Source of the DNA: Chloroflexota bacterium
GTDB lineage: Bacteria; Chloroflexota; UBA11872; VXNJ01
Assembly: GCA_009840625.1 (NCBI GenBank)
Contig: VXNJ01000008.1
Coordinates: 1-55,423 of the forward strand
Length of the DNA: 55,423 nucleotides
Direction of reading: 5' to 3'
Below the pieces are notes generated by a model that saw nothing but the letters and a program-made list of their open reading frames with translations, made no database searches and was not told where the DNA came from. Below, piece by piece: positions 1 to 55,423 of this stretch (position 1 is the stretch's first letter; the number at the start of each line of letters is the position of its first letter). Both the position numbers and the translations under genes were made by a program.

Positions 1-972
1 TCGGTGATGTGTATATTTGACAGCGCCGGCCCCGCAGGTGCCGGCTACGGCTCGGCCCCGCGCGCCGCGCCGCGCCCGGCCGCCGCTCCTCCACCGTCGC
101 GCCCCGGCCAGGGACCGGTGTTCGCCTCGCCCAGCGTGCGGGCCCTGGCGCGCGAGATCGGGGTCGACATCTACCAGGTCCCCGGCAGCGGTCCCGCCGG
201 ACGAATCTCTTCCGACGACGTGAAGGCCTTCGCCCGCAGTCGCCCGGAGGGGGCGCCGGCCGCTCCCGTTCCGCTGCCGGACTTCTCCCAATTCGGCGCG
301 ACCGAGGAGGTCGATCTATCGCGCCTGCGGCGGACCATCGCCCGCAACCTGGGCAATTCCTGGAACCAGATTCCCCACGTCACCCTGCACGCCCAAGCCG
401 AGATCGACGAGCTTGACCGGCAGCGGCAGGCCCTGCGGGCAAGCGGCCGGCGCGCCAGCATCACCGCAGTCCTGGTTCAGCAGGTCGTGGCCGCGCTGAA
501 AGCCGAGCCGGTCATCAACGCCAGCTTTGACGCCGGCGCCGGCAAATTGGTGCTGAAGCGCTACTACAACATCGGAATCGCAGTCGACACGGAGCGCGGC
601 CTGGTAGTGCCGGTGATCCGCGATGCCGATTCGAAATCACTGGACGACCTGGCGGCCGAACTAACCGACCTTGCCGAACGCGCCCGGGCGGGCAAAGCCT
701 CCCCGGACGAACTCAGCGGCGCCAGCTTCACGATCACGAATCTCGGCACGCTCGGTGTCGGCGAATTCACCCCGATCATCAACCCACCCGAAGTTGCGAT
801 CCTGGGCGTGGGTGCATCAGAGTCGCGACCCGTCTGGAACGGGGAGAGCTTCGAGCCGCGTCTCACGCTGCCGCTTTCGCTTTCAATCGATCACCGCGCC
901 GTCGACGGCGCCGACGGGGCCAGGTTCCTGTCCGCCTTAACGCGCGGTTTAGCCGCGCCCGGGCTCATCTGA
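1..972 (+). CDS. Dihydrolipoamide acyltransferase (E2) of a 2-oxoacid dehydrogenase complex, 5' end cut off
   Basis: E2 transfers the acyl group from lipoyl-lysine to CoA in a cytosolic 2-oxoacid dehydrogenase complex. The frame is open from base 1, so the gene starts outside the window and the lipoyl domain is missing. Visible from the left are an Ala/Pro-rich linker, a peripheral-subunit-binding domain at about residues 40-75 (VRALAREIGVD, then GPAGRISSDDV), and the catalytic acyltransferase domain. Its active-site signature DHRAVDG lies near residues 298-304 and contains the expected His and Asp. The E3 gene follows 34 bp downstream, which fits an E1-E2-E3 operon. The substrate (pyruvate, branched-chain or 2-oxoglutarate) cannot be told from this fragment. 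An internal GTG or ATG at 4-9 is unlikely to be the true start because it would leave no lipoyl domain. Confidence 0.93.
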   Translation, partial: SVMCIFDSAGPAGAGYGSAPRAAPRPAAAPPPSRPGQGPVFASPSVRALAREIGVDIYQVPGSGPAGRISSDDVKAFARSRPEGAPAAPVPLPDFSQFGATEEVDLSRLRRTIARNLGNSWNQIPHVTLHAQAEIDELDRQRQALRASGRRASITAVLVQQVVAALKAEPVINASFDAGAGKLVLKRYYNIGIAVDTERGLVVPVIRDADSKSLDDLAAELTDLAERARAGKASPDELSGASFTITNLGTLGVGEFTPIINPPEVAILGVGASESRPVWNGESFEPRLTLPLSLSIDHRAVDGADGARFLSALTRGLAAPGLI

Positions 973-993
973 CCGGCAACCTGTAGCAAGCGA

Positions 994-1009
994 CCGGGAG
1001 GCTGATTTG
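994..1009 (+). promoter_or_regulatory. Shine-Dalgarno site supporting the TTG start of lpd
   Basis: A GGGAGG block lies about six bases before the TTG at 1007. No ATG or GTG near the expected N-terminus competes, so this site decides the start of the E3 gene. Confidence 0.6.
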
Positions 1010-2425
1010 GCAACCGACCAGCAGGCATTGAGAGTCGCCGTCATCGGCGGCGGACCGGGTGGATACCCGGCCGCGTTCGCCGCCGCGCGGGGCGGCCACC
1101 AGGTGACCTTGATCGACGAGAACCCGGCGCTCGGAGGGGTCTGCCTGCGCTGCGGCTGCATCCCTTCGAAAACGCTGCTGCACGCGGCCGACATCATGGC
1201 CGCCGCCGAGGGCGCCAAGCAATTCGGAATCGAATTCGGAGAACCCCGGATTTCGGTCGACGGATTGCTGGGTTGGAAGGACAAGGTCATCGACCGCATG
1301 TCGGGCGGCATCGCCATGCTGGCGCGCCAGCAAAAGGTAAACGTGGTCTGCGGGCGGGCGCGGTTCGACGGGCCCGGGCGCCTGGCGGTCGAGGGTCCCG
1401 ACAGCCAGTTGGTCGAATTCGACCGCGCCGTGATTGCCACCGGCTCAAGCCCGTTGCAGCTTCCGATGTTCCCCGACGACCCGCGGGTCCTGGATTCGAC
1501 CTCGGCGCTGGATATCAGCGGGCCGCCCAAGAACCTGTTGGTGGTTGGCGGGGGCTACATCGGACTCGAGCTCGGATCCGTCTACGCGGCCCTTGGCACC
1601 AGCGTGAGCGTGGTCGAGATGACCGCGGGTCTTCTGCCGGGCGCCGATCGCGACCTGGTGCGCCCCCTGCAGCGGCGTCTCAAGGACGAGTTCGAGAACA
1701 TCTGGCTGCGGACCAGGGTCGAACGGGCGGGCGCTTTTCCCGGCGGAATCCGCTGCGAGTTCCGGGGCGAAGACGCCGACGTGGCCCCGGCCTGGTTCGA
1801 CCAGGTGCTGGTTGCGGTGGGGCGAAAACCCAACAGCGCCGACCTGGGCCTGGACTCGGTAGATGTGAGCACCGACAAGCGGGGATTCGTCCGCGTCGAC
1901 GGACAGCAGCGCACCAGCAATGCGTCGATATTTGCGGTGGGGGACGTCGTTGGCGGCTCCATGCTGGCGCACAAGGCGACCGCCGAGGCCAGGGTCGCAA
2001 TCGAGGCGATGAACGGCGAACCGGCCCAGTTCGATCATGTCGCGATCCCGGCGGTGGTGTTCACCGACCCCGAGATCGCCTGGTGCGGTCTCACCGAGAC
2101 GCAGGCGCGCGCCGAAGGGCGTGAGATCCGCATCGTTCGCTTCCCCTGGGCCGCCCTGGGCCGGGCAACCGCGATGGGGCGCAACGAGGGGATGAGCAAG
2201 CTCATCATCGACCCGGTCGACGAGCGGGTGCTTGGGGCCGGAGTGGTCGGTGTCGGCGCCGGCGAGTTGATAGCCGCCCAGGTCATCGCCATGGAAATGG
2301 GCGCGGTCGCGTCCGAAGTCGCCCACGCGATCCATCCCCACCCGACCACCTCGGAGTCGGTAATGGAAGCAGCCGAGATTTTCTACGGAGCCAGTCCGCA
2401 CTACCTGGGAAGGGTCGCCAAGTGA
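1007..2425 (+). CDS. lpdA: Dihydrolipoyl dehydrogenase (E3)
   Basis: This FAD flavoprotein reoxidises dihydrolipoamide with NAD+. It has an N-terminal FAD motif GGGPGG (residues 14-19), the redox-active pair C46/C51, a second Rossmann motif GGGYIGLELGS near residue 183, the FAD motif with GDVVGG, and the C-terminal dimerisation domain with the catalytic H-x-HPTxSE pattern (about H445 and E450). Length, 472 aa, is normal for the family. The TTG start is supported by a good Shine-Dalgarno site. An extra cysteine, C49, sits inside the active-site loop (CLRCGC), where most E3 proteins have Asn-Val or similar. The stop overlaps the next start as GTGA. Confidence 0.95.
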   Translation: MATDQQALRVAVIGGGPGGYPAAFAAARGGHQVTLIDENPALGGVCLRCGCIPSKTLLHAADIMAAAEGAKQFGIEFGEPRISVDGLLGWKDKVIDRMSGGIAMLARQQKVNVVCGRARFDGPGRLAVEGPDSQLVEFDRAVIATGSSPLQLPMFPDDPRVLDSTSALDISGPPKNLLVVGGGYIGLELGSVYAALGTSVSVVEMTAGLLPGADRDLVRPLQRRLKDEFENIWLRTRVERAGAFPGGIRCEFRGEDADVAPAWFDQVLVAVGRKPNSADLGLDSVDVSTDKRGFVRVDGQQRTSNASIFAVGDVVGGSMLAHKATAEARVAIEAMNGEPAQFDHVAIPAVVFTDPEIAWCGLTETQARAEGREIRIVRFPWAALGRATAMGRNEGMSKLIIDPVDERVLGAGVVGVGAGELIAAQVIAMEMGAVASEVAHAIHPHPTTSESVMEAAEIFYGASPHYLGRVAK

Positions 2426-3570
2426 TACCCAGCCTCTGCCCCGATGCCTGCCGCGCACGCCGCGAAACCCTCCGGAAGCAGGTCTCTTCCGCGCACGCCG
2501 GAGTCGACGCCCTGCTGGTGTCGCGGCCCGAACACGTGTACTACCTGACCGGATTCCTGCACGACCCCAACAACATCAACAATCGCGCCCCGCAGTACTT
2601 GCTGATCGACGCCGACGGCGGCGCGTCGCTGGTAATCGATGGGTTCGGTCCCAACCGTCCCGGACTCGCCCTGATGGCCGAGAACGGCATTGAGGTGATC
2701 ACCGGTGGATGGGCCGCTTTCGACCCGCTGGTGCCGCGCACCATCGCGGCCGCCCGCGCGGTCGCGGCCGAACTTGGACGCCGCGGCATCGGGCGCCTTG
2801 GCGCCGAACCCGCCCACCTGCCGCGCGCGGCTGCCGACGAAGACGCGGTCGTGGTCGACGTCGAACCCCTCATAACCCGGATGCGGCGGCGCAAAGACGA
2901 TGACGAACTGGCGATCATCCGCGCCGCGATCAAGGTCGGCGAGCGTTTTCACCGGGCCGCCCGCGAACGAATCCGGGCCGGAATCTCCGAGGTGGACCTG
3001 TACGCCGAGGTCGTGGCCGAAGCCACCAAGGAAGCCGAACAGCCGCTGGTGATGATGTGCGACTTCCGTTCCGGACCGCCCATGCGCACCGGATTGGGCC
3101 CGACCGGGCGGATCATCGAACCGGGTGACAATCTGCTGCTCGACATTTACCCCTACATGAAGGGCTACCGCTGCGACATCACCAACACCCTGAATGCGGG
3201 CGGGAGGCCGACCGCGCTGCAGGAGAAAGCGATGGAGGCGGCGATTGCGGGGCTAAACGCCTGCGCCGAAGCCGGCCGCCCAGGGGTGAGCGGTGACGAC
3301 TTCTACCGGATCCAGACCGACGCGATCGCCGAATACGATCCGGCCTGGAAGCAGATGCAAGGGCACGCCGGCCATTCGCTCGGACTCGAGCATCCGGAAG
3401 CGCCCGACTTTCGCACCGGCAATTCCGAGACGATTACCGAAGGTGACGTGATCACGTTCGAGCCGCATGTCTTCGGCGACCCGTTCCAAGGCTGCCGCAT
3501 CGAGCACAACTACCTGGTAACCGCCGACGGGTTGGAGCAACTCTCCCAGCACGAAATCGGGCTCTGCTGA
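2422..3570 (+). CDS. M24 family metallopeptidase (Xaa-Pro peptidase/creatinase fold)
   Basis: The protein has the two-domain layout of Xaa-Pro dipeptidases and creatinases: an N-terminal creatinase-like domain (about residues 1-150) and a pita-bread catalytic domain. All five expected metal ligands are visible: D241, D252, H318, E347 and E361. This predicts an active dinuclear metal enzyme rather than a creatinase, which lacks the ligand set. It probably cleaves Xaa-Pro or a related dipeptide bond in the cytosol. The GTG start overlaps the lpd stop by 4 bp, so it is probably co-transcribed with E2/E3, although no functional link is evident. The substrate cannot be assigned from sequence. Confidence 0.88.
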   Translation: MIPSLCPDACRARRETLRKQVSSAHAGVDALLVSRPEHVYYLTGFLHDPNNINNRAPQYLLIDADGGASLVIDGFGPNRPGLALMAENGIEVITGGWAAFDPLVPRTIAAARAVAAELGRRGIGRLGAEPAHLPRAAADEDAVVVDVEPLITRMRRRKDDDELAIIRAAIKVGERFHRAARERIRAGISEVDLYAEVVAEATKEAEQPLVMMCDFRSGPPMRTGLGPTGRIIEPGDNLLLDIYPYMKGYRCDITNTLNAGGRPTALQEKAMEAAIAGLNACAEAGRPGVSGDDFYRIQTDAIAEYDPAWKQMQGHAGHSLGLEHPEAPDFRTGNSETITEGDVITFEPHVFGDPFQGCRIEHNYLVTADGLEQLSQHEIGLC

Positions 3571-3580
3571 TCCAATAAAG

Positions 3581-3599
3581 CCCCGCCGGGCGGGCGGGG
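3581..3599. terminator. GC hairpin between convergent genes
   Basis: A 7-bp perfect stem CCCCGCC/GGCGGGG with a 5-base loop lies between the convergent ends of the M24 gene (+) and the PIN gene (-). There is no T-run on either side, so it is a weak or factor-assisted terminator candidate only. Confidence 0.35.
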
Positions 3600-3641
3600 A
3601 CGCCACTTAATCGGACGGCTGTCAATACCGGCCCCCGCCCT

Positions 3642-4061
3642 TCAGACGGTGGCGAATCCCTCCAGGCGGGCGGCTTCGGCCAGGCGCTCGTCGTTGCAGA
3701 CAAATTCAATCGCGGACGAATGTTCGCGAACCGCGACCAGCGCTGCCGCCAACTGCAAGGCGGCCGCTGCCCGCAGCGGATGCACCCGCAGCAAGCGTGA
3801 CGCCCTGGATCGGACCTGATTGCCGGGCGAAACCTCGAACCAATCCCCGGCAAGTTCGGACAGAGCGCTGCGTGCGGCCTGCGATGATGCCGGACCGTAC
3901 CCGGGCTGCCTGCCCAGCCGGGCCAACGCCGCTTCGCATTCGAGAGGAGTTCCCCACCAGGTGACGATGACCGGATCGGATTCCAGGAGCGATCGCCGGG
4001 CGCCGCTTGATGGTTCGTCCACGAGCAACGGCACCAACGCCGACGAGTCCCAGTACCTCAA
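3642..4061 (-). CDS. PIN-domain toxin, VapC type, possibly inactive
   Basis: This 139-aa protein is the toxin half of a type II toxin-antitoxin pair. PIN toxins are Mg-dependent RNases that usually need three or four acidic residues. The opening YWDSSALVPL supplies D5, the ECEAAL segment supplies E41/E43, and the C-terminal ND.RL motif supplies D124. In the usual LRAADALQLAAAL helix the Asp is replaced by Ala (A100, codon GCC). This suggests reduced or lost nuclease activity, or a shifted metal site. The ATG overlaps the antitoxin stop as ATGA, the standard antitoxin-first order. Family assignment is secure; activity is not. Confidence 0.85.
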   Translation of the reverse strand: MRYWDSSALVPLLVDEPSSGARRSLLESDPVIVTWWGTPLECEAALARLGRQPGYGPASSQAARSALSELAGDWFEVSPGNQVRSRASRLLRVHPLRAAAALQLAAALVAVREHSSAIEFVCNDERLAEAARLEGFATV

Positions 4062-4357
4062 CGGCGCGACCCGCGGACCCAGCCGATAAGGTCGTTTCCG
4101 GTCATTCCCGGCGGCATCTTGGGGCGCTCGCGGGCGAGGAACCGGTCAACATCGAGTTTCTTGCGCCGTGGCCGCACTACTCCGCGGGCCACCATTTCGG
4201 CCAAAAGCGCTTCGTCGCCGAGGCCTTCCGGGTCGTACGGCGCCAGGGTCGCAATCGGCCTGCCGCGGGAGGTTATGAGAACCGATTCGCCGCGTTCGAT
4301 CTCCTGCAGGAGAGCACTCAACCCGTTCTTCGCCTGGGTCACACTGGCTATTTTCAT
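4058..4357 (-). CDS. Phd/YefM-family antitoxin
   Basis: This 99-aa protein begins with the typical Phd fold segment (MKIASVTQAKNGLSALL, then GESVLITSRGRPIATL), a DNA-binding and dimerising N-terminal domain. A basic, flexible C-terminal tail (RPRRKKLDVDRFLA and after) would wrap the toxin. It is upstream of and overlaps the PIN toxin gene by 4 bp. Phd antitoxins repress their own promoter, and an operator-like set of repeats lies just upstream. No clear Shine-Dalgarno site precedes the ATG, and the predicted leader is short. Confidence 0.88.
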   Translation of the reverse strand: MKIASVTQAKNGLSALLQEIERGESVLITSRGRPIATLAPYDPEGLGDEALLAEMVARGVVRPRRKKLDVDRFLARERPKMPPGMTGNDLIGWVRGSRR

Positions 4358-4368
4358 AAGTACGCTCT

Positions 4369-4395
4369 GGCTATAAGCATATGGCTATTCTAGCC
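4369..4395 (-). promoter_or_regulatory. Operator/promoter of the toxin-antitoxin pair
   Basis: Upstream of the antitoxin, read on the minus strand, is a perfect palindrome GGCTA-GAA-TAGCC followed by a second ATAGCC 14 bp further on. A third ATAGCC occurs at codons 2-4 of the antitoxin gene. A TATGCT hexamer between the first two repeats could be the -10 box. Repeated half-sites overlapping a promoter are the usual arrangement for Phd-type autorepression. The remaining 133 bp up to the ThuA gene show nothing recognisable. Confidence 0.5.
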
Positions 4396-4528
4396 TTTTC
4401 CCGAGTGAATCGGCCGGGTGCGCCCGCCACCATAGCAATTCCAGAGCCGGATTCGGGGCACCGCGCCGTCCCCCGCACCGGCAAATCCGCCCCCGAAGGC
4501 CGTCGGGCTCCCGGGATGGCGGCTCAGC

Positions 4529-5308
4529 TCAGGCGCGACCGCGCGCCACCACCTCGTCGGGATGCTCGGAGAAATCCGGACCTTCGTACCAGGCCAGCTC
4601 CTCGATCGGCAGCGCGTTGCCGTAGGTGGGAACCTTGCCGCGCGGCGCCGCCACGTAAGCGATGCCGTTGGCAATCACGTGCAGGACGTTCTGGTCGTGG
4701 TAAATGGGAAGCGTCTCGTGCCCGGGCCGGAAATAGAAGATCTTGCCCGCGCCGCGGTGAAATACGCACCCCGAGCGGAACACCTCGCCGCCCTGGAACC
4801 AGCTGACGAACACCAGCTCGTCCGGCGCCGGAATGTCGAAGTGCTCGCCGTACATCTCGGACTTTTCCAGTTCGAAGTACTCGCCCAAGCCGGCCGCGAT
4901 CGGGTGCGCCGGGTCCACGACCCAGATTCGCTCCCGCTCGTCGGCCTCGCGCCATTTGAGCCAGCAGGAGGTTCCCATGAGCTTCTTGAAGATCTTGGAA
5001 AGGTGGCCCGAATGCAGTACCACCAACCCCATACCCTGCATGATCCGCTCGTGAACGCGGTCGACGATTTCGTCGTCGACTTCACCGTGGGCCATGTGCC
5101 CCCACCAGACCAGCACGTCGGTGGCATCCAGCAATTCTTCGGTCAGCCCGTGTTCGGGCTCGTCCAGGGTGGCCGTCCGGATGTTCATCGAGTTGTCTTT
5201 TGGCAGTCCGGCCGCGATCGCGCCGTGGATTCCGTCGGGGTAGATGGCGGCGATCTTCTTGCTTGCCCGCTCGTGGCGGAATTCGTTCCAGATGGTCACG
5301 TTGATCAT
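4529..5308 (-). CDS. ThuA-like protein (class I glutamine amidotransferase-like fold)
   Basis: This 259-aa protein matches the ThuA/trehalose-utilisation family, which has a type 1 glutamine amidotransferase fold. Typical segments are MINVTIWNE at the start, [22 protein letters not shown] in the middle, GLVVLHSGH at the nucleophile-elbow position, where His-Ser-Gly replaces the catalytic Cys of true amidotransferases, and [13 protein letters not shown] near the end. Family members are linked to sugar or polyol metabolism, mostly without a proven reaction. It stands alone between the toxin-antitoxin pair and the cytochrome cluster, so context gives no substrate. Confidence 0.82.
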
Positions 5309-5379
5309 TCGCGATCCCTAGCTCCCGGGGGTAGATTCGGCGGCGGGTGGGGACGCGCCAGCCTAGCTTGAATTCTGCG

Positions 5380-6519
5380 TTAGGAGCCGGGTCCCGGCCG
5401 CAGGCGCCGGGCCAGATCGGGGTCGTCGGCGAGCAGCGCGGCCAGGCCTTCGGCGGCGTCGCGATCCACCGGGTCTTGACCGGCGCGGCCCAGCATTTCC
5501 CGGGCCTCAACCAGGCGTCGGCGGCGATTCCGGGTCCGGGCGGTAACGGCGAATACCGCCAGTGCCGTTCCCGCAATAACCGCAGCAAGTGCCGCCAGCC
5601 GCGCTTCCAGCGCGCTGCCGAGCCGGTCGCCGAACCCGTATCCGGGATCGCTAATCCGCAGCGCTACCGATTCCCCGGAGGCAAAGCCGGTGCCCTCGTA
5701 GATGGCCAGTCGCGCGCGTTCGTTCATCTGCAGCCCCGGCTGCTGGACCAATTGCGGGGCCGTTATGCGAACCTGGCTCTCGACCCCCCAGACCCTGAAA
5801 ACGGCCGCGGGCGCCGGCATGCGCACGTCCAAGTGCTGTCCGCCCCGTTCCCATGGAAATTGGTACTCGAAGGAAAACGTGGATTCCCCGGGCGGCAGGG
5901 TAGCGGCGCCCAGCAGTTCCCCGCCGCCGGGGCCCACTTCCCACGAAGCCGGCCCGGCCAGGGCAGCGACCGCGGTCGTCGCCGGTGGCAGCGGGAACCG
6001 GAGCAAGGGACTGTGCGGTTCGATCGCCAGCGCGCGGTCGCCGGGCAGCTGATACGTGACCGTGTGGACGGAGCGGATCCGCGCGCCGTCGGCTTCGCGG
6101 GCCAGGACCAGCGAGTAATCGGTCAACAAAGCTCCCGGGTCGGATATGGCCGGCTCGAAGATCAACAACCGGGCCTGGAGATTGGGCCGCTCGGCCAGAC
6201 TGACCGGCTGGGAAGCGAAGGTGAGCCCGTTGTGGGTGGTCGTGGCGACGTAGATCCAGGAGGGATCGGTGCTGAGCCCGCGGGCGACCGACCGTCCCCG
6301 GCCGTCGCGCTCCAGGTCGCGCCAGTTCCCGGCCAGAACTTCGCTCTGGAATCCGAGTAATTCCACCTCTAATCCGCCGGGGACGGCGGCACCGGCGGTT
6401 CCGTTTTCCACCACTATCGTTATGGACCCGCCATCCTGGGCGAGCGCCTCGCCCGGCATCAGCAGCAGCCAGATGAGTCCCAGGATTGCCCAGGCCCGAC
6501 GGCGCCGGATCAAGCCCAA
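5380..6519 (-). CDS. Secreted, membrane-anchored protein of unknown function at the end of the ccm cluster
   Basis: I do not recognise a family. The N-terminus has an Arg-rich start, a hydrophobic core (AWAILGLIWLLLM) and a likely signal peptidase site after ALA. About 270 residues of beta-rich, Gly/Pro-rich extracytoplasmic sequence follow, then one transmembrane segment (LAALAAVIAGTALAVFAV) and a basic cytosolic tail (RTRNRRRRLVEAREML) of about 65 residues. The start is taken as TTG at 6519: GGGGGA lies five bases upstream and the start overlaps the preceding gene end. A longer frame reaches 6573. As the last gene of the ccm run it may help heme delivery or apocytochrome handling, but this is inferred only from position. 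Confidence 0.65.
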   Translation of the reverse strand: MGLIRRRRAWAILGLIWLLLMPGEALAQDGGSITIVVENGTAGAAVPGGLEVELLGFQSEVLAGNWRDLERDGRGRSVARGLSTDPSWIYVATTTHNGLTFASQPVSLAERPNLQARLLIFEPAISDPGALLTDYSLVLAREADGARIRSVHTVTYQLPGDRALAIEPHSPLLRFPLPPATTAVAALAGPASWEVGPGGGELLGAATLPPGESTFSFEYQFPWERGGQHLDVRMPAPAAVFRVWGVESQVRITAPQLVQQPGLQMNERARLAIYEGTGFASGESVALRISDPGYGFGDRLGSALEARLAALAAVIAGTALAVFAVTARTRNRRRRLVEAREMLGRAGQDPVDRDAAEGLAALLADDPDLARRLRPGPGS

Positions 6520-7556
6520 TTTCGTCCCCCGTCGCCGCTGCGATAGAGGTTGCCGGACACATCGACCACCCAAACGACCCCGTGGTGCCGGCCGTCGCCA
6601 AACACCGCCCGCGCCGCGATTCCGCCCGGCAGCGGAGCCCAGGCGGCTCCGCCGTCCAGGGATCGGTAGAGGCCCTGATCGGTAGCCGCGTACAGCGCCC
6701 CTACAAATACGCTGCCGGCCGCGCCGGCGGTGCTGTCGCCGCTGTCGGGGTCGTAGTCGATGTCGAAAATTCGCGCTGTCGGCAGGGCCCCGTTGACGAA
6801 TCCGTTGGCTCCGCCCCAGCCGGAATCGCCATCGCCAACCAGGACCCCCTGAATCGAGGTGGCCGCCCAGATCCGGGGGTCGGAGTCGCTGAGGGAAAGC
6901 GCCTGCAGGCCATCCGGCGATCCGGCCCGCCCTTCGCGCCAGCTCGACCCGCCGTCATCGGAAAGGAACAACCGCCCCGCCGCATCGGCCGCCGCAATGC
7001 GGATTCCGCTGCGCGAGGAGCCGATGACCGTGATCGCCTCCGGCAGCGGCAGGGATTCGCGCTGCGAGTCGATCCAGCGGCTGCCGTCGGCCGCCAGGAT
7101 TCCGGCCGTCGCCCCGGCCGCGATCGGCTGGGAGTCGATCTGGGTGAGGCGGGGGTCGGGCGCAAGCGGCGACGTCAACCAGGTTCCATCGACGGTGCCA
7201 ACCGCCAGGGACTGCCCGTCGGCGGTCACGAAGAGGTCGGCGGTCGGAGACGATTCGAGCCGGGCCACCGGATCGGCTCGGACCGGCGCGTCGGTCCGCA
7301 GCGCCGCCGCCGCCAGCAGCACCGCGAAACCGACGAATGCGAGCGACCCGGTCAGGCCCAGCAACTGGCCCCGGTTTACCCGCGCCCGTCGTCGCGGCCG
7401 GCGCGGCCCCGGCCCTTGCGGCCGGTTGAGCTCTTTTAGCCCTTCCGGGCCCAGCGTTGGCGGTGCGCCGGCCGGCGATCCGAGCAGCGGCTCAAGCGCG
7501 ATCCCGAACGCAACCAGGGCGGTCAGCCCCAGCAGGGCGGCGAAATATATGGTCAA
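6510..7556 (-). CDS. CcmI-like membrane anchor with a BNR/Ycf48-type beta-propeller domain
   Basis: The N-terminus (LTIYFAALLGLTALVAFGIALEPLL) resembles the first membrane segment of CcmI/CycH, which works with CcmH and CcmF in heme ligation. A basic cytosolic loop and a second membrane segment (GSLAFVGFAVLLAAAAL) follow. Instead of the TPR domain of CcmI there are about 230 residues with repeated Asp-box-like motifs: LSDDGGSSW, RSLDGGAAW and RSGDGGRNW. These are typical of sortilin/Ycf48/BNR beta-propellers. The TTG at 7556 overlaps the ccmH stop as TTGA. A longer frame to 7655 would run into ccmH and is unlikely. The role in apocytochrome chaperoning is inferred. Confidence 0.68.
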   Translation of the reverse strand: MTIYFAALLGLTALVAFGIALEPLLGSPAGAPPTLGPEGLKELNRPQGPGPRRPRRRARVNRGQLLGLTGSLAFVGFAVLLAAAALRTDAPVRADPVARLESSPTADLFVTADGQSLAVGTVDGTWLTSPLAPDPRLTQIDSQPIAAGATAGILAADGSRWIDSQRESLPLPEAITVIGSSRSGIRIAAADAAGRLFLSDDGGSSWREGRAGSPDGLQALSLSDSDPRIWAATSIQGVLVGDGDSGWGGANGFVNGALPTARIFDIDYDPDSGDSTAGAAGSVFVGALYAATDQGLYRSLDGGAAWAPLPGGIAARAVFGDGRHHGVVWVVDVSGNLYRSGDGGRNWA

Positions 7557-7957
7557 TCGGGCTGCCGACGCCGACCCGGACGGAAGAACTCGAATCGGCT
7601 GGCGGCGATCGCCAGGCCGGCAGCCACGATGGCCACCGGACCGATCCATACCCATAGCTGGGTCCCCGATTTGGGCGGATCGAGCAGGATTTCCTCGCCG
7701 TAGCGTTCGACCATGAATTCGATCACCTCGGCCTCACTGCGGCCGCGCCGCAGCTGCTCGGCGATCGCGGCCCGCATCTGAACCGCAAGCTCGGCGCCGG
7801 AATCCTTCACGCTCTGGCCCGCGCAAACCGGGCAGGCCAGTTTGCCGGCAATCGCCCAGGTCTGTTCCTGCAGCAGGTCCTCTTCGGCGGCGCCCTGGCC
7901 GGTGAGAGCCAGCAGCAGCCCGGCAAGCAGCAGCGCTGCCGTCAGGCGCCGTGCCAT
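7553..7957 (-). CDS. ccmH: Cytochrome c maturation thioredoxin-like protein CcmH
   Basis: CcmH (CycL/NrfF family) reduces or holds apocytochrome cysteines outside the membrane for heme attachment. The 134-aa protein has a signal peptide (MARRLTAALLLAGLLLAL), the family motif KLACPVCAGQSVKDSGAELA with the redox CxxC (LRCxxCQNQS in proteobacterial CcmH), the helical hairpin with EVIEFMVERYGEEIL, and a C-terminal membrane anchor (LWVWIGPVAIVAAGLAIAA). The ATG at 7957 lies inside the end of ccmF (16-bp overlap), and its end overlaps the next gene by 4 bp. Confidence 0.92.
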   Translation of the reverse strand: MARRLTAALLLAGLLLALTGQGAAEEDLLQEQTWAIAGKLACPVCAGQSVKDSGAELAVQMRAAIAEQLRRGRSEAEVIEFMVERYGEEILLDPPKSGTQLWVWIGPVAIVAAGLAIAASRFEFFRPGRRRQPD

Positions 7958-9936
7958 GCCTGCCAGGCCAGAGTTTTGCCGACGGACCCCCGGTCCGCCG
8001 CCGTCAGGCGCGGAACCGCGCCCGGCCAGAAAACGATCAAAACCCCCAGGAAGAAGATCAGTCCGCCCACCCACATCCAACCGATCGCGGGATTAACCAG
8101 CACCCGCAGGCTGACTTGCTCGAACCCATCACCCCATCCCGAAAGCACCACGTAGATGTCGCTCAACTGCGGGAAGCTGGTGCGAATCCCGACGTCGGAT
8201 ACCGGCTGGCTCTCCCAGCCGCGGTGCACCCGCCGTCCGGCCACCAATTCGTCGACCTGGTCTGCCACGGAAACATCGAACCGGGCGTCGACGTAGGTGA
8301 CGCCGCTGCGCACGAACGAGTCCACCCCGCGGTAGGTTATCCGGTAATCGCCCACGCTGGCCGATTCGTTCAGGCCCAGGGTTACGGCCCGCTCGGAGCC
8401 GAACCCGCTGGCGCCCACCGCCCCGACCGCCACCAGCACCACGCCCAGGTGCACCACGTAACCGCCCCAGCGCCGCCGATCGGCCGCGAATCGCCGCCAG
8501 GCCGCCTTTGGACCGCGCCGCAGGGGGCCGGAGAATTCGACCGCCACCGCCGCCGCCGTAAACGCGCAGGCGCCTACTGCTACCAGAAGCAGCGCCTGCG
8601 AAACCCCCGCCAGCAAAAAGGCCGCGCTCACCAGCGCTCCGGCCAGCAGGGCCGGTGCCAGACGCCGGATGAACGCCCGCCCCGTCGTCCGCCGCCAGGC
8701 CAGCAGCGGCCCCACCCCGGCCAGGGCCAGCAGGCCGACCAGCAGCGGCGCGTTCACCTGGCCGTAATAGGGCGCTCCGACGGCGACTTGGCGCCCGGTC
8801 AGGAGCTCGGAAATCAGCGGGAAAATAGTGCCCCAGAACGTGGTCGCGGCCAGCGATGCCAGTAACAGGTTATTGAGTAGAAAACCGGATTCGCGCGAAC
8901 CGACCGATTCAAAGCGGCGCGAGCTGGCCAGCAGCGGGGCCCGGTAGAGGATCAGCAGCACCGCGACCGTGAGCAGTATCCCGAACCAGACGAAAAAGTA
9001 GGGACCGATCAGCGACTGGGCGAATGAGTGCACCGAGGTGAGGACTCCGGACCGGACTATGAAAGTGCCAAAGATCGCCAAAACGTAGCAGAGCAGGCAG
9101 AGGGCTATGTTCCAGGTCTTGAGCATCCCGCGCCGCTCCTGGACCATGGCCGAGTGCAGGTACGCGGTCGCCAGCAGCCAGGGTATCAGGGCCACGTTTT
9201 CCACCGGATCCCAGCCCCAGAATCCTCCCCAACCCAAGACGCGGTAGGCCCACCATGCGCCCAGGATCAACCCGGCCGCCTGCAGCGACCAGGCCAGGAG
9301 CATCCACGGCCGGTTCAGGGCCAGCCACGCCGAACCGACCTGGCCGGTGGCCAGGGCCGCGATCGCGATTGCAAACGGGGTCACGAAACTCACATAACCG
9401 GCGGTAAGCAACGGCGGGTGAATCTGCATCGCCAGGTCCCAGAGCAGAGGGTTCAGCCCCCGTCCGTCGGCCGGGGCCGGGACCAGGCGTTCAAACGGCG
9501 AACTCTCGAACGCGAGCACGGCCAGGAAAAAGAGCAGCACCGCCCCCACGACCAGGGCGACATAGGGCCCGAATGCGGGTCGCCGGCGCCAGATGAGCGG
9601 TACCGCGATGCCGGCATGCAGCGAGGTCAACCAGGCCCACAGCAGCAGTGAGCCGGCCTGGCCGCCCCAGATCGCGGCGAACGTCAGGCCGGGCGGCATG
9701 CCCAGCGCGGAGTTCTCGGCCACCGTCGAGATCGAAAAATCCGACGTGATGAACCCGGCCGCCAGAATCGCCATGGCCAGGGTCGTGGACAACCCGGCCC
9801 CGACGAGCGCGCCGCGAGCTGAGCGGGCCAGTCGATCATCGCGCATCCAGACTGCGAATCCGGACCCACCCACCCCGTAACAGGTCAGTGCCAGGGCCAG
9901 CAGCAGCGAGAGTCGACCGAGGGCGGCTAGATCCAA
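7942..9936 (-). CDS. ccmF: Cytochrome c heme lyase subunit CcmF
   Basis: CcmF attaches heme, delivered by CcmE, to apocytochrome c. The 664-aa protein has many membrane segments and the heme-handling WWD signature around WGGFWGWDPVENVALIPWL, followed by the expected histidine-containing segment (ATAYLHSAMVQERRG). Length and order match the family. The TTG at 9936 starts a typical CcmF beginning (LAALGRLSLLLALAL). The frame is open further upstream to the ccmD stop but has no other start codon. Neighbours on both sides are ccm genes. Confidence 0.95.
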   Translation of the reverse strand: MDLAALGRLSLLLALALTCYGVGGSGFAVWMRDDRLARSARGALVGAGLSTTLAMAILAAGFITSDFSISTVAENSALGMPPGLTFAAIWGGQAGSLLLWAWLTSLHAGIAVPLIWRRRPAFGPYVALVVGAVLLFFLAVLAFESSPFERLVPAPADGRGLNPLLWDLAMQIHPPLLTAGYVSFVTPFAIAIAALATGQVGSAWLALNRPWMLLAWSLQAAGLILGAWWAYRVLGWGGFWGWDPVENVALIPWLLATAYLHSAMVQERRGMLKTWNIALCLLCYVLAIFGTFIVRSGVLTSVHSFAQSLIGPYFFVWFGILLTVAVLLILYRAPLLASSRRFESVGSRESGFLLNNLLLASLAATTFWGTIFPLISELLTGRQVAVGAPYYGQVNAPLLVGLLALAGVGPLLAWRRTTGRAFIRRLAPALLAGALVSAAFLLAGVSQALLLVAVGACAFTAAAVAVEFSGPLRRGPKAAWRRFAADRRRWGGYVVHLGVVLVAVGAVGASGFGSERAVTLGLNESASVGDYRITYRGVDSFVRSGVTYVDARFDVSVADQVDELVAGRRVHRGWESQPVSDVGIRTSFPQLSDIYVVLSGWGDGFEQVSLRVLVNPAIGWMWVGGLIFFLGVLIVFWPGAVPRLTAADRGSVGKTLAWQAWHGA

Positions 9937-9996
9937 GTACGTTCCATTGGCGAGATTGCGGGAACCGGCATCAACCCGGGCGGCGCCGGCCCGCCG

Positions 9997-10164
9997 TCAG
10001 ACTTTCCCGCCGGGTCGGTCGGAGCCTTCCTCGGCGCGACGTTCGAGATCGGATGAAATCGCCCGCAATCGGCCCCTGGCGTAGACCGCCCAGCCGGCCA
10101 GCCCCAGCAAAAAAGTCAGGTAGGCGATCGCAAGCATCAGCAGATTCGAGTCCCAGGCCGGCAT
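9997..10164 (-). CDS. ccmD: Small CcmD-like membrane protein
   Basis: A 55-aa frame begins two bases after the ccmC stop and has one transmembrane helix (LLMLAIAYLTFLLGLAGWAVYA), then a short charged cytosolic tail (RGRLRAISSDLERRAEE). Size, topology and position between ccmC and ccmF are those of CcmD, which stabilises the CcmABC-CcmE complex and helps release holo-CcmE. The sequence family is poorly conserved, so the call rests on position and topology. Confidence 0.82.
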   Translation of the reverse strand: MPAWDSNLLMLAIAYLTFLLGLAGWAVYARGRLRAISSDLERRAEEGSDRPGGKV

Positions 10165-10165
10165 G

Positions 10166-10837
10166 TCAGGCCAAGCCCTCGAGGCGATCGGCGGCCTTTT
10201 CGATCGCCAACTGCCACCACAGCATCACTCCCCAGACCAATAGCACCGCGATTGCCGCCGCAATTAGGGTGTGCGACATCGCCGGTGGCAGGCCCGGCGA
10301 ATCCGGCGCGATTACCGAAGGTTGTGGGTGAAGGGTGCGCCACCAGTAGGCCGACATGTAGTTGATCGGGACGATGACTGCGCCCAGTATTCCGATGTAG
10401 GCGGCCAGGCGGCCGCGGCGGCGCGGCTCATCTATCCAGCCGCGCAACAGCAGGTACCCGGCCTGGACGAACCAGAGCACCAGCGTGGTCGTGAGCCTGG
10501 CATCCCAGGTCCACCAAACCCCCCATACCGCCCGACCCCAGATCGCTCCGGTCGCCAGTACGACGGTCGTGAACACGACTCCGACGATGGCGGCCGAACG
10601 GGCCAGCCGATCGGCGGCGTCGCCGCGGCCGGCAAGCACCGCGACGCTGGCGGCGGCGGTGACCAGAAAAGAAATGTAGGCGGCCAGGGCCGTGCCGACG
10701 TGGATATAGAGGACTCGCTGGACTTCGCCCTGCACCGCCTCGCGGGGCGCGTAAAAAAATATCGCGGCGAGCGCGGCGAGCGACGCCAGCGCGGCGAGCG
10801 CAATGAAGGGCGTTGGCGGGGCGGTCTTGCTACTCAA
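10166..10837 (-). CDS. ccmC: Heme transporter/handling protein CcmC
   Basis: CcmC loads heme onto CcmE at the outer face of the membrane. The 223-aa protein has six hydrophobic segments and the family signature WGVWWTWDARLT (WWD domain), with conserved histidines at YIHVGTA and TLHPQPS. The start is TTG at 10837, overlapping the end of the CcmA-CcmB gene, so translation is probably coupled. Size is normal. Confidence 0.95.
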   Translation of the reverse strand: MSSKTAPPTPFIALAALASLAALAAIFFYAPREAVQGEVQRVLYIHVGTALAAYISFLVTAAASVAVLAGRGDAADRLARSAAIVGVVFTTVVLATGAIWGRAVWGVWWTWDARLTTTLVLWFVQAGYLLLRGWIDEPRRRGRLAAYIGILGAVIVPINYMSAYWWRTLHPQPSVIAPDSPGLPPAMSHTLIAAAIAVLLVWGVMLWWQLAIEKAADRLEGLA

Positions 10838-12224
10838 CCAGGATCTCCTCTATCCCCAGGATTGAAACTGCGCCGATCAGGGCCGCGTAGGCAAGCCCCA
10901 AACCAACTGCCTGAAGCGTCTGCAAAACATTAGTCTGGCCGATTGCGATCGGCGCCGAAAGGACTCCGGCCAACACCACCGGGAGGGTCGCCGGCAGCAT
11001 GAGCAATGGCCCCAGGACGGCCCGGGCGCCAACCATTGCCAGCAATGCGCCGTAGGCGGCCGCGACGGCCGACAGCGCCAGCGCCCCGGCGCCAGCCAGC
11101 AAGATCATCGCCGGGGTCAGCAAGTTGACCTCGAAGAAGAAACTCGCGGCCGCCAATCCAACCAGAGCGGTCGGCAGGAGCCGAATCAACTGGGTCAGGG
11201 CTTGTGTTACCAGCACCGCCGGACGCGCAATGGGAAGCGCCAGCAGCAGCTCGAGCGAGCCGGATTGACGAAGCTGGGGGAAGCCGAACTGGGCTCCAGT
11301 CACGGTCGCAAACACCATCGAAGCCCAGAATCCGCCGACCGCGGCGTCGGTCGAATCGGCAAGCGGAGTTTGCAGGGCCAGGCTGACCGTCAACATGATC
11401 AGGACTGCGAACGCCAGCAATGCGCCGATGTCGCGGCGCGATCGCCAGGCCTGGGAAAGTTCCATCCGCGCAAGCGCCAACAGGTCCCGCCAGCGCCCGA
11501 TCGCCGGAGCGCCGGAGCCCAGCGACCGGGCTTGGGAGCCCGGCTCCTGCGGTTGGCCGGCGGCGATCTGGGCCAGCGCCCGGGAAGGATTGGTCGCCTC
11601 GACCGGGCAATCCGATACCAGGCGGCCCTCGCGCAGCACGACCACCCGGTCGGCCAGCGCCCAGACTTCCTCCGGGTCGTGGGTGGTCAGGATTACGGTG
11701 ATCCCATCAGGCAATTCTTCGAGAAAGGCCTTAAGGGCGCCGGCACTGGCCGCATCCAGCCCTGCGAACGGTTCGTCCAGGAGCAGGAGCTCGGACGGGC
11801 GCGCCACGGCCATGGCCAGCTCCAGCCGTTTGCGCTGGCCGGCGGAAAGCGCGGCGGCCTGGCGCCCGGCCACCGTTTCCAGGTCGAACCGGTCCAGCAG
11901 GGCCGCCGCGGTCGGGGCCGAACCCGGATTCAGCGAGCGGACGAAATCCAGGTTCTCGCGAACCGTGGCCAGCGGGTAGGCCCGACCGCGATGGCCGGTC
12001 CCGGCGGTCCGCCGGCGCCGCTGCCAGGGACCGGTCCCGATCTGCTGGCCGCCGTAGCTGGCGTGGCCGGAATCGGGGCGGATGATGCCTTCCAGAACGC
12101 GCAGCAGGGTCGATTTACCGGCTCCGTTGGCCCCCAGCAGCAGGCATACTTCCCCCGGGGCAACGTCAAGGTCCAATCGGTCCAGGGCGATGGTCCGGCC
12201 GTAGCGGCGCGAGAGTCCGCGCAC
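10830..12224 (-). CDS. CcmA-CcmB fusion: heme-exporter ABC ATPase joined to its membrane subunit
   Basis: One 464-aa frame holds both halves of the CcmAB transporter that drives release of holo-CcmE. Residues 1-225 are an ABC ATPase: Walker A GANGAGKST (31-39), signature LSAGQ (126-130), Walker B LLLLDEP (146-152) and switch His H182. After a Pro/Ser/Gly linker (about 222-244), residues 245-464 match CcmB, with about six membrane segments. In most genomes ccmA and ccmB are separate. GTG at 12224 is the only standard start, but the first beta strand (LAVRGLSRRYG) begins two residues before it, so an upstream non-standard codon is possible. It sits between ccmE and ccmC. Confidence 0.92.
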   Translation of the reverse strand: MRGLSRRYGRTIALDRLDLDVAPGEVCLLLGANGAGKSTLLRVLEGIIRPDSGHASYGGQQIGTGPWQRRRRTAGTGHRGRAYPLATVRENLDFVRSLNPGSAPTAAALLDRFDLETVAGRQAAALSAGQRKRLELAMAVARPSELLLLDEPFAGLDAASAGALKAFLEELPDGITVILTTHDPEEVWALADRVVVLREGRLVSDCPVEATNPSRALAQIAAGQPQEPGSQARSLGSGAPAIGRWRDLLALARMELSQAWRSRRDIGALLAFAVLIMLTVSLALQTPLADSTDAAVGGFWASMVFATVTGAQFGFPQLRQSGSLELLLALPIARPAVLVTQALTQLIRLLPTALVGLAAASFFFEVNLLTPAMILLAGAGALALSAVAAAYGALLAMVGARAVLGPLLMLPATLPVVLAGVLSAPIAIGQTNVLQTLQAVGLGLAYAALIGAVSILGIEEILVE

Positions 12225-12259
12225 CGCCAGCCCGGATTCCGGAGTTGGCGGGTCGGCGA

Positions 12260-12721
12260 TTATGGGTTGGCCCCCGCCGCGCCTAGTTCGTCGACGGCCT
12301 TGAACTCCGGTCCGTGCTGCACCAGCAGGTTGCTGGCCTCCAGCCGGCCGTCCTGCCAGCGGCCCTCAACCACGACCTCCTGGTATTTCTGCTCGTCCGA
12401 GTAACCGAGCAGGTCGGGCGGAGTTCCCTGATAGCTGACCGGAAATCCCTGCACGCCGTCGGTGAGCTCGAACTTGATCCAGAGCCGCGTGTCGTCCTGG
12501 CGGATTGAACCGTCGGCAATCCTCCCCTGCACCCTGACCGCACGGCCGGCGAGATCGTCGGATTGGCCGACCAGCTCGTCGATCGTCAGGTAGTAAACGG
12601 CCGCCGATTGGGCCGCCGAATAGGCGAGGTAGGCCACCGCCAGGACGATGCACGCGATCGCGATGGCCAGCGTAGGCGTGATCTTGCGCCTGGCCGGTGC
12701 CAGAGGTGCCGATGATTGCAT
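12260..12721 (-). CDS. ccmE: Heme chaperone CcmE
   Basis: CcmE carries heme covalently from CcmC to CcmF. The 153-aa protein has a short cytosolic start, one signal anchor (LAIAIACIVLAVAYLAYSA) and an OB-fold domain (YYLTIDELVG, RVQGRIADGS, VVVEGRW). The heme-binding His is probably in LLVQHGPEF, where the usual family sequence is (A/V)KHDE-x-Y. The Asp-Glu and the distal Tyr are not in the usual places here. ATG at 12721 gives normal CcmE length; an upstream ATG at 12802 would add 27 residues and is less likely. Confidence 0.88.
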   Translation of the reverse strand: MQSSAPLAPARRKITPTLAIAIACIVLAVAYLAYSAAQSAAVYYLTIDELVGQSDDLAGRAVRVQGRIADGSIRQDDTRLWIKFELTDGVQGFPVSYQGTPPDLLGYSDEQKYQEVVVEGRWQDGRLEASNLLVQHGPEFKAVDELGAAGANP

Positions 12722-12783
12722 CAGGTCTACATGCTCGCCGGCGGAACTAGGGCGGCAAATTCTCTTATGTTTATCGATCGGAG

Positions 12784-12814
12784 TCCAAGTGCGACGGACC
12801 ATTTGAAACTTGGA
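12784..12814. promoter_or_regulatory. Inverted repeat upstream of ccmE
   Basis: A perfect 7-bp inverted repeat, TCCAAGT and ACTTGGA, is separated by 17 bases in the 138-bp gap between the CopD-like gene and ccmE. It may be an operator for a promoter driving the ccmE-to-6519 genes. On the minus strand TTGGAC followed by A/T-rich sequence (ATAAACATAAGAG) could supply promoter elements. No regulator is encoded nearby. Confidence 0.25.
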
Positions 12815-12859
12815 TCGTCATTTGTGCGGGCCGGTCACGGGGCGCCACCGCAAAGATCT

Positions 12860-13318
12860 TCACCCGCTTTCGATCAACTGCTGCATCAGCAGCGATACCG
12901 GATACGCCACCAGGCCGATCCAGGCGGCCAGGCCGACCCGCCCGCGAATGAACCGGGGTCCGGATTCCGGCCACGCGCGCAGCCGCGGCGGCAATCCCGC
13001 GCCACCCCGCCATACCAGCAGGAACGCCAGGAACGCCAGGGCCAGCTTCAGCGCCAGCAGGACCAGGTAGGCTCCCGTGGCATTCGGGTCGGCGATCCGG
13101 ATGAAAACCAGGACCGCGCCGGTAAGCAGAAAAACCGACACCGAATGCGACATCGCCCGGCCGAGCTGGGCGGTCAGCTCGGAACCGACCGTGCCGGTCC
13201 GCGGCGCAACCAGATAAAGGAATAGCAGGCCGCCGCCGACCCAGAACGCCGCCGCCAGGACGTGCAGCAACCGGACCAGCAAAATCAACCCGGCGAGCGC
13301 CGCCGGGACTTCAGCCAC
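12860..13318 (-). CDS. CopD-like integral membrane protein
   Basis: This 152-aa protein has four hydrophobic segments. The first carries LLHVLAAAFWVGGGLLFLYL, a pattern seen in the CopD/copper-resistance D and DUF2269-type membrane families, with a conserved His and Trp in helix one. The GTG start overlaps the tlpA-like stop by 8 bp. Copper handling would suit a cluster for cytochrome and oxidase assembly, but neither metal nor reaction can be read from the sequence. Confidence 0.55.
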   Translation of the reverse strand: MAEVPAALAGLILLVRLLHVLAAAFWVGGGLLFLYLVAPRTGTVGSELTAQLGRAMSHSVSVFLLTGAVLVFIRIADPNATGAYLVLLALKLALAFLAFLLVWRGGAGLPPRLRAWPESGPRFIRGRVGLAAWIGLVAYPVSLLMQQLIESG

Positions 13319-13907
13319 CGCTCTCCCGCAGCAGATCCCGGGTCAGTTCGTCGAGCGACCCCGAGGAGAGCGGGCCGACCCAGCGGGCCCGCAGGACGCC
13401 CAGATGGTCGACCACCAGCGTCTCCGGGATACCGGCGACCCCGTAGTCGACGCCGACGGCGCCGTCGTGGTCCAAGGCCAGCGGAAAACTGACACCGTAG
13501 GTTTCTGCGAATTCGACGGCATCATCGTGCTGGTCCCAGAGCCCAATGCCCAGGACCGCCACCCGTGCGGGATCGGAAGCCTCCCAGTAGTCCTCCAGGA
13601 CCGGCGCCTCGAGCTTGCAGGGGACACACCAAGAGGCGAAGAAATTCAGCACGACGACCCGCCCCCGCAGTTCCGACATCGACACCGTATTGCCGTCAAG
13701 GTCGGAGAGTGAAAAATCCGGTGCCGGCCGCGGATCGATTGCGCTGTTTCGCGCCAGCGTGTTGACCCCGGGTTGCGAGCGCGACTGTTCGCCGAGAGCC
13801 ACGCCGAGGGTTACCAGGAGGCCCACTACGACCGCCGCGCCAAATAACCCGATCAACCACTGGCCCAGGCTCAAACCGGCGATCCACAGCCTGGCGCGGG
13901 AAAGCAT
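13311..13907 (-). CDS. TlpA/ResA-like membrane-anchored thiol-disulfide oxidoreductase
   Basis: The 198-aa protein has an N-terminal anchor (LFGAAVVVGLLVTLGVAL) and an extracytoplasmic thioredoxin domain of the AhpC/TlpA type. This contains FSLSDLDGNTVSMSELRG, the redox centre NFFASWCVPCKLEAP and the cis-Pro loop GIPETLVVD. Such proteins keep the CxxCH cysteines of apocytochromes reduced (ResA/CcmG role), which fits the ccm genes downstream. In this cluster it takes the CcmG position. Confidence 0.92.
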   Translation of the reverse strand: MLSRARLWIAGLSLGQWLIGLFGAAVVVGLLVTLGVALGEQSRSQPGVNTLARNSAIDPRPAPDFSLSDLDGNTVSMSELRGRVVVLNFFASWCVPCKLEAPVLEDYWEASDPARVAVLGIGLWDQHDDAVEFAETYGVSFPLALDHDGAVGVDYGVAGIPETLVVDHLGVLRARWVGPLSSGSLDELTRDLLRESGG

Positions 13908-13915
13908 TTCGGGGG

Positions 13916-14476
13916 TCAGTCCAGTCCCGCGAAAAGTTGGTAGGGCGTCCCGTCCGGGCCGCGCATCTCGGCTGGCAGCAACACCGGCGGATCGGTGGCC
14001 AGCGCCAGCTGGGCAACGCGGGCGTTGATGGGCGGCAGCTTGTCGAGCCCGGCCAGGTCTCCGAGTCCGATCCAGCGGGCCCGGTCGGTCTCGACCCCGT
14101 CCGGGGTAGGTTCACCCGATTCGTAATCGAGCAGGAACACGACATACGTGCTGTTGTAGTCGTCAGTCCGCGAGCGCAGGCCCAAGACCCCGCGCACGCT
14201 TGACTTGACCCCGGCCTCCTCCTCGACTTCGCGAACCACCGCCTGCTCCAGGGTTTCATCGCGCTCGATAAACCCGCCCGGTATCTGCCAGTTGCCGCGC
14301 CCGTAACTGGACGCCCGCCGGACCATCAGCAGTTTCCCGTTGCGAACAACCGCGCCGCCGACGCCGACGTTGTAACCGCGGTTGTAGGCCAGGAAGGTGG
14401 AACTCAACGGGAAATGTCCGTCCGCGAAGGGGAACTGCGGGTCGACGGGGCTAACCGCCGCCGCCAATCCAGGCAA
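13916..14476 (-). CDS. Nudix hydrolase
   Basis: The 186-aa protein has a complete Nudix box, GGFIERDETLEQAVVREV followed by EEEAGV, satisfying G-x5-E-x7-REuxEExGu. Nudix enzymes hydrolyse nucleoside diphosphate derivatives. An N-terminal segment with YNVGVGGAVVRNGKLLMVRR and WQIPGG is typical of the family. The substrate is unknown. The start is uncertain: TTG at 14476 is the first available codon and lies only 7 bp from the first possible lon start on the other strand. It runs in the same direction as the ccm genes, 8 bp before the tlpA-like gene. Confidence 0.88.
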   Translation of the reverse strand: MPGLAAAVSPVDPQFPFADGHFPLSSTFLAYNRGYNVGVGGAVVRNGKLLMVRRASSYGRGNWQIPGGFIERDETLEQAVVREVEEEAGVKSSVRGVLGLRSRTDDYNSTYVVFLLDYESGEPTPDGVETDRARWIGLGDLAGLDKLPPINARVAQLALATDPPVLLPAEMRGPDGTPYQLFAGLD

Positions 14477-14483
14477 AGTCTAG

Positions 14484-16907
14484 ATGCCCATCAGGAGGCC
14501 AGCGGCTACGGGGTTCGGGATAATCGCAAAAATCCGATCCGGCCGCGAACTCTTGCCAGATTCTCCCGCCCCGAGCAGCCCTGTGGCTGACCCGGGCAAA
14601 GACCAACCGCGCATTGTCTTGGCGGTGCGCGGCACCGTCCTGTTTCCGATCCGCGATTCCTTGACCCCGCTACTGGTTTCACGCGAGAAGAGCCTGGCGG
14701 CGCTCGAAGCCGCGATGATGGCCGACCGCTCGGTCCTGGTCGTTACCCAGCGCGAGATTGAAACCGAAGACGTCGAGGGTGACGACCTCTTCACGGTCGG
14801 CACGCTGGCGGCCATCAACCGGATCCTGCGACTGCCCGACGGCACGACTTCGGTGCTGGTGGAGGGCCGCACGCGGATGCACCTGCGTCACATCACCCAG
14901 ACCACCCCGCACCTGCTCGCCCGGGCCGAGCCGATCGATCCGCATCACGACGACTCCGACCGCGCCCGCGCCGTCGCCGACGCGGTCCTGGGATTGTTCG
15001 AGCAGGCCGTCGAGCGTTCGGCGGAACTGGACAAAGAGGCCTACGTGCGGGCGCTGAACGCCGCCACCCCGGGAGAACTGGCCGACGTAGTCGCCTCCAG
15101 TCTCGAGCTGCCTTACCTGCAGGCCCAGGAGTTACTGGAGATGGAGCAGCCGATCGATCGCCTGCGCAGGGTGCGATCGATGCTGGAGCTGGAGCTGGCG
15201 GTCCTGGCCGCCCAGAATCAGATCCACGACCGAATCTCGAGCCGGGTCGAGGACGAACAACACGAACAGATCCTGCGCGGTCAGTTGCAGGCAATCATGG
15301 ACGAGATCGCCGAGACCGATGCCCCTTCGCGCGACGTCCGCGAGCTGCGGACCCGGCTCGAAGCCGGCCGCTATCCCGAATCCATTCGGGCCCGCGTCGA
15401 AAAAGACCTGATCCGGCTGGCCGACATGCCGACCGGGTCTCCCGAGGTGAACGTTCTGCGCAACTACATCGAGTGCCTGCTCGACCTGCCTTGGCGGCGA
15501 TATACGCGCGACCGGATCGACATTGGGCGCGCCCAGGAGATCCTGAACCGCGATCACCACGGCCTCGACGACGTCAAGGAGCGGATCCTCGAGTTTCTGG
15601 CGGTGCGCAAGCTAACCCGCTCGCGGCGTGGGCCGATCCTGTGCCTGGAAGGTCCGCCCGGGGTTGGCAAAAGCAGCCTGGGCCGGGCGATTGCGACGGC
15701 CATGGGGCGCAAGCTGGTGCGGGTTTCGCTCGGCGGAGTCCGCGACGAGGCCGAGATCAGGGGGCACCGTCGTACTTACGTCGGGGCCATGCCCGGCCGG
15801 ATAATCGCCTCGCTGCGCGATGCCGGGTCGGCAAACCCGGTCTTCATCCTCGATGAGATAGACAAGCTCGGAGTCGATTTCCGCGGCGATCCGGCCACCG
15901 CCCTCCTGGAAGCCCTGGACCCGGAGCAGAACTCCGAATTCTCGGATCACTACGTCGAGGAGCCTTTCGACCTCTCGCGGGTTTTTTTCATCACCACCGG
16001 AAACGACATATCGGACCTTCCGGCGGCGCTGGTTGACCGGATGGAGATCGTGAAGATTCCCGGTTACACAGACGCCGAGAAAACCGTCATAGCGCGGCGT
16101 CACCTGCTGCCGCGACTACTGCGTCAGCACGGCCTCGAGGCCGGCCAGCTCACAGTCTCCGATGGAGCCCTTGACCGCATCATCTCCACCTACACCCGCG
16201 AGGCCGGCGTCCGCGACCTGGAGCGCCAGCTGGCCGCGCTCTGCCGCAATGCCGCGGTGCAGTCCGTGGAAGGCCCGGCCGAATCCACATCCGTGACTCT
16301 GCGGAATCTAGCCCGGCTGCTGGGCAAACCGCGATTCGAACAGCAACTGCAGCTATCCGCAAATTCGGTGGCCGCGGCCAACACGGTTTTCTCGAATGCC
16401 TGGGGAGGCGCCCTGGCGCCGGTCGAGATAAACATGGCGCAAGGGGCCGGCAAGCTTTCCCTGACCGGCCAGCTGGACCCGGTATTGCAGGAGTCGGTGC
16501 AGGCGGCGCGGACCTACTGGCGGGTCCACGCCGAGGACCTTGGCACCAGCACCGAGGACTTCGACAAGCTTGACTTTCACGTTCACATCCCGGCCGGCGC
16601 CCAGCCCAAATCCGGTGCATCCGCAGGCATGTCGATCTGCGTGGCGATGCACTCGGCGCTCACCGGTCGACCGGTGCGGGCCGATACCGTGCTCTCCGGC
16701 GAGATCACGCTCCAGGGCCGGGTGCTCAAGACGCAGGACGTCAAAGCCAAGGTTTTGGCCATCGGCCGGGCCGGATTGGGCCGATTTGTCCTTCCGGCCG
16801 AGAATTGCGACGACCTTGAGGAAGTGCCATCGCAATTGCGGAAAGGGATCGACTTCATCCTGGTGCGCAGTGTTGACGAAGTACTTGCCGCGGCCCTGGC
16901 CCGGTAG
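14484..16907 (+). CDS. lon: Lon-type ATP-dependent serine protease, divergent proteolytic core
   Basis: Lon degrades misfolded and regulatory proteins in the cytosol. The layout is complete: LonN substrate domain (residues about 40-240), coiled region, AAA+ module with Walker A GPPGVGKSS (K396) and Walker B VFILDEIDKLG, and the C-terminal peptidase. The Ser-Lys dyad is kept (S713, K756, spaced 43 as in E. coli). Motifs around it differ: PKDGPSAG reads PKSGASAG, VLPIGGLKEK reads VLKTQDVKAK, and the WTxVGG segment is shortened to AWGGALAP. It is probably active but atypical. ATG at 14484 leaves almost no promoter space beside the divergent Nudix gene; GTG at 14583 is a plausible alternative start. 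Confidence 0.9.
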   Translation: MPIRRPAATGFGIIAKIRSGRELLPDSPAPSSPVADPGKDQPRIVLAVRGTVLFPIRDSLTPLLVSREKSLAALEAAMMADRSVLVVTQREIETEDVEGDDLFTVGTLAAINRILRLPDGTTSVLVEGRTRMHLRHITQTTPHLLARAEPIDPHHDDSDRARAVADAVLGLFEQAVERSAELDKEAYVRALNAATPGELADVVASSLELPYLQAQELLEMEQPIDRLRRVRSMLELELAVLAAQNQIHDRISSRVEDEQHEQILRGQLQAIMDEIAETDAPSRDVRELRTRLEAGRYPESIRARVEKDLIRLADMPTGSPEVNVLRNYIECLLDLPWRRYTRDRIDIGRAQEILNRDHHGLDDVKERILEFLAVRKLTRSRRGPILCLEGPPGVGKSSLGRAIATAMGRKLVRVSLGGVRDEAEIRGHRRTYVGAMPGRIIASLRDAGSANPVFILDEIDKLGVDFRGDPATALLEALDPEQNSEFSDHYVEEPFDLSRVFFITTGNDISDLPAALVDRMEIVKIPGYTDAEKTVIARRHLLPRLLRQHGLEAGQLTVSDGALDRIISTYTREAGVRDLERQLAALCRNAAVQSVEGPAESTSVTLRNLARLLGKPRFEQQLQLSANSVAAANTVFSNAWGGALAPVEINMAQGAGKLSLTGQLDPVLQESVQAARTYWRVHAEDLGTSTEDFDKLDFHVHIPAGAQPKSGASAGMSICVAMHSALTGRPVRADTVLSGEITLQGRVLKTQDVKAKVLAIGRAGLGRFVLPAENCDDLEEVPSQLRKGIDFILVRSVDEVLAAALAR

Positions 16908-16934
16908 CGGGCACGGAATCGGCGGCCGGCGCCG

Positions 16935-17987
16935 GTGATTAGGCTCCTGACAGACCTGCTGGGAGTCTTTTCCGCCGATATTGGAATCGACCTTGGCACC
17001 GCCAATACGCTGGTGTACGTGCGCGGCCGGGGAGTGGTCGTCAACGAGCCCTCGGTGATTGCCATCGAACAAATCTCGGGCCGCATTCTGGCGGTAGGCA
17101 GCCCGGCCAAGGCGATGGTTGGCCGAACGCCGCAGAACATCGTTGCCCACCGGCCCCTGCACGACGGGGTGATCGCCGATTTCGACGTGGTGGAGCAAAT
17201 GCTGCGCTATTTCATTTCACGCGTTCACCCGCAAACCCTATTCCTGCCGCGGCCGCGAGTAATCGTCGGTATCCCCTCCGGGGTAACCGAGGTTGAAAAA
17301 CGCGCAGTCCAGGAAGCCGCGATATCGGCCGGGGCGCGCGACGCCTACCTGGTCGAAGAGCCGATGGCGGCCGCAATCGGGGCGAACATGCCCATCCAGG
17401 ACGCGGTCGGAAACATCATCGTCGACATCGGCGGGGGTACGACCGAAACCGCGGTGATTTCTCTGGGCGGGGTGGTGCTGGCTCATTCGGTGCGGATCGC
17501 CGGTACCGAGCTCGATCAGGCAATCATCGATTACATGCGCGCCGAACACGGACTGCTGATCGGCGAACGCTCGGCCGAAGCCTGCAAGATCGATGTTGGG
17601 TCGACCCGCCCGTTCGAGGGCGAAGGCGCGACGATCGTGCGCGGCCGTGATCTCGCCTCGCGCCTGCCGCGGTCGCTCGAGGTCTCCAGCGGCCAAATAC
17701 GCGAGGCGATCACGCCGGTGGTATCCGAGATTCTCAATTGCGTGAACACCGCCCTCGAGTCGACCCCGCCCGAGCTTTTGGCCGACATCATGATCTCGGG
17801 CATTTGTCTGGCGGGCGGCGGGGCGCTGCTGCGCGGCATCGAATCGAGCATTGAGAGCGTCACCGGTATTTCCGCCTACGTGACCGAGCGGCCCCTGGAG
17901 GCGGTTGCGATGGGCACTGGAATCTGCCTCGAGAACATCGACCTCTATCGCGACGTGTTCGTCGGCGACGGGGTCGCGGCCCGTTAA
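16935..17987 (+). CDS. mreB: Rod-shape actin homologue MreB
   Basis: MreB polymerises under the membrane and directs lateral wall synthesis. The 350-aa protein has actin-fold nucleotide motifs: phosphate 1 (IGIDLGTANTLVYV), phosphate 2 (NIIVDIGGGTTETAVISLGG) and the adenosine motif (SGICLAGGGALLRGI). Length is normal. It starts with GTG and is followed by mreC, mreD, mrdA and rodA, the standard elongasome operon. Confidence 0.97.
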   Translation: MIRLLTDLLGVFSADIGIDLGTANTLVYVRGRGVVVNEPSVIAIEQISGRILAVGSPAKAMVGRTPQNIVAHRPLHDGVIADFDVVEQMLRYFISRVHPQTLFLPRPRVIVGIPSGVTEVEKRAVQEAAISAGARDAYLVEEPMAAAIGANMPIQDAVGNIIVDIGGGTTETAVISLGGVVLAHSVRIAGTELDQAIIDYMRAEHGLLIGERSAEACKIDVGSTRPFEGEGATIVRGRDLASRLPRSLEVSSGQIREAITPVVSEILNCVNTALESTPPELLADIMISGICLAGGGALLRGIESSIESVTGISAYVTERPLEAVAMGTGICLENIDLYRDVFVGDGVAAR

Positions 17988-18003
17988 AAGGAACGCGCTG
18001 CCG

Positions 18004-18822
18004 GTGGGCCGCCCGCGAATTCCGCTCTTGGCCCTCGTCCTGGGGGCGGGTCTGTGTCTTCTGCTGGCCATCCTGCACAACAACGGCTTGCTCAGCCCGG
18101 TCGAGAACGCCACCCTGCGCGCCGCCGCACCGGTCCAGTTGGGGCTGCGCCGCGTAGCCGAGGGGGTCGGCAGCACCCTGCAGTCTGTGCCGCGCCTTGG
18201 CTCGTACGCCGAGGAAAACCGCCAGCTACAGGAGTCGGTCGATGTTCTTCAGGCCGAACTCGCCCGCCTGCGACAGCAGTCCCGCGATGACGCCGAGTTG
18301 GTCGCAGCGGCCAATTTCGCCGCCGCTTATCCGGAATTTGAACTTGTGAGCGCCAACGTGGTGGCGCGCGACGGGTCGGCCCTGCACGAACTGCTGCAGA
18401 TCGACCGCGGCAGCGCCAACGGAGTGGTCGTAGGAATGGCGGTAATCTCGACCGGCGGACTTGTGGGCAGGGTGGTCGACGTGGTTGAGGAATCGGCGCG
18501 GGTATTGCCGATCAACAGCCCGGATTCCTCGGTTGCGGTATCGGTCCAGGGAGAAACCGAGGACATCGTGGGCTCGGTCCAGGGAACCGGCACGGCACTG
18601 CTGGAAATGGACAACGTGCTGCTCGGCGACAAGATCACCCCGGGACACTTCGTCGTCACATCGGGTCTCGGGTCCCAGATACCCCGCGGCATATTGGTGG
18701 GACAAATAGTCAAGGTGCGCGACCGCGCCGACATAATCACCCGATCGGCCGACGTGCGACCGGCGGTGAACAATGACGAGTTGAAGCAGGTCCTCGTGAT
18801 TCTGGCCGAGGTTGAATCGTGA
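18004..18822 (+). CDS. mreC: Rod-shape protein MreC
   Basis: MreC is a bitopic membrane protein that activates the PBP2-RodA synthase from outside the cell. The sequence has a short basic N-terminus, one membrane segment (LLALVLGAGLCLLLAIL), a coiled coil (about residues 65-100, ENRQLQESVDVLQAELARLR) and the beta-barrel domain with DRGSANGVVVGMAVI and VVTSGLGSQIPRGILVG. GTG at 18004 is chosen because AGGAA lies about ten bases upstream and it follows the mreB stop. The stop overlaps mreD. Confidence 0.93.
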   Translation: MGRPRIPLLALVLGAGLCLLLAILHNNGLLSPVENATLRAAAPVQLGLRRVAEGVGSTLQSVPRLGSYAEENRQLQESVDVLQAELARLRQQSRDDAELVAAANFAAAYPEFELVSANVVARDGSALHELLQIDRGSANGVVVGMAVISTGGLVGRVVDVVEESARVLPINSPDSSVAVSVQGETEDIVGSVQGTGTALLEMDNVLLGDKITPGHFVVTSGLGSQIPRGILVGQIVKVRDRADIITRSADVRPAVNNDELKQVLVILAEVES

Positions 18823-19406
18823 TGAGCGCCGGTCCGCGCGAAATCATCCTGGTCCGACGCACCGTGCGTCGGCCCTGGACCGAGCTCAGCATGGCAGCCG
18901 GCCTGGCGGGCCTGGTCTTAATTCAGGCCAGCTGGGAGGGGGTGTTGTCGGTGTTCGGACAACTCCCCGACCTGGCCCTGGTCCTACTGGTCGTCTGGGC
19001 GGTCCGATCGCGCCGCAACGCCGTGCTCTGGGCGGCCATCGGGGCCGGATTGCTGGCCGACGTCCTGGGCGGCACAGTCCCCGGCAGCCAATCGGCCGCG
19101 CTGATGCTGGCGGTGGCCCCGGCGGTGACCTGGCGATTCGTCCTGTTCGGCAGCACGCTGGCCTGGGCGGTATGCGCGGTAGCCGCCGGGACCGCGATCT
19201 ATTACCTGGTTTTCGGGGCGCTCCTGTCGCTACAGGGCCTGACGGTCGCGGCCGAGTCGGCCTTAGCCGCCGGAGCTTACGCCGTGCTGCTCAACTGTCT
19301 GCTGGCGGCGGCCGCGCACTGGATCAGCGACCTTGTAATCGGTTACCTTTGGCCGCGCTCGAATCGGCTCCGCTCGCGCAGGCAATTCGGGGGAATCCGC
19401 CGATGA
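18819..19406 (+). CDS. mreD: Rod-shape membrane protein MreD
   Basis: The 195-aa hydrophobic protein has about five or six membrane helices in the MreC-PBP2 interval, the expected place for MreD. The family-like segment FGQLPDLALVLLVVWAVRSRR and AAIGAGLLADVLGGTVPGSQ supports this. The start is GTG at 18819 or ATG at 18822, both touching the mreC stop. MreD links MreB with MreC and the elongation synthase. Confidence 0.88.
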   Translation: MMSAGPREIILVRRTVRRPWTELSMAAGLAGLVLIQASWEGVLSVFGQLPDLALVLLVVWAVRSRRNAVLWAAIGAGLLADVLGGTVPGSQSAALMLAVAPAVTWRFVLFGSTLAWAVCAVAAGTAIYYLVFGALLSLQGLTVAAESALAAGAYAVLLNCLLAAAAHWISDLVIGYLWPRSNRLRSRRQFGGIRR

Positions 19407-21307
19407 GCCAGAATCCGGGCCGCACCGATCAACGTGCCAAGGACCTGACCACACGGCGCAAGCTGATTCTGGGTGCGGCGGCCGGCGGGGCCGGAGCCCT
19501 TCTGGTCGGGCGGATGTGGCAGCTGCAGATCTTCCAGCACGAGGACTTGGCGCTAGAAGCCGAGGCCAACCGCACCCGAGTCGAAGAGGTGCCCCCGGTT
19601 CGGGGCATGGTGTTTGACGCCAGCGGGCGCCGCCTGGCCGACAACGTGCCGGTGTTTGATTTCTGGCTTGACACCGCCGGGGTCGATGTCGAAACCCTTC
19701 CCGACCTGGTCGCCGCCACCGCGGTCCCGATCGGGGCCGACCCGCCGGAGCTGTTCCGCACCCTCGAACGGGCGATCCTGAATGGATTCGGCGAGATTGA
19801 AATCGCCCGTAACCTGGATCGAAATACGGCATTGGTGGTCCGCGAGAACACCTTTCGTTGGCCCGGTATCGACCTGCGCCCGCGCTACCGCCGCGAGTAT
19901 TTCAACGGCCAAACCATGGGCCAACTGGTGGGATTCACCGGCCCGATTCCGGCCGAATCCCGGGACTCCTACCTTGACCGCGGCGTAAGCCTCTCCGAAG
20001 ACGTCGGATTGTCCGGAATCGAGATGCGCTTCCAGGACGATCTGCGCGGCACCAGCGGGCGCCGCCTGCTGGAAGTGGGGGCACTCAAACAGGACATCCG
20101 CGAACTCCACTACACCGCTCCGGTGACCGGCGCCAACGTTCATCTGACGATCGACTCGCCGTTCCAGGCCGGCATCACCGCGGTCCTGGAGCGGTTCCTT
20201 TCGCCCGAAGGTGCGGGAGTGGTGATCGTGCTCGACCCGCGCAACGGCAACGTGCTAGCCCTGGTCGACTACCCGACTTTCGACAATTCGTCGTTTGCCG
20301 CCGGAATCTCGGACGACGAATTCCAGGGCCTGATCTCGGACCCGCGCCACCCGCTGATTAACCACGCCATATCCGGTCTTTATCCGCCCGGCTCCACGTT
20401 CAAGATCGTCGCCGCCGCGGCCGCCCTCGAGGAAGGGGTGGTAAACGCCGAGACTCCATTCGAGTGCAGCGGCCACCTGATCCTGCCATCGGGCTGGATC
20501 TTCCACGACTGGCTCAAATCCGGGCACGGCACCGTTGACCTGCACCGGGCGATCGCCGAATCCTGCAACGTGTACTTCTACAAGATTTCGGGCGGCGACC
20601 CCTACGCCGGCTTCAGCGGCGTCCGCGACAAATCGCTCGCGCGCTATGCGCGCGAATTCGGATTCGGCCGCGCCTCCGGGATCGATCTCCCTCACGAGTC
20701 TCCCGGAACCGTCCCCGACCGGACCTGGAAGCAGACCGCTCTCGGCGCCCCCTGGGTCACCGGCGACACTTACCAGGCAGCGATCGGGCAGGGATTCGTC
20801 CAGGTAAACCCTCTCCAGTTGGCCAACATGTATGCAGCCATTGGCAACGGCGGCACGCTCTACCGGCCGCGTCTGGTTACCCATTTGACCAACTCCAACG
20901 GGGCCACCATTCGCCGACTCAATCCCGAGGCCATCGGCCAACTGCCGGTATCCGGAGCCAACCTGGCCCTGATTCGCCACGCCTTGGATGACGCGGTCCA
21001 GGGAATCAACGGCACCGGGTTTCGCGCCCGCACCGGCGCGGTGCGGTTCGCGGCCAAGACCGGTACCGCCGAATACGCCGGTCTGCGCGACGAGAACGGC
21101 AACCTGCCCGCACACTCCTGGTTTGCCGGTTACGCTCCATACGAGGATCCCGAAATTGCGTTTGCGGTGCTGATCCGCGATGGCGGCGAAGGCTCCCATA
21201 CCGCCGCCCTGGTCGCGCGCGACGTGCTCGAGTTCCACTTTGGCGGCAAGGTCCCGCCGTTGCGCTACCCGACCCTGGCCGCCATCCGCGCGGAGGATCC
21301 GGAGTGA
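19403..21307 (+). CDS. mrdA: Penicillin-binding protein 2 (elongation transpeptidase)
   Basis: PBP2 crosslinks new peptidoglycan with RodA during elongation. The 634-aa class B PBP has an N-terminal anchor, a pedestal domain (PVRGMVFDASGRRLADN) and a transpeptidase domain with all three active-site motifs: S331-T-F-K334, S387-C-N389 and K552-T-G-T555. The ATG at 19403 overlaps the mreD stop as ATGA. The anchor is preceded by TTRRKLILG, which resembles a twin-arginine motif, unusual for a PBP anchor. Confidence 0.96.
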   Translation: MSQNPGRTDQRAKDLTTRRKLILGAAAGGAGALLVGRMWQLQIFQHEDLALEAEANRTRVEEVPPVRGMVFDASGRRLADNVPVFDFWLDTAGVDVETLPDLVAATAVPIGADPPELFRTLERAILNGFGEIEIARNLDRNTALVVRENTFRWPGIDLRPRYRREYFNGQTMGQLVGFTGPIPAESRDSYLDRGVSLSEDVGLSGIEMRFQDDLRGTSGRRLLEVGALKQDIRELHYTAPVTGANVHLTIDSPFQAGITAVLERFLSPEGAGVVIVLDPRNGNVLALVDYPTFDNSSFAAGISDDEFQGLISDPRHPLINHAISGLYPPGSTFKIVAAAAALEEGVVNAETPFECSGHLILPSGWIFHDWLKSGHGTVDLHRAIAESCNVYFYKISGGDPYAGFSGVRDKSLARYAREFGFGRASGIDLPHESPGTVPDRTWKQTALGAPWVTGDTYQAAIGQGFVQVNPLQLANMYAAIGNGGTLYRPRLVTHLTNSNGATIRRLNPEAIGQLPVSGANLALIRHALDDAVQGINGTGFRARTGAVRFAAKTGTAEYAGLRDENGNLPAHSWFAGYAPYEDPEIAFAVLIRDGGEGSHTAALVARDVLEFHFGGKVPPLRYPTLAAIRAEDPE

Positions 21308-22464
21308 GGTTGGCGCGACGCCTGGCGGCCCTGGCGGCGCGATTTGAGCGACGCGACGCGATATTGTTCGTCGGCCTGGCCGGACTGATCACCGCCAGCC
21401 TGGTGGCGCTGGCGTTTCTGGGGGAGCCGCTCAGCGCCGGGCTGAGCTCGCAGGTGTTGCGGCAGTCGATTTTCGTGGCGCTGGGCGGGGCCGCCTATCT
21501 GGCGATGTCGCGGCTCAGCTACCGCGTCTGGTGGTCGCTGTCCTGGACCACCTATGCCCTGGCCATCATCCTTTTGCTGGCGGTATTGCTCTTCGGAGTC
21601 GAACGCGGCGGTTCGCAGCGCTGGTTCCTGTTGGGGGAAATCCAGTTCCAGCCCTCCGAATTTGCCAAAATCGCCCTGATCGTGACCCTGGCCCGCTTCT
21701 ACACTCGCTCGCCGCTGGCTCTAACCACCCTGCGGGGTCACCTGCTGGCAGGGTTGATCACCCTCCCGTTGGCGCTGCTGGTGCTGCGGCAACCCGACTT
21801 CGGCTCGGCGATGTTGCTACTGTGCATCTGGCAGGGCATAGCCCTGGCCGCCGGCGTGGCCTGGCGCCGCCTGGTAATCCCGCCGCTGGTCACTCTGGCG
21901 CTGTCGCCGCTGATCTGGCTCACCCTGCAGCCGTACATGCGCGAACGGATCCTGTCCTTCTTCGACCCGGGATTTGACCCGCTGGGCTCGGGCTACAACG
22001 TCCTGCAGGCCCGCATCGCGATTGGCTCCGGCGGTCTTTGGGGCCGCGGGTTCTCCGAGTCTTCGCAAACCGTGCTCGAGTTCCTCCGCGTCCGCGAAAC
22101 CGACTTCATATTTGCGGTTATCGCCGAACAGGCCGGACTCATCGGCGCGACCGCCCTGCTGGCCATGTTCGGCCTGGTGATCCTCTACTGCCTGATGGCA
22201 TCGCTCTCGGCGCAAGATTCATTTGGCGGCCTGATTGCCGCCGGAGTCATGCTTATCTTTGTTTTTCAAGTGGTGATAAACGTCGGGATGAACGCCGGGG
22301 TGGTTCCGGTTACGGGACTTACGCTGCCGCTGGTCAGCGCTGGCGGGAGTTCGGTCCTGGCGCTGCTGGCCGGGCTGGGACTGGTGACCAGCGTATCGCA
22401 CTATCGGGAACCCTCGTACGTCCAGTCGCGCAAGCGCCCCGCGATCGGGGACGTTGGTGAGTGA
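21304..22464 (+). CDS. rodA: Peptidoglycan polymerase RodA (SEDS family)
   Basis: RodA is the SEDS glycosyltransferase that polymerises lipid II during cell elongation. The 386-aa protein has about ten membrane helices and SEDS motifs: GSQRWFLLGEIQFQPSEFAKIAL, the region around QPDFGSAMLL, SGGLWGRGFSESSQ and ETDFIFAVIAEQAGLIG, plus the C-terminal PLVSAGGSSVLALL. GTG at 21304 overlaps the mrdA stop. Directly following PBP2, it is RodA rather than FtsW. Confidence 0.95.
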   Translation: MRLARRLAALAARFERRDAILFVGLAGLITASLVALAFLGEPLSAGLSSQVLRQSIFVALGGAAYLAMSRLSYRVWWSLSWTTYALAIILLLAVLLFGVERGGSQRWFLLGEIQFQPSEFAKIALIVTLARFYTRSPLALTTLRGHLLAGLITLPLALLVLRQPDFGSAMLLLCIWQGIALAAGVAWRRLVIPPLVTLALSPLIWLTLQPYMRERILSFFDPGFDPLGSGYNVLQARIAIGSGGLWGRGFSESSQTVLEFLRVRETDFIFAVIAEQAGLIGATALLAMFGLVILYCLMASLSAQDSFGGLIAAGVMLIFVFQVVINVGMNAGVVPVTGLTLPLVSAGGSSVLALLAGLGLVTSVSHYREPSYVQSRKRPAIGDVGE

Positions 22465-23404
22465 ACCGGTCGTGAACGATGAGCTGCCGCCCCCGCGCGA
22501 CCCCGTGCGGGTGCAGGTCCCGGCAACGTCGGCCAATCTTGGGCCCGGATTCGACTCGTTCGGGCTGGCATTGGATCTATACGACGAGTACCAGTTCGCG
22601 CCCGCGGACGAGCTGGCGATCAGTGTCGACGGCGGCGGGGGCGCCGAGATGGTCTCGCGCGATGAGGGCAACCTGGCGATTGCGGCCGCGCGCCAGCTGT
22701 GCGCCCGGGCCGGCGGCGAATTCGCCCATCTGCGATTGCACGAGGTTCTCAGAATCCCGATCCAGCGCGGGCTCGGTTCCTCGGCGGGGGCGATCTGCGC
22801 CGGCCTGGTGGCCGCCAATGCGCAGCTGGAGACTCCGGCCACGCTTGAGGAGTTGATCGAGGTCGCGGTGGACCTGGAGGGCCACCCCGACAACGCCGTC
22901 CCGGCGCTGGTTGGCGGGTTCTGCATCGTCCTTGACACCGGTCCGCGCCCCGAGTGGATGCGGATTGAACTGCCGGAGGATCTGGCGATCGCGGTAGCGG
23001 TGCCTGAACTTCACATTCCGACCGAGGCGGCCCGCCGGATGCTGCCGCGCAGGGTCCCGCTGGCCGACGCGGTCTTCAACGTCGGCAGGTCCGCGATGTT
23101 GGTGGCGGCGATCGTAAACCGCGACTACCAGAAGCTGGCCCATGCGATGGAGGACCGGCTGCACCAGCCGTATCGCGGCCAGCTGCACCCGGTCATGGAC
23201 CACATGATCGGGGCGGCCCTGGCGACCGGCGCCTACGGGGCGGCCCTCTCCGGGTCCGGCTCCACGATCATTGCACTGCACTCCGGCGCTGATGAAACGG
23301 TGGAGCTGGCCATGCGCGCGGTTTGCGAAGCGACCGGGATTCCCTGCCGAACCCACGCCCTCAAACCGTCGGCGGAGGGCGCGCGAATAATCGGGGAAAG
23401 TTAG
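22457..23404 (+). CDS. thrB: Homoserine kinase
   Basis: ThrB phosphorylates homoserine in threonine synthesis. The protein (about 315 aa) is a GHMP kinase with motif 1 PATSANLGPGFDSFGLAL, the ATP loop RGLGSSAGAICAGL and motif 3 ALSGSGSTIIAL, all at family positions. GTG at 22457 is chosen because GGGG lies six bases upstream; TTG at 22454 is also possible. It overlaps the rodA end by a few bases, so threonine synthesis here is tied transcriptionally to the shape operon. No thrC is visible in the window. Confidence 0.93.
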   Translation: MSEPVVNDELPPPRDPVRVQVPATSANLGPGFDSFGLALDLYDEYQFAPADELAISVDGGGGAEMVSRDEGNLAIAAARQLCARAGGEFAHLRLHEVLRIPIQRGLGSSAGAICAGLVAANAQLETPATLEELIEVAVDLEGHPDNAVPALVGGFCIVLDTGPRPEWMRIELPEDLAIAVAVPELHIPTEAARRMLPRRVPLADAVFNVGRSAMLVAAIVNRDYQKLAHAMEDRLHQPYRGQLHPVMDHMIGAALATGAYGAALSGSGSTIIALHSGADETVELAMRAVCEATGIPCRTHALKPSAEGARIIGES

Positions 23405-23432
23405 GCGATTCGACCCCCTCCGGCCCATATAC

Positions 23433-23461
23433 TTGGCTGCGGCTTGGCCCGCCCGTATACG
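23433..23461 (+). promoter_or_regulatory. Candidate sigma-70-type promoter for the guaA-pur genes
   Basis: TTGGCT (23433-23438) and TATACG (23456-23461) are separated by exactly 17 bases, each matching four of six consensus bases. They lie in the 179-bp gap between thrB and guaA, the only sizeable gap before the purine array. No purine riboswitch-like structure was recognised. Confidence 0.35.
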
Positions 23462-23488
23462 ACCGGTCGTGCCAGCGCGCACCAGACG

Positions 23489-23587
23489 ATGAACCAACCA
23501 CCAGATATGGCTCCAGTCCATTTCTGGCCCATCCTGGCCCAGGACGCTATTGTGACCGCCGCCCGCGATCGCGACGCCATCGATTGA
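23489..23587 (+). other. Possible 32-codon leader ORF overlapping the guaA start
   Basis: An ATG frame of 32 codons (MNQPPDMAPVHFW and so on, ending RDAID) ends in a TGA that overlaps the TTG start of guaA as TTGA, the same junction used by real genes here. There is no visible Shine-Dalgarno site and no recognisable protein family. It could be a coupled leader peptide or chance. Confidence 0.25.
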
Positions 23588-25122
23588 GCCCTGACCGCGG
23601 AACCGTTGTCGTGGTCGACTACGGGTCGCAGTACACCGCGCTGATCGCACGCCGGATTCGCGAAGCCGAGGTATACAGCGAAATCGTGCCGGCCACGGCC
23701 GATCTGCCCCAGATCCTGGCCCACAATCCGGTCGGAGTCGTCCTCTCCGGTTCCGATTCGTCCGTCTACGCCGACGGTTCCCCGGAACTGCCGGAAGGGC
23801 TCATTGAGAGCCAGTTGCCGGTGCTGGGGATTTGCTACGGTCACCAGTTGGTGGCCCAGAGCCTGGGCGGCGCGGTCGCCGGGGCCGAACGGCGCGAGTA
23901 CGGTCCGGCCCAGCTGGAGATCACCGATCCCGGGCATCCGCTGTTTAGCGACTTCCCGGCCACCACCCGGGTCTGGATGAGCCACGGCGACCGGGTGATC
24001 CTGCCGCCGCCCGGATTCGAGCAGCTGGCCCGCACCGCCAATTCGGAATGGGCGGCGCTGGGCCGTGAAAACCTGATCCTTCTGCAATTCCACCCCGAGG
24101 TGTCCCACACCCAGCTGGGTCACGCCCTGCTGCGCAATTTCGCCCTGCGTGTCTGTCGCGCGCGGGCCGACTGGACCCCGTCGCAGTTCGTGTCCGGGAC
24201 GGTGTCCGAAATCGCCGATCAGGTCGGCGAGGGCCGGGTGATTTGCGGAATCTCCGGCGGGGTGGACTCCTCGGTCGCGGCCGCCCTGGTCCAGCGCGCG
24301 GTCGGCGATTCGCTGACCGGGATCCTGGTCGACACCGGAATGCTGCGACTCGGCGAAGTTCCCGAACTAAGGCGCGCCCTGGGACAGCAGTTGGGGGTAA
24401 ACCTGATCACGCTTGACGCAGCCGATCAGTTCCTGGGACCGCTCGCGGGGGTAACCGATCCCGAGCAGAAGCGCCACATCATCGGTGACAAGTTCTTCGA
24501 CGTTTTCATCCAGCATGCCGAAGAACTGGGCGGGGCCGAATTCTTCGTTCAAGGGACCATCTACCCGGACGTGATCGAAAGCGCCGCCGCCGGACTCGGT
24601 TCGGCCAAGATCAAGACCCACCACAACACCCGCATACCCGATCGGCTGCACCTGGGCCTGATCGAACCGCTGCGCAATCTGTTCAAGGACGAAGTCCGCG
24701 CGGTCGGACTCGAACTGGGCCTGCCCGAGGAGATCGTCTGGCGACAACCCTTTCCGGGTCCGGGCCTGGCGGTCCGGATCCTCGGCGAAATCGACGCCGA
24801 CCGGGTGGCGACCCTGCAACTGGCCGACCACATCTGGCGCGAAGAGATTGCCGCTGAAGGTTACGACCGGGCCGTGGCGCAGTATTTCGCGGTCCTGACC
24901 GGAGTGCGGACCGTCGGGGTCATGGGTGATTCACGCAGCTACGGCGAGCTGGCCGCCCTGCGGGCGGTTGAGAGCGACGACTTCATGACCGCCGACTGGT
25001 CGCGCCTGCCGCACGAACTCCTGGAGCGTGCCGCGACCCGCATCGTGAACGAGGTGAACGGGGTCACCCGGGTTGTATACGACATCACCTCCAAGCCGCC
25101 CGGAACGATCGAGTGGGAGTAG
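23584..25122 (+). CDS. guaA: GMP synthase (glutamine-hydrolysing)
   Basis: GuaA converts XMP to GMP with glutamine and ATP. The 512-aa protein has an N-terminal class I glutaminase with nucleophile C84 (GICYGHQ) and the HPE pair (FHPEVSHT), a PP-loop ATP pyrophosphatase (GISGGVDSSVAAAL) and the C-terminal dimerisation domain ending in the standard KPPGTIEWE. TTG at 23584 is the only start that gives the normal N-terminus (VVVVDYGSQYTALIARRIRE). It heads the purine array. Confidence 0.95.
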   Translation: MSPDRGTVVVVDYGSQYTALIARRIREAEVYSEIVPATADLPQILAHNPVGVVLSGSDSSVYADGSPELPEGLIESQLPVLGICYGHQLVAQSLGGAVAGAERREYGPAQLEITDPGHPLFSDFPATTRVWMSHGDRVILPPPGFEQLARTANSEWAALGRENLILLQFHPEVSHTQLGHALLRNFALRVCRARADWTPSQFVSGTVSEIADQVGEGRVICGISGGVDSSVAAALVQRAVGDSLTGILVDTGMLRLGEVPELRRALGQQLGVNLITLDAADQFLGPLAGVTDPEQKRHIIGDKFFDVFIQHAEELGGAEFFVQGTIYPDVIESAAAGLGSAKIKTHHNTRIPDRLHLGLIEPLRNLFKDEVRAVGLELGLPEEIVWRQPFPGPGLAVRILGEIDADRVATLQLADHIWREEIAAEGYDRAVAQYFAVLTGVRTVGVMGDSRSYGELAALRAVESDDFMTADWSRLPHELLERAATRIVNEVNGVTRVVYDITSKPPGTIEWE

Positions 25123-25126
25123 CCGG

Positions 25127-26431
25127 GTGAGGGTGTTGCTGATAGGTTCCGGCGGCAGGGAGCACGCGATGGCCTGGGCGCTGGCCCGTTCGGCGCGGTT
25201 TACAAAGCTATGGACGCTGCCCGGCAACGCCGGTACCGCCGAGTTCGGCGAGAACGTTCAGGGCGTTTCGGCCGCCGACGCCACCGCCGTGGCGGAACTG
25301 GCCGGCCGCCTGCGGCCAGACCTAGTCGTTATCGGACCCGAAGAGCCGCTCTGCGCCGGGGTGGGCGACCGCCTGGCGGCAGAAGGGTTCGCCGTATTCG
25401 GCCCTTCAGCGGCGGCGGCCGAAATCGAGTCCTCCAAGGCCTTCGCCAAAGAACTGATGAAGCGGGCCGGAATCGCCACCGCGGCGGCGCGCAGCTTCGA
25501 CCGGGAGCCGGCCGCCGTTGCTTACCTGCGCCAAACCTTCGCCCGCGGCGAGGGGGTCGGCATCGTGGTGAAGGCCGACGGTCTGGCCGCCGGCAAGGGG
25601 GTCACCGTCTGCGACGACCTGTCCGCGGCCGAGGCCGCGGTTGCGGAGGCGTTCGGGGGCGCCTTCGGCCCGGCCGGCGAAACGATCCTCTTGGAGGAGC
25701 GGCTAATCGGCCGGGAAACATCGGCGCACGCCTTCACCGACGGGCGATCCGTCGCGCACATGCCCTTCTCGTGCGATCACAAACCGGTCTTCGACGGCAA
25801 CCGCGGCCCCAATACCGGCGGAATGGGTTGCTACTCGCCGCCCGGCTGGCTCGACCGCGGCACGGCGCGGGAAATCCGGCGTTCGGTCACCGAGCGGGCC
25901 GTCCGGCGTCTCGCCGAAGAGGGCCGGGAATTCAGGGGCGTTCTCTATCCCGGAATGATGATCACCGCGCAGGGCCCAAGGGTGATCGAATTCAATTGCC
26001 GCTTCGGGGACCCGGAGACCGAGGTTCTGCTGCCCAGGCTGAGGACCGATTTCCTGGACGTCTGCGAGGCGGTGTCCACCGGCCGGCTGGCCGAACTCGA
26101 ATTGCAGTGGGATGAGCGGGCCACGGTCGGGGTGGTGTTGGTCTCGCCCGGATACCCGGGGAGCTATCCGCGGGGGGCCGAGATTGAAGGCCTCGACGCG
26201 GTCGATCCGGGGGTCCACGTTTTCCTGGCCGGCGCCCGACGGATCGGTTCCAGGGTGTTGACCGACGGCGGCCGCGTGCTCTGCGTCGTTGCGGCCGGCG
26301 CGACGATCGGCGAGGCGCGTTCGCTCGCCTACGACAACGTCGCCCGGATCTCGTTTGACGGCGCCCACTATCGACGCGACATCGCCCTGGACGCCGAACC
26401 GGCCGCGCTGGTCCAGGGGGCGGCCTCGTGA
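25127..26431 (+). CDS. purD: Phosphoribosylamine-glycine ligase (GAR synthetase)
   Basis: PurD makes GAR from phosphoribosylamine, glycine and ATP. The 434-aa ATP-grasp protein shows the N-terminal VLLIGSGGREHAMAWAL, the ATP-grasp loops VVKADGLAAGKGV and LLEERLIGRETSAHAF, the segment HKPVFDGNRGPNTGGMG and the metal-site segment VIEFNCRFGDPETE. GTG at 25127 has GGGAG seven to eight bases upstream. It lies 4 bp after guaA, and its stop overlaps a following GTG. Confidence 0.95.
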   Translation: MRVLLIGSGGREHAMAWALARSARFTKLWTLPGNAGTAEFGENVQGVSAADATAVAELAGRLRPDLVVIGPEEPLCAGVGDRLAAEGFAVFGPSAAAAEIESSKAFAKELMKRAGIATAAARSFDREPAAVAYLRQTFARGEGVGIVVKADGLAAGKGVTVCDDLSAAEAAVAEAFGGAFGPAGETILLEERLIGRETSAHAFTDGRSVAHMPFSCDHKPVFDGNRGPNTGGMGCYSPPGWLDRGTAREIRRSVTERAVRRLAEEGREFRGVLYPGMMITAQGPRVIEFNCRFGDPETEVLLPRLRTDFLDVCEAVSTGRLAELELQWDERATVGVVLVSPGYPGSYPRGAEIEGLDAVDPGVHVFLAGARRIGSRVLTDGGRVLCVVAAGATIGEARSLAYDNVARISFDGAHYRRDIALDAEPAALVQGAAS

Positions 26432-26598
26432 GGGTCGCCTGCACCAGCCCACTCGGCTTCGACGGGCCGCGCATCCGCGGCCGGCGGAGTGCCGCCAGGC
26501 CATTCGGCCCGGAGATTGCCGGCCGTGCAAACTTATTGGCCCGGGCCGGATCCCGCGCCCCTTGTTCCAGCCTCGATATCGAGTCGCAACGGCAATGA
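26428..26598 (+). CDS. Hypothetical 56-aa protein tiled between purD and purB
   Basis: A GTG frame starts inside the purD stop (GTGA) and its TGA sits inside the purB start (ATGA), filling the 163-bp gap exactly. The product is basic and Arg/Ala-rich, beginning MRVACTSPLGFDGPRI and containing three cysteines near its ends. I recognise no family and see no membrane segment. PurE, often found at this position, would start with a similar MRVA but needs about 160 residues and its own motifs, which are absent. It is either a small coupled gene or a spacer whose frame is open by chance. Confidence 0.4.
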   Translation: MRVACTSPLGFDGPRIRGRRSAARPFGPEIAGRANLLARAGSRAPCSSLDIESQRQ

Positions 26599-27929
26599 TC
26601 GATCGCTACACCCGACCCGAAATGGCCGCCATCTGGAACCGGCGGGCCTATTTCGAATACCAGCGCCAGGTCGAATTGGCGGTGGTTCGCGCCTGGGCGA
26701 AATTCGGCAAGATTCCGCTGGAAGACTGCGAGCTAATCCAGCGCGCAAGCTTCACCCTGGAGCGGATCGACGAGATCGAGCGCGAAGCCGACCACGAGAC
26801 CAATGCTTTCGTGACCGCGCTGGCCGAATCGCTGGGTCCGGAATCGCGCTGGCTGCACCTCGGACTGACGTCCTCGGACGTGCTCGACACCGCCGGCGCC
26901 CTGCAGTTGCGGGCCGCGCTCGACCAGATCGGCGCCCGTCTGCGGCGGGTTGAATCCGCGGTCGCCAGATTGGCCTTAAAGCACCGCCGCACCGCGATGA
27001 TTGGCCGCTCGCACGGGATGCACGCCGAACCAATCAGTTTCGGGTTCAAGCTGGCGAACTGGATCGCCGAACTGCGCCGCACGGCGGTCCGGCTGGCTGC
27101 CGCCCGCGATTCGATCGCGGTGGGCAAGATCGCCGGCTCGGTAGGAACGCACGCCAACGTGCCGCCGCGCGTGGAAGAAGCCGCCTGTGCCGAACTGGCC
27201 CTGGGAGTCGCCCCGGTGGCCTCGCAGATCCTGCAGCGCGACCGCCACGCCGAAGCCCTCTGCGCGCTTGCCCTCTGCGCCAGCACGCTGGACAAATTCG
27301 CCACCGAGATCCGACACCTGCAGCGCAACGAGGTAGCCGAGCTTGAAGAGCCGTTCGAGACGTCGCGACACGGCTCCTCCTCGATGCCGCACAAGCGCAA
27401 TCCGGCCCGCTCCGAACGCATCAGCGGCCTGGCGCGGGTGGTGCGCGCCAATGCCCAGGTAGGACTCGAAAACGTCGCCCTCTGGCACGAACGCGACATC
27501 TCGCACAGCTCGGCCGAACGAATCGTGCTGGTCGATTCGACCACCCTGGTCGACTACATGCTCTGGCTATTCGCCGGAATCATGGAGGGGCTGGCGGTCT
27601 ACCCGCAACGAATGCGGGAAAACCTGGACCTGACCCGCGGCCAAATCTTCTCGCAGGCGGCAATGCTGGAGCTGGTCGAGTCCGGAATGAACCGGCAGGA
27701 AGCCTACGACCTGGTGCGCGCCGAGTGCCACGCGGCGGCGGCGACCGGCGAGCATCTGCACGGTCTGCTGGCCAGGCATCCGCAGGTGATTCGGCATATC
27801 GAGCCGGAGCGCCTGGCCGCGGTCTTCGACATCGAACGACACCTGCTTCACGTCGACGAAGCGTTCGCCCGCCTGGGCCTTAACCAATTAGATTCCACAC
27901 CCTTGAAAGGTGCCGATGAACTCGACTAG
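26595..27929 (+). CDS. purB: Adenylosuccinate lyase
   Basis: PurB cleaves SAICAR and adenylosuccinate, releasing fumarate. The 444-aa protein matches the fumarase/aspartase superfamily: N-terminal RYTRPEMAAIWNRRAYFEYQ, THLGLTSSD-like LHLGLTSSDVLDT, the His-containing GRSHGMHAEP and the signature GSSSMPHKRNP with the catalytic Ser. The ATG at 26595 begins the standard N-terminus. It overlaps purC by 14 bp. Confidence 0.96.
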   Translation: MIDRYTRPEMAAIWNRRAYFEYQRQVELAVVRAWAKFGKIPLEDCELIQRASFTLERIDEIEREADHETNAFVTALAESLGPESRWLHLGLTSSDVLDTAGALQLRAALDQIGARLRRVESAVARLALKHRRTAMIGRSHGMHAEPISFGFKLANWIAELRRTAVRLAAARDSIAVGKIAGSVGTHANVPPRVEEAACAELALGVAPVASQILQRDRHAEALCALALCASTLDKFATEIRHLQRNEVAELEEPFETSRHGSSSMPHKRNPARSERISGLARVVRANAQVGLENVALWHERDISHSSAERIVLVDSTTLVDYMLWLFAGIMEGLAVYPQRMRENLDLTRGQIFSQAAMLELVESGMNRQEAYDLVRAECHAAAATGEHLHGLLARHPQVIRHIEPERLAAVFDIERHLLHVDEAFARLGLNQLDSTPLKGADELD

Positions 27930-28800
27930 CCTGCTGCAGACCGAGATCGAAGGACTCGAACTGCTCTCCCGCGGCAAGGTCCGCGACATTTACGCCGTGG
28001 GCGAAGACCGCCTGCTCCTGGTCACCAGCGACCGCCTCTCGGCCTACGACGTGGTCCTGCCGGACCCGATACCCGGCAAGGGGGCGGTGCTCAACCTGCT
28101 TTCGGCCTTCTGGCTCGAGCGCACCCGCGACATCATCGCCAACCACCTGATCAGTACCGACGTGGCCGATATGGACCTGCCCGCCGGCGCCGACCCGGAC
28201 CAGCTGCGCGACCGCAGCATGCTGGTGCACCGCACCGAGCCGGTCCTGGTCGAATGCGTGGCGCGGGGCTACATCACCGGTTCGGCGTGGTCCGAGTACC
28301 GCCGCGACGGCACCGTTTGCGGCATCAAATTGCCGGCCGGGCTGGTCGAGGCCCAGAAACTGCCGGAGCCGATTTTCACGCCCGCCACCAAGGCCCAGAC
28401 CGGACACGACGAGAACATCTCCTACGAGCAAATGGTCGATATCGTCGGCGGCGACCTGGGCGCGCGGCTGCGCGACGTGACGCTGGCGCTTTACTCATAC
28501 GGACACGACTACGCTGCCGACCGCGGCATCATCCTGGCTGACACCAAGTTCGAGTTCGGAATCCTGAACGGCCAGTTGCTGCTCATAGACGAAGTCCTGA
28601 CCCCCGACTCGTCGCGGTTCTGGGACGCAAGCGGCTACGCGCCGGGGTCCTCGCCGCCCAGTTATGACAAGCAATACGTGCGCGACTGGCTGGTCGATTC
28701 CGGCTGGGACAAAGAACCGCCGGCTCCGAATTTGCCACCCGAAATCATTGCCGCCACGAGCCAGAAATACGCGCAGGCGCTGGCTCGAATCAGCGGTTGA
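27916..28800 (+). CDS. purC: SAICAR synthetase
   Basis: PurC joins CAIR and aspartate. The 294-aa protein has SRGKVRDIYAVGEDRLLLV, SDRLSAYDVVLPDPIPGKG, the aspartate-site region VECVARGYITGSAWSEY and LADTKFEFGI, plus the C-terminal LTPDSSRFWDA and QYVRDWL. ATG at 27916 is chosen because AAAGG lies five bases upstream; a GTG lies two codons earlier. The length fits the longer, yeast-like type rather than the short 240-aa type. Confidence 0.95.
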   Translation: MNSTSLLQTEIEGLELLSRGKVRDIYAVGEDRLLLVTSDRLSAYDVVLPDPIPGKGAVLNLLSAFWLERTRDIIANHLISTDVADMDLPAGADPDQLRDRSMLVHRTEPVLVECVARGYITGSAWSEYRRDGTVCGIKLPAGLVEAQKLPEPIFTPATKAQTGHDENISYEQMVDIVGGDLGARLRDVTLALYSYGHDYAADRGIILADTKFEFGILNGQLLLIDEVLTPDSSRFWDASGYAPGSSPPSYDKQYVRDWLVDSGWDKEPPAPNLPPEIIAATSQKYAQALARISG

Positions 28801-29072
28801 AGGGCCAGTTGCCGCGCTACCTGGCCCGGGTCGAAGTCCGGCTCCAGGCCGACGTCAACGACCCGCCCGGCAACACCGTCGCCGACGGCCTGCTGCAACT
28901 CGGTTTCGACGGGGTGCGTTCGGTCCGCATCGGCAAGCTGATCGAAATCGAGCTGGAGGCCGACGGCGCCGAGGCGGCGCTGGCCGACACCGAGGCGATG
29001 GCCAGCCGGCTGCTGGCCAACCCGGTCATTGAGGACTTTGCGATCCAGGTCCGGGAAACGGCGGCCAGTTGA
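28797..29072 (+). CDS. purS: FGAM synthase subunit PurS
   Basis: PurS is the small dimeric subunit that bridges PurQ and PurL in the three-subunit FGAM synthase. The 91-aa protein carries the family core VRLQADVNDPPGNTVADGL, VRSVRIGKLIEIELEA and the ending LLANPVIEDFAIQV. TTG at 28797 overlaps the purC stop as TTGA, and its own stop overlaps purQ the same way. Confidence 0.93.
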   Translation: MKGQLPRYLARVEVRLQADVNDPPGNTVADGLLQLGFDGVRSVRIGKLIEIELEADGAEAALADTEAMASRLLANPVIEDFAIQVRETAAS

Positions 29073-29770
29073 AGGCGGCGGTGCTGGTTTTTCCAGGGTC
29101 CAACTGCGACCGCGACGCGCAGCGGGCGTTGCTGGAATCGTCGGATTTTGCGGCCGATCTGGTCCCCCACGGACGACGCGATCTGGGCGGTTACGACCTG
29201 ATCGTGCTGCCGGGGGGATTTGCCCACGGCGATTACCTGCGCTGCGGAGCGATCGCCCGTTTCTCGCCCTGTCTGGAGGGCGTTGCGGCGGCCGCCGGGC
29301 GAGGCGTGCCGGTGCTGGGCATCTGCAACGGATTCCAGATTCTGCTTGAGGCCGGCCTCTTGCCGGGGGCGATGCTGCCCAACGAGTCAAGCCGTTTCGA
29401 GCACGGCTGGATCAGGGTCCGCTGCGAAGCGGCCGACACCGCCTTCACCGCCGCTGCGGCCGAGGGCAACGTGCTGCGCCTTCTGATCGCCCACGGCGAG
29501 GGCAATTACCATGCCCCGCCCGATCAACTTGCCCGGATCGAATCCGCCGGCCAGGTGGTCTTCCGGTACTGCGACGGACGCGGCCGGCTGGGACGGGCGC
29601 ACAACCCCAACGGGTCGGTCAACCACATTGCCGGGGTCTGCAACCAGGCGCGCAACGTCGTCGGCCTTATGCCGCACCCGGAACGGGCCAGCTCCGCCCG
29701 CCTGGGCTCGACCGACGGGACCGCATTCTGGGATTCGGCGGCGCGCTGGTTGATGGACCGCCGGTCATGA
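29069..29770 (+). CDS. purQ: FGAM synthase glutaminase subunit PurQ
   Basis: PurQ supplies ammonia from glutamine to PurL. The 233-aa class I amidotransferase has the N-terminal VLVFPGSNCDRD, LPGGFAHGDYLR, nucleophile Cys in GICNGFQ and the His-Glu pair in MPHPERA. TTG at 29069 is coupled to purS by TTGA, and the end overlaps purL as ATGA. Confidence 0.95.
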   Translation: MKAAVLVFPGSNCDRDAQRALLESSDFAADLVPHGRRDLGGYDLIVLPGGFAHGDYLRCGAIARFSPCLEGVAAAAGRGVPVLGICNGFQILLEAGLLPGAMLPNESSRFEHGWIRVRCEAADTAFTAAAAEGNVLRLLIAHGEGNYHAPPDQLARIESAGQVVFRYCDGRGRLGRAHNPNGSVNHIAGVCNQARNVVGLMPHPERASSARLGSTDGTAFWDSAARWLMDRRS

Positions 29771-31965
29771 TGCCGAGCGCGGCCCAGCTCCGGGCGGTCT
29801 CCATGACCGAAAACGAATACCGCCGCTGCCGGGACATGCTGGGTCGGGCGCCCAACGAGGTGGAACTGGGGATTTTCGGGGCGCTCTGGAGCGAGCACTG
29901 CGGCTACAAGCACTCCCATGCGCTGCTCAAGCGACTGCCGAGCCGATCTCCGCGGATGCTGGTTGGCGCCGGCGAGGAGAACGCCGGCGTGGTCGACATC
30001 GGCGAGGGGCTGGCCTGCGTATTCAAGATCGAAAGCCACAACCATCCCAGCGCGGTCGAGCCGTTCGAGGGCGCCGCCACCGGCGTGGGCGGGATCATCC
30101 GCGACATCTTCACCATGGGGGCCCGGCCGGTCGCGCTCCTGGACTCGCTCCGGTTCGGACCGCTCAACAGCGACCGCAACCGCTATCTTGCCAACGGCAT
30201 CATCGCCGGGATTTCCCATTACGGCAACTGCGTCGGGATCCCCACCGTAGGCGGCGACACCGCAGTCGACGAGTGCTACGCCGGCAACCCGTTGGTGAAT
30301 GCCATGTGCGTGGGGCTGATGCGCCACGACCAGCTCACCCGCGCGGTCGCCGCCGGAGTCGGCAACCCGCTGATCCTGGTGGGCACCGATACCGGTCGCG
30401 ACGGGGTCCACGGGGCCACCTTCGCCTCAGTCGAGGACCCGGAGCAATCGGCCCGCGGAGTAGTCCAGGTGGGCAACCCGTTCATGGAAAAACTGCTGAT
30501 CGAGGCCTGTCTCGAGCTGCTGGCCGGCGATTCGGTGGTCGGTCTGCAGGACCTGGGCGCGGCCGGCCTCACCAGCTCCAGCGTAGAAGCCGCCGGGCGC
30601 AGCGGAGCCGGGGTCCGTATCGACGTTGCCAAGGTGCCGCGCCGCACGCGCGGACTTTCGCCCTACGAGGTGATGCTCTCGGAGAGCCAGGAACGAATGC
30701 TGGTCATAGCCCGGCGCGGCCGCCAGGGCGAGGTCATGGACCTTTTTGAGGGCTACGGCCTGCATTGCGCCGAAATCGGCCAGGTGACCGACGACGGGTA
30801 CCTGACCGTGAGCGAGTCCGAGCGCACGGTTGCCCACGTTCCGATACGGCATCTGCTGGACCCGCCGCGCTACCGTTACCCGGTCAATCGGCCGCGCTAT
30901 CTGGAAGAAGTCCAGCCACTGCCAAACCCATCCGAAACCGCCAGTCCCGATCTGGTCGCCGACCTCCTGCAGCTGCTGGCCAGCCCCAACATCGCCAGCA
31001 GCGCGCCCATCTGGCAAACCTACGACCAGACGGTGGGCACGCAGACGGTGCGCTCCGGCGGCGGCGACGCGGCGATCCTGGCCATTGCCGGCAGCAACCG
31101 CGGCCTGGCCCTGGCGACCGCGGGGAACTCGCGCCAGGTCTACCTGGACCCGCACGCCGGCGGCGCGCTGGCGGTGGCCGCGGCGGCGCGGGCGGTGGCC
31201 TGCGCTGGCGCCAAACCGATCGCGATCACCAACTGCCTCAACTTCGGGTCGCCCACCGAGCCGGCGGTCTACTTCCAGCTGGTGCGCGCTATCGAGGGAA
31301 TGGCCGATGCCTGCAACGCGCTCGATCTGGTCGTGACCGGCGGCAACGTCTCGCTGTTCAACGAGACCGAGGGTCGCCAGATTCATCCCAGCCCGGTCAT
31401 CGGGATGCTGGGGTTGATCGAAGACGTCGACAAAGCGGTCACCGGCAGCGCCCTGAGGCCGGGCCGGGCGCTGCTGCTGCTGGGGCAGCAGGAGGGCGAT
31501 CTTTCCGCCAGCGAGTACCTGGCGGTGTGTCGCGATTCGGTGAGCGGCCGGCCACGGATTGACCTGCCGCTGGAGCGACGGCTTTGCGAATTGATCCTCG
31601 AGCTGGCCGCGGCCGAACTGCTTTGCGCCGCGCGCTGCCCCTATCGCGGCGGCCTGGCGGTGACCGCGGCCGAGATGGCCATCGAAGGCGGGGTCGGTCT
31701 GCTGGTCGACAACCTCCCGCCCGGCGACCCGGAGACCGTGCTCTTCGGCGAACCGGCGGGCCGAGTCCTGATCTCCGCGGACCCGAAACTGGTGGAGCAA
31801 ATTCGAAAGACCGCAGCCGCAAAGGGTGTTCCGCTGCTGGTGCTGGGGCACGCCCAGGAACCGCGGCACATCGAATTCGGCGACCTTCTAAAGCTGGACC
31901 AAGATGCCGCCGAGCGGGCCTGGAAAAGCGGTCTCGCGAACGCCCTCGCCGGGCGGGCCAAATAG
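29767..31965 (+). CDS. purL: FGAM synthase subunit PurL (small type)
   Basis: PurL uses ammonia and ATP to make FGAM. At 732 aa it is the PurS/PurQ-dependent form, not the 1300-aa fused form. Visible are the LWSEHCGYKHS segment, the metal/ATP segment CVFKIESHNHPSAVEPF with GAATGVGGIIRDI, GLQDLGAAGLTSSSVE, and the second half with AVACAGAKPIAITNCLNFGSP and VTGGNVSLFNE. ATG at 29767 overlaps purQ. Confidence 0.96.
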   Translation: MMPSAAQLRAVSMTENEYRRCRDMLGRAPNEVELGIFGALWSEHCGYKHSHALLKRLPSRSPRMLVGAGEENAGVVDIGEGLACVFKIESHNHPSAVEPFEGAATGVGGIIRDIFTMGARPVALLDSLRFGPLNSDRNRYLANGIIAGISHYGNCVGIPTVGGDTAVDECYAGNPLVNAMCVGLMRHDQLTRAVAAGVGNPLILVGTDTGRDGVHGATFASVEDPEQSARGVVQVGNPFMEKLLIEACLELLAGDSVVGLQDLGAAGLTSSSVEAAGRSGAGVRIDVAKVPRRTRGLSPYEVMLSESQERMLVIARRGRQGEVMDLFEGYGLHCAEIGQVTDDGYLTVSESERTVAHVPIRHLLDPPRYRYPVNRPRYLEEVQPLPNPSETASPDLVADLLQLLASPNIASSAPIWQTYDQTVGTQTVRSGGGDAAILAIAGSNRGLALATAGNSRQVYLDPHAGGALAVAAAARAVACAGAKPIAITNCLNFGSPTEPAVYFQLVRAIEGMADACNALDLVVTGGNVSLFNETEGRQIHPSPVIGMLGLIEDVDKAVTGSALRPGRALLLLGQQEGDLSASEYLAVCRDSVSGRPRIDLPLERRLCELILELAAAELLCAARCPYRGGLAVTAAEMAIEGGVGLLVDNLPPGDPETVLFGEPAGRVLISADPKLVEQIRKTAAAKGVPLLVLGHAQEPRHIEFGDLLKLDQDAAERAWKSGLANALAGRAK

Positions 31966-31966
31966 A

Positions 31967-33463
31967 ATGGGACTGCCGACAGAAGACCGAAAGGTCCACA
32001 GCATAGTCGCCGCGAACCAGAACCAATACTGGTTCAATCCCCAGATGCGGGGATTTGCCGAAGAATGCGGCGTATTCGGCGTTTACGGACCGGGGCACGA
32101 CGTTGCCCGCCGCACCTATTTCGGGCTCTACACCCTGCAGCACCGCGGCCAGGAGAGCTCCGGAATCGTCGTCAGCGACGGCAAGCGGCTAAAGCTGCAC
32201 AAACGCATGGGGCTCGTATCCCAGGTCTACGACAACCAGTCGCTGTCCGAACTGCGCGGCGACCTCGCGATCGGGCACAACCGGTACTCGACCACCGGTT
32301 CCAACCGCATCGAAAATGCCCAGCCGATCGTCACCGAAACCGAGTTCGGCCCGCTGGCGATCGTGCACAACGGGAATCTGACCAACACCGATGAGCTGCG
32401 GCAGCAGTTACTGGCCCAGAACAAAACCATCCTGGGCACCTCGGACACCGAGGTGATCCTGGCGGTCGTGGCCTCGGCGCCCGGATCCGACCCGGTGCAG
32501 AAGATCGTCAACGGGATCTCGCAGTTGCAGGGTTCATTCGCGCTGATATTCCTCACCGCCGACCGCCTGATAGCGGTGCGCGACAAGCTGGGCAACCGTC
32601 CCCTGTGCCTTGGCCGGAGCGACGACACAATCTTGATCGCCTCCGAGTCGTGCGCGTTCGCCGCCCTGGAAGCAAACTTCGAGCGCGACATCCTGGCCGG
32701 CGAAGTAGTCGTTATCGACGCGGAAGGGGTTTCCACGATCAGCCGGGACCACATGGCCCCGCCGGCTTTGTGCCTTTTCGAGTACATCTACTTCGCCCGG
32801 CCAGATTCGGACATCGAGGGTGTGAACCTCTATCGCGCGCGCCTGGCAATGGGCCGCGCCCTGGCCCGCCAGGCGCCGGTCGACGCGGACCTGGTGATCG
32901 GTATCCCCGACTCGGCCACCGCGGCCGCGATCGGCTACGCCGAAGCGGCTGGAATTCCCTACGGCGAGGGCCTGGCCAAAAGCCGTTACATCGGGCGGAC
33001 CTTCATCGAACCCGACGACGAAACCCGCAAACTCGGCATCAAGCTCAAGCTGAACGCCCTGCCGGCGATTACGGCAGGAAAACGACTGGTCGTGGTAGAC
33101 GATTCGATAGTTCGCGGCAACACGACCCGCGAAATCGTAAAGCACCTCAAAGAGGCCGGTCACGCCGCCGAAGTCCACATGCGGATTTCGTCCCCACCGG
33201 TCCGCTGGCCGTGCTTCTACGGAGTCGACATCCAGCAACCGAGCCAGTTGATCGCCCACGCATTTTCGGTCGACCAGATCTGCAGCAGCATTGGCGCCGA
33301 CTCGCTTGCCTATCTGACCCTGGACAGCCTGAAAAAAGCCGTAGATTCGCCCAGGGCGCAGCTTTGCACAGGCTGCTTCACCCGCGACTATCCGGCGCCG
33401 GTGCGCCCCGGGGTCGGCAAGCACGCGTTCGAACCGGCAGTCGAACCGGCCCTGACCCCCTAG
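31967..33463 (+). CDS. purF: Amidophosphoribosyltransferase with iron-sulfur ligands and propeptide
   Basis: PurF makes phosphoribosylamine from PRPP and glutamine, the committed step. The protein is about 498 aa. The catalytic Cys is C34 (EECGVFGVYG), so a 33-residue propeptide must be removed, as in Bacillus-type PurF. Cysteines at LCLFEYIYFARPDS, RWPCFYGVDI and CTGCF match the four [4Fe-4S] ligands of that type. The PRPP motif is LVVVDDSIVRGNTT. ATG at 31967 follows the purL stop by one base. Confidence 0.95.
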   Translation: MGLPTEDRKVHSIVAANQNQYWFNPQMRGFAEECGVFGVYGPGHDVARRTYFGLYTLQHRGQESSGIVVSDGKRLKLHKRMGLVSQVYDNQSLSELRGDLAIGHNRYSTTGSNRIENAQPIVTETEFGPLAIVHNGNLTNTDELRQQLLAQNKTILGTSDTEVILAVVASAPGSDPVQKIVNGISQLQGSFALIFLTADRLIAVRDKLGNRPLCLGRSDDTILIASESCAFAALEANFERDILAGEVVVIDAEGVSTISRDHMAPPALCLFEYIYFARPDSDIEGVNLYRARLAMGRALARQAPVDADLVIGIPDSATAAAIGYAEAAGIPYGEGLAKSRYIGRTFIEPDDETRKLGIKLKLNALPAITAGKRLVVVDDSIVRGNTTREIVKHLKEAGHAAEVHMRISSPPVRWPCFYGVDIQQPSQLIAHAFSVDQICSSIGADSLAYLTLDSLKKAVDSPRAQLCTGCFTRDYPAPVRPGVGKHAFEPAVEPALTP

Positions 33464-33471
33464 AACCGAAA

Positions 33472-34482
33472 TTGCCCGGGCCCATTAGCTATCGCTCCGC
33501 CGGGGTCGACATTGCAGCCGCCGACGAGCTGCTGGAGGACCTGGGAGAGCGCCTAAAGTCCACGTACACGCCCCTGGTACTGGCCGGATTGGGCGGGTTC
33601 GGCGGAGCCATGCGGCTGCCTCCCGGTATGTCCGATCCGGCTCTGGTGCTCAGCATCGATTCGGTTGGCACCAAGATCGCCGTGGCGGCCCGCCACGGAC
33701 GGCTTGAATCCATCGGGGCCGACCTGGTCAACCACTGCGCCAATGACGTCCTGGCAATGGGCGCGCGGCCACTGGCGTTTCTCGATTACGTCGCCCACAG
33801 CGATTTGCCCAACAGCGCGCTCGAAGCGGCGATCGGCGGCGTGGCCGACGCCTGCCTTAAGCATTCGGTGCCTCTGATCGGGGGCGAGACCGCCCAGCTA
33901 CCGGGCATCTACCGGAGCGGTCAGCTCGATCTGGTCGGCGCTATGGTCGGTGTTGCCGAGACCGAGCAGTTGCTCACACCGGACAGAGTCTCGTCTGGGG
34001 ACTTGCTGATCGGCCTGCCGTCCAACGGAATCCACACCAACGGGTATTCGCTGGTGCAACGCGCCCTGGACGGACTGGATCATTCCGCACACAATCCGGA
34101 GGTGGGTCGGCCGCTGATCGACGAAATGCTGGCGGTGCACCGCAGCTACGTGAACGAGTTGACCCCATTCCTGGACCGAATTCACGGCCTTGCCCACATT
34201 ACCGGCGGCGGAATCTGCGCCAACACCGCACGGATCGTACCGCCCGGGCTTTCCGCCCAATTCGGCTGGGGCAGCTGGCAGGTACCGCCGATATTCCACC
34301 TGATCCAGCGCCGCGCCCAGATTGGATTCGAGGAGCTGGCGCAAGTTTTCAACCTGGGGCTCGGAATGGTTGTGATCGGCAGGCGCGAATTGGCCGACGA
34401 CCTGGTCCGGCAGATCCCGGGCAGCACCCTGGTGGGCCAGGTAATCGAGTCCGCCGGGGCGCGGGCCGAGATCCTGCGTTGA
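33472..34482 (+). CDS. purM: AIR synthetase PurM
   Basis: PurM closes the imidazole ring of FGAM to AIR with ATP. The 336-aa protein has family segments GGFGGAMRLPPG, LSIDSVGTKIAVA, NHCANDVLAMGARPLAFLDYVA, PLIGGETAQLPGIY and GLPSNGIHTNGYSLV, and the C-terminal HITGGGICANTARI. It shares the PurL fold. TTG at 33472 is the first suitable start after the purF stop; there is no clear Shine-Dalgarno site. Confidence 0.94.
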   Translation: MPGPISYRSAGVDIAAADELLEDLGERLKSTYTPLVLAGLGGFGGAMRLPPGMSDPALVLSIDSVGTKIAVAARHGRLESIGADLVNHCANDVLAMGARPLAFLDYVAHSDLPNSALEAAIGGVADACLKHSVPLIGGETAQLPGIYRSGQLDLVGAMVGVAETEQLLTPDRVSSGDLLIGLPSNGIHTNGYSLVQRALDGLDHSAHNPEVGRPLIDEMLAVHRSYVNELTPFLDRIHGLAHITGGGICANTARIVPPGLSAQFGWGSWQVPPIFHLIQRRAQIGFEELAQVFNLGLGMVVIGRRELADDLVRQIPGSTLVGQVIESAGARAEILR

Positions 34483-35114
34483 GCAAGCCCTTGCCGCTGG
34501 CGGTCCTGGTCTCGGGCCGCGGATCCAATCTGCAGGCCATCGCAGACGCCTGCCGCCAGCGAAAAATCCTGGCCGAGGTCAGGATCGTCATCTCGAACCG
34601 TCCAGACTGCCGGGGCATTGAATTCGCCCGCCAGGCCGGTATCGAGACTTTCGCCTTGGGGCGGATTCGCGCCGGCGGGCGCGCCGCGCAGATGGCCGGG
34701 TTTGCCGACGCGGCCGGGGCGGCCGGTGCCGAATTGGTGGTCTTGGCAGGATTTGACCGGCTGGTCAGCGGGGCCCTGCTGGACCGATTCGCCGGCCGGA
34801 TCATCAACATCCATCCGTCGCTGCTGCCGGCGTTCGCCGGGGCGATGGCCCCCGGACCGCAGTCAGCCGCCGTCGACGCCGGAGTCAAATACGCCGGCTG
34901 CACGGTTCATCTCGTCACCGACGAACCCGACGCCGGCCCCATCCTCGACCAGGCGATCGTAAGGGTCTGTGACAACGACGATCCGCAGCGGCTGGCAGAG
35001 CGGATCCTGGCGGCCGAGCATCGGCTGCTGCCATCGGTAATCGACCGGCTGGCCCGCTGCGAGCTGCGTGTCGTAGGTCAGCGGACCACGTTTTCATGCA
35101 TGCCCGGGGATTGA
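34479..35114 (+). CDS. purN: GAR transformylase PurN
   Basis: PurN formylates GAR with 10-formyl-THF. The 211-aa protein has the phosphate loop VLVSGRGSNLQAI, the catalytic segment INIHPSLLPAF (Asn and His) and the Asp-bearing VTDEPDAGPILDQ. TTG at 34479 overlaps the purM stop. It overlaps the first possible purH start but ends just before the likely one. Confidence 0.94.
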   Translation: MSKPLPLAVLVSGRGSNLQAIADACRQRKILAEVRIVISNRPDCRGIEFARQAGIETFALGRIRAGGRAAQMAGFADAAGAAGAELVVLAGFDRLVSGALLDRFAGRIINIHPSLLPAFAGAMAPGPQSAAVDAGVKYAGCTVHLVTDEPDAGPILDQAIVRVCDNDDPQRLAERILAAEHRLLPSVIDRLARCELRVVGQRTTFSCMPGD

Positions 35115-35116
35115 AA

Positions 35117-36655
35117 ATGTCCCGTCGCGCCCTGCTTTCGGTTTCGGACAAGTCCGGCGTCGTCGAATTCGCCCGCGCCCTTGTAGGGCTCGGCTTCGAA
35201 ATCCTCTCCACCGGCGGCACCCTGCGCACCCTGCGCCAAGCTCGTGTGCCGGCCGTCCAGGTGGCCGAATTCACCGGTCAGCCCGAGGTATTCGGGGGGC
35301 GGGTCAAAACCCTGCACCCGCGAGTCTTTGGCGGAATCCTGCAGCGACGCGACGATCCCGGCGACCGGACCGAGGCCGCCCGCGCCGACATTCCGCCAAT
35401 CGAGGTCCTGGCCTGCAATCTATACCCGTTCGCCGAATCGCTAATGGCCGGAGGCGAACGGGACGAATTGGTCGAGCAGATCGATATCGGCGGACCCGCG
35501 CTGATCAGGGCCGGGGCCAAAAACTCGGACAGCGTGTTCGTGGCGACCGATCCGGCCGATTACCCGGCCATCCTCGGGGCATTGACGGATGAGAGCGACG
35601 CCGCCGAGCTTCGCAGAAACCTGGCCGCCAAAGCCTTTGCGGTCACCGCCGGATACGACGCCCTGATCGCGCTCTGGTGGGCCTCGGCTGCTCAGGAAGC
35701 GCCTCCGCGAATGGTGTTGCCGCTGGAGAAAGTGCGCGACCTGCGTTACGGCGAGAACCCGCACCAGGGATTGGCCGCCCAGTACCGCATCGGACCCGGG
35801 CCGGAAGGGGCCGGATTCCGTCAGCTGCTGGGCCCGGCTCCGTCGTACAACAACATCCTTGATCTGGAATCGGCCTGGGCCACGGCCAGCGACTTTTCCG
35901 ATCCGGCCTGCGCGGCCATCAAGCACGGCAATCCCTGCGGCTTGGCGATCCACGCCGAACAGGCAGAGGCATTCGCAAGCGCCCGCGCCGGCGATCCGCA
36001 GGCGATTTACGGCGGAGTCGTGGCATTCAATCGGCCACTCCAGTTGGCGACGGTAGCGGCCATGCGCAGGGTGTTCCTGGAAGTCGTGGTGGCGCCGGAA
36101 GTCGAACCCGACGCCCTGGAGCGACTCGCGCGCCGGCGCAACGTGCGGGTGTTTGCCCGCGCCGAGGGACGATCGGCGCTGGACGGGACGGCGTTCGCCG
36201 GAATCGCCGTGACCGGAAGCGGCAACGGCGTGCTGATCCAAGAACGCGACCTGGCGCCTGACCCCGAGGGTGAATATGCGATCGTGACCGCACGCCGGCC
36301 CGACCGCGCCGAACTGGATGACCTGCGGTTCGCCGCCCGCGCCGTCAAGCACGTAAAGTCCAACGCGATCGTCATAGCCCGCGAGCGGGCCCTGGTCGGG
36401 GTCGGAGCCGGACAGATGAGCCGGGTACGGGCGGTGGAATTGGCGGTGGAGCAGGCCGGCGCGCGTGCGCGCGGAGCGGTCCTGGCATCGGACGCGTTTT
36501 TTCCGTTCGCCGACGGCGCCCAGATCGCGTTGGCGGCCGGCGTTCGGGCCATCATCCAGCCGGGCGGCTCCAAGCGCGACGACGAGGTGATTGCCGCCTG
36601 CGACCGGGTCGGCGCGGCCATGGTCCTTAGCGGACGCCGCCACTTCCGTCACTAG
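35117..36655 (+). CDS. purH: Bifunctional AICAR transformylase/IMP cyclohydrolase
   Basis: PurH performs the last two steps to IMP. The 512-aa protein has the IMP cyclohydrolase domain (RALLSVSDKSGVVEFARAL, ILSTGGTLRTL, GGRVKTLHPRVFGGIL) and the transformylase domain with LRYGENPHQ, CAAIKHGNPCGLAI, the KH pair in AVKHVKSNAIV and the ending GGSKRDDEVIAACD. ATG at 35117 has GGGGA upstream and follows the purN stop; an upstream ATG at 35096 lies inside purN. Confidence 0.96.
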   Translation: MSRRALLSVSDKSGVVEFARALVGLGFEILSTGGTLRTLRQARVPAVQVAEFTGQPEVFGGRVKTLHPRVFGGILQRRDDPGDRTEAARADIPPIEVLACNLYPFAESLMAGGERDELVEQIDIGGPALIRAGAKNSDSVFVATDPADYPAILGALTDESDAAELRRNLAAKAFAVTAGYDALIALWWASAAQEAPPRMVLPLEKVRDLRYGENPHQGLAAQYRIGPGPEGAGFRQLLGPAPSYNNILDLESAWATASDFSDPACAAIKHGNPCGLAIHAEQAEAFASARAGDPQAIYGGVVAFNRPLQLATVAAMRRVFLEVVVAPEVEPDALERLARRRNVRVFARAEGRSALDGTAFAGIAVTGSGNGVLIQERDLAPDPEGEYAIVTARRPDRAELDDLRFAARAVKHVKSNAIVIARERALVGVGAGQMSRVRAVELAVEQAGARARGAVLASDAFFPFADGAQIALAAGVRAIIQPGGSKRDDEVIAACDRVGAAMVLSGRRHFRH

Positions 36656-36656
36656 G

Positions 36657-38051
36657 ATGCGCGCCGTGGCCGATTCGGCGCCCTGGTACTGGGACGCGGA
36701 GCGATTGGCCGCGGCCTATCGGTCCGGCGAAACCGACCCGGTCGAGGTGACCGAACTGTTCTTGACCCGAATCGCCGAGATCGACCCGTCGTTCAATTCA
36801 TACCGGCTCGCCACCGCGCCCCGGGCGCGGGCCGACGCCGAGGCCGCCCGCCGGCGACTCCGGGCCGGGGCGCCGCTCGGTCCACTAGACGGAATACCGA
36901 TTGCGCTCAAGGACCTGATCGACACCGCCGGAATCGAGACAACCTACGGGTCACGCATCCTCTGCGGACGAATCCCGGCGGCCGACGCGGCCGTGGCGCG
37001 GAGGCTGCGCAGTGCCGGCACGGTGCTGCTCGGCAAACTACACCTGCTGGAATTCGCAATGGGCAGCATAACCGGGAACGCCTATTTCGGTCCCTGCCGC
37101 AATCCGTGGAACCGCGACCACTTCAGCGGGGGTTCCAGCACCGGTTCGGGGTCCGCGGTCGCCGCCGGAATGGTCCTGGGAGCGCTCGGCACCGACACCT
37201 CCGGTTCGATCCGGCAGCCGGCCGCCTGGTGCGGGGTCGTGGGCCTGAAACCAACCAACGGCAGCATCAATCTGGCCGGAATCTTTCCGCTTTCGCCAAC
37301 CTGCGATACCGTCGGGCCGCTGGCGCGAACCGTTGCAGACGCCGCATTGCTGCTGGATGCGATCGCCGACCATCCGGCCGGGATTTCCCAAGCGGCGCGA
37401 CCGCGTTCGCTGGCCGGCATCAAGATCGGCGTACCGGAAACCTGGGTGGCGCAATCGGTCACCGACCAGGTCGCGGACGCCTATGAAAAAGCGCTCGGCG
37501 TTCTGGACGGGCTAGGCGCCGACCTACTGCCGGTCGAACCCGGTTTCATAGAAGACGAAGTCACCCGGACCTATCAGTCGATCGTCTTGTATGAGGCGGC
37601 AAATGCGCACCGCGCCTGGTACCCCGAACGAGCCGCCGACTACGCCCCTTACCTGCGCGGCAATATCGAAGCCGGTCGCCGGGTAAGCAAAGAAGGTTAT
37701 GCGGCCGCGATCGAGCGTCGAGGGTCCTGGCGGGAGCGGACCGCGCTCGCCCTGGCCGACGTCGCGGCGGTGGTCACTCCGACCCAGCCAACCGAGGCGC
37801 CGCAGTTGAACTGCGACATCGCGCAGGTGGCCGGTCAGGCGGTCAGCAGCCTGGCCATCCGCGGGCGATTTACGATGCCCTGGTCAGTGGTGGGCTGGCC
37901 GGCCCTCTCGCTCCCGGGGGGATATTCGCGGTCCGGGCTCCCGATCGGCATTCAATTTGCGGCTCCACCCGGAGCCGAATCCCAGCTATTTGCAATCGCC
38001 GCTTCATTCGAAGGAGCCGCCCCTCACGGCATGCCGCACCCGGTTCCCTAG
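36657..38051 (+). CDS. Amidase-signature family hydrolase
   Basis: The 464-aa protein has the Ser-cisSer-Lys triad of the amidase signature family: Lys in IPIALKDLID, cis-Ser in GGSSTGSGSAVAAG and nucleophile Ser in GTDTSGSIRQPA. The family includes GatA and many amide hydrolases. With no gatB or gatC beside it, and with the sequence CDTVGPLARTVADAALLLDAI, a free-standing amidase is more likely than GatA. It starts one base after purH (ATG 36657; GTG 36666 is possible). A degraded copy of its 3' end lies at about 40295-40470. Confidence 0.9.
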   Translation: MRAVADSAPWYWDAERLAAAYRSGETDPVEVTELFLTRIAEIDPSFNSYRLATAPRARADAEAARRRLRAGAPLGPLDGIPIALKDLIDTAGIETTYGSRILCGRIPAADAAVARRLRSAGTVLLGKLHLLEFAMGSITGNAYFGPCRNPWNRDHFSGGSSTGSGSAVAAGMVLGALGTDTSGSIRQPAAWCGVVGLKPTNGSINLAGIFPLSPTCDTVGPLARTVADAALLLDAIADHPAGISQAARPRSLAGIKIGVPETWVAQSVTDQVADAYEKALGVLDGLGADLLPVEPGFIEDEVTRTYQSIVLYEAANAHRAWYPERAADYAPYLRGNIEAGRRVSKEGYAAAIERRGSWRERTALALADVAAVVTPTQPTEAPQLNCDIAQVAGQAVSSLAIRGRFTMPWSVVGWPALSLPGGYSRSGLPIGIQFAAPPGAESQLFAIAASFEGAAPHGMPHPVP

Positions 38052-38060
38052 CGGGGAACC
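38042..38060 (+). terminator. Hairpin at the amidase stop codon
   Basis: GGTTCCC and GGGAACC form a perfect 7-bp stem with a 5-base loop that spans the amidase TAG. No T-run follows. It is a plausible end to the long guaA-pur-amidase transcript, possibly factor-dependent. Confidence 0.35.
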
Positions 38061-38505
38061 AGGTCAGGGCTTGGTATTGAGGTCTGGGTCAATATGCGGA
38101 ATAACCCCATCGAATCAGCCGCCCGTGGCGCGTGACCACGGCGCGGTGGACCGGACCGCCGCTCCGCTCATAGCAACCTTGGTGGCTCGCACGCAGGCAA
38201 CGGGTCGCAAGTGCCGGAAGGGAAGCGCGCGACGGCCGGCCCTGACCAAAGACCCGGCGAATGGCTGCGGTCCCACTCTGCGAGGCTCGCCTTCGCGGCG
38301 TTCGGATCCATGCCGCGCCTGTGTGGCACTACCGGGAGTGGGCATCACGTTGATCCTCAGCGAGATTCGTGCGCGCGGCTGTGGGCAACCATGAACGATA
38401 GATCAGCTGCGCCCATCATGGGATCAGGCGAATGTCGCGCCGAAACCCTGCAATAGTCCGGTAGCATCCGAACGGCATCAACCGGGCGAATCCGTATGGG
38501 GATGG
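38061..38505. other. 445-bp stretch with no recognisable gene
   Basis: Frames here are short or have no family features. It separates the amidase from the GH32-like gene and is the longest gap in the window. TTGGTA with TATGCG 16 bases later (around 38071-38098) could be a weak promoter. I see no repeats, RNA structure or insertion-sequence ends that I can defend. Confidence 0.4.
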
Positions 38506-38521
38506 AAGGAGTGCGGAAGTG
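38505..38521 (+). promoter_or_regulatory. Strong Shine-Dalgarno site of the GH32-like gene
   Basis: AAGGAG lies seven bases before the GTG at 38519 and fixes that start. It is one of the best ribosome-binding sites in the window, where most genes instead use overlaps. Confidence 0.55.
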
Positions 38522-40207
38522 AAAAAGAGCGAATTCCCACCCTCAAGAGTGCCGAGGTACGCATTCGCCGCGACCCTAGAGGAGCAGGAAAGGCAACTGG
38601 AGACTAATCCCCTGGTGCTGCGGATGAAGGCTGCGCGCAGGGAGAAGGCGTCGGATCCCCACCGTCCCATCTATCACTATGTCAACCCAGAAAACACGCT
38701 CAACGACCCGAACGGGCTTTGCTATTGGGAGGGGCGCTGGCACCTGTTCTATCAGGCGTGCCCGCCTGAGGATGTGCGACAGCACTGGGGACACGCGGTC
38801 AGCGACGATCTTATCCACTGGCGCGACCTTCCCTACGCACTCCATCCGGGACCAGAGGAAAGGTGCTACTCCGGAGCCGCGCTCGTCGAAGGCGACCGGG
38901 TCGTGGCCATGTACCACGGTGTCGGAGTCGGCAACATGGTGGCCGTGTCCCGCGATCCCCTGCTGTTGAACTGGGAGAAGCTCGCGGCCAATCCCGTGAT
39001 CCCCTTCGGCACCAGGGGCGAAGCGCCGCTTCCTCACGGGGTCTTTGATCCCTGCATCTGGTCCAAGGATGGTGCGTACTACGCTCTGTCTGCCGGGATC
39101 CTCCCCTACAGGCCCGGCGGCAAGCACGTAGCCACCGAGTACCTATTCCGCTCGCAAGACCTGGAAGACTGGGAGTACCTCCATCCCTTCATCGAGGGCG
39201 ACCGCTTTACGGTTCTGGGGGATGACGGTGCCTGCCCATACTTCTGGCCGATAGGCGATCGACACATTCTGGTGTTCTTCAGCCACCTGAGCGGCGGCCA
39301 GTACTTGTTAGGCGACTACGACCGAAAACGCGACAAACTCGTTGTCGATGCGCACGGCCGGTTCAACTTCGGAGCCGCGTTCCCGGGCGGCGTTCACGCA
39401 CCCACGGCCGCGCCCGACGGGAACGGCGTCGTCGTCCTGTTCAACATGAATCCGGGCAAGCCCACTTACAAGATGAACGACTATTTGGGCGGGTTTTTCG
39501 GAAATCCGCCAGATGGTGGCGCAAGGGACGATGACCCTTCCCGGTTTGCGCGGGACTGGGACCAGATTCTCACGCTGCCGAGGCGCCTCACGCTGCGCAA
39601 CAAGTACGACCTGAATGTCGAGCCCGCCGGAGACGTCGAATCCCTGAGATACGACCACCGGCACATCGGCCGGACTGTTCTGCCAGCTAACCGTGAGATC
39701 GTGCTCGATGAAATCAAGGGGAGTGCCATCGAGCTGCAGATCGACGTCGATCCGAAGCTTGCGTCGATGTTCGAAGTCGACGTCCTGCGTTCCCCGGGCA
39801 AGGAGGAATTCACGCGAATCTGCTTCTTCGACCGCAGAGGGCACAAATATCGGGAACCGTTCGCCAATGACGATCGTTCCAACTTGGTCATGTCGACGAT
39901 CCTCTCGAACCCGACTCGCTACGAAGGCGTCATATCAATCGACAACTCCCGCGCCTCGACGCTCCCCGATGCGCTGTCGCGGCCACCCGAGTCGGCGCCG
40001 GTGCACATAGAGCCCGACGAACCGATCCGGTTGCGAATATTCGTCGACCGAAGCGTCGTCGAAGTCTTTGTGAACGAAAAGCAGTGTGTTGCGGTTCGGG
40101 TCTACCCGGGCCGCGAAGACAGCACCGGGGTCTCGGTGCTGTCTCAGGGCCAGCAGTCGGAGCTGCTTTCGCTCGATTGCTGGCAGATGAGAAGCATTTA
40201 CGAATGA
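38519..40207 (+). CDS. GH32-like glycoside hydrolase (levanase/invertase fold)
   Basis: The 562-aa protein has the GH32 layout: an N-terminal five-bladed propeller with NDPNG near residue 63 (nucleophile Asp) and a C-terminal beta-sandwich (VDRSVVEVFVNEKQCVAVRVY). Expected partners are fructans or sucrose. The RDP motif reads FDP (VFDPCIW), keeping the Asp. At the acid/base EC motif the sequence is DDGACPYFWPI, with Ala for Glu. Activity or specificity may therefore differ. There is no signal peptide, so it acts in the cytosol if unmodified. Base composition looks less GC-rich than its neighbours, and it stands alone between the two amidase-derived sequences, suggesting acquisition. Confidence 0.82.
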   Translation: MKKSEFPPSRVPRYAFAATLEEQERQLETNPLVLRMKAARREKASDPHRPIYHYVNPENTLNDPNGLCYWEGRWHLFYQACPPEDVRQHWGHAVSDDLIHWRDLPYALHPGPEERCYSGAALVEGDRVVAMYHGVGVGNMVAVSRDPLLLNWEKLAANPVIPFGTRGEAPLPHGVFDPCIWSKDGAYYALSAGILPYRPGGKHVATEYLFRSQDLEDWEYLHPFIEGDRFTVLGDDGACPYFWPIGDRHILVFFSHLSGGQYLLGDYDRKRDKLVVDAHGRFNFGAAFPGGVHAPTAAPDGNGVVVLFNMNPGKPTYKMNDYLGGFFGNPPDGGARDDDPSRFARDWDQILTLPRRLTLRNKYDLNVEPAGDVESLRYDHRHIGRTVLPANREIVLDEIKGSAIELQIDVDPKLASMFEVDVLRSPGKEEFTRICFFDRRGHKYREPFANDDRSNLVMSTILSNPTRYEGVISIDNSRASTLPDALSRPPESAPVHIEPDEPIRLRIFVDRSVVEVFVNEKQCVAVRVYPGREDSTGVSVLSQGQQSELLSLDCWQMRSIYE

Positions 40208-40294
40208 TCAGCCGTTCGGCGGGGAAGAAAGGCGCCAGCGCCGTTCCCGGCGGCGGCCGGCGTCTCCCGCACCGGCATCCCGCGTAAACAGTAC

Positions 40295-40470
40295 CGCTCG
40301 GCGATTCGTTCGAGCAAGCGGTGCGGACCCTGGTCGGTCGTGAAATGGCCGGACCTCTCGATCCCGGCCGGTTATCCGGCTTCCGGGATCCCGATCGGCA
40401 ATCAAGCGGCGGCGCCCGGATCCGAATCGCGGGTTTTTGATATCGACGCCTGCTTCTGGGAAGCCACCGG
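40295..40470 (+). pseudogene. Decayed copy of the amidase C-terminus
   Basis: Read in one frame this stretch gives SAIRSSKRCGPWSVVKWPD, then LSIPAGYPASGIPIGNQAAA and PGSESRVFDIDACFWEA. It aligns with the intact amidase end: LAIRGRFTMPWSVVGWPA, LSLPGGYSRSGLPIGIQFAA and PPGAESQLFAIAASFEGA. The rest of the amidase is missing: no triad and no start. It is therefore a fragment left by duplication or by an insertion and rearrangement involving the GH32-like gene. The flanking bases (40208-40294) show no recognisable gene. Confidence 0.75.
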
Positions 40471-40487
40471 GCGCGGAATCCGGATCG

Positions 40488-41576
40488 CTAGCGGGCGGCC
40501 GGGTTCGGTCCTGGAAGCTTGAGACCGGGGTCGATGTCCGGGAATGCCCCGGCGCTCCAGCCGCTCATGTCCCCGGATATGGCCACCATTGCGCCATTGT
40601 CAACGCAATAGGCAAAGTCCGGCACGTGAACCTTCAGCGGGCTCTCGGCGGACAGGCGCGAGCGCAGGCGCAGATTGGCGGCCACCCCGCCGCATAGCAG
40701 CACCGAACGCGCGCTGTAGCGACGGGCCGCCAGCAAGGTGTTCTTTATCAGCATGTCGGCAATCGCGTCCTCAAGGCCTGCCGCCATGCGACCGATCGAA
40801 TCCGGGCTGGCCCGTTCGAACTCGGCCGGATCGCTGGCCCCAAATATCTGGCCGCGCTCGTGTGGGCCCAGCTTGCCGGCGCGGGCGCGGCCGATCGCGC
40901 TCTTGATTCCGGCCAGCGAGAAATCCAGGCTGTCCGGCAGACGCGGGCGCGGCAGCCGGTAGGGTTCCAGCCCCGTCGCCCGGGCCTGTTCGGCCGCGGC
41001 CTGGATCGCCGGTCCGCCGGGGAATCCGAGCCCCATGATGCGGGCGGCCTTGTCGAACGCCTCACCGACGGCATCGTCGCGGGTACGGCCCAGCAGGCGA
41101 TGATCGCCGGGTCCATGCATGACGGTCAACTCGCTGTGGCCGCCGGAGACCAGCAGGCAGATCGCGGGAAACTGCGGTTCATCGCCCGGAGACAAATCCA
41201 GCCAACAGGCGTGGGCGTGGGCGGCAAGGTGGTTCACCGGCCAGAGGGGTATACCCAGCCGCGCCGCCAGGCCCTGCCCGAAGTTGTAGCCGACCAGCAG
41301 CGATCCGGCCAGTCCGGGACCGTAGGTGGCGGCGATCGCATCGATCTCCGCCAGCTCCAGGCCAGCATCGGCAAGGGCTTGCTCAAGCACCGGGCCGATG
41401 GCCAATATGTGCTGCCGGGCCGCCAATTCGGGCACGATCCCACCCCAGGCCGCGTGCTCGTCCACGCTCGACTGGGTGGCCAGCGCCAGGCACCGCCGGT
41501 CCCGAACGATCGCGATCGATGTGTCGTCGCAGGATGTCTCTATCCCCAATACGGCAATGGAATTGGAATCAGACAT
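40488..41576 (-). CDS. tsaD: tRNA N6-threonylcarbamoyladenosine transferase TsaD
   Basis: TsaD transfers the threonylcarbamoyl group to A37 of ANN-decoding tRNAs. The 362-aa protein has the ASKHA fold: VLGIETSCDDTSIAIV, the metal-binding HLAAHAHA, LLVSGGHSEL, DDAVGEAFDKAARIMGLGFPGGP and the C-terminal CVDNGAMVAISG. Length is normal. The start overlaps the rimI end by 8 bp. TsaB, TsaE and RimI are upstream, so most of the t6A set is together; TsaC is not in the window. Confidence 0.97.
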   Translation of the reverse strand: MSDSNSIAVLGIETSCDDTSIAIVRDRRCLALATQSSVDEHAAWGGIVPELAARQHILAIGPVLEQALADAGLELAEIDAIAATYGPGLAGSLLVGYNFGQGLAARLGIPLWPVNHLAAHAHACWLDLSPGDEPQFPAICLLVSGGHSELTVMHGPGDHRLLGRTRDDAVGEAFDKAARIMGLGFPGGPAIQAAAEQARATGLEPYRLPRPRLPDSLDFSLAGIKSAIGRARAGKLGPHERGQIFGASDPAEFERASPDSIGRMAAGLEDAIADMLIKNTLLAARRYSARSVLLCGGVAANLRLRSRLSAESPLKVHVPDFAYCVDNGAMVAISGDMSGWSAGAFPDIDPGLKLPGPNPAAR

Positions 41577-42213
41577 TCGAGCGCCAGTGAAAGCGTTCGC
41601 TCAGGCGGGTGCGAGTCTGGTCGAGGATCTCGTCGAACAGTGGCGAATTGATGTCCTCGGACCACATCACGATCGCGTCCTCGCGATTGTCCGAGTAATA
41701 GCGCTTGCGAACCGCTTTTTCAAAAAAACCCATGCGCCGATAGATGCTGCGCGCCCGCTGGTTGGATTCACGGACCTCGAGCGTGAGGCGCTTCATCCCG
41801 CGCGACCGCCCGAGTTCGGTTACCAGCAGCAGCATCAACCTTCCCAGTCCGAGGCTCTGGTAATCAGGATCGACCGCGATTGTGGTTATGTGGACCTCGT
41901 CGACCAGGAACCAAGCGCCGATGAATCCGACCAGGTTTTGCTCGTTCCAGTCCTCGCGTCCCGCCAAGCGGCGCAAGATTCCTCCGATTCGCGCCGGCGG
42001 CAGCGGTCCGCCAGGACTCTTGACCGGCTCTCCCAACCTCAGCACGAGATAACAGGCGCTGTCGGAGCGCCGCAGTTCGGCGTTGAATGCGTTGCGCGGC
42101 CACGGCGAATCGAAGCAGCGGCGCTCGACGTAGCGCACCGATGGAATGTCCTCGTGGCGCATCAGGTCGATCTGCACTCCTCCGGAGAGCATTTCGGTCA
42201 ATTCCGAATTCAA
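41569..42213 (-). CDS. rimI: Ribosomal protein alanine acetyltransferase-like GNAT (RimI)
   Basis: This GNAT acetyltransferase has the acetyl-CoA loop QSLGLGRLMLLLV and the RimI-like segments EVHITTIAVDPDYQ, LTLEVRESNQRARSIYRRMGF and YYSDNREDAIVMW. RimI acetylates the N-terminus of ribosomal protein S18 and is often fused to or next to TsaB and TsaD, as here. TTG at 42213 is chosen because a GGGAGGA site lies just upstream and it follows tsaB by 22 bp. A longer frame to 42315 would overlap tsaB. An insertion between the first two strands makes it somewhat longer (214 aa) than typical RimI. Confidence 0.88.
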   Translation of the reverse strand: MNSELTEMLSGGVQIDLMRHEDIPSVRYVERRCFDSPWPRNAFNAELRRSDSACYLVLRLGEPVKSPGGPLPPARIGGILRRLAGREDWNEQNLVGFIGAWFLVDEVHITTIAVDPDYQSLGLGRLMLLLVTELGRSRGMKRLTLEVRESNQRARSIYRRMGFFEKAVRKRYYSDNREDAIVMWSEDINSPLFDEILDQTRTRLSERFHWRSNV

Positions 42214-42235
42214 CGTTCCTCCCTGCGGTTCCGGT

Positions 42236-42856
42236 TCAAACCGCCGCCGGCCCCAGCGCCGGGCGGGTGACGTAGATCGGGCGCAAAATCTTCGATTCAT
42301 CGGGCGACTTTTCAACGAGCAAGTGCTGCCCTAGCTCGGCGGTCAGCCGGGCCGCGGGTCTCGGCAACGGGCGGCCCAAATCGCGCGGATCAATCCAGAC
42401 TCGTTCGCCGGGCGGCGGCTCGGCCGAGACAACCCGGTGCGCGGCACCGGCGGGATGCCAGCCCGATTCTGCGACCGACCCGGATTGACCGAATCGGATC
42501 CGCCCGCCGCCGCTGGAGCAAATCTGCAGCCGGTCGGCTGGCTGGCCGACCGCCCCGGCCAGCATCTGAAACAGACTGACACCGTACAACCGGGCATCGT
42601 CGGCCCGGGCCAGACCCATTGCGAACGCCATTCCGGTTCGAATCGCCGAGAACTTGCCCGGACCCATCCCGACCGCTACGGCCGCGATTTGCGCGTCCGG
42701 CTCCGGCAAGACCTGTCGCAGCAAGGTGCCCAGATTGGCGGAATTGAGCTCGGCTTCGGCGTATCGGGTCCGCGCGCCACCATGACCCAGCAGGCAAAAC
42801 CCTAATCGGTCGAATCCGCAGTCAATGCCCAGCACTAACCCGTCCTGCGACTTCAC
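42236..42856 (-). CDS. tsaB: t6A biosynthesis protein TsaB
   Basis: TsaB is the non-catalytic partner of TsaD. The 206-aa protein has the N-terminal VLGIDCGFDRLGFCLL and the family segment VAVGMGPGKFSAIRTGMAFAMGLA (usually GPGSFTGLR). GTG at 42856 overlaps the tsaE stop as GTGA, and a longer frame up to 43018 would lie inside tsaE. The second half is Arg/Pro-rich and weakly conserved, as usual for TsaB. Confidence 0.92.
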   Translation of the reverse strand: MKSQDGLVLGIDCGFDRLGFCLLGHGGARTRYAEAELNSANLGTLLRQVLPEPDAQIAAVAVGMGPGKFSAIRTGMAFAMGLARADDARLYGVSLFQMLAGAVGQPADRLQICSSGGGRIRFGQSGSVAESGWHPAGAAHRVVSAEPPPGERVWIDPRDLGRPLPRPAARLTAELGQHLLVEKSPDESKILRPIYVTRPALGPAAV

Positions 42857-43353
42857 CAGGGGTCCTTCCCCAGCCGCGCCAATAGCGCGCGGGCGGGATC
42901 GCTGCGAGCCCGCAGACCGATTCGCCGGCGGTTCGGCCCGGTAACTGCAATAAGCACCTCCAGGATCGCCGGACCGCCGAGACCGCCCAGCAGGCCGTTC
43001 AACGACTCGCTGGGCCATTCGACCGCCACAACGGCCGGCGCCGCCAGCGGTTCATCCAGGCCGGCGTCTTCGATGTCGGCCTCCGGGATCCTGAATAGAT
43101 CCATGTGGACGAGCGGCAGGCGACCGCCCCTATAGTGACTGCAAAGCACGAACGTCGGCGAGGTTACCGGGCCCTCCGATCCAAGTCCGGCCGCCAGGCC
43201 CTTGACCAGAACAGTCTTCCCGGACCCGAGTTCGCCGTTAAGCAGGAGAAGGGTACCGGCTCCGGCAACCTGGGCCAGCGACCGGCCGAGTAAGCGGGTT
43301 CGCCCGGGATCGGGCGAATCAATGCTGCGGTCGCAGCGGGGCCGGTCGTTCAT
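42853..43353 (-). CDS. tsaE: t6A biosynthesis ATPase TsaE
   Basis: TsaE is the ATPase that resets the TsaB-TsaD complex. The 166-aa protein has Walker A NGELGSGKTVLVKGLAAGLG, then VTSPTFVLCSHYRGGRLPLVHMDLFRI with the conserved HxDxYR-like HMDLFR, and VAVEWPS near the end. It heads the t6A set and is divergent from mraY with only about 40 bp between starts, so promoters must overlap the coding ends or lie in that short gap. Confidence 0.94.
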   Translation of the reverse strand: MNDRPRCDRSIDSPDPGRTRLLGRSLAQVAGAGTLLLLNGELGSGKTVLVKGLAAGLGSEGPVTSPTFVLCSHYRGGRLPLVHMDLFRIPEADIEDAGLDEPLAAPAVVAVEWPSESLNGLLGGLGGPAILEVLIAVTGPNRRRIGLRARSDPARALLARLGKDPW

Positions 43354-43392
43354 CGCCCGGACGCCGTCGCCGAATTGCAGACAGATAACAAA

Positions 43393-44715
43393 ATGAATCT
43401 AGTGATCCCGCGCACCGGGATCGGGCTGCGCGAAACGGGAGGACACCGAATCGGCTTTTTCGCGGGTGCATCGGCGGTCACGGTGCTGGCGATCGGCGCG
43501 CTGTTGTGGCGGCTGTTGCCCGGTTTCGTATCCGGCGAGAACAAGACCGGTCACTACCGTGCCCGCGCCGGACGGCGGAGTCGACGGTTGCCGCTGGTCG
43601 GCGGCCCGGCCATTCTGGCGGGGATTGGCGCGGCGGCAATTGCCAGCGATTCCGAACCCACTCTGGCCTGCCTGGTCGCGGCGGCGGCTTTCTTCCTCGG
43701 CGGGCTGGTGGACGACCTGCTCAAAGCGCGGCGGGGGCGTGGACTGAGCGAGCGAGCGAGCATGATGGTCGCGGTTTTCTCGGCAGCCTGGGCCAGTGGC
43801 TGGCTGCTGGCAGCCGAACCCACCACCGGCGCGTTTGCTCTCGCTAACTGGATTGACAACTCGGTCCTGCTGGCCGGCTGGTATTTCCTACTAATTTTGG
43901 CCATTGCCCTGGGGGCAGGGTTCAGCGACGGCATCGACTCTTTGGCAGCGGGACTGGGACTGATTGGCCTTGGCGCGCTCTGGATTGGGGGCGCGGGAAG
44001 CGCCGGTGAAACGGCTGCACTGATCGGAGCCGGATTGGCCGGATTTTTGGCCCTGAACCTGCCTGGCCGGGGTCGGCGTCTGGCTTTGATCTACCTGGGC
44101 GACAGCGGCGCGCTGCTGATCGGCGTTCTCCTGGCGGGAACGGCGATCCTCACCGGTTACGACCTTCTGCTGCCGCTGTTGGCCGGGGTCTGGATTCTTG
44201 AAGGCGCATCATCCCTGGTCCAGGCAAAGCTGCTGGTGCCCCTCTATCGGCGTTCCCGCCGGCTCGGCGGCGTCGACCACCGCACCCGGCCCTACCAGCA
44301 TTTCCGTTTGCCGTTCATTGCAACTCCGCTGCATCACCATCTCGACATCTGCGGTCTTGGGCGGTTCCGGACAGTTTCGGTTCTCTTCGCCTTGCAAGTG
44401 GTGTTTTCAGGCCTGGCATTGCTAAGCATCGCCGTGTTGTCGGCCTGGCAGGCGGTGCTGCTGGCGGTGGTCGCCTGCGGATTGGCCTGGTTGGCCATCT
44501 CCAGCTTGCGAACGGCCCGGATTTTCTTGCGCGAGAGAGCCGGGCGACGTGAAATCGTGTTTCGCCACGGACGGTGGGGATTCCTCTCTATCGAGCGTGA
44601 TCGGCTCACGGTACCACCCGGAGCGGATGTGCCGGGCGAGGTCGGCGGCGGTTGGTTGGATCCCTCAACCGCGGCAGCCCGGTGGGACCGGTTGCGGACC
44701 AGGGTCGAGCCCTGA
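43393..44715 (+). CDS. mraY: MraY-like phospho-MurNAc-pentapeptide transferase with C-terminal extension
   Basis: MraY makes lipid I at the membrane. The protein has about ten membrane helices and the superfamily residues: LPLVGGPAILAG (PTMGG-like), GGLVDDLLKARRG (DD pair), GFSDGIDSLAAGL (usually NLTDGLDGLA), IYLGDSGALLIG (GDxGS-like) and the MraY-specific His motif PLHHHLDICG. The HHH motif separates MraY from WecA/TagO. A soluble tail of about 60 residues follows the last helix, ending WDRLRTRVEP, which typical MraY lacks. ATG at 43393 is preferred; TTG at 43375 is possible. MurF genes downstream support the assignment. Confidence 0.85.
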   Translation: MNLVIPRTGIGLRETGGHRIGFFAGASAVTVLAIGALLWRLLPGFVSGENKTGHYRARAGRRSRRLPLVGGPAILAGIGAAAIASDSEPTLACLVAAAAFFLGGLVDDLLKARRGRGLSERASMMVAVFSAAWASGWLLAAEPTTGAFALANWIDNSVLLAGWYFLLILAIALGAGFSDGIDSLAAGLGLIGLGALWIGGAGSAGETAALIGAGLAGFLALNLPGRGRRLALIYLGDSGALLIGVLLAGTAILTGYDLLLPLLAGVWILEGASSLVQAKLLVPLYRRSRRLGGVDHRTRPYQHFRLPFIATPLHHHLDICGLGRFRTVSVLFALQVVFSGLALLSIAVLSAWQAVLLAVVACGLAWLAISSLRTARIFLRERAGRREIVFRHGRWGFLSIERDRLTVPPGADVPGEVGGGWLDPSTAAARWDRLRTRVEP

Positions 44716-45680
44716 TGAGGGGCGGACATCCAAGCGACAGACTCCTTGCGGCGTTGCTGGGAGCGTGCGGCGCAATAGTGCGCGAACCGCTCGGCGAACG
44801 GACCCGCCACCAGGTGCAGCGCATTCGCGCCGGCCGGCGCAGCTGGGTGCTAAAAACCTACCGGCGCGAAACCGATGAGCACTTTGCGCACCGCTTCCGC
44901 CGCGAGGAGCGCGTCCTGACGCTTCTGGCGGCTTCGGCGCCGGGGCTCGCGCCGGCACTTGAGGCCGGAGTCATAGGAACCGACCAGGCGTTTCTGGTCA
45001 TGGACGATCTGGGGGTGGGAGCGGCCAGCCTGCACCGGGTGCTCAGCGGCTCCGGGTGCCCGATCGAACCGCTCGCCAAGGCGGTGGCAGCGCTGGCCGA
45101 GTGGCACGCCGTCACCGCGGATCTGCACGACTTATTGGCCGCGTTCTGTCAGAGCATCGTGCTGGATCGAAACGATCGGGAAACGCTGGCGCGCCGACAC
45201 CTCCTCGCCCTCCGGCGAATTGGTGTGGAGTTGCCGGCAGCTAAGGCCCGTTCCTTTGCGGGCCGGGTCATCGATCCCCTGCTGGAGAGCGCGCCGCGGG
45301 TCTTACACAACTCGGCGAATGCGCTAAATTTCGTCGTTCGGGCGGACGGATCGGTAGCGCTGATCGACTTTGAGACTATTTCGCTTGGGCCGCTCGAAAT
45401 CGACCTCGGCGAACTGGCGATACACCCCGCTGTGTTCGGCCGCCACGGCCTTGCCGGGACGGCCGCCTTGTACCCGGGCGATGTGGACCCGGAAGCGCTG
45501 GCGCGCGCCGGCTTGCTGCGGGCCATCGATTCCTGCGGGGCGCTGGCGCGGCAGGCGCGGCAGGACCCCGATCCGGAGTCGGCCGGCAAACTGGATCGCC
45601 GTGCGCGCCGCTACCGGGAAGTGGCCATCCAGATTGCCGAAGAGATCGGCGTCGACGACTGCGGGATTCCGGCAGCGTGA
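44715..45680 (+). CDS. APH-fold kinase-like protein lacking the catalytic Asp
   Basis: The 321-aa protein has the two-lobe aminoglycoside phosphotransferase/choline kinase fold: ATP-lobe Lys in WVLKTYRR, helix-C Glu in FRREERVLTLL, hinge FLVMDDLG, and the metal motif IDFE (D218). In the catalytic loop HxDxxxxN the Asp is replaced by Ser: H198-N-S200-A-N-A-L-N205. It may therefore be a pseudokinase or use a different base. It overlaps mraY by one base and the next gene by 4 bp. A role as an amino-sugar kinase like AmgK in wall recycling would suit the locus but is not supported by the active site. Confidence 0.75.
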   Translation: MRGGHPSDRLLAALLGACGAIVREPLGERTRHQVQRIRAGRRSWVLKTYRRETDEHFAHRFRREERVLTLLAASAPGLAPALEAGVIGTDQAFLVMDDLGVGAASLHRVLSGSGCPIEPLAKAVAALAEWHAVTADLHDLLAAFCQSIVLDRNDRETLARRHLLALRRIGVELPAAKARSFAGRVIDPLLESAPRVLHNSANALNFVVRADGSVALIDFETISLGPLEIDLGELAIHPAVFGRHGLAGTAALYPGDVDPEALARAGLLRAIDSCGALARQARQDPDPESAGKLDRRARRYREVAIQIAEEIGVDDCGIPAA

Positions 45681-48181
45681 TCCTGCTTGAAGACTTTCTG
45701 ACCGCGACCGGCGGACGCCTAAGCGGTTCGGTGGAGCGCCGGCGTTGGAGCGGATTTGCCCACGACAGCCGTCAGGTGGCCGCCGACCGGATATTCGTGG
45801 CCATGCGTACCGAATCCGGCGACGGACACGCTTACATTGCCGACGCGGTGGGCAACGGCGCGCGGTTAATCGTCTGCGAGCGCGATCCGCAAATCGATTG
45901 CGCTCACATCCTGGTCAAGGATTCGGGCCGTGCGCTGCGCGATTACGGGCGGTGGGCCGTTGAACGGTTCAATCCGACAGTGGTTGCGGTTTGCGGATCG
46001 GTCGGCAAGACGACGGTGCGCGAATTCGCCCAACAACTCTTTTCCCGACAGCGACTGACCTTTCGCAACCCGGAAAACTTCAACGGTCTGACCGGACTTC
46101 CCCTGGCACTCGGCGAATTGGGCCGCGAGCACGCTTTCGCCATCCTGGAAATGGCCTCCGACACCCGCGGCGAGATCGCCGCCCTGGCCGAGATCGCCCC
46201 GCCAAAAGTGTGTCTGCTGACCACGTTCGACGAGACCTATATCGAATACTTCGGTTCGATGTCGGAAATCGCGGCGGAACACGCCCCGATAGTGACTGCG
46301 CTGGGTTCGAGAGGATTGCTCATTTACCCGGCCGGCGACCCGATCGCCGCGGAACTGGCGGCCGCTCATTCGGGGCCCAAGTTCGCGTACGGAATCGGAT
46401 CTGGCCAGCTACGCGCCGAACAGCTCGCTTCCGATTCGGACCGATCAACGTTCCTGCTCTGCGGGCAGGGTGATGAGGTCGAAGTGGAGCTGCCGCACGG
46501 CGGGCGCGGCCAGGTTCTCTGCCTGTTGGCGGCGCTCGGCGCCGGGCTGCGGCTGGGTTTTGACCCGGACCAACTGGTTCGCGACAGCAGAAAACTGCAA
46601 GCGCCGCCGGGCAGGCTTCGCCGGCTGGCCGGAAAGGGTGGCGTTACCCTGTCCGACGACAGCTTTTCGACTTCGCCGGCATCGCTTGCCAATGGACTCG
46701 AACTGCTGCGCCGGTCAGGCGGGAATCGGATTTGCGTGCTCTCCGGCTTCGAGCATTTGGGCCCACACGAAGCCGCTGCGGCGCGGCGGGTGGCCGATGA
46801 TCTGGCCAAGACCGACGAGGTTGTTTTCTACGGGCCGGACACCGCGGTTCTGCGGTCGGCGGCGCGCGCCGCCGGGCTGGCCGACGGCCAGATCCACCGG
46901 GCGCTAAACCCAAGCCAGGCCCGATTGCAGGTCGAGCGCCTGGCCAAACCTGGCGACACCGTCTATGTGAAAGGCGGTCCAGGAGCGCGCTTGGAGCAAC
47001 TCGTTGCCTCGCTGATCGCAGATCCGTCCGATGCCGCCCAGCTTTGTCGGCAAACCCGGATCTGGCAGAACGTAATTACGATCAATCCCGACGAGCCAGT
47101 CTGGGCGCGCATCGATCTGGACGCGATCACCGCCAACACCGAGGCGTTTGGTCAACACTTTGGCCCCGGCACCGAAATGATCGCGGTGCTCAAGGCCGAG
47201 GGCTACGGCCACGGCGCCCTCCGTGTGGCCACGGCCGCCCTGGACGGGGGTGCCAGCCGAGTCGCGGTCGCCCGACCCGGTGAGGCGCGCGAGCTTCGGG
47301 CGGCCGGGCTGGATGCGCCGATCCTGGTTCTGGGGGTAACCCTCCCGCGACAGCTGCGGACCGCGATTCTGGCCGATTGCGAACTCACCGTTTGCGATGC
47401 GGAACAGATCCAGGCGCTCGACGCCGCCGCCCGGGGACTGGGGCGTCGGGTCGCGATGCACCTGAAATTGGACACCGGGATGGGCCGCATCGGAGCCAGC
47501 CCGGACGACGGACCGGACCTGGCGCGAATGATCGTGGAGTCTCCAAACACCTCCCTGGCCGGCGTTTACACGCACTTCGGGCAGGCGAGCGAGACCGACC
47601 TCTCACGCGCCCGTGACCAGTTCTCTGCTTTCGAGGAGGTGCTCGCCGACTTGGAACGGGCCGGTATCGACTCCGGACTGCGCCATTGCGCCGCCACCGC
47701 GGCGGCGCTGCGCATTCCGGCAGCGCGGTTGGACGCGGTTCGACTGGGAATTGGATTGCTCGGAATCGCCCCCGGTCCCGGCATAGGATTGCCCCCCGGC
47801 TGTCGCCCGGCGCTTTCCATGCACGCCCGGGTAGTGCAAGTCAGACCGCAAAAGGCCGGGGCCGTGATCGGATACGGCACCTCCGGGCGACTTGGCCGTG
47901 ATGCGCTGATCGCCACCGTGGGAGCCGGTTACGGCGACGGGTTCCGGCGCGGACCGCGCGCCTGGGGTCCGGTGATGATCCGCGGGCGCAAAGTCCCGAT
48001 AGTGGGCCAAGTCTGCATGGACATGTTCATGGTCGATGTGACCGACGTGCCCGAGGTCCGGGTCGGCGACCAAGTCGAATTGATCGGTCCCCAACTGCCG
48101 GCCCGGATCGCCGCCGAACGCACTGAAACCATCGCTTACGAAGTAGTCTCGTCGCTGCTGTCGCGGGTGCCCCGTGTCTGA
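45677..48181 (+). CDS. MurF-like ligase fused to alanine racemase
   Basis: This 834-aa protein joins two enzymes. Residues 1-465 are a Mur ligase of MurF type: FAHDSRQVAADRIFVAM, ATP loop GSVGKTT (K111), FRNPENFNGLTGLPL and the C-terminal LSDDSFSTSPASLANGLELL. The segment usually NxGxAHxExFGS reads TTFDETYIEYFGS, so a conserved His is changed. Residues from about 475 are a PLP alanine racemase with Lys506 (VLKAEGYGHG), catalytic Tyr752 (GAGYGDGFRR) and GQVCMDMFMVDVTD. The fused racemase could feed D-Ala to D-Ala-D-Ala synthesis. Such fusions are known in Bacteroidota, but here a canonical murF is also present 0.8 kb downstream. The start, GTG, overlaps the kinase-like gene. Confidence 0.93.
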   Translation: MILLEDFLTATGGRLSGSVERRRWSGFAHDSRQVAADRIFVAMRTESGDGHAYIADAVGNGARLIVCERDPQIDCAHILVKDSGRALRDYGRWAVERFNPTVVAVCGSVGKTTVREFAQQLFSRQRLTFRNPENFNGLTGLPLALGELGREHAFAILEMASDTRGEIAALAEIAPPKVCLLTTFDETYIEYFGSMSEIAAEHAPIVTALGSRGLLIYPAGDPIAAELAAAHSGPKFAYGIGSGQLRAEQLASDSDRSTFLLCGQGDEVEVELPHGGRGQVLCLLAALGAGLRLGFDPDQLVRDSRKLQAPPGRLRRLAGKGGVTLSDDSFSTSPASLANGLELLRRSGGNRICVLSGFEHLGPHEAAAARRVADDLAKTDEVVFYGPDTAVLRSAARAAGLADGQIHRALNPSQARLQVERLAKPGDTVYVKGGPGARLEQLVASLIADPSDAAQLCRQTRIWQNVITINPDEPVWARIDLDAITANTEAFGQHFGPGTEMIAVLKAEGYGHGALRVATAALDGGASRVAVARPGEARELRAAGLDAPILVLGVTLPRQLRTAILADCELTVCDAEQIQALDAAARGLGRRVAMHLKLDTGMGRIGASPDDGPDLARMIVESPNTSLAGVYTHFGQASETDLSRARDQFSAFEEVLADLERAGIDSGLRHCAATAAALRIPAARLDAVRLGIGLLGIAPGPGIGLPPGCRPALSMHARVVQVRPQKAGAVIGYGTSGRLGRDALIATVGAGYGDGFRRGPRAWGPVMIRGRKVPIVGQVCMDMFMVDVTDVPEVRVGDQVELIGPQLPARIAAERTETIAYEVVSSLLSRVPRV

Positions 48182-48992
48182 GATCTACATGCACAGCTGG
48201 ACGTTCCGCGAACGGAGCTTTGCCGAGGCATGCCAGGCCGCGGCCGCAATCGGGTACGACGGGATCGAAATATTCCCCGGGCACTTCCCCGTACCGGACG
48301 ATCCGGTCGGATCGATCGCAATGCTGGCCGCGGAGGCCGAATCCGCCGGGACCGCCATTGCGGCGGTCCCGCTGCGCGCCGACAGCCGCTCGGCGGCCGA
48401 GTTCGACCGAGCCGCCGGTACCGCCGAGAAGGTACTGGATGCGGGTTCCGAGACTGGCGCGAAATTCGTCAATTGCATGATCTCGCAGATTCCCGGGCCT
48501 TCCTGGTCGGAGGCCGGTTCGGCCGCGATCAGCGGGCACCAGCACAGCTGGACCCAGCATTATGTAAAGTTTTTGGCTGAATCATCGCGCGGCCGCAGCC
48601 CCGCCATATGTCTCGAAACGCACATGGTTTGCGCGCACGATAGCGCGGCGGCCGCGGCCGGTTATGTCAAGGGTCTTGGCGGCCGGCTCGGCATCACCCT
48701 CGATCCGGCCAATTTGGCCGGCTACGGGCACGGTGAATCCTGGGAGCAGGCCATAGCGCTGGCTTCGCAGGAAATCCTTTACCTGCACGCCAAGAACCAC
48801 CACGGTCGCGGGCAGGGCGCCGATTACGATCGCGGTCTGGCTGACGGCGATATCGACTGGTCCGGCGTGATCAGATCCCTGCGCAACCGAGCATCGCTAC
48901 CGCCGATTTGCATCGAATACTCGGGTAGCGCTGAGCCGTGGGGGACCGCCGCACGCGACTTCGAATTCCTCCAGAGCCTGATCGCGCGTTAG
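48174..48992 (+). CDS. Xylose isomerase-like TIM-barrel protein (sugar phosphate isomerase/epimerase family)
   Basis: The 272-aa protein has the AP-endonuclease-2/xylose isomerase-like barrel: EIYMHSWTFRERSFAEACQAA at the start, AIGYDGIEIFPGHF, then metal-site candidates E in CLETHMV, D in TLDPANL, H in YLHAKNHH and E in CIEYSGS. Members isomerise or epimerise sugars; the substrate is not evident. The GTG start overlaps the fusion gene by 8 bp and the stop is followed at once by murF, so a role in cell-wall sugar or amino-sugar metabolism is possible by context only. Confidence 0.78.
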   Translation: MSEIYMHSWTFRERSFAEACQAAAAIGYDGIEIFPGHFPVPDDPVGSIAMLAAEAESAGTAIAAVPLRADSRSAAEFDRAAGTAEKVLDAGSETGAKFVNCMISQIPGPSWSEAGSAAISGHQHSWTQHYVKFLAESSRGRSPAICLETHMVCAHDSAAAAAGYVKGLGGRLGITLDPANLAGYGHGESWEQAIALASQEILYLHAKNHHGRGQGADYDRGLADGDIDWSGVIRSLRNRASLPPICIEYSGSAEPWGTAARDFEFLQSLIAR

Positions 48993-50396
48993 GTGGCATT
49001 CAAGCTTTCGGAACTGCAACTCGCGCTGGGGCGCAACCTGGCCGGCGACCCGGAGTTGGAATTTAGCCGGATCCAGTTCGATTCGCGGCGCCAGCTCTCG
49101 GCGAGCCTCTTCGTAGCCCTGCCCGGACGAAGAACCGACGGCCGGCGGTTCGTGGCCCAGGCCCTGGCCGGCGGGGCGCACCGGGCGGTCGTCGATTCGC
49201 TGGTGCCAGATGCCGATCCGGACCGGCAGATCCAAGTTGACGATCCGCTGGCGGCGATGGCCCGTCTGGCCACCCTGCTGCGGCAAAAGCGCGCCCCGCG
49301 GGCAGTCGTAGGGATCACCGGGTCAAACGGCAAAACGACCACCAAGGACATGGTCGCGGCGGCGCTCCAACCGCTTGGCAGGATTCAAAAATCCCAGGCC
49401 AGCTTCAACGCCGAGATCGGGGTCCCGGTCACGATCGCCGACCTGGATCCGGGCGTCGATTTCGCGGTGGTCGAACTGGGCGCCCAGGAGGTTGGCGAAA
49501 TCACGCGCTATTGCCGCATCGCCGATCCCACCGACGCCGTCATCACCAACATCGGGCACGCCCATATCGGGCTGTTCGGGTCGCGAGAGAACATCGCTTT
49601 CGCCAAGGGCGAATTGGGGGCATGGCTGCGGCCGGAAGGAAACCTGGTCCTGAACGCCGACGATCCGTATGCCGCCCGGCTCGCCGAGCGCACGCGCGGG
49701 CGAGTACGTTGGATTTCGGAACGCGATTCCGCCGCCGAATTCCAGGTCAGTGCCCGGCCTACCGACCGCGGGCTTTGCTTTTCACTGACTTCTCCTGCCG
49801 GTTGCGCGGACGTCGAATTGCCGACGCTTTCGCCGAAGGTGGGCCTGGCCTGCGCGGCGGCCGCGGCGATTGCCGACAGCCTGGGGGTCCACATACACGA
49901 CGCCGCCACGGGCATGGCCGCGGTTACCCTGGCGCCGCGCCGGATGCAGGTCCTGGCCAGAAGCCCTTACCTGGTGATCGACGATTCCTACAACGCCAAT
50001 TTCGAATCCGGAACCGCTGCCCTGCAAGCTCTCGCCGGGGCCGGCGTTGACGGGCGTCGCGTAGCGGTGCTTGGGGAAATGCTGGAGCTGGGCCCGTTCG
50101 CCGCGATTTCGCACGCCGACCTCGGCGCCCACGCGACCGATCTTGCCTTGCTTCTGACCGTCGGCCAAAACGCGCGCCTGATCGGCGAGTCAGCCCGGTC
50201 AAGGGGGCTGGCGCCGGAACGCTGGCGGCACTTTGAGGCCGATCCCGGCGACGCCGAAACGGTTGCCGCGGCGCTTGACGAGGTCGAAGCCGACCTGCGG
50301 GACTGGCTACGCCCCGGTGATGCCTTGCTGGTCAAGGGATCGAACGCCCTCAATCTCGCACAGGTCGCAAACCGCATCGCCGCTGACCAGTCGTAG
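48993..50396 (+). CDS. murF: UDP-MurNAc-tripeptide-D-Ala-D-Ala ligase MurF
   Basis: MurF adds D-Ala-D-Ala to the UDP-MurNAc-tripeptide. The 467-aa protein is canonical: FDSRRQLSASLFVALPGRRTDGRRF, ATP loop GITGSNGKTTTKD (K114), SFNAEIGVPVTI, VELGAQEVGEI, NIGHAHIGLFGSRENIA with the conserved His, IDDSYNANFES, and VLGEMLELG. GTG at 48993 follows the previous stop directly. It shows all the residues that are altered in the fused copy upstream. Confidence 0.95.
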   Translation: MAFKLSELQLALGRNLAGDPELEFSRIQFDSRRQLSASLFVALPGRRTDGRRFVAQALAGGAHRAVVDSLVPDADPDRQIQVDDPLAAMARLATLLRQKRAPRAVVGITGSNGKTTTKDMVAAALQPLGRIQKSQASFNAEIGVPVTIADLDPGVDFAVVELGAQEVGEITRYCRIADPTDAVITNIGHAHIGLFGSRENIAFAKGELGAWLRPEGNLVLNADDPYAARLAERTRGRVRWISERDSAAEFQVSARPTDRGLCFSLTSPAGCADVELPTLSPKVGLACAAAAAIADSLGVHIHDAATGMAAVTLAPRRMQVLARSPYLVIDDSYNANFESGTAALQALAGAGVDGRRVAVLGEMLELGPFAAISHADLGAHATDLALLLTVGQNARLIGESARSRGLAPERWRHFEADPGDAETVAAALDEVEADLRDWLRPGDALLVKGSNALNLAQVANRIAADQS

Positions 50397-50532
50397 GGCC
50401 GGCTACCTCGAGATCGCCTTGCCGGCCGCAAGCGCGCTCCCTGCCCATTAATAAGCAGGCGGGCCAGGGATGTCGCCGCAACAGGTCGCGACGGCCGGCG
50501 CACAACTGCCGGCGTTTAACCGGCGGATCCGG

Positions 50533-51414
50533 TCAGGCCCGGCCGCGGGCGATCGCGTCGGCGACGCGCGCACCCTGAACCCCGGCCGCGAAATCGTGCA
50601 CCCGCACGATGTCGGCGCCGCCAGCGATGGCAAGCGCGTGGGCGGCCACGGTCCCCGCCACCCGGTCCGGGAAACGGTCGGCGGCGTAGCCGATCACCGA
50701 CTTACGCGAGGCTCCGACCAGAACCGGCAGTTGGAGGCCTTGCCTGATTTCGACCAACCGGGCAAGCAGCTCCAGGTTCTGCTCCGGGCTCTTGCCGAAC
50801 CCGATCCCCGGATCAACGACGATCCGCTGGCGCCCGATTCCGGCCGCGACGGCGGATTCGATCCGGCGGCTCAGATCCTGGATCACGGCCGCCGTGATGT
50901 CTTCGCTATCGACTCCGGCAAAGTGCCGCCCGAACGATGCGTCGCGCACCGAAGTCTGCGCGCGGTGCATCAGAATGACGGGGCAGTCGGTCCGCGCCGC
51001 CAGCTGAGCCATCTGCGGGTCCGCCTGCAGCGCAGATACGTCGTTGATCAGGTCGGCGCCGTGGTCCAGCGCCGCCATGGCAACCTCGGCCTTGTAGGTG
51101 TCGATCGAAACCGGCAGGTCGGTGATCGCGCGGACCCGCTCCAGGGCCGGCAGCAGGAGTTCCAGCTCGCGCTCGGCCGGAACCGGCCGCGAACCCGGAC
51201 GGGTGGATTCGGCGCCGATGTCGAGCAGGTCGCAACCGGCGGCGGCGGCCGAATCGACGCGGCGGGCCAGCGCTTCCAGATCGGTCCCGAGGCCGTCACC
51301 GGAAAATGAGTCAGGCGACAGGTTGAGAATCGCCATAACGTAGGTTCTGTGCCCCCACCGCAGATTGCGTCCGCGCAGTCGCATCGGCGGCCAGTTACGC
51401 GAAACGCCGGTCAC
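50533..51414 (-). CDS. folP: Dihydropteroate synthase
   Basis: FolP condenses p-aminobenzoate with the pterin pyrophosphate in folate synthesis. The protein is a TIM barrel with YVMAILNLSPDSFSGDG, LLDIGAESTRPGS, PVSIDTYKAEVA, LINDVSAL, VILMHR, IVVDPGIGFGKS, PVLVGASRKSVIG and the final VRVHDF. All pterin- and phosphate-site motifs are present. The start is GTG at 51414 or ATG at 51384; the latter gives the more typical N-terminus. The 136-bp gap to murF holds only small imperfect hairpins. Its folate product supports PurN and PurH, though it is not co-transcribed with them. Confidence 0.95.
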   Translation of the reverse strand: MTGVSRNWPPMRLRGRNLRWGHRTYVMAILNLSPDSFSGDGLGTDLEALARRVDSAAAAGCDLLDIGAESTRPGSRPVPAERELELLLPALERVRAITDLPVSIDTYKAEVAMAALDHGADLINDVSALQADPQMAQLAARTDCPVILMHRAQTSVRDASFGRHFAGVDSEDITAAVIQDLSRRIESAVAAGIGRQRIVVDPGIGFGKSPEQNLELLARLVEIRQGLQLPVLVGASRKSVIGYAADRFPDRVAGTVAAHALAIAGGADIVRVHDFAAGVQGARVADAIARGRA

Positions 51415-51440
51415 GCCCGGCGCACCGAGGTGATTGACCC

Positions 51441-52247
51441 GTGAATTTGAGCAGCAGCGACCTCCGGGCCGGCATTGCCGCCGAGCCAGTCGCCGCCGAC
51501 GGCGGCGGTCGCCTGCAACTCCCGGAAGGATGGTCGGCCGGCGAGCTGCACGTCCACACTTCGCACTCCGACGGCACGCGAACCCTGGAACAGATCCTGA
51601 GTCTGGCCGAGCGGTTGGGACTCGATACCGTCGCGGTCACCGACCACGACAAAGTCAACGAGGGCCTGCGGGCGGTCGGCCTGGCTGCGCGATACCGGAC
51701 ATCCGCCGTGGCCGGAACTGAAGTGACCACTCGCACCCAGCACCACGTCCTGGGTCTCTTCGTCGAGCGTCCGGTTCCGCTCTACCGGAGCATGGCCGAC
51801 AGCGTCCGCGCGATCCGCGATCAGGGCGGACTCGCGATCCTGGCCCATCCGTTCATGGCGGTTCCCAACGCCAGTGGCCGGCGACGGATCCTGGGCTGGC
51901 TGGAGCAGACCGATTTCGACGGAATCGAGTTGGAGAACCAGTACCTTTCGCCGGAAAGGCGCGAGCGGTTGCGGGCTTTCTACGACCTCAACCGCGAACG
52001 CCTTGGAGCGGCGATCGGCGGGACCGATGCCCACTTCGGCGATTTGGGCCGCTTTCTGACGCTGTACCCGGGGCGCGGCCCCGAGGACCTCTATCGGGCC
52101 ATCAAGTCGCGTCAGACCGTAGCCGCCCGCAGCGACGTCAGCTATCCGCGTGCCGGGCTGGGCGAACTGGCACTGAACAACTACCGCAGCCTTGCCTGCC
52201 TGAGCGTTTACCGGCTGCGGGCACTCTTGTTGGGGCGTTACGAATAG
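51441..52247 (+). CDS. PHP-domain metal-dependent phosphoesterase
   Basis: The 268-aa protein has the four PHP motifs: GELHVHTSHSDGT, VAVTDHDKV, ILAHPFMAV and GGTDAHFGD. These build a multi-metal site in proteins such as histidinol phosphatase and RNase AM/YciV-type nucleases. The TTRTQHHVLGLF segment, with a Glu and His nearby, completes the ligand set. The specific substrate is unknown. GTG at 51441 lies 26 bp from the divergent folP start, with GAGG about ten bases upstream. Confidence 0.87.
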   Translation: MNLSSSDLRAGIAAEPVAADGGGRLQLPEGWSAGELHVHTSHSDGTRTLEQILSLAERLGLDTVAVTDHDKVNEGLRAVGLAARYRTSAVAGTEVTTRTQHHVLGLFVERPVPLYRSMADSVRAIRDQGGLAILAHPFMAVPNASGRRRILGWLEQTDFDGIELENQYLSPERRERLRAFYDLNRERLGAAIGGTDAHFGDLGRFLTLYPGRGPEDLYRAIKSRQTVAARSDVSYPRAGLGELALNNYRSLACLSVYRLRALLLGRYE

Positions 52248-52274
52248 CGGCCGGGGCAGCGGGCAGTCGCCAGG

Positions 52275-53231
52275 CTATCGCAGCCGATCAACGATGGCGG
52301 AGATGTCCTGGCCAGGCGTGGCCCGCTTGTACATCGAAGTTGTTGTATCTGGTTCGTCCGGCCAGCGCGAGAACATGATGTCGTCGTAGGCCGGTTGTTC
52401 GAGCTGGAAGAAAGTGCCGATTGGGATGCGGTCGCCCCAGGCGAACGAATACTCGAGCGCCTTCTGCTTTTTGGCGACTATCTCGGCCGCGTCGCCAGGA
52501 TCCTGCACTTTGGGTTCATGGCCTTCGGAAGCGACATCGTAAACGCGCGGAACGCGCGGGTCGCGGTCGCGGCCGGAGAACCATTCCATCGTGTTTATGT
52601 CGTTGTACACCGGGCACGGCTGAAGCACGTCGATGTAAGCGGTTCCGCGGTGCGCGATCGCGTCCACCAGAATCTTGGCCAGGCCCCGCGGGTCCATCGC
52701 GTAGGCGCGCGCCACGTACGTGTACCCGGCCGAGAGCGCCAATCCGATCGGATTGATCGCGTCCTGTATCGCCGGCTCGGCCATGCTCTTGGTCTGCTGG
52801 CCCTTGATCTGGGTCGGCGACGCCTGGCCCTTGGTAAGCCCGTAAACGCCGTTGTTGAACACGATGTAAGTGATGTCCAGGTTGCGGCGGCCGGTGTTTA
52901 CGAAATATCCGGCCCCGATGCCATAGCCGTCCCCGTCGCCGCCCATCGCCAGCACGGTGACCTCGCCATTGGCGAGCTTCAGGCCGGTTGCGACCGGCAG
53001 GGCGCGGCCGTGCAGGGTATGAAACCCGTAGGTACTGATGTAGTGGGGAGCCTTGCCGGAGCAGCCGATGCCGGAAACGATAGCGACCATGTGCGGCGGA
53101 ATCTGCAATTGGGCAAGCGCCTGGCGAACCGCGTTGATGATCCCGAAATCTCCGCACCCCGGGCACCAGTCGGGCTGAATGTCGGACGCGTAACTGCGGG
53201 CGGTGAGCTTCTCAACTTGGGCTACCGGCAT
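52275..53231 (-). CDS. korB: 2-oxoacid:ferredoxin oxidoreductase beta subunit
   Basis: The beta subunit binds TPP and a [4Fe-4S] cluster and oxidises 2-oxoglutarate or a related 2-oxoacid with ferredoxin. The 318-aa protein has WCPGCGDFGI, GIGCSGKAPHY and LQPCPVYND, which together supply the four cysteine ligands. The TPP motif is GGDGDGYGIG followed by NNGVYGLTKGQ. It is separated from the larger subunit by 36 bp. The KorA/KorB architecture suggests 2-oxoglutarate, but pyruvate or other 2-oxoacids cannot be excluded. Confidence 0.93.
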   Translation of the reverse strand: MPVAQVEKLTARSYASDIQPDWCPGCGDFGIINAVRQALAQLQIPPHMVAIVSGIGCSGKAPHYISTYGFHTLHGRALPVATGLKLANGEVTVLAMGGDGDGYGIGAGYFVNTGRRNLDITYIVFNNGVYGLTKGQASPTQIKGQQTKSMAEPAIQDAINPIGLALSAGYTYVARAYAMDPRGLAKILVDAIAHRGTAYIDVLQPCPVYNDINTMEWFSGRDRDPRVPRVYDVASEGHEPKVQDPGDAAEIVAKKQKALEYSFAWGDRIPIGTFFQLEQPAYDDIMFSRWPDEPDTTTSMYKRATPGQDISAIVDRLR

Positions 53232-53267
53232 ATGGCTTGGATCCTCCCCGCGGTCGTGATTGTCAGT

Positions 53268-55145
53268 CTATGGATGAGAGAGAACCAGTCGGCCGACGCC
53301 GCCGGCAATATGCCGCTCGACGCCGTGTTCGACTTCGGTCTGCGAGAACGGGCGCCCGTCGTACTTGAGCACCCGGTTTTCGATCGATATCCCGGTTTCG
53401 GCGGCGATAAGTCGGCCAAGCTGGCCGGTGAAGTTGTCTTCCACCAGGATCAGGTTTTTGGCCTCGCCCAGGATCCGGGCCACGCCCTCGGCCGGGAACG
53501 GGCGCAGCATCCGAAGCTGCAGGTAATTGGCCGAGATCCCGCGCCGCCCCAGGGAGGCCAGGGCGTCTTGGATCGCGCCCTTGGTCGAACCCCAGGCGAC
53601 CACCGTGAAATCGGCTTCGGGGTCTCCGTGAAGCTCGTAGCGTAGCCGATCGGGCACCTCGGCGGCGATGGTATCTAGCTTGCGCATGCGCTTTTCCATC
53701 TGCTCCATGCGGTTCTCGATGCTCTCGGAGATCTTGCCGTAGGTGGTGTGTTCATCCGAGGTGGTTACGAATTCCCCGCCCAGCTCGCCCGGCACCGAGC
53801 GTGGCGAAACGCCGGATTCGGTGATTGAGTGGCGTTCGAACTTGCCGTTGCCGTCGAGCGGTTCGTAGCGCGGCCCGGAGCGGGCCTGCAGGTGATCGAC
53901 TCTGAGTCCGTCGACCGACCAGTTGCTGTTGGCCAGATGACGATCCAGCAGCACGACTACCGGCAATTGGTATTCGTCGCCCCAGTTGAAGGCCTCAAAG
54001 GTCAGGTCGAAGCACTCCTGGAGATCGCCGGGGGCGATCACGATGTGGGGGAACTCGCCGTGACCGGGCTGGAGCGCCAGGCGCAAGTCGGTCTGCCCGC
54101 CGCGGGTTGGAAGACCGGTCGAAGGGCCGCCGCGCTGGTAGAGGCACACCACCGGTCCCGGGGTTTCGGTAATCGCCGCCAGTCCCAACCCCTCCAGCAT
54201 CAAAGCGAATCCGGGTCCGGCGGTTGAAGTCGCGGCGCGGGCGCCGCCGAAAGCCGCCCCGACCGCCTGGTTGATGCAGGCGATCTCGTCCTCGGCCTGA
54301 AGCACCACGATCGGAAACTCGGATTGGATTCGCTCCAGAAAGACCGATTCTTCGGTCGCCGGCGCGATCGGGTAGTAAGTCTGGAACGAACACCCGGCGT
54401 GCAGCTTGCCCAGCGCCACCGCCTCGGCCCCTCGCACCAGTGCCCGATGCGGGCGGCCGTTGGCCGGCGCCGGAGTCAGGGTCGGGCCGAACGGTTCCTC
54501 CAGCAGCGAGTGCATGTAGCCGTGGGTTACCTCGATTACCGAGGCATTCAGGTCGACCAGATTGGCGCGACGCTCGCCCAGTCGCTCGCGCAGAATCGCG
54601 ATGATCGGATCGGTGTCGAGCCCGACCAGCGCGAATGAGGCCGCCACCGAGACCATGTTGCGCATGATGTCGTGGCGGCGGGCCTGGAACTGGACTCCGG
54701 CCCGGGCCACGCCCTCGCGCAAGACCTGTTCGTAGGGCAGCGAGTAGATGTGAATGTCGTCGCGACCCAGTTCCTCGGGGTCGATATCCAGCTCCGAGTC
54801 GACGATCAGGCCGCCGCCGGTGGTAATCCGGTGGATGTGCCCGTTATGGGTCTGGTACGGCGCGTCCACGTCGCCGAAGATCGTTTCGCGGTCAAGCGCC
54901 AGCAGCAGGTCCACCGGCTCCACGTGCGAATGGATCTCGTTTTCGGATATCCGGACGCGGAAAAACGAATGCCGCCCCATGATGTTGGAGTGGTATTCGA
55001 TGTTGGCGAATACGTTCAGCCCGAAGCGCAGACAGGCTTTGGCAAAAACCTCGGCTGAAACATTAATGCCGCTTCCCTGGGGACCACCGATCATCCAGGA
55101 CAAGCGGTTCTGAGTAAAACTAGCTCGGCTCACGTTGCCGTTCAC
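53268..55145 (-). CDS. korA: 2-oxoacid:ferredoxin oxidoreductase, fused gamma-alpha subunit
   Basis: The 625-aa protein joins the gamma domain (residues 1-200, WMIGGPQGSGINVSAEVFAKACLRFG) and the alpha domain (from about 235, with ALGKLHAGCSFQTYYPIAPATEE, STAGPGFALMLEGLGLAAITETP and RGGPSTGLPTRGGQTDLRLAL). This two-subunit form is the KorAB type of aerobes and facultative organisms. No ferredoxin-like delta domain is present. GTG at 55145 is used; no strong Shine-Dalgarno site is seen and a second GTG lies four codons later. Confidence 0.93.
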   Translation of the reverse strand: MNGNVSRASFTQNRLSWMIGGPQGSGINVSAEVFAKACLRFGLNVFANIEYHSNIMGRHSFFRVRISENEIHSHVEPVDLLLALDRETIFGDVDAPYQTHNGHIHRITTGGGLIVDSELDIDPEELGRDDIHIYSLPYEQVLREGVARAGVQFQARRHDIMRNMVSVAASFALVGLDTDPIIAILRERLGERRANLVDLNASVIEVTHGYMHSLLEEPFGPTLTPAPANGRPHRALVRGAEAVALGKLHAGCSFQTYYPIAPATEESVFLERIQSEFPIVVLQAEDEIACINQAVGAAFGGARAATSTAGPGFALMLEGLGLAAITETPGPVVCLYQRGGPSTGLPTRGGQTDLRLALQPGHGEFPHIVIAPGDLQECFDLTFEAFNWGDEYQLPVVVLLDRHLANSNWSVDGLRVDHLQARSGPRYEPLDGNGKFERHSITESGVSPRSVPGELGGEFVTTSDEHTTYGKISESIENRMEQMEKRMRKLDTIAAEVPDRLRYELHGDPEADFTVVAWGSTKGAIQDALASLGRRGISANYLQLRMLRPFPAEGVARILGEAKNLILVEDNFTGQLGRLIAAETGISIENRVLKYDGRPFSQTEVEHGVERHIAGGVGRLVLSHP

Positions 55146-55226
55146 TTGGGGAAACTGCGTTGTCTCCCTGTGTATTGGGGGCAGATGCCGCGGTTAATTA
55201 GCACCGGAGCGGGTGTTAAGCAGCAC

Positions 55227-55247
55227 AAATTAAGGTTACTGTAATTT
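55227..55247. promoter_or_regulatory. Operator-like inverted repeat upstream of korA
   Basis: AAATTA and TAATTT, separated by nine bases, form a dyad about 80 bp upstream of korA in unusually A/T-rich sequence. This could be a regulator site for the korAB promoter. No regulator gene is adjacent within the window. Confidence 0.25.
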
Positions 55248-55311
55248 TGCTCAGATGCGCATGCCCGGAACCACACTTGAACCGACCGCACGACCCCGCC
55301 TCGGCCGAAGT

Positions 55312-55327
55312 CCCGCCCCGGGGCGGG
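55312..55327. repeat. Perfect 16-bp GC palindrome
   Basis: CCCGCCCCGGGGCGGG reads the same on both strands. It lies in the non-coding region upstream of korA and is followed on the plus strand by an unbroken run of G. It has no assigned function. Confidence 0.4.
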
Positions 55328-55343
55328 GCCGGGGGGGGAAGGG

Positions 55344-55395
55344 GGCTTTAAAAAATTGAAATAAAGCCACAATGTTTTTTTTACTGTGACTTTTT
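55344..55395. terminator. Two stem-loops with flanking T/A runs at the right end
   Basis: GGCTTTA (55344-55350) pairs perfectly with TAAAGCC (55362-55368) around an 11-base loop. An overlapping imperfect stem (55366-55374 with 55382-55390) is followed by TTTTT on the plus strand and by a T-rich tail on the minus strand. The arrangement looks like a bidirectional intrinsic terminator ending a gene outside the window and isolating korAB from it. Confidence 0.45.
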
Positions 55396-55423
55396 AACAT
55401 AAGACGAGTCCGACGATCTTAAG

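Follow-up and report, generated by a model that had tools for sequence, protein, structure and literature searches.

A putative Mur pseudo-ligase fused to alanine racemase in an MraY-MurF operon of a Chloroflexota order

Our analysis suggests that a Chloroflexota order possesses an MraY-MurF operon into which, in one family, a racemase gene lies between murF and the gene of an APH-fold protein, and that the MurF half fused to this racemase is a pseudo-ligase carried by the only canonical racemase. Taken jointly, we consider these two statements fairly probable. As far as the open papers that we searched show, neither the pseudo-ligase pattern nor the pseudokinase linked to MraY has been described. 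We found nothing there on Mur pseudoenzymes or on MurF-Alr in Chloroflexi, and the papers on the Chloroflexota envelope among them mention neither murF nor the racemase. Database annotation would name the fusion as bifunctional MurF/alanine racemase, with the risk that it is counted among the ligases; judged by the pattern of residues across the phylum, most lineages appear to have a racemase with an attached pseudo-ligase, which would change how these genomes are read.

The operon and its conservation

The window, that is the whole analysed stretch of 55,423 nucleotides, belongs to a draft genome of 2.27 Mb in 20 contigs. Like its nearest relatives, this genome is a draft, probably a MAG, and genome-wide statements given here are based on family searches. 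The window encodes the following features:

40488-43353, minus strand: tsaE, tsaB, rimI and tsaD, divergent neighbours that are part of the conserved setting
43375-44715, plus strand: mraY, a divergent MraY (phospho-MurNAc-pentapeptide transferase; Glycos_transf_4, 47.9 bits)
44715-45680, plus strand: APH-fold gene, pseudokinase-like (PF01636, 52.5 bits; start inferred)
45677-48181, plus strand: MurF-Alr fusion of 834 aa (Pfam and NCBIfam), with a MurF-like putative pseudo-ligase at about residues 1-455 and an alanine racemase at about residues 474-834
48174-48992, plus strand: AP_endonuc_2 TIM-barrel gene, sugar isomerase/epimerase-like (PF01261, 66.1 bits)
48993-50396, plus strand: canonical murF, the presumed D-Ala-D-Ala adding ligase (TIGR01143, 338.6 bits)
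50533-51414, minus strand: folP, the downstream flank, conserved in both families

According to the list of open reading frames in the window, the five genes from mraY to murF all lie on the plus strand and each overlaps or abuts the next, which points to a single operon, and the domain of each is backed by Pfam. The mechanical reading frame of the APH-fold gene runs from a TTG at 44652, but the ATG at 44715, which shares bases with the mraY stop codon (TGATG), is the probable start of the gene. Two MurF modules, a racemase fusion and an APH-fold partner in one operon had been claimed by the initial annotation of this DNA, and both the reading frames and the Pfam domains bear this out.

In the relatives compared, whichever of the order's two families they belong to, murF and the APH-fold gene lie beside mraY, mostly with folP at one end of the group and divergent tsaE-rimI-tsaD at the other. 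The window's family was the only one in which the fusion and the TIM-barrel gene were encountered between the gene of the APH-fold protein and murF. The conservation search that had been proposed for the five-gene order recovered it in full in four of the five family genomes (G000, G001, G002 and G004), and in the fifth, G003, the operon is split over two contigs with the separate murF on the second. Neither the fusion nor the TIM-barrel gene occurs at this position in the sister-family loci that we compared. The downstream canonical MurF is conserved throughout the order, and in the sister family its gene adjoins that of the APH-fold protein.

The two halves of the fusion

The racemase half scored 310.2 bits with TIGR00492, well above the cut-off of 168, and its residues, including those in the alignment columns of the PLP lysine (K506) and the catalytic tyrosine (Y733), are kept in 60 out of 60 fusions. 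Each of the five family genomes encodes one PF00842 (Ala_racemase_C) protein, which is the fusion, and no other canonical alanine racemase was found in these five genomes. A contig scan with the fusion as query returned one weak racemase relative. In the sister family none of ten genomes searched had an Ala_racemase_C protein above the cut-off.

For the downstream MurF the initial annotation had reported the residues of the family, and its catalytic residues are indeed present (GDM is found as GEM); its TIGR01143 score of 338.6 bits lies above the cut-off of 288.6. The fused MurF half remained below that cut-off with 264 bits. Aligned to E. coli MurF, it shows Tyr in place of His188 and His in place of both Lys202 and Glu363, and DDSYNAN is changed to DDSFSTS, with Phe for Tyr333 and Ser for Asn334 and Asn336, so that the carbamylated lysine, the metal histidine and the asparagine of DDSYNAN are all replaced. 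Changes at the NxGxAHxExFGS region had already been noticed and are real, the region reading TFDETYIEYFG; further catalytic positions are changed beyond those noticed then. A study that also dealt with MurE and MurF, cited in PMC4816537, found that MurD loses its activity when Lys198 is mutated and that carboxylic acids rescue the mutants, so that the carbamylated lysine is needed in MurD. Since the fused half is devoid of the residues that handle the metal and the acyl phosphate, it should not ligate D-Ala-D-Ala, and joining of this dipeptide to the tripeptide would not be expected.

The fold of the fused half is predicted to be retained. AlphaFold2 modelled the Mur half of the window fusion mostly at about 90 pLDDT; the linker at residues 461-472 has low confidence, and the racemase half is weaker in places. 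Foldseek matched the model to MurF of A. baumannii (TMt 0.87) and to alanine racemases (TMt 0.83-0.88). In the family, the equivalent of the window's changed motif is shared by G000, G001 and G003 (TFDETYIEYFG, SFDQTYLEFFG and RFDETYMEYFG, respectively). At 706 aa, the fusion of the sister genus (G002 and G004) is shorter; its P-loop and the greater part of the C-terminal Mur domain are gone. A Mur domain can no longer be detected in these two relatives, Pfam finding only the racemase in the G002 protein, and the racemase is still intact despite the degraded Mur half.

The same proteins were examined across the phylum. In a search of 301 genomes, fusions were found in many Chloroflexota families, and others have a stand-alone racemase. 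A comparison set was assembled from 61 ORFs with the fusion and 27 separate MurFs. His188 is kept in 28 of the 61 fusions as compared to all 27 separate MurFs, Lys202, the carbamylated residue, in 13 as compared to 24 of 27, and Tyr333 and Glu363 in only 8 and 18 fusions, respectively, as compared to 27 of 27 in either case; both His188 and Lys202 are kept in 13 of 61. On the phosphate side, by comparison, the P-loop residue Lys111 together with Thr/Ser112, Glu158, Arg316 and Asp331 are jointly kept in 56 of 61 fusions. Retention in the fusions of positions conserved among the separate MurFs falls from 93% in the N-domain to 78% in the central domain and 71% in the C-terminal domain. Phylogenetic analysis of the two MurF domains, which had been suggested with the initial annotation, placed all fused halves on one side of a branch with a support of 100 (69 MurF domains), and on this tree the lost active-site positions need 5-12 changes each and the kept positions 1-2. 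The active site of the MurF half has been lost repeatedly among the 61 Chloroflexota fusions, and such repeated loss together with a preserved phosphate side fits a pseudoenzyme better than random decay. Three fusions (G154, G161 and G173) keep His188, Lys202, Tyr333, Asn334 and Glu363, so some fusions may still ligate.

The initial annotation had treated a MurF-Alr fusion with a second murF as unusual, which does not hold: a separate MurF above the cut-off is encoded by each of the 12 fusion-bearing genomes from other families that we checked, and also by the one Prevotella record searched, which has MurF-Alr as well. Fusion plus separate murF is the usual condition in Chloroflexota and the second murF is not the novelty. 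Nine of these 12 separate MurFs keep His188 and Lys202, and the other three, from genomes of family f3, have no Lys202 at the aligned position, for which reason loss of Lys202 alone is no proof.

The closest known counterpart is the bifunctional MurF/alanine racemase of Bacteroidota (NF008897, PRK11930), which is alike in domain order and size. The window fusion likewise has a MurF domain followed by an Alr domain in one chain but reaches only 404.9 bits with NF008897, whose equivalog cut-off is 804. Unlike the window copy, the Bacteroidota fusions have His188, Lys202 and Asn334 in four out of four sequences and Tyr333 in three out of four, and by these residues they look like ligases. It is in the lost active site, as read from the alignments, and not in the second murF that the Chloroflexota differ. 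A single origin of the Bacteroidota and Chloroflexota fusions was not rejected (p-AU 0.46). Recruitment of a Mur ligase fold elsewhere in peptidoglycan precursor synthesis is known from MurT of MurT-GatD. MurT is an active amidation partner, whereas the fused MurF half has no known partner or reaction. A MurT is also present in the window genome.

Possible functions of the fused MurF half

The racemase is expected to produce D-Ala, which Ddl would join; the downstream MurF would add the dipeptide, and MraY would then transfer the product onto the lipid carrier. As for the pseudo-ligase, its fold is predicted to be kept, as are the N-domain on the substrate side and the residues that bind phosphate, and going by these residues it may bind ATP. 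Domain retention suggests that it might tether the racemase to the Mur enzymes or, alternatively, that it might sense ATP or UDP-MurNAc-peptide and thereby tune the D-Ala supply; it is probably a scaffold or a sensor. A regulatory role, exerted as a pseudoenzyme and not as a ligase, is possible. The fusions offer a natural test of non-catalytic roles of Mur-domain fusions.

Two other explanations have to be weighed against a pseudo-ligase with a role of its own. The MurF half might be a decaying passenger without function, kept only through its fusion to an essential racemase. The reduced G002 and G004 proteins, which lack a P-loop and the bulk of the C-terminal domain and in which Pfam sees no Mur domain, would agree with this, as would the varying replacements of catalytic residues between lineages and the stand-alone racemase of other Chloroflexota. 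However, five phosphate-side residues would hardly be kept jointly in 56 of 61 fusions while adjoining active-site residues change, nor would 93% of the N-domain be retained, and even the G002/G004 form still has about 340 residues ahead of the racemase. We therefore regard the idea of a mere passenger as rather unlikely. The G002 and G004 sequences do document that decay of the Mur half also happens.

The initial annotation had offered, as one possibility, that the fused copy makes a different terminal dipeptide, supplied by its own racemase; it would then be an active ligase for a dipeptide such as D-Ala-D-Lac or D-Ala-D-Ser. A kept P-loop, the predicted MurF fold and the family-specific motif common to G000, G001 and G003 are what such a ligase might show. 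What is replaced in the window copy, however, are His188, Lys202, Tyr333, Asn334 and Glu363, all of them, and these losses concern residues needed by Mur ligases generally. A separate ligase is also difficult to reconcile with the sister genus, where most of the ligase is lost and the racemase is intact. Moreover, the racemase of the fusion, being the only canonical one, must serve the general D-Ala supply. A ligase for another dipeptide is thus highly improbable.

The APH-fold protein and its neighbours MraY and TIM-barrel protein

The APH-fold protein exceeds the PF01636 cut-off of 23.2 bits with 52.5 bits, and its AlphaFold2 model (pLDDT 89.5) matched LicA, NahK (N-acetylhexosamine kinase) and APHs in Foldseek. 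Every one of the 20 aligned members has Ser or Gly at the position of the catalytic Asp in HxDxxxxN, and all share Lys48 and Glu65 of the ATP site, the loop residue Asn206 and Asp219. When 400 genomes of the phylum were searched with a profile, the protein turned up in 23 of the order's 24 genomes, with two hits cut off at a contig edge, and outside the order only in G053, a member of another family, the next match being weak and partial. Its gene follows an mraY in every locus of the order that was fetched and also in G053. Linkage and residues together suggest that it could bind nucleotides and act as a partner or regulator of MraY, and it may be the more novel finding at this locus. A putative pseudokinase linked to MraY hints at a control point, so far unstudied, in the first membrane step of cell wall synthesis, a step targeted by antibiotics.

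The Foldseek matches to an N-acetylhexosamine kinase, to the choline kinase LicA and to APHs would also be expected of an ordinary small-molecule kinase, acting for example in recycling of peptidoglycan sugars (AmgK-like) or in antibiotic resistance. Such a kinase is very doubtful here given that no catalytic Asp is found in 20 out of 20 members and that the gene is tied to mraY and nearly confined to one order. AmgK and resistance assignments of the gene were set aside on account of the missing Asp and the mraY linkage. It is also conceivable, though decidedly unlikely, that two linked pseudoenzymes control the supply of lipid-linked precursors: the Mur pseudo-ligase, as a sensor of ATP or UDP-MurNAc-peptide, would gate the only racemase, and the APH-fold protein would bind or modify MraY or the lipid carrier without a catalytic Asp, for example by AMP transfer or by phosphoryl transfer to an already acidic group. 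AMP transfer is the activity of the SelO pseudokinases, which resemble the APH-fold protein in keeping the Lys, the loop Asn and the metal Asp while missing the catalytic Asp (PMC12599244). In contrast to SelO, the protein described here is APH/choline-kinase-like by sequence and fold and is linked to MraY. A pseudokinase tied to membrane peptidoglycan synthesis has been described with MviN (MurJ) of Mycobacterium tuberculosis (PMC12599244), but that one is a protein-kinase-like domain inside a membrane protein and is deficient in ATP and magnesium binding.

The MraY itself is very divergent, its 63.9 bits with TIGR00445 falling far below the cut-off of 192, and the active-site motifs DD, SDGID, GDSGAL and PLHHH are intact in the alignment; sister-family MraYs have HYH where HHH is expected. 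Two Glycos_transf_4 proteins, the operon MraY and a better-scoring one, were found in 15 out of 15 genomes. As the other protein of the window genome has no PLHHH motif and looks WecA-like, the operon copy was taken as the working MraY and, on its motifs, was judged to be the only MraY of the genome. The TIM-barrel gene occurs in all five family genomes and in none of the sister family, with two distant homologues in the class, and candidate metal ligands E, D, H and E are conserved among the four aligned sequences of its protein.

MurF and D-alanine enzymes in related families

In three genomes of the related Chloroflexota family f3 (G024, G026 and G030), the separate, stand-alone MurF carries Glu at the position where the carbamylated Lys202 is expected, and the motif flanking this position is changed; the fused MurF copy of the same genomes is changed as well. 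Within the sister family f2 (G005-G023), none of the 10 genomes searched had a match to Ala_racemase_C (PF00842) above cut-off, and their racemase matches were solely N-domain proteins of other types, although they do have Ddl and MurF. In G001, a genome of the window's own family that is 93% complete, no strong Ddl match was found (best E 4e-9), which may reflect an assembly gap.

Linkage of mraY and the APH-fold gene

An mraY and APH-fold gene pair also occurs in G053, from a different Chloroflexota family:

L052:7952-10692, mraY and APH-fold gene pair

Judged by sequence, putative murT-like and gatD-like genes lie near this pair, whose occurrence could stem from either ancient linkage or transfer.

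MurT and lipid II

The window's genome encodes a MurT protein:

L054:7601-8974, MurT protein

Its presence suggests that lipid II is amidated in this organism.
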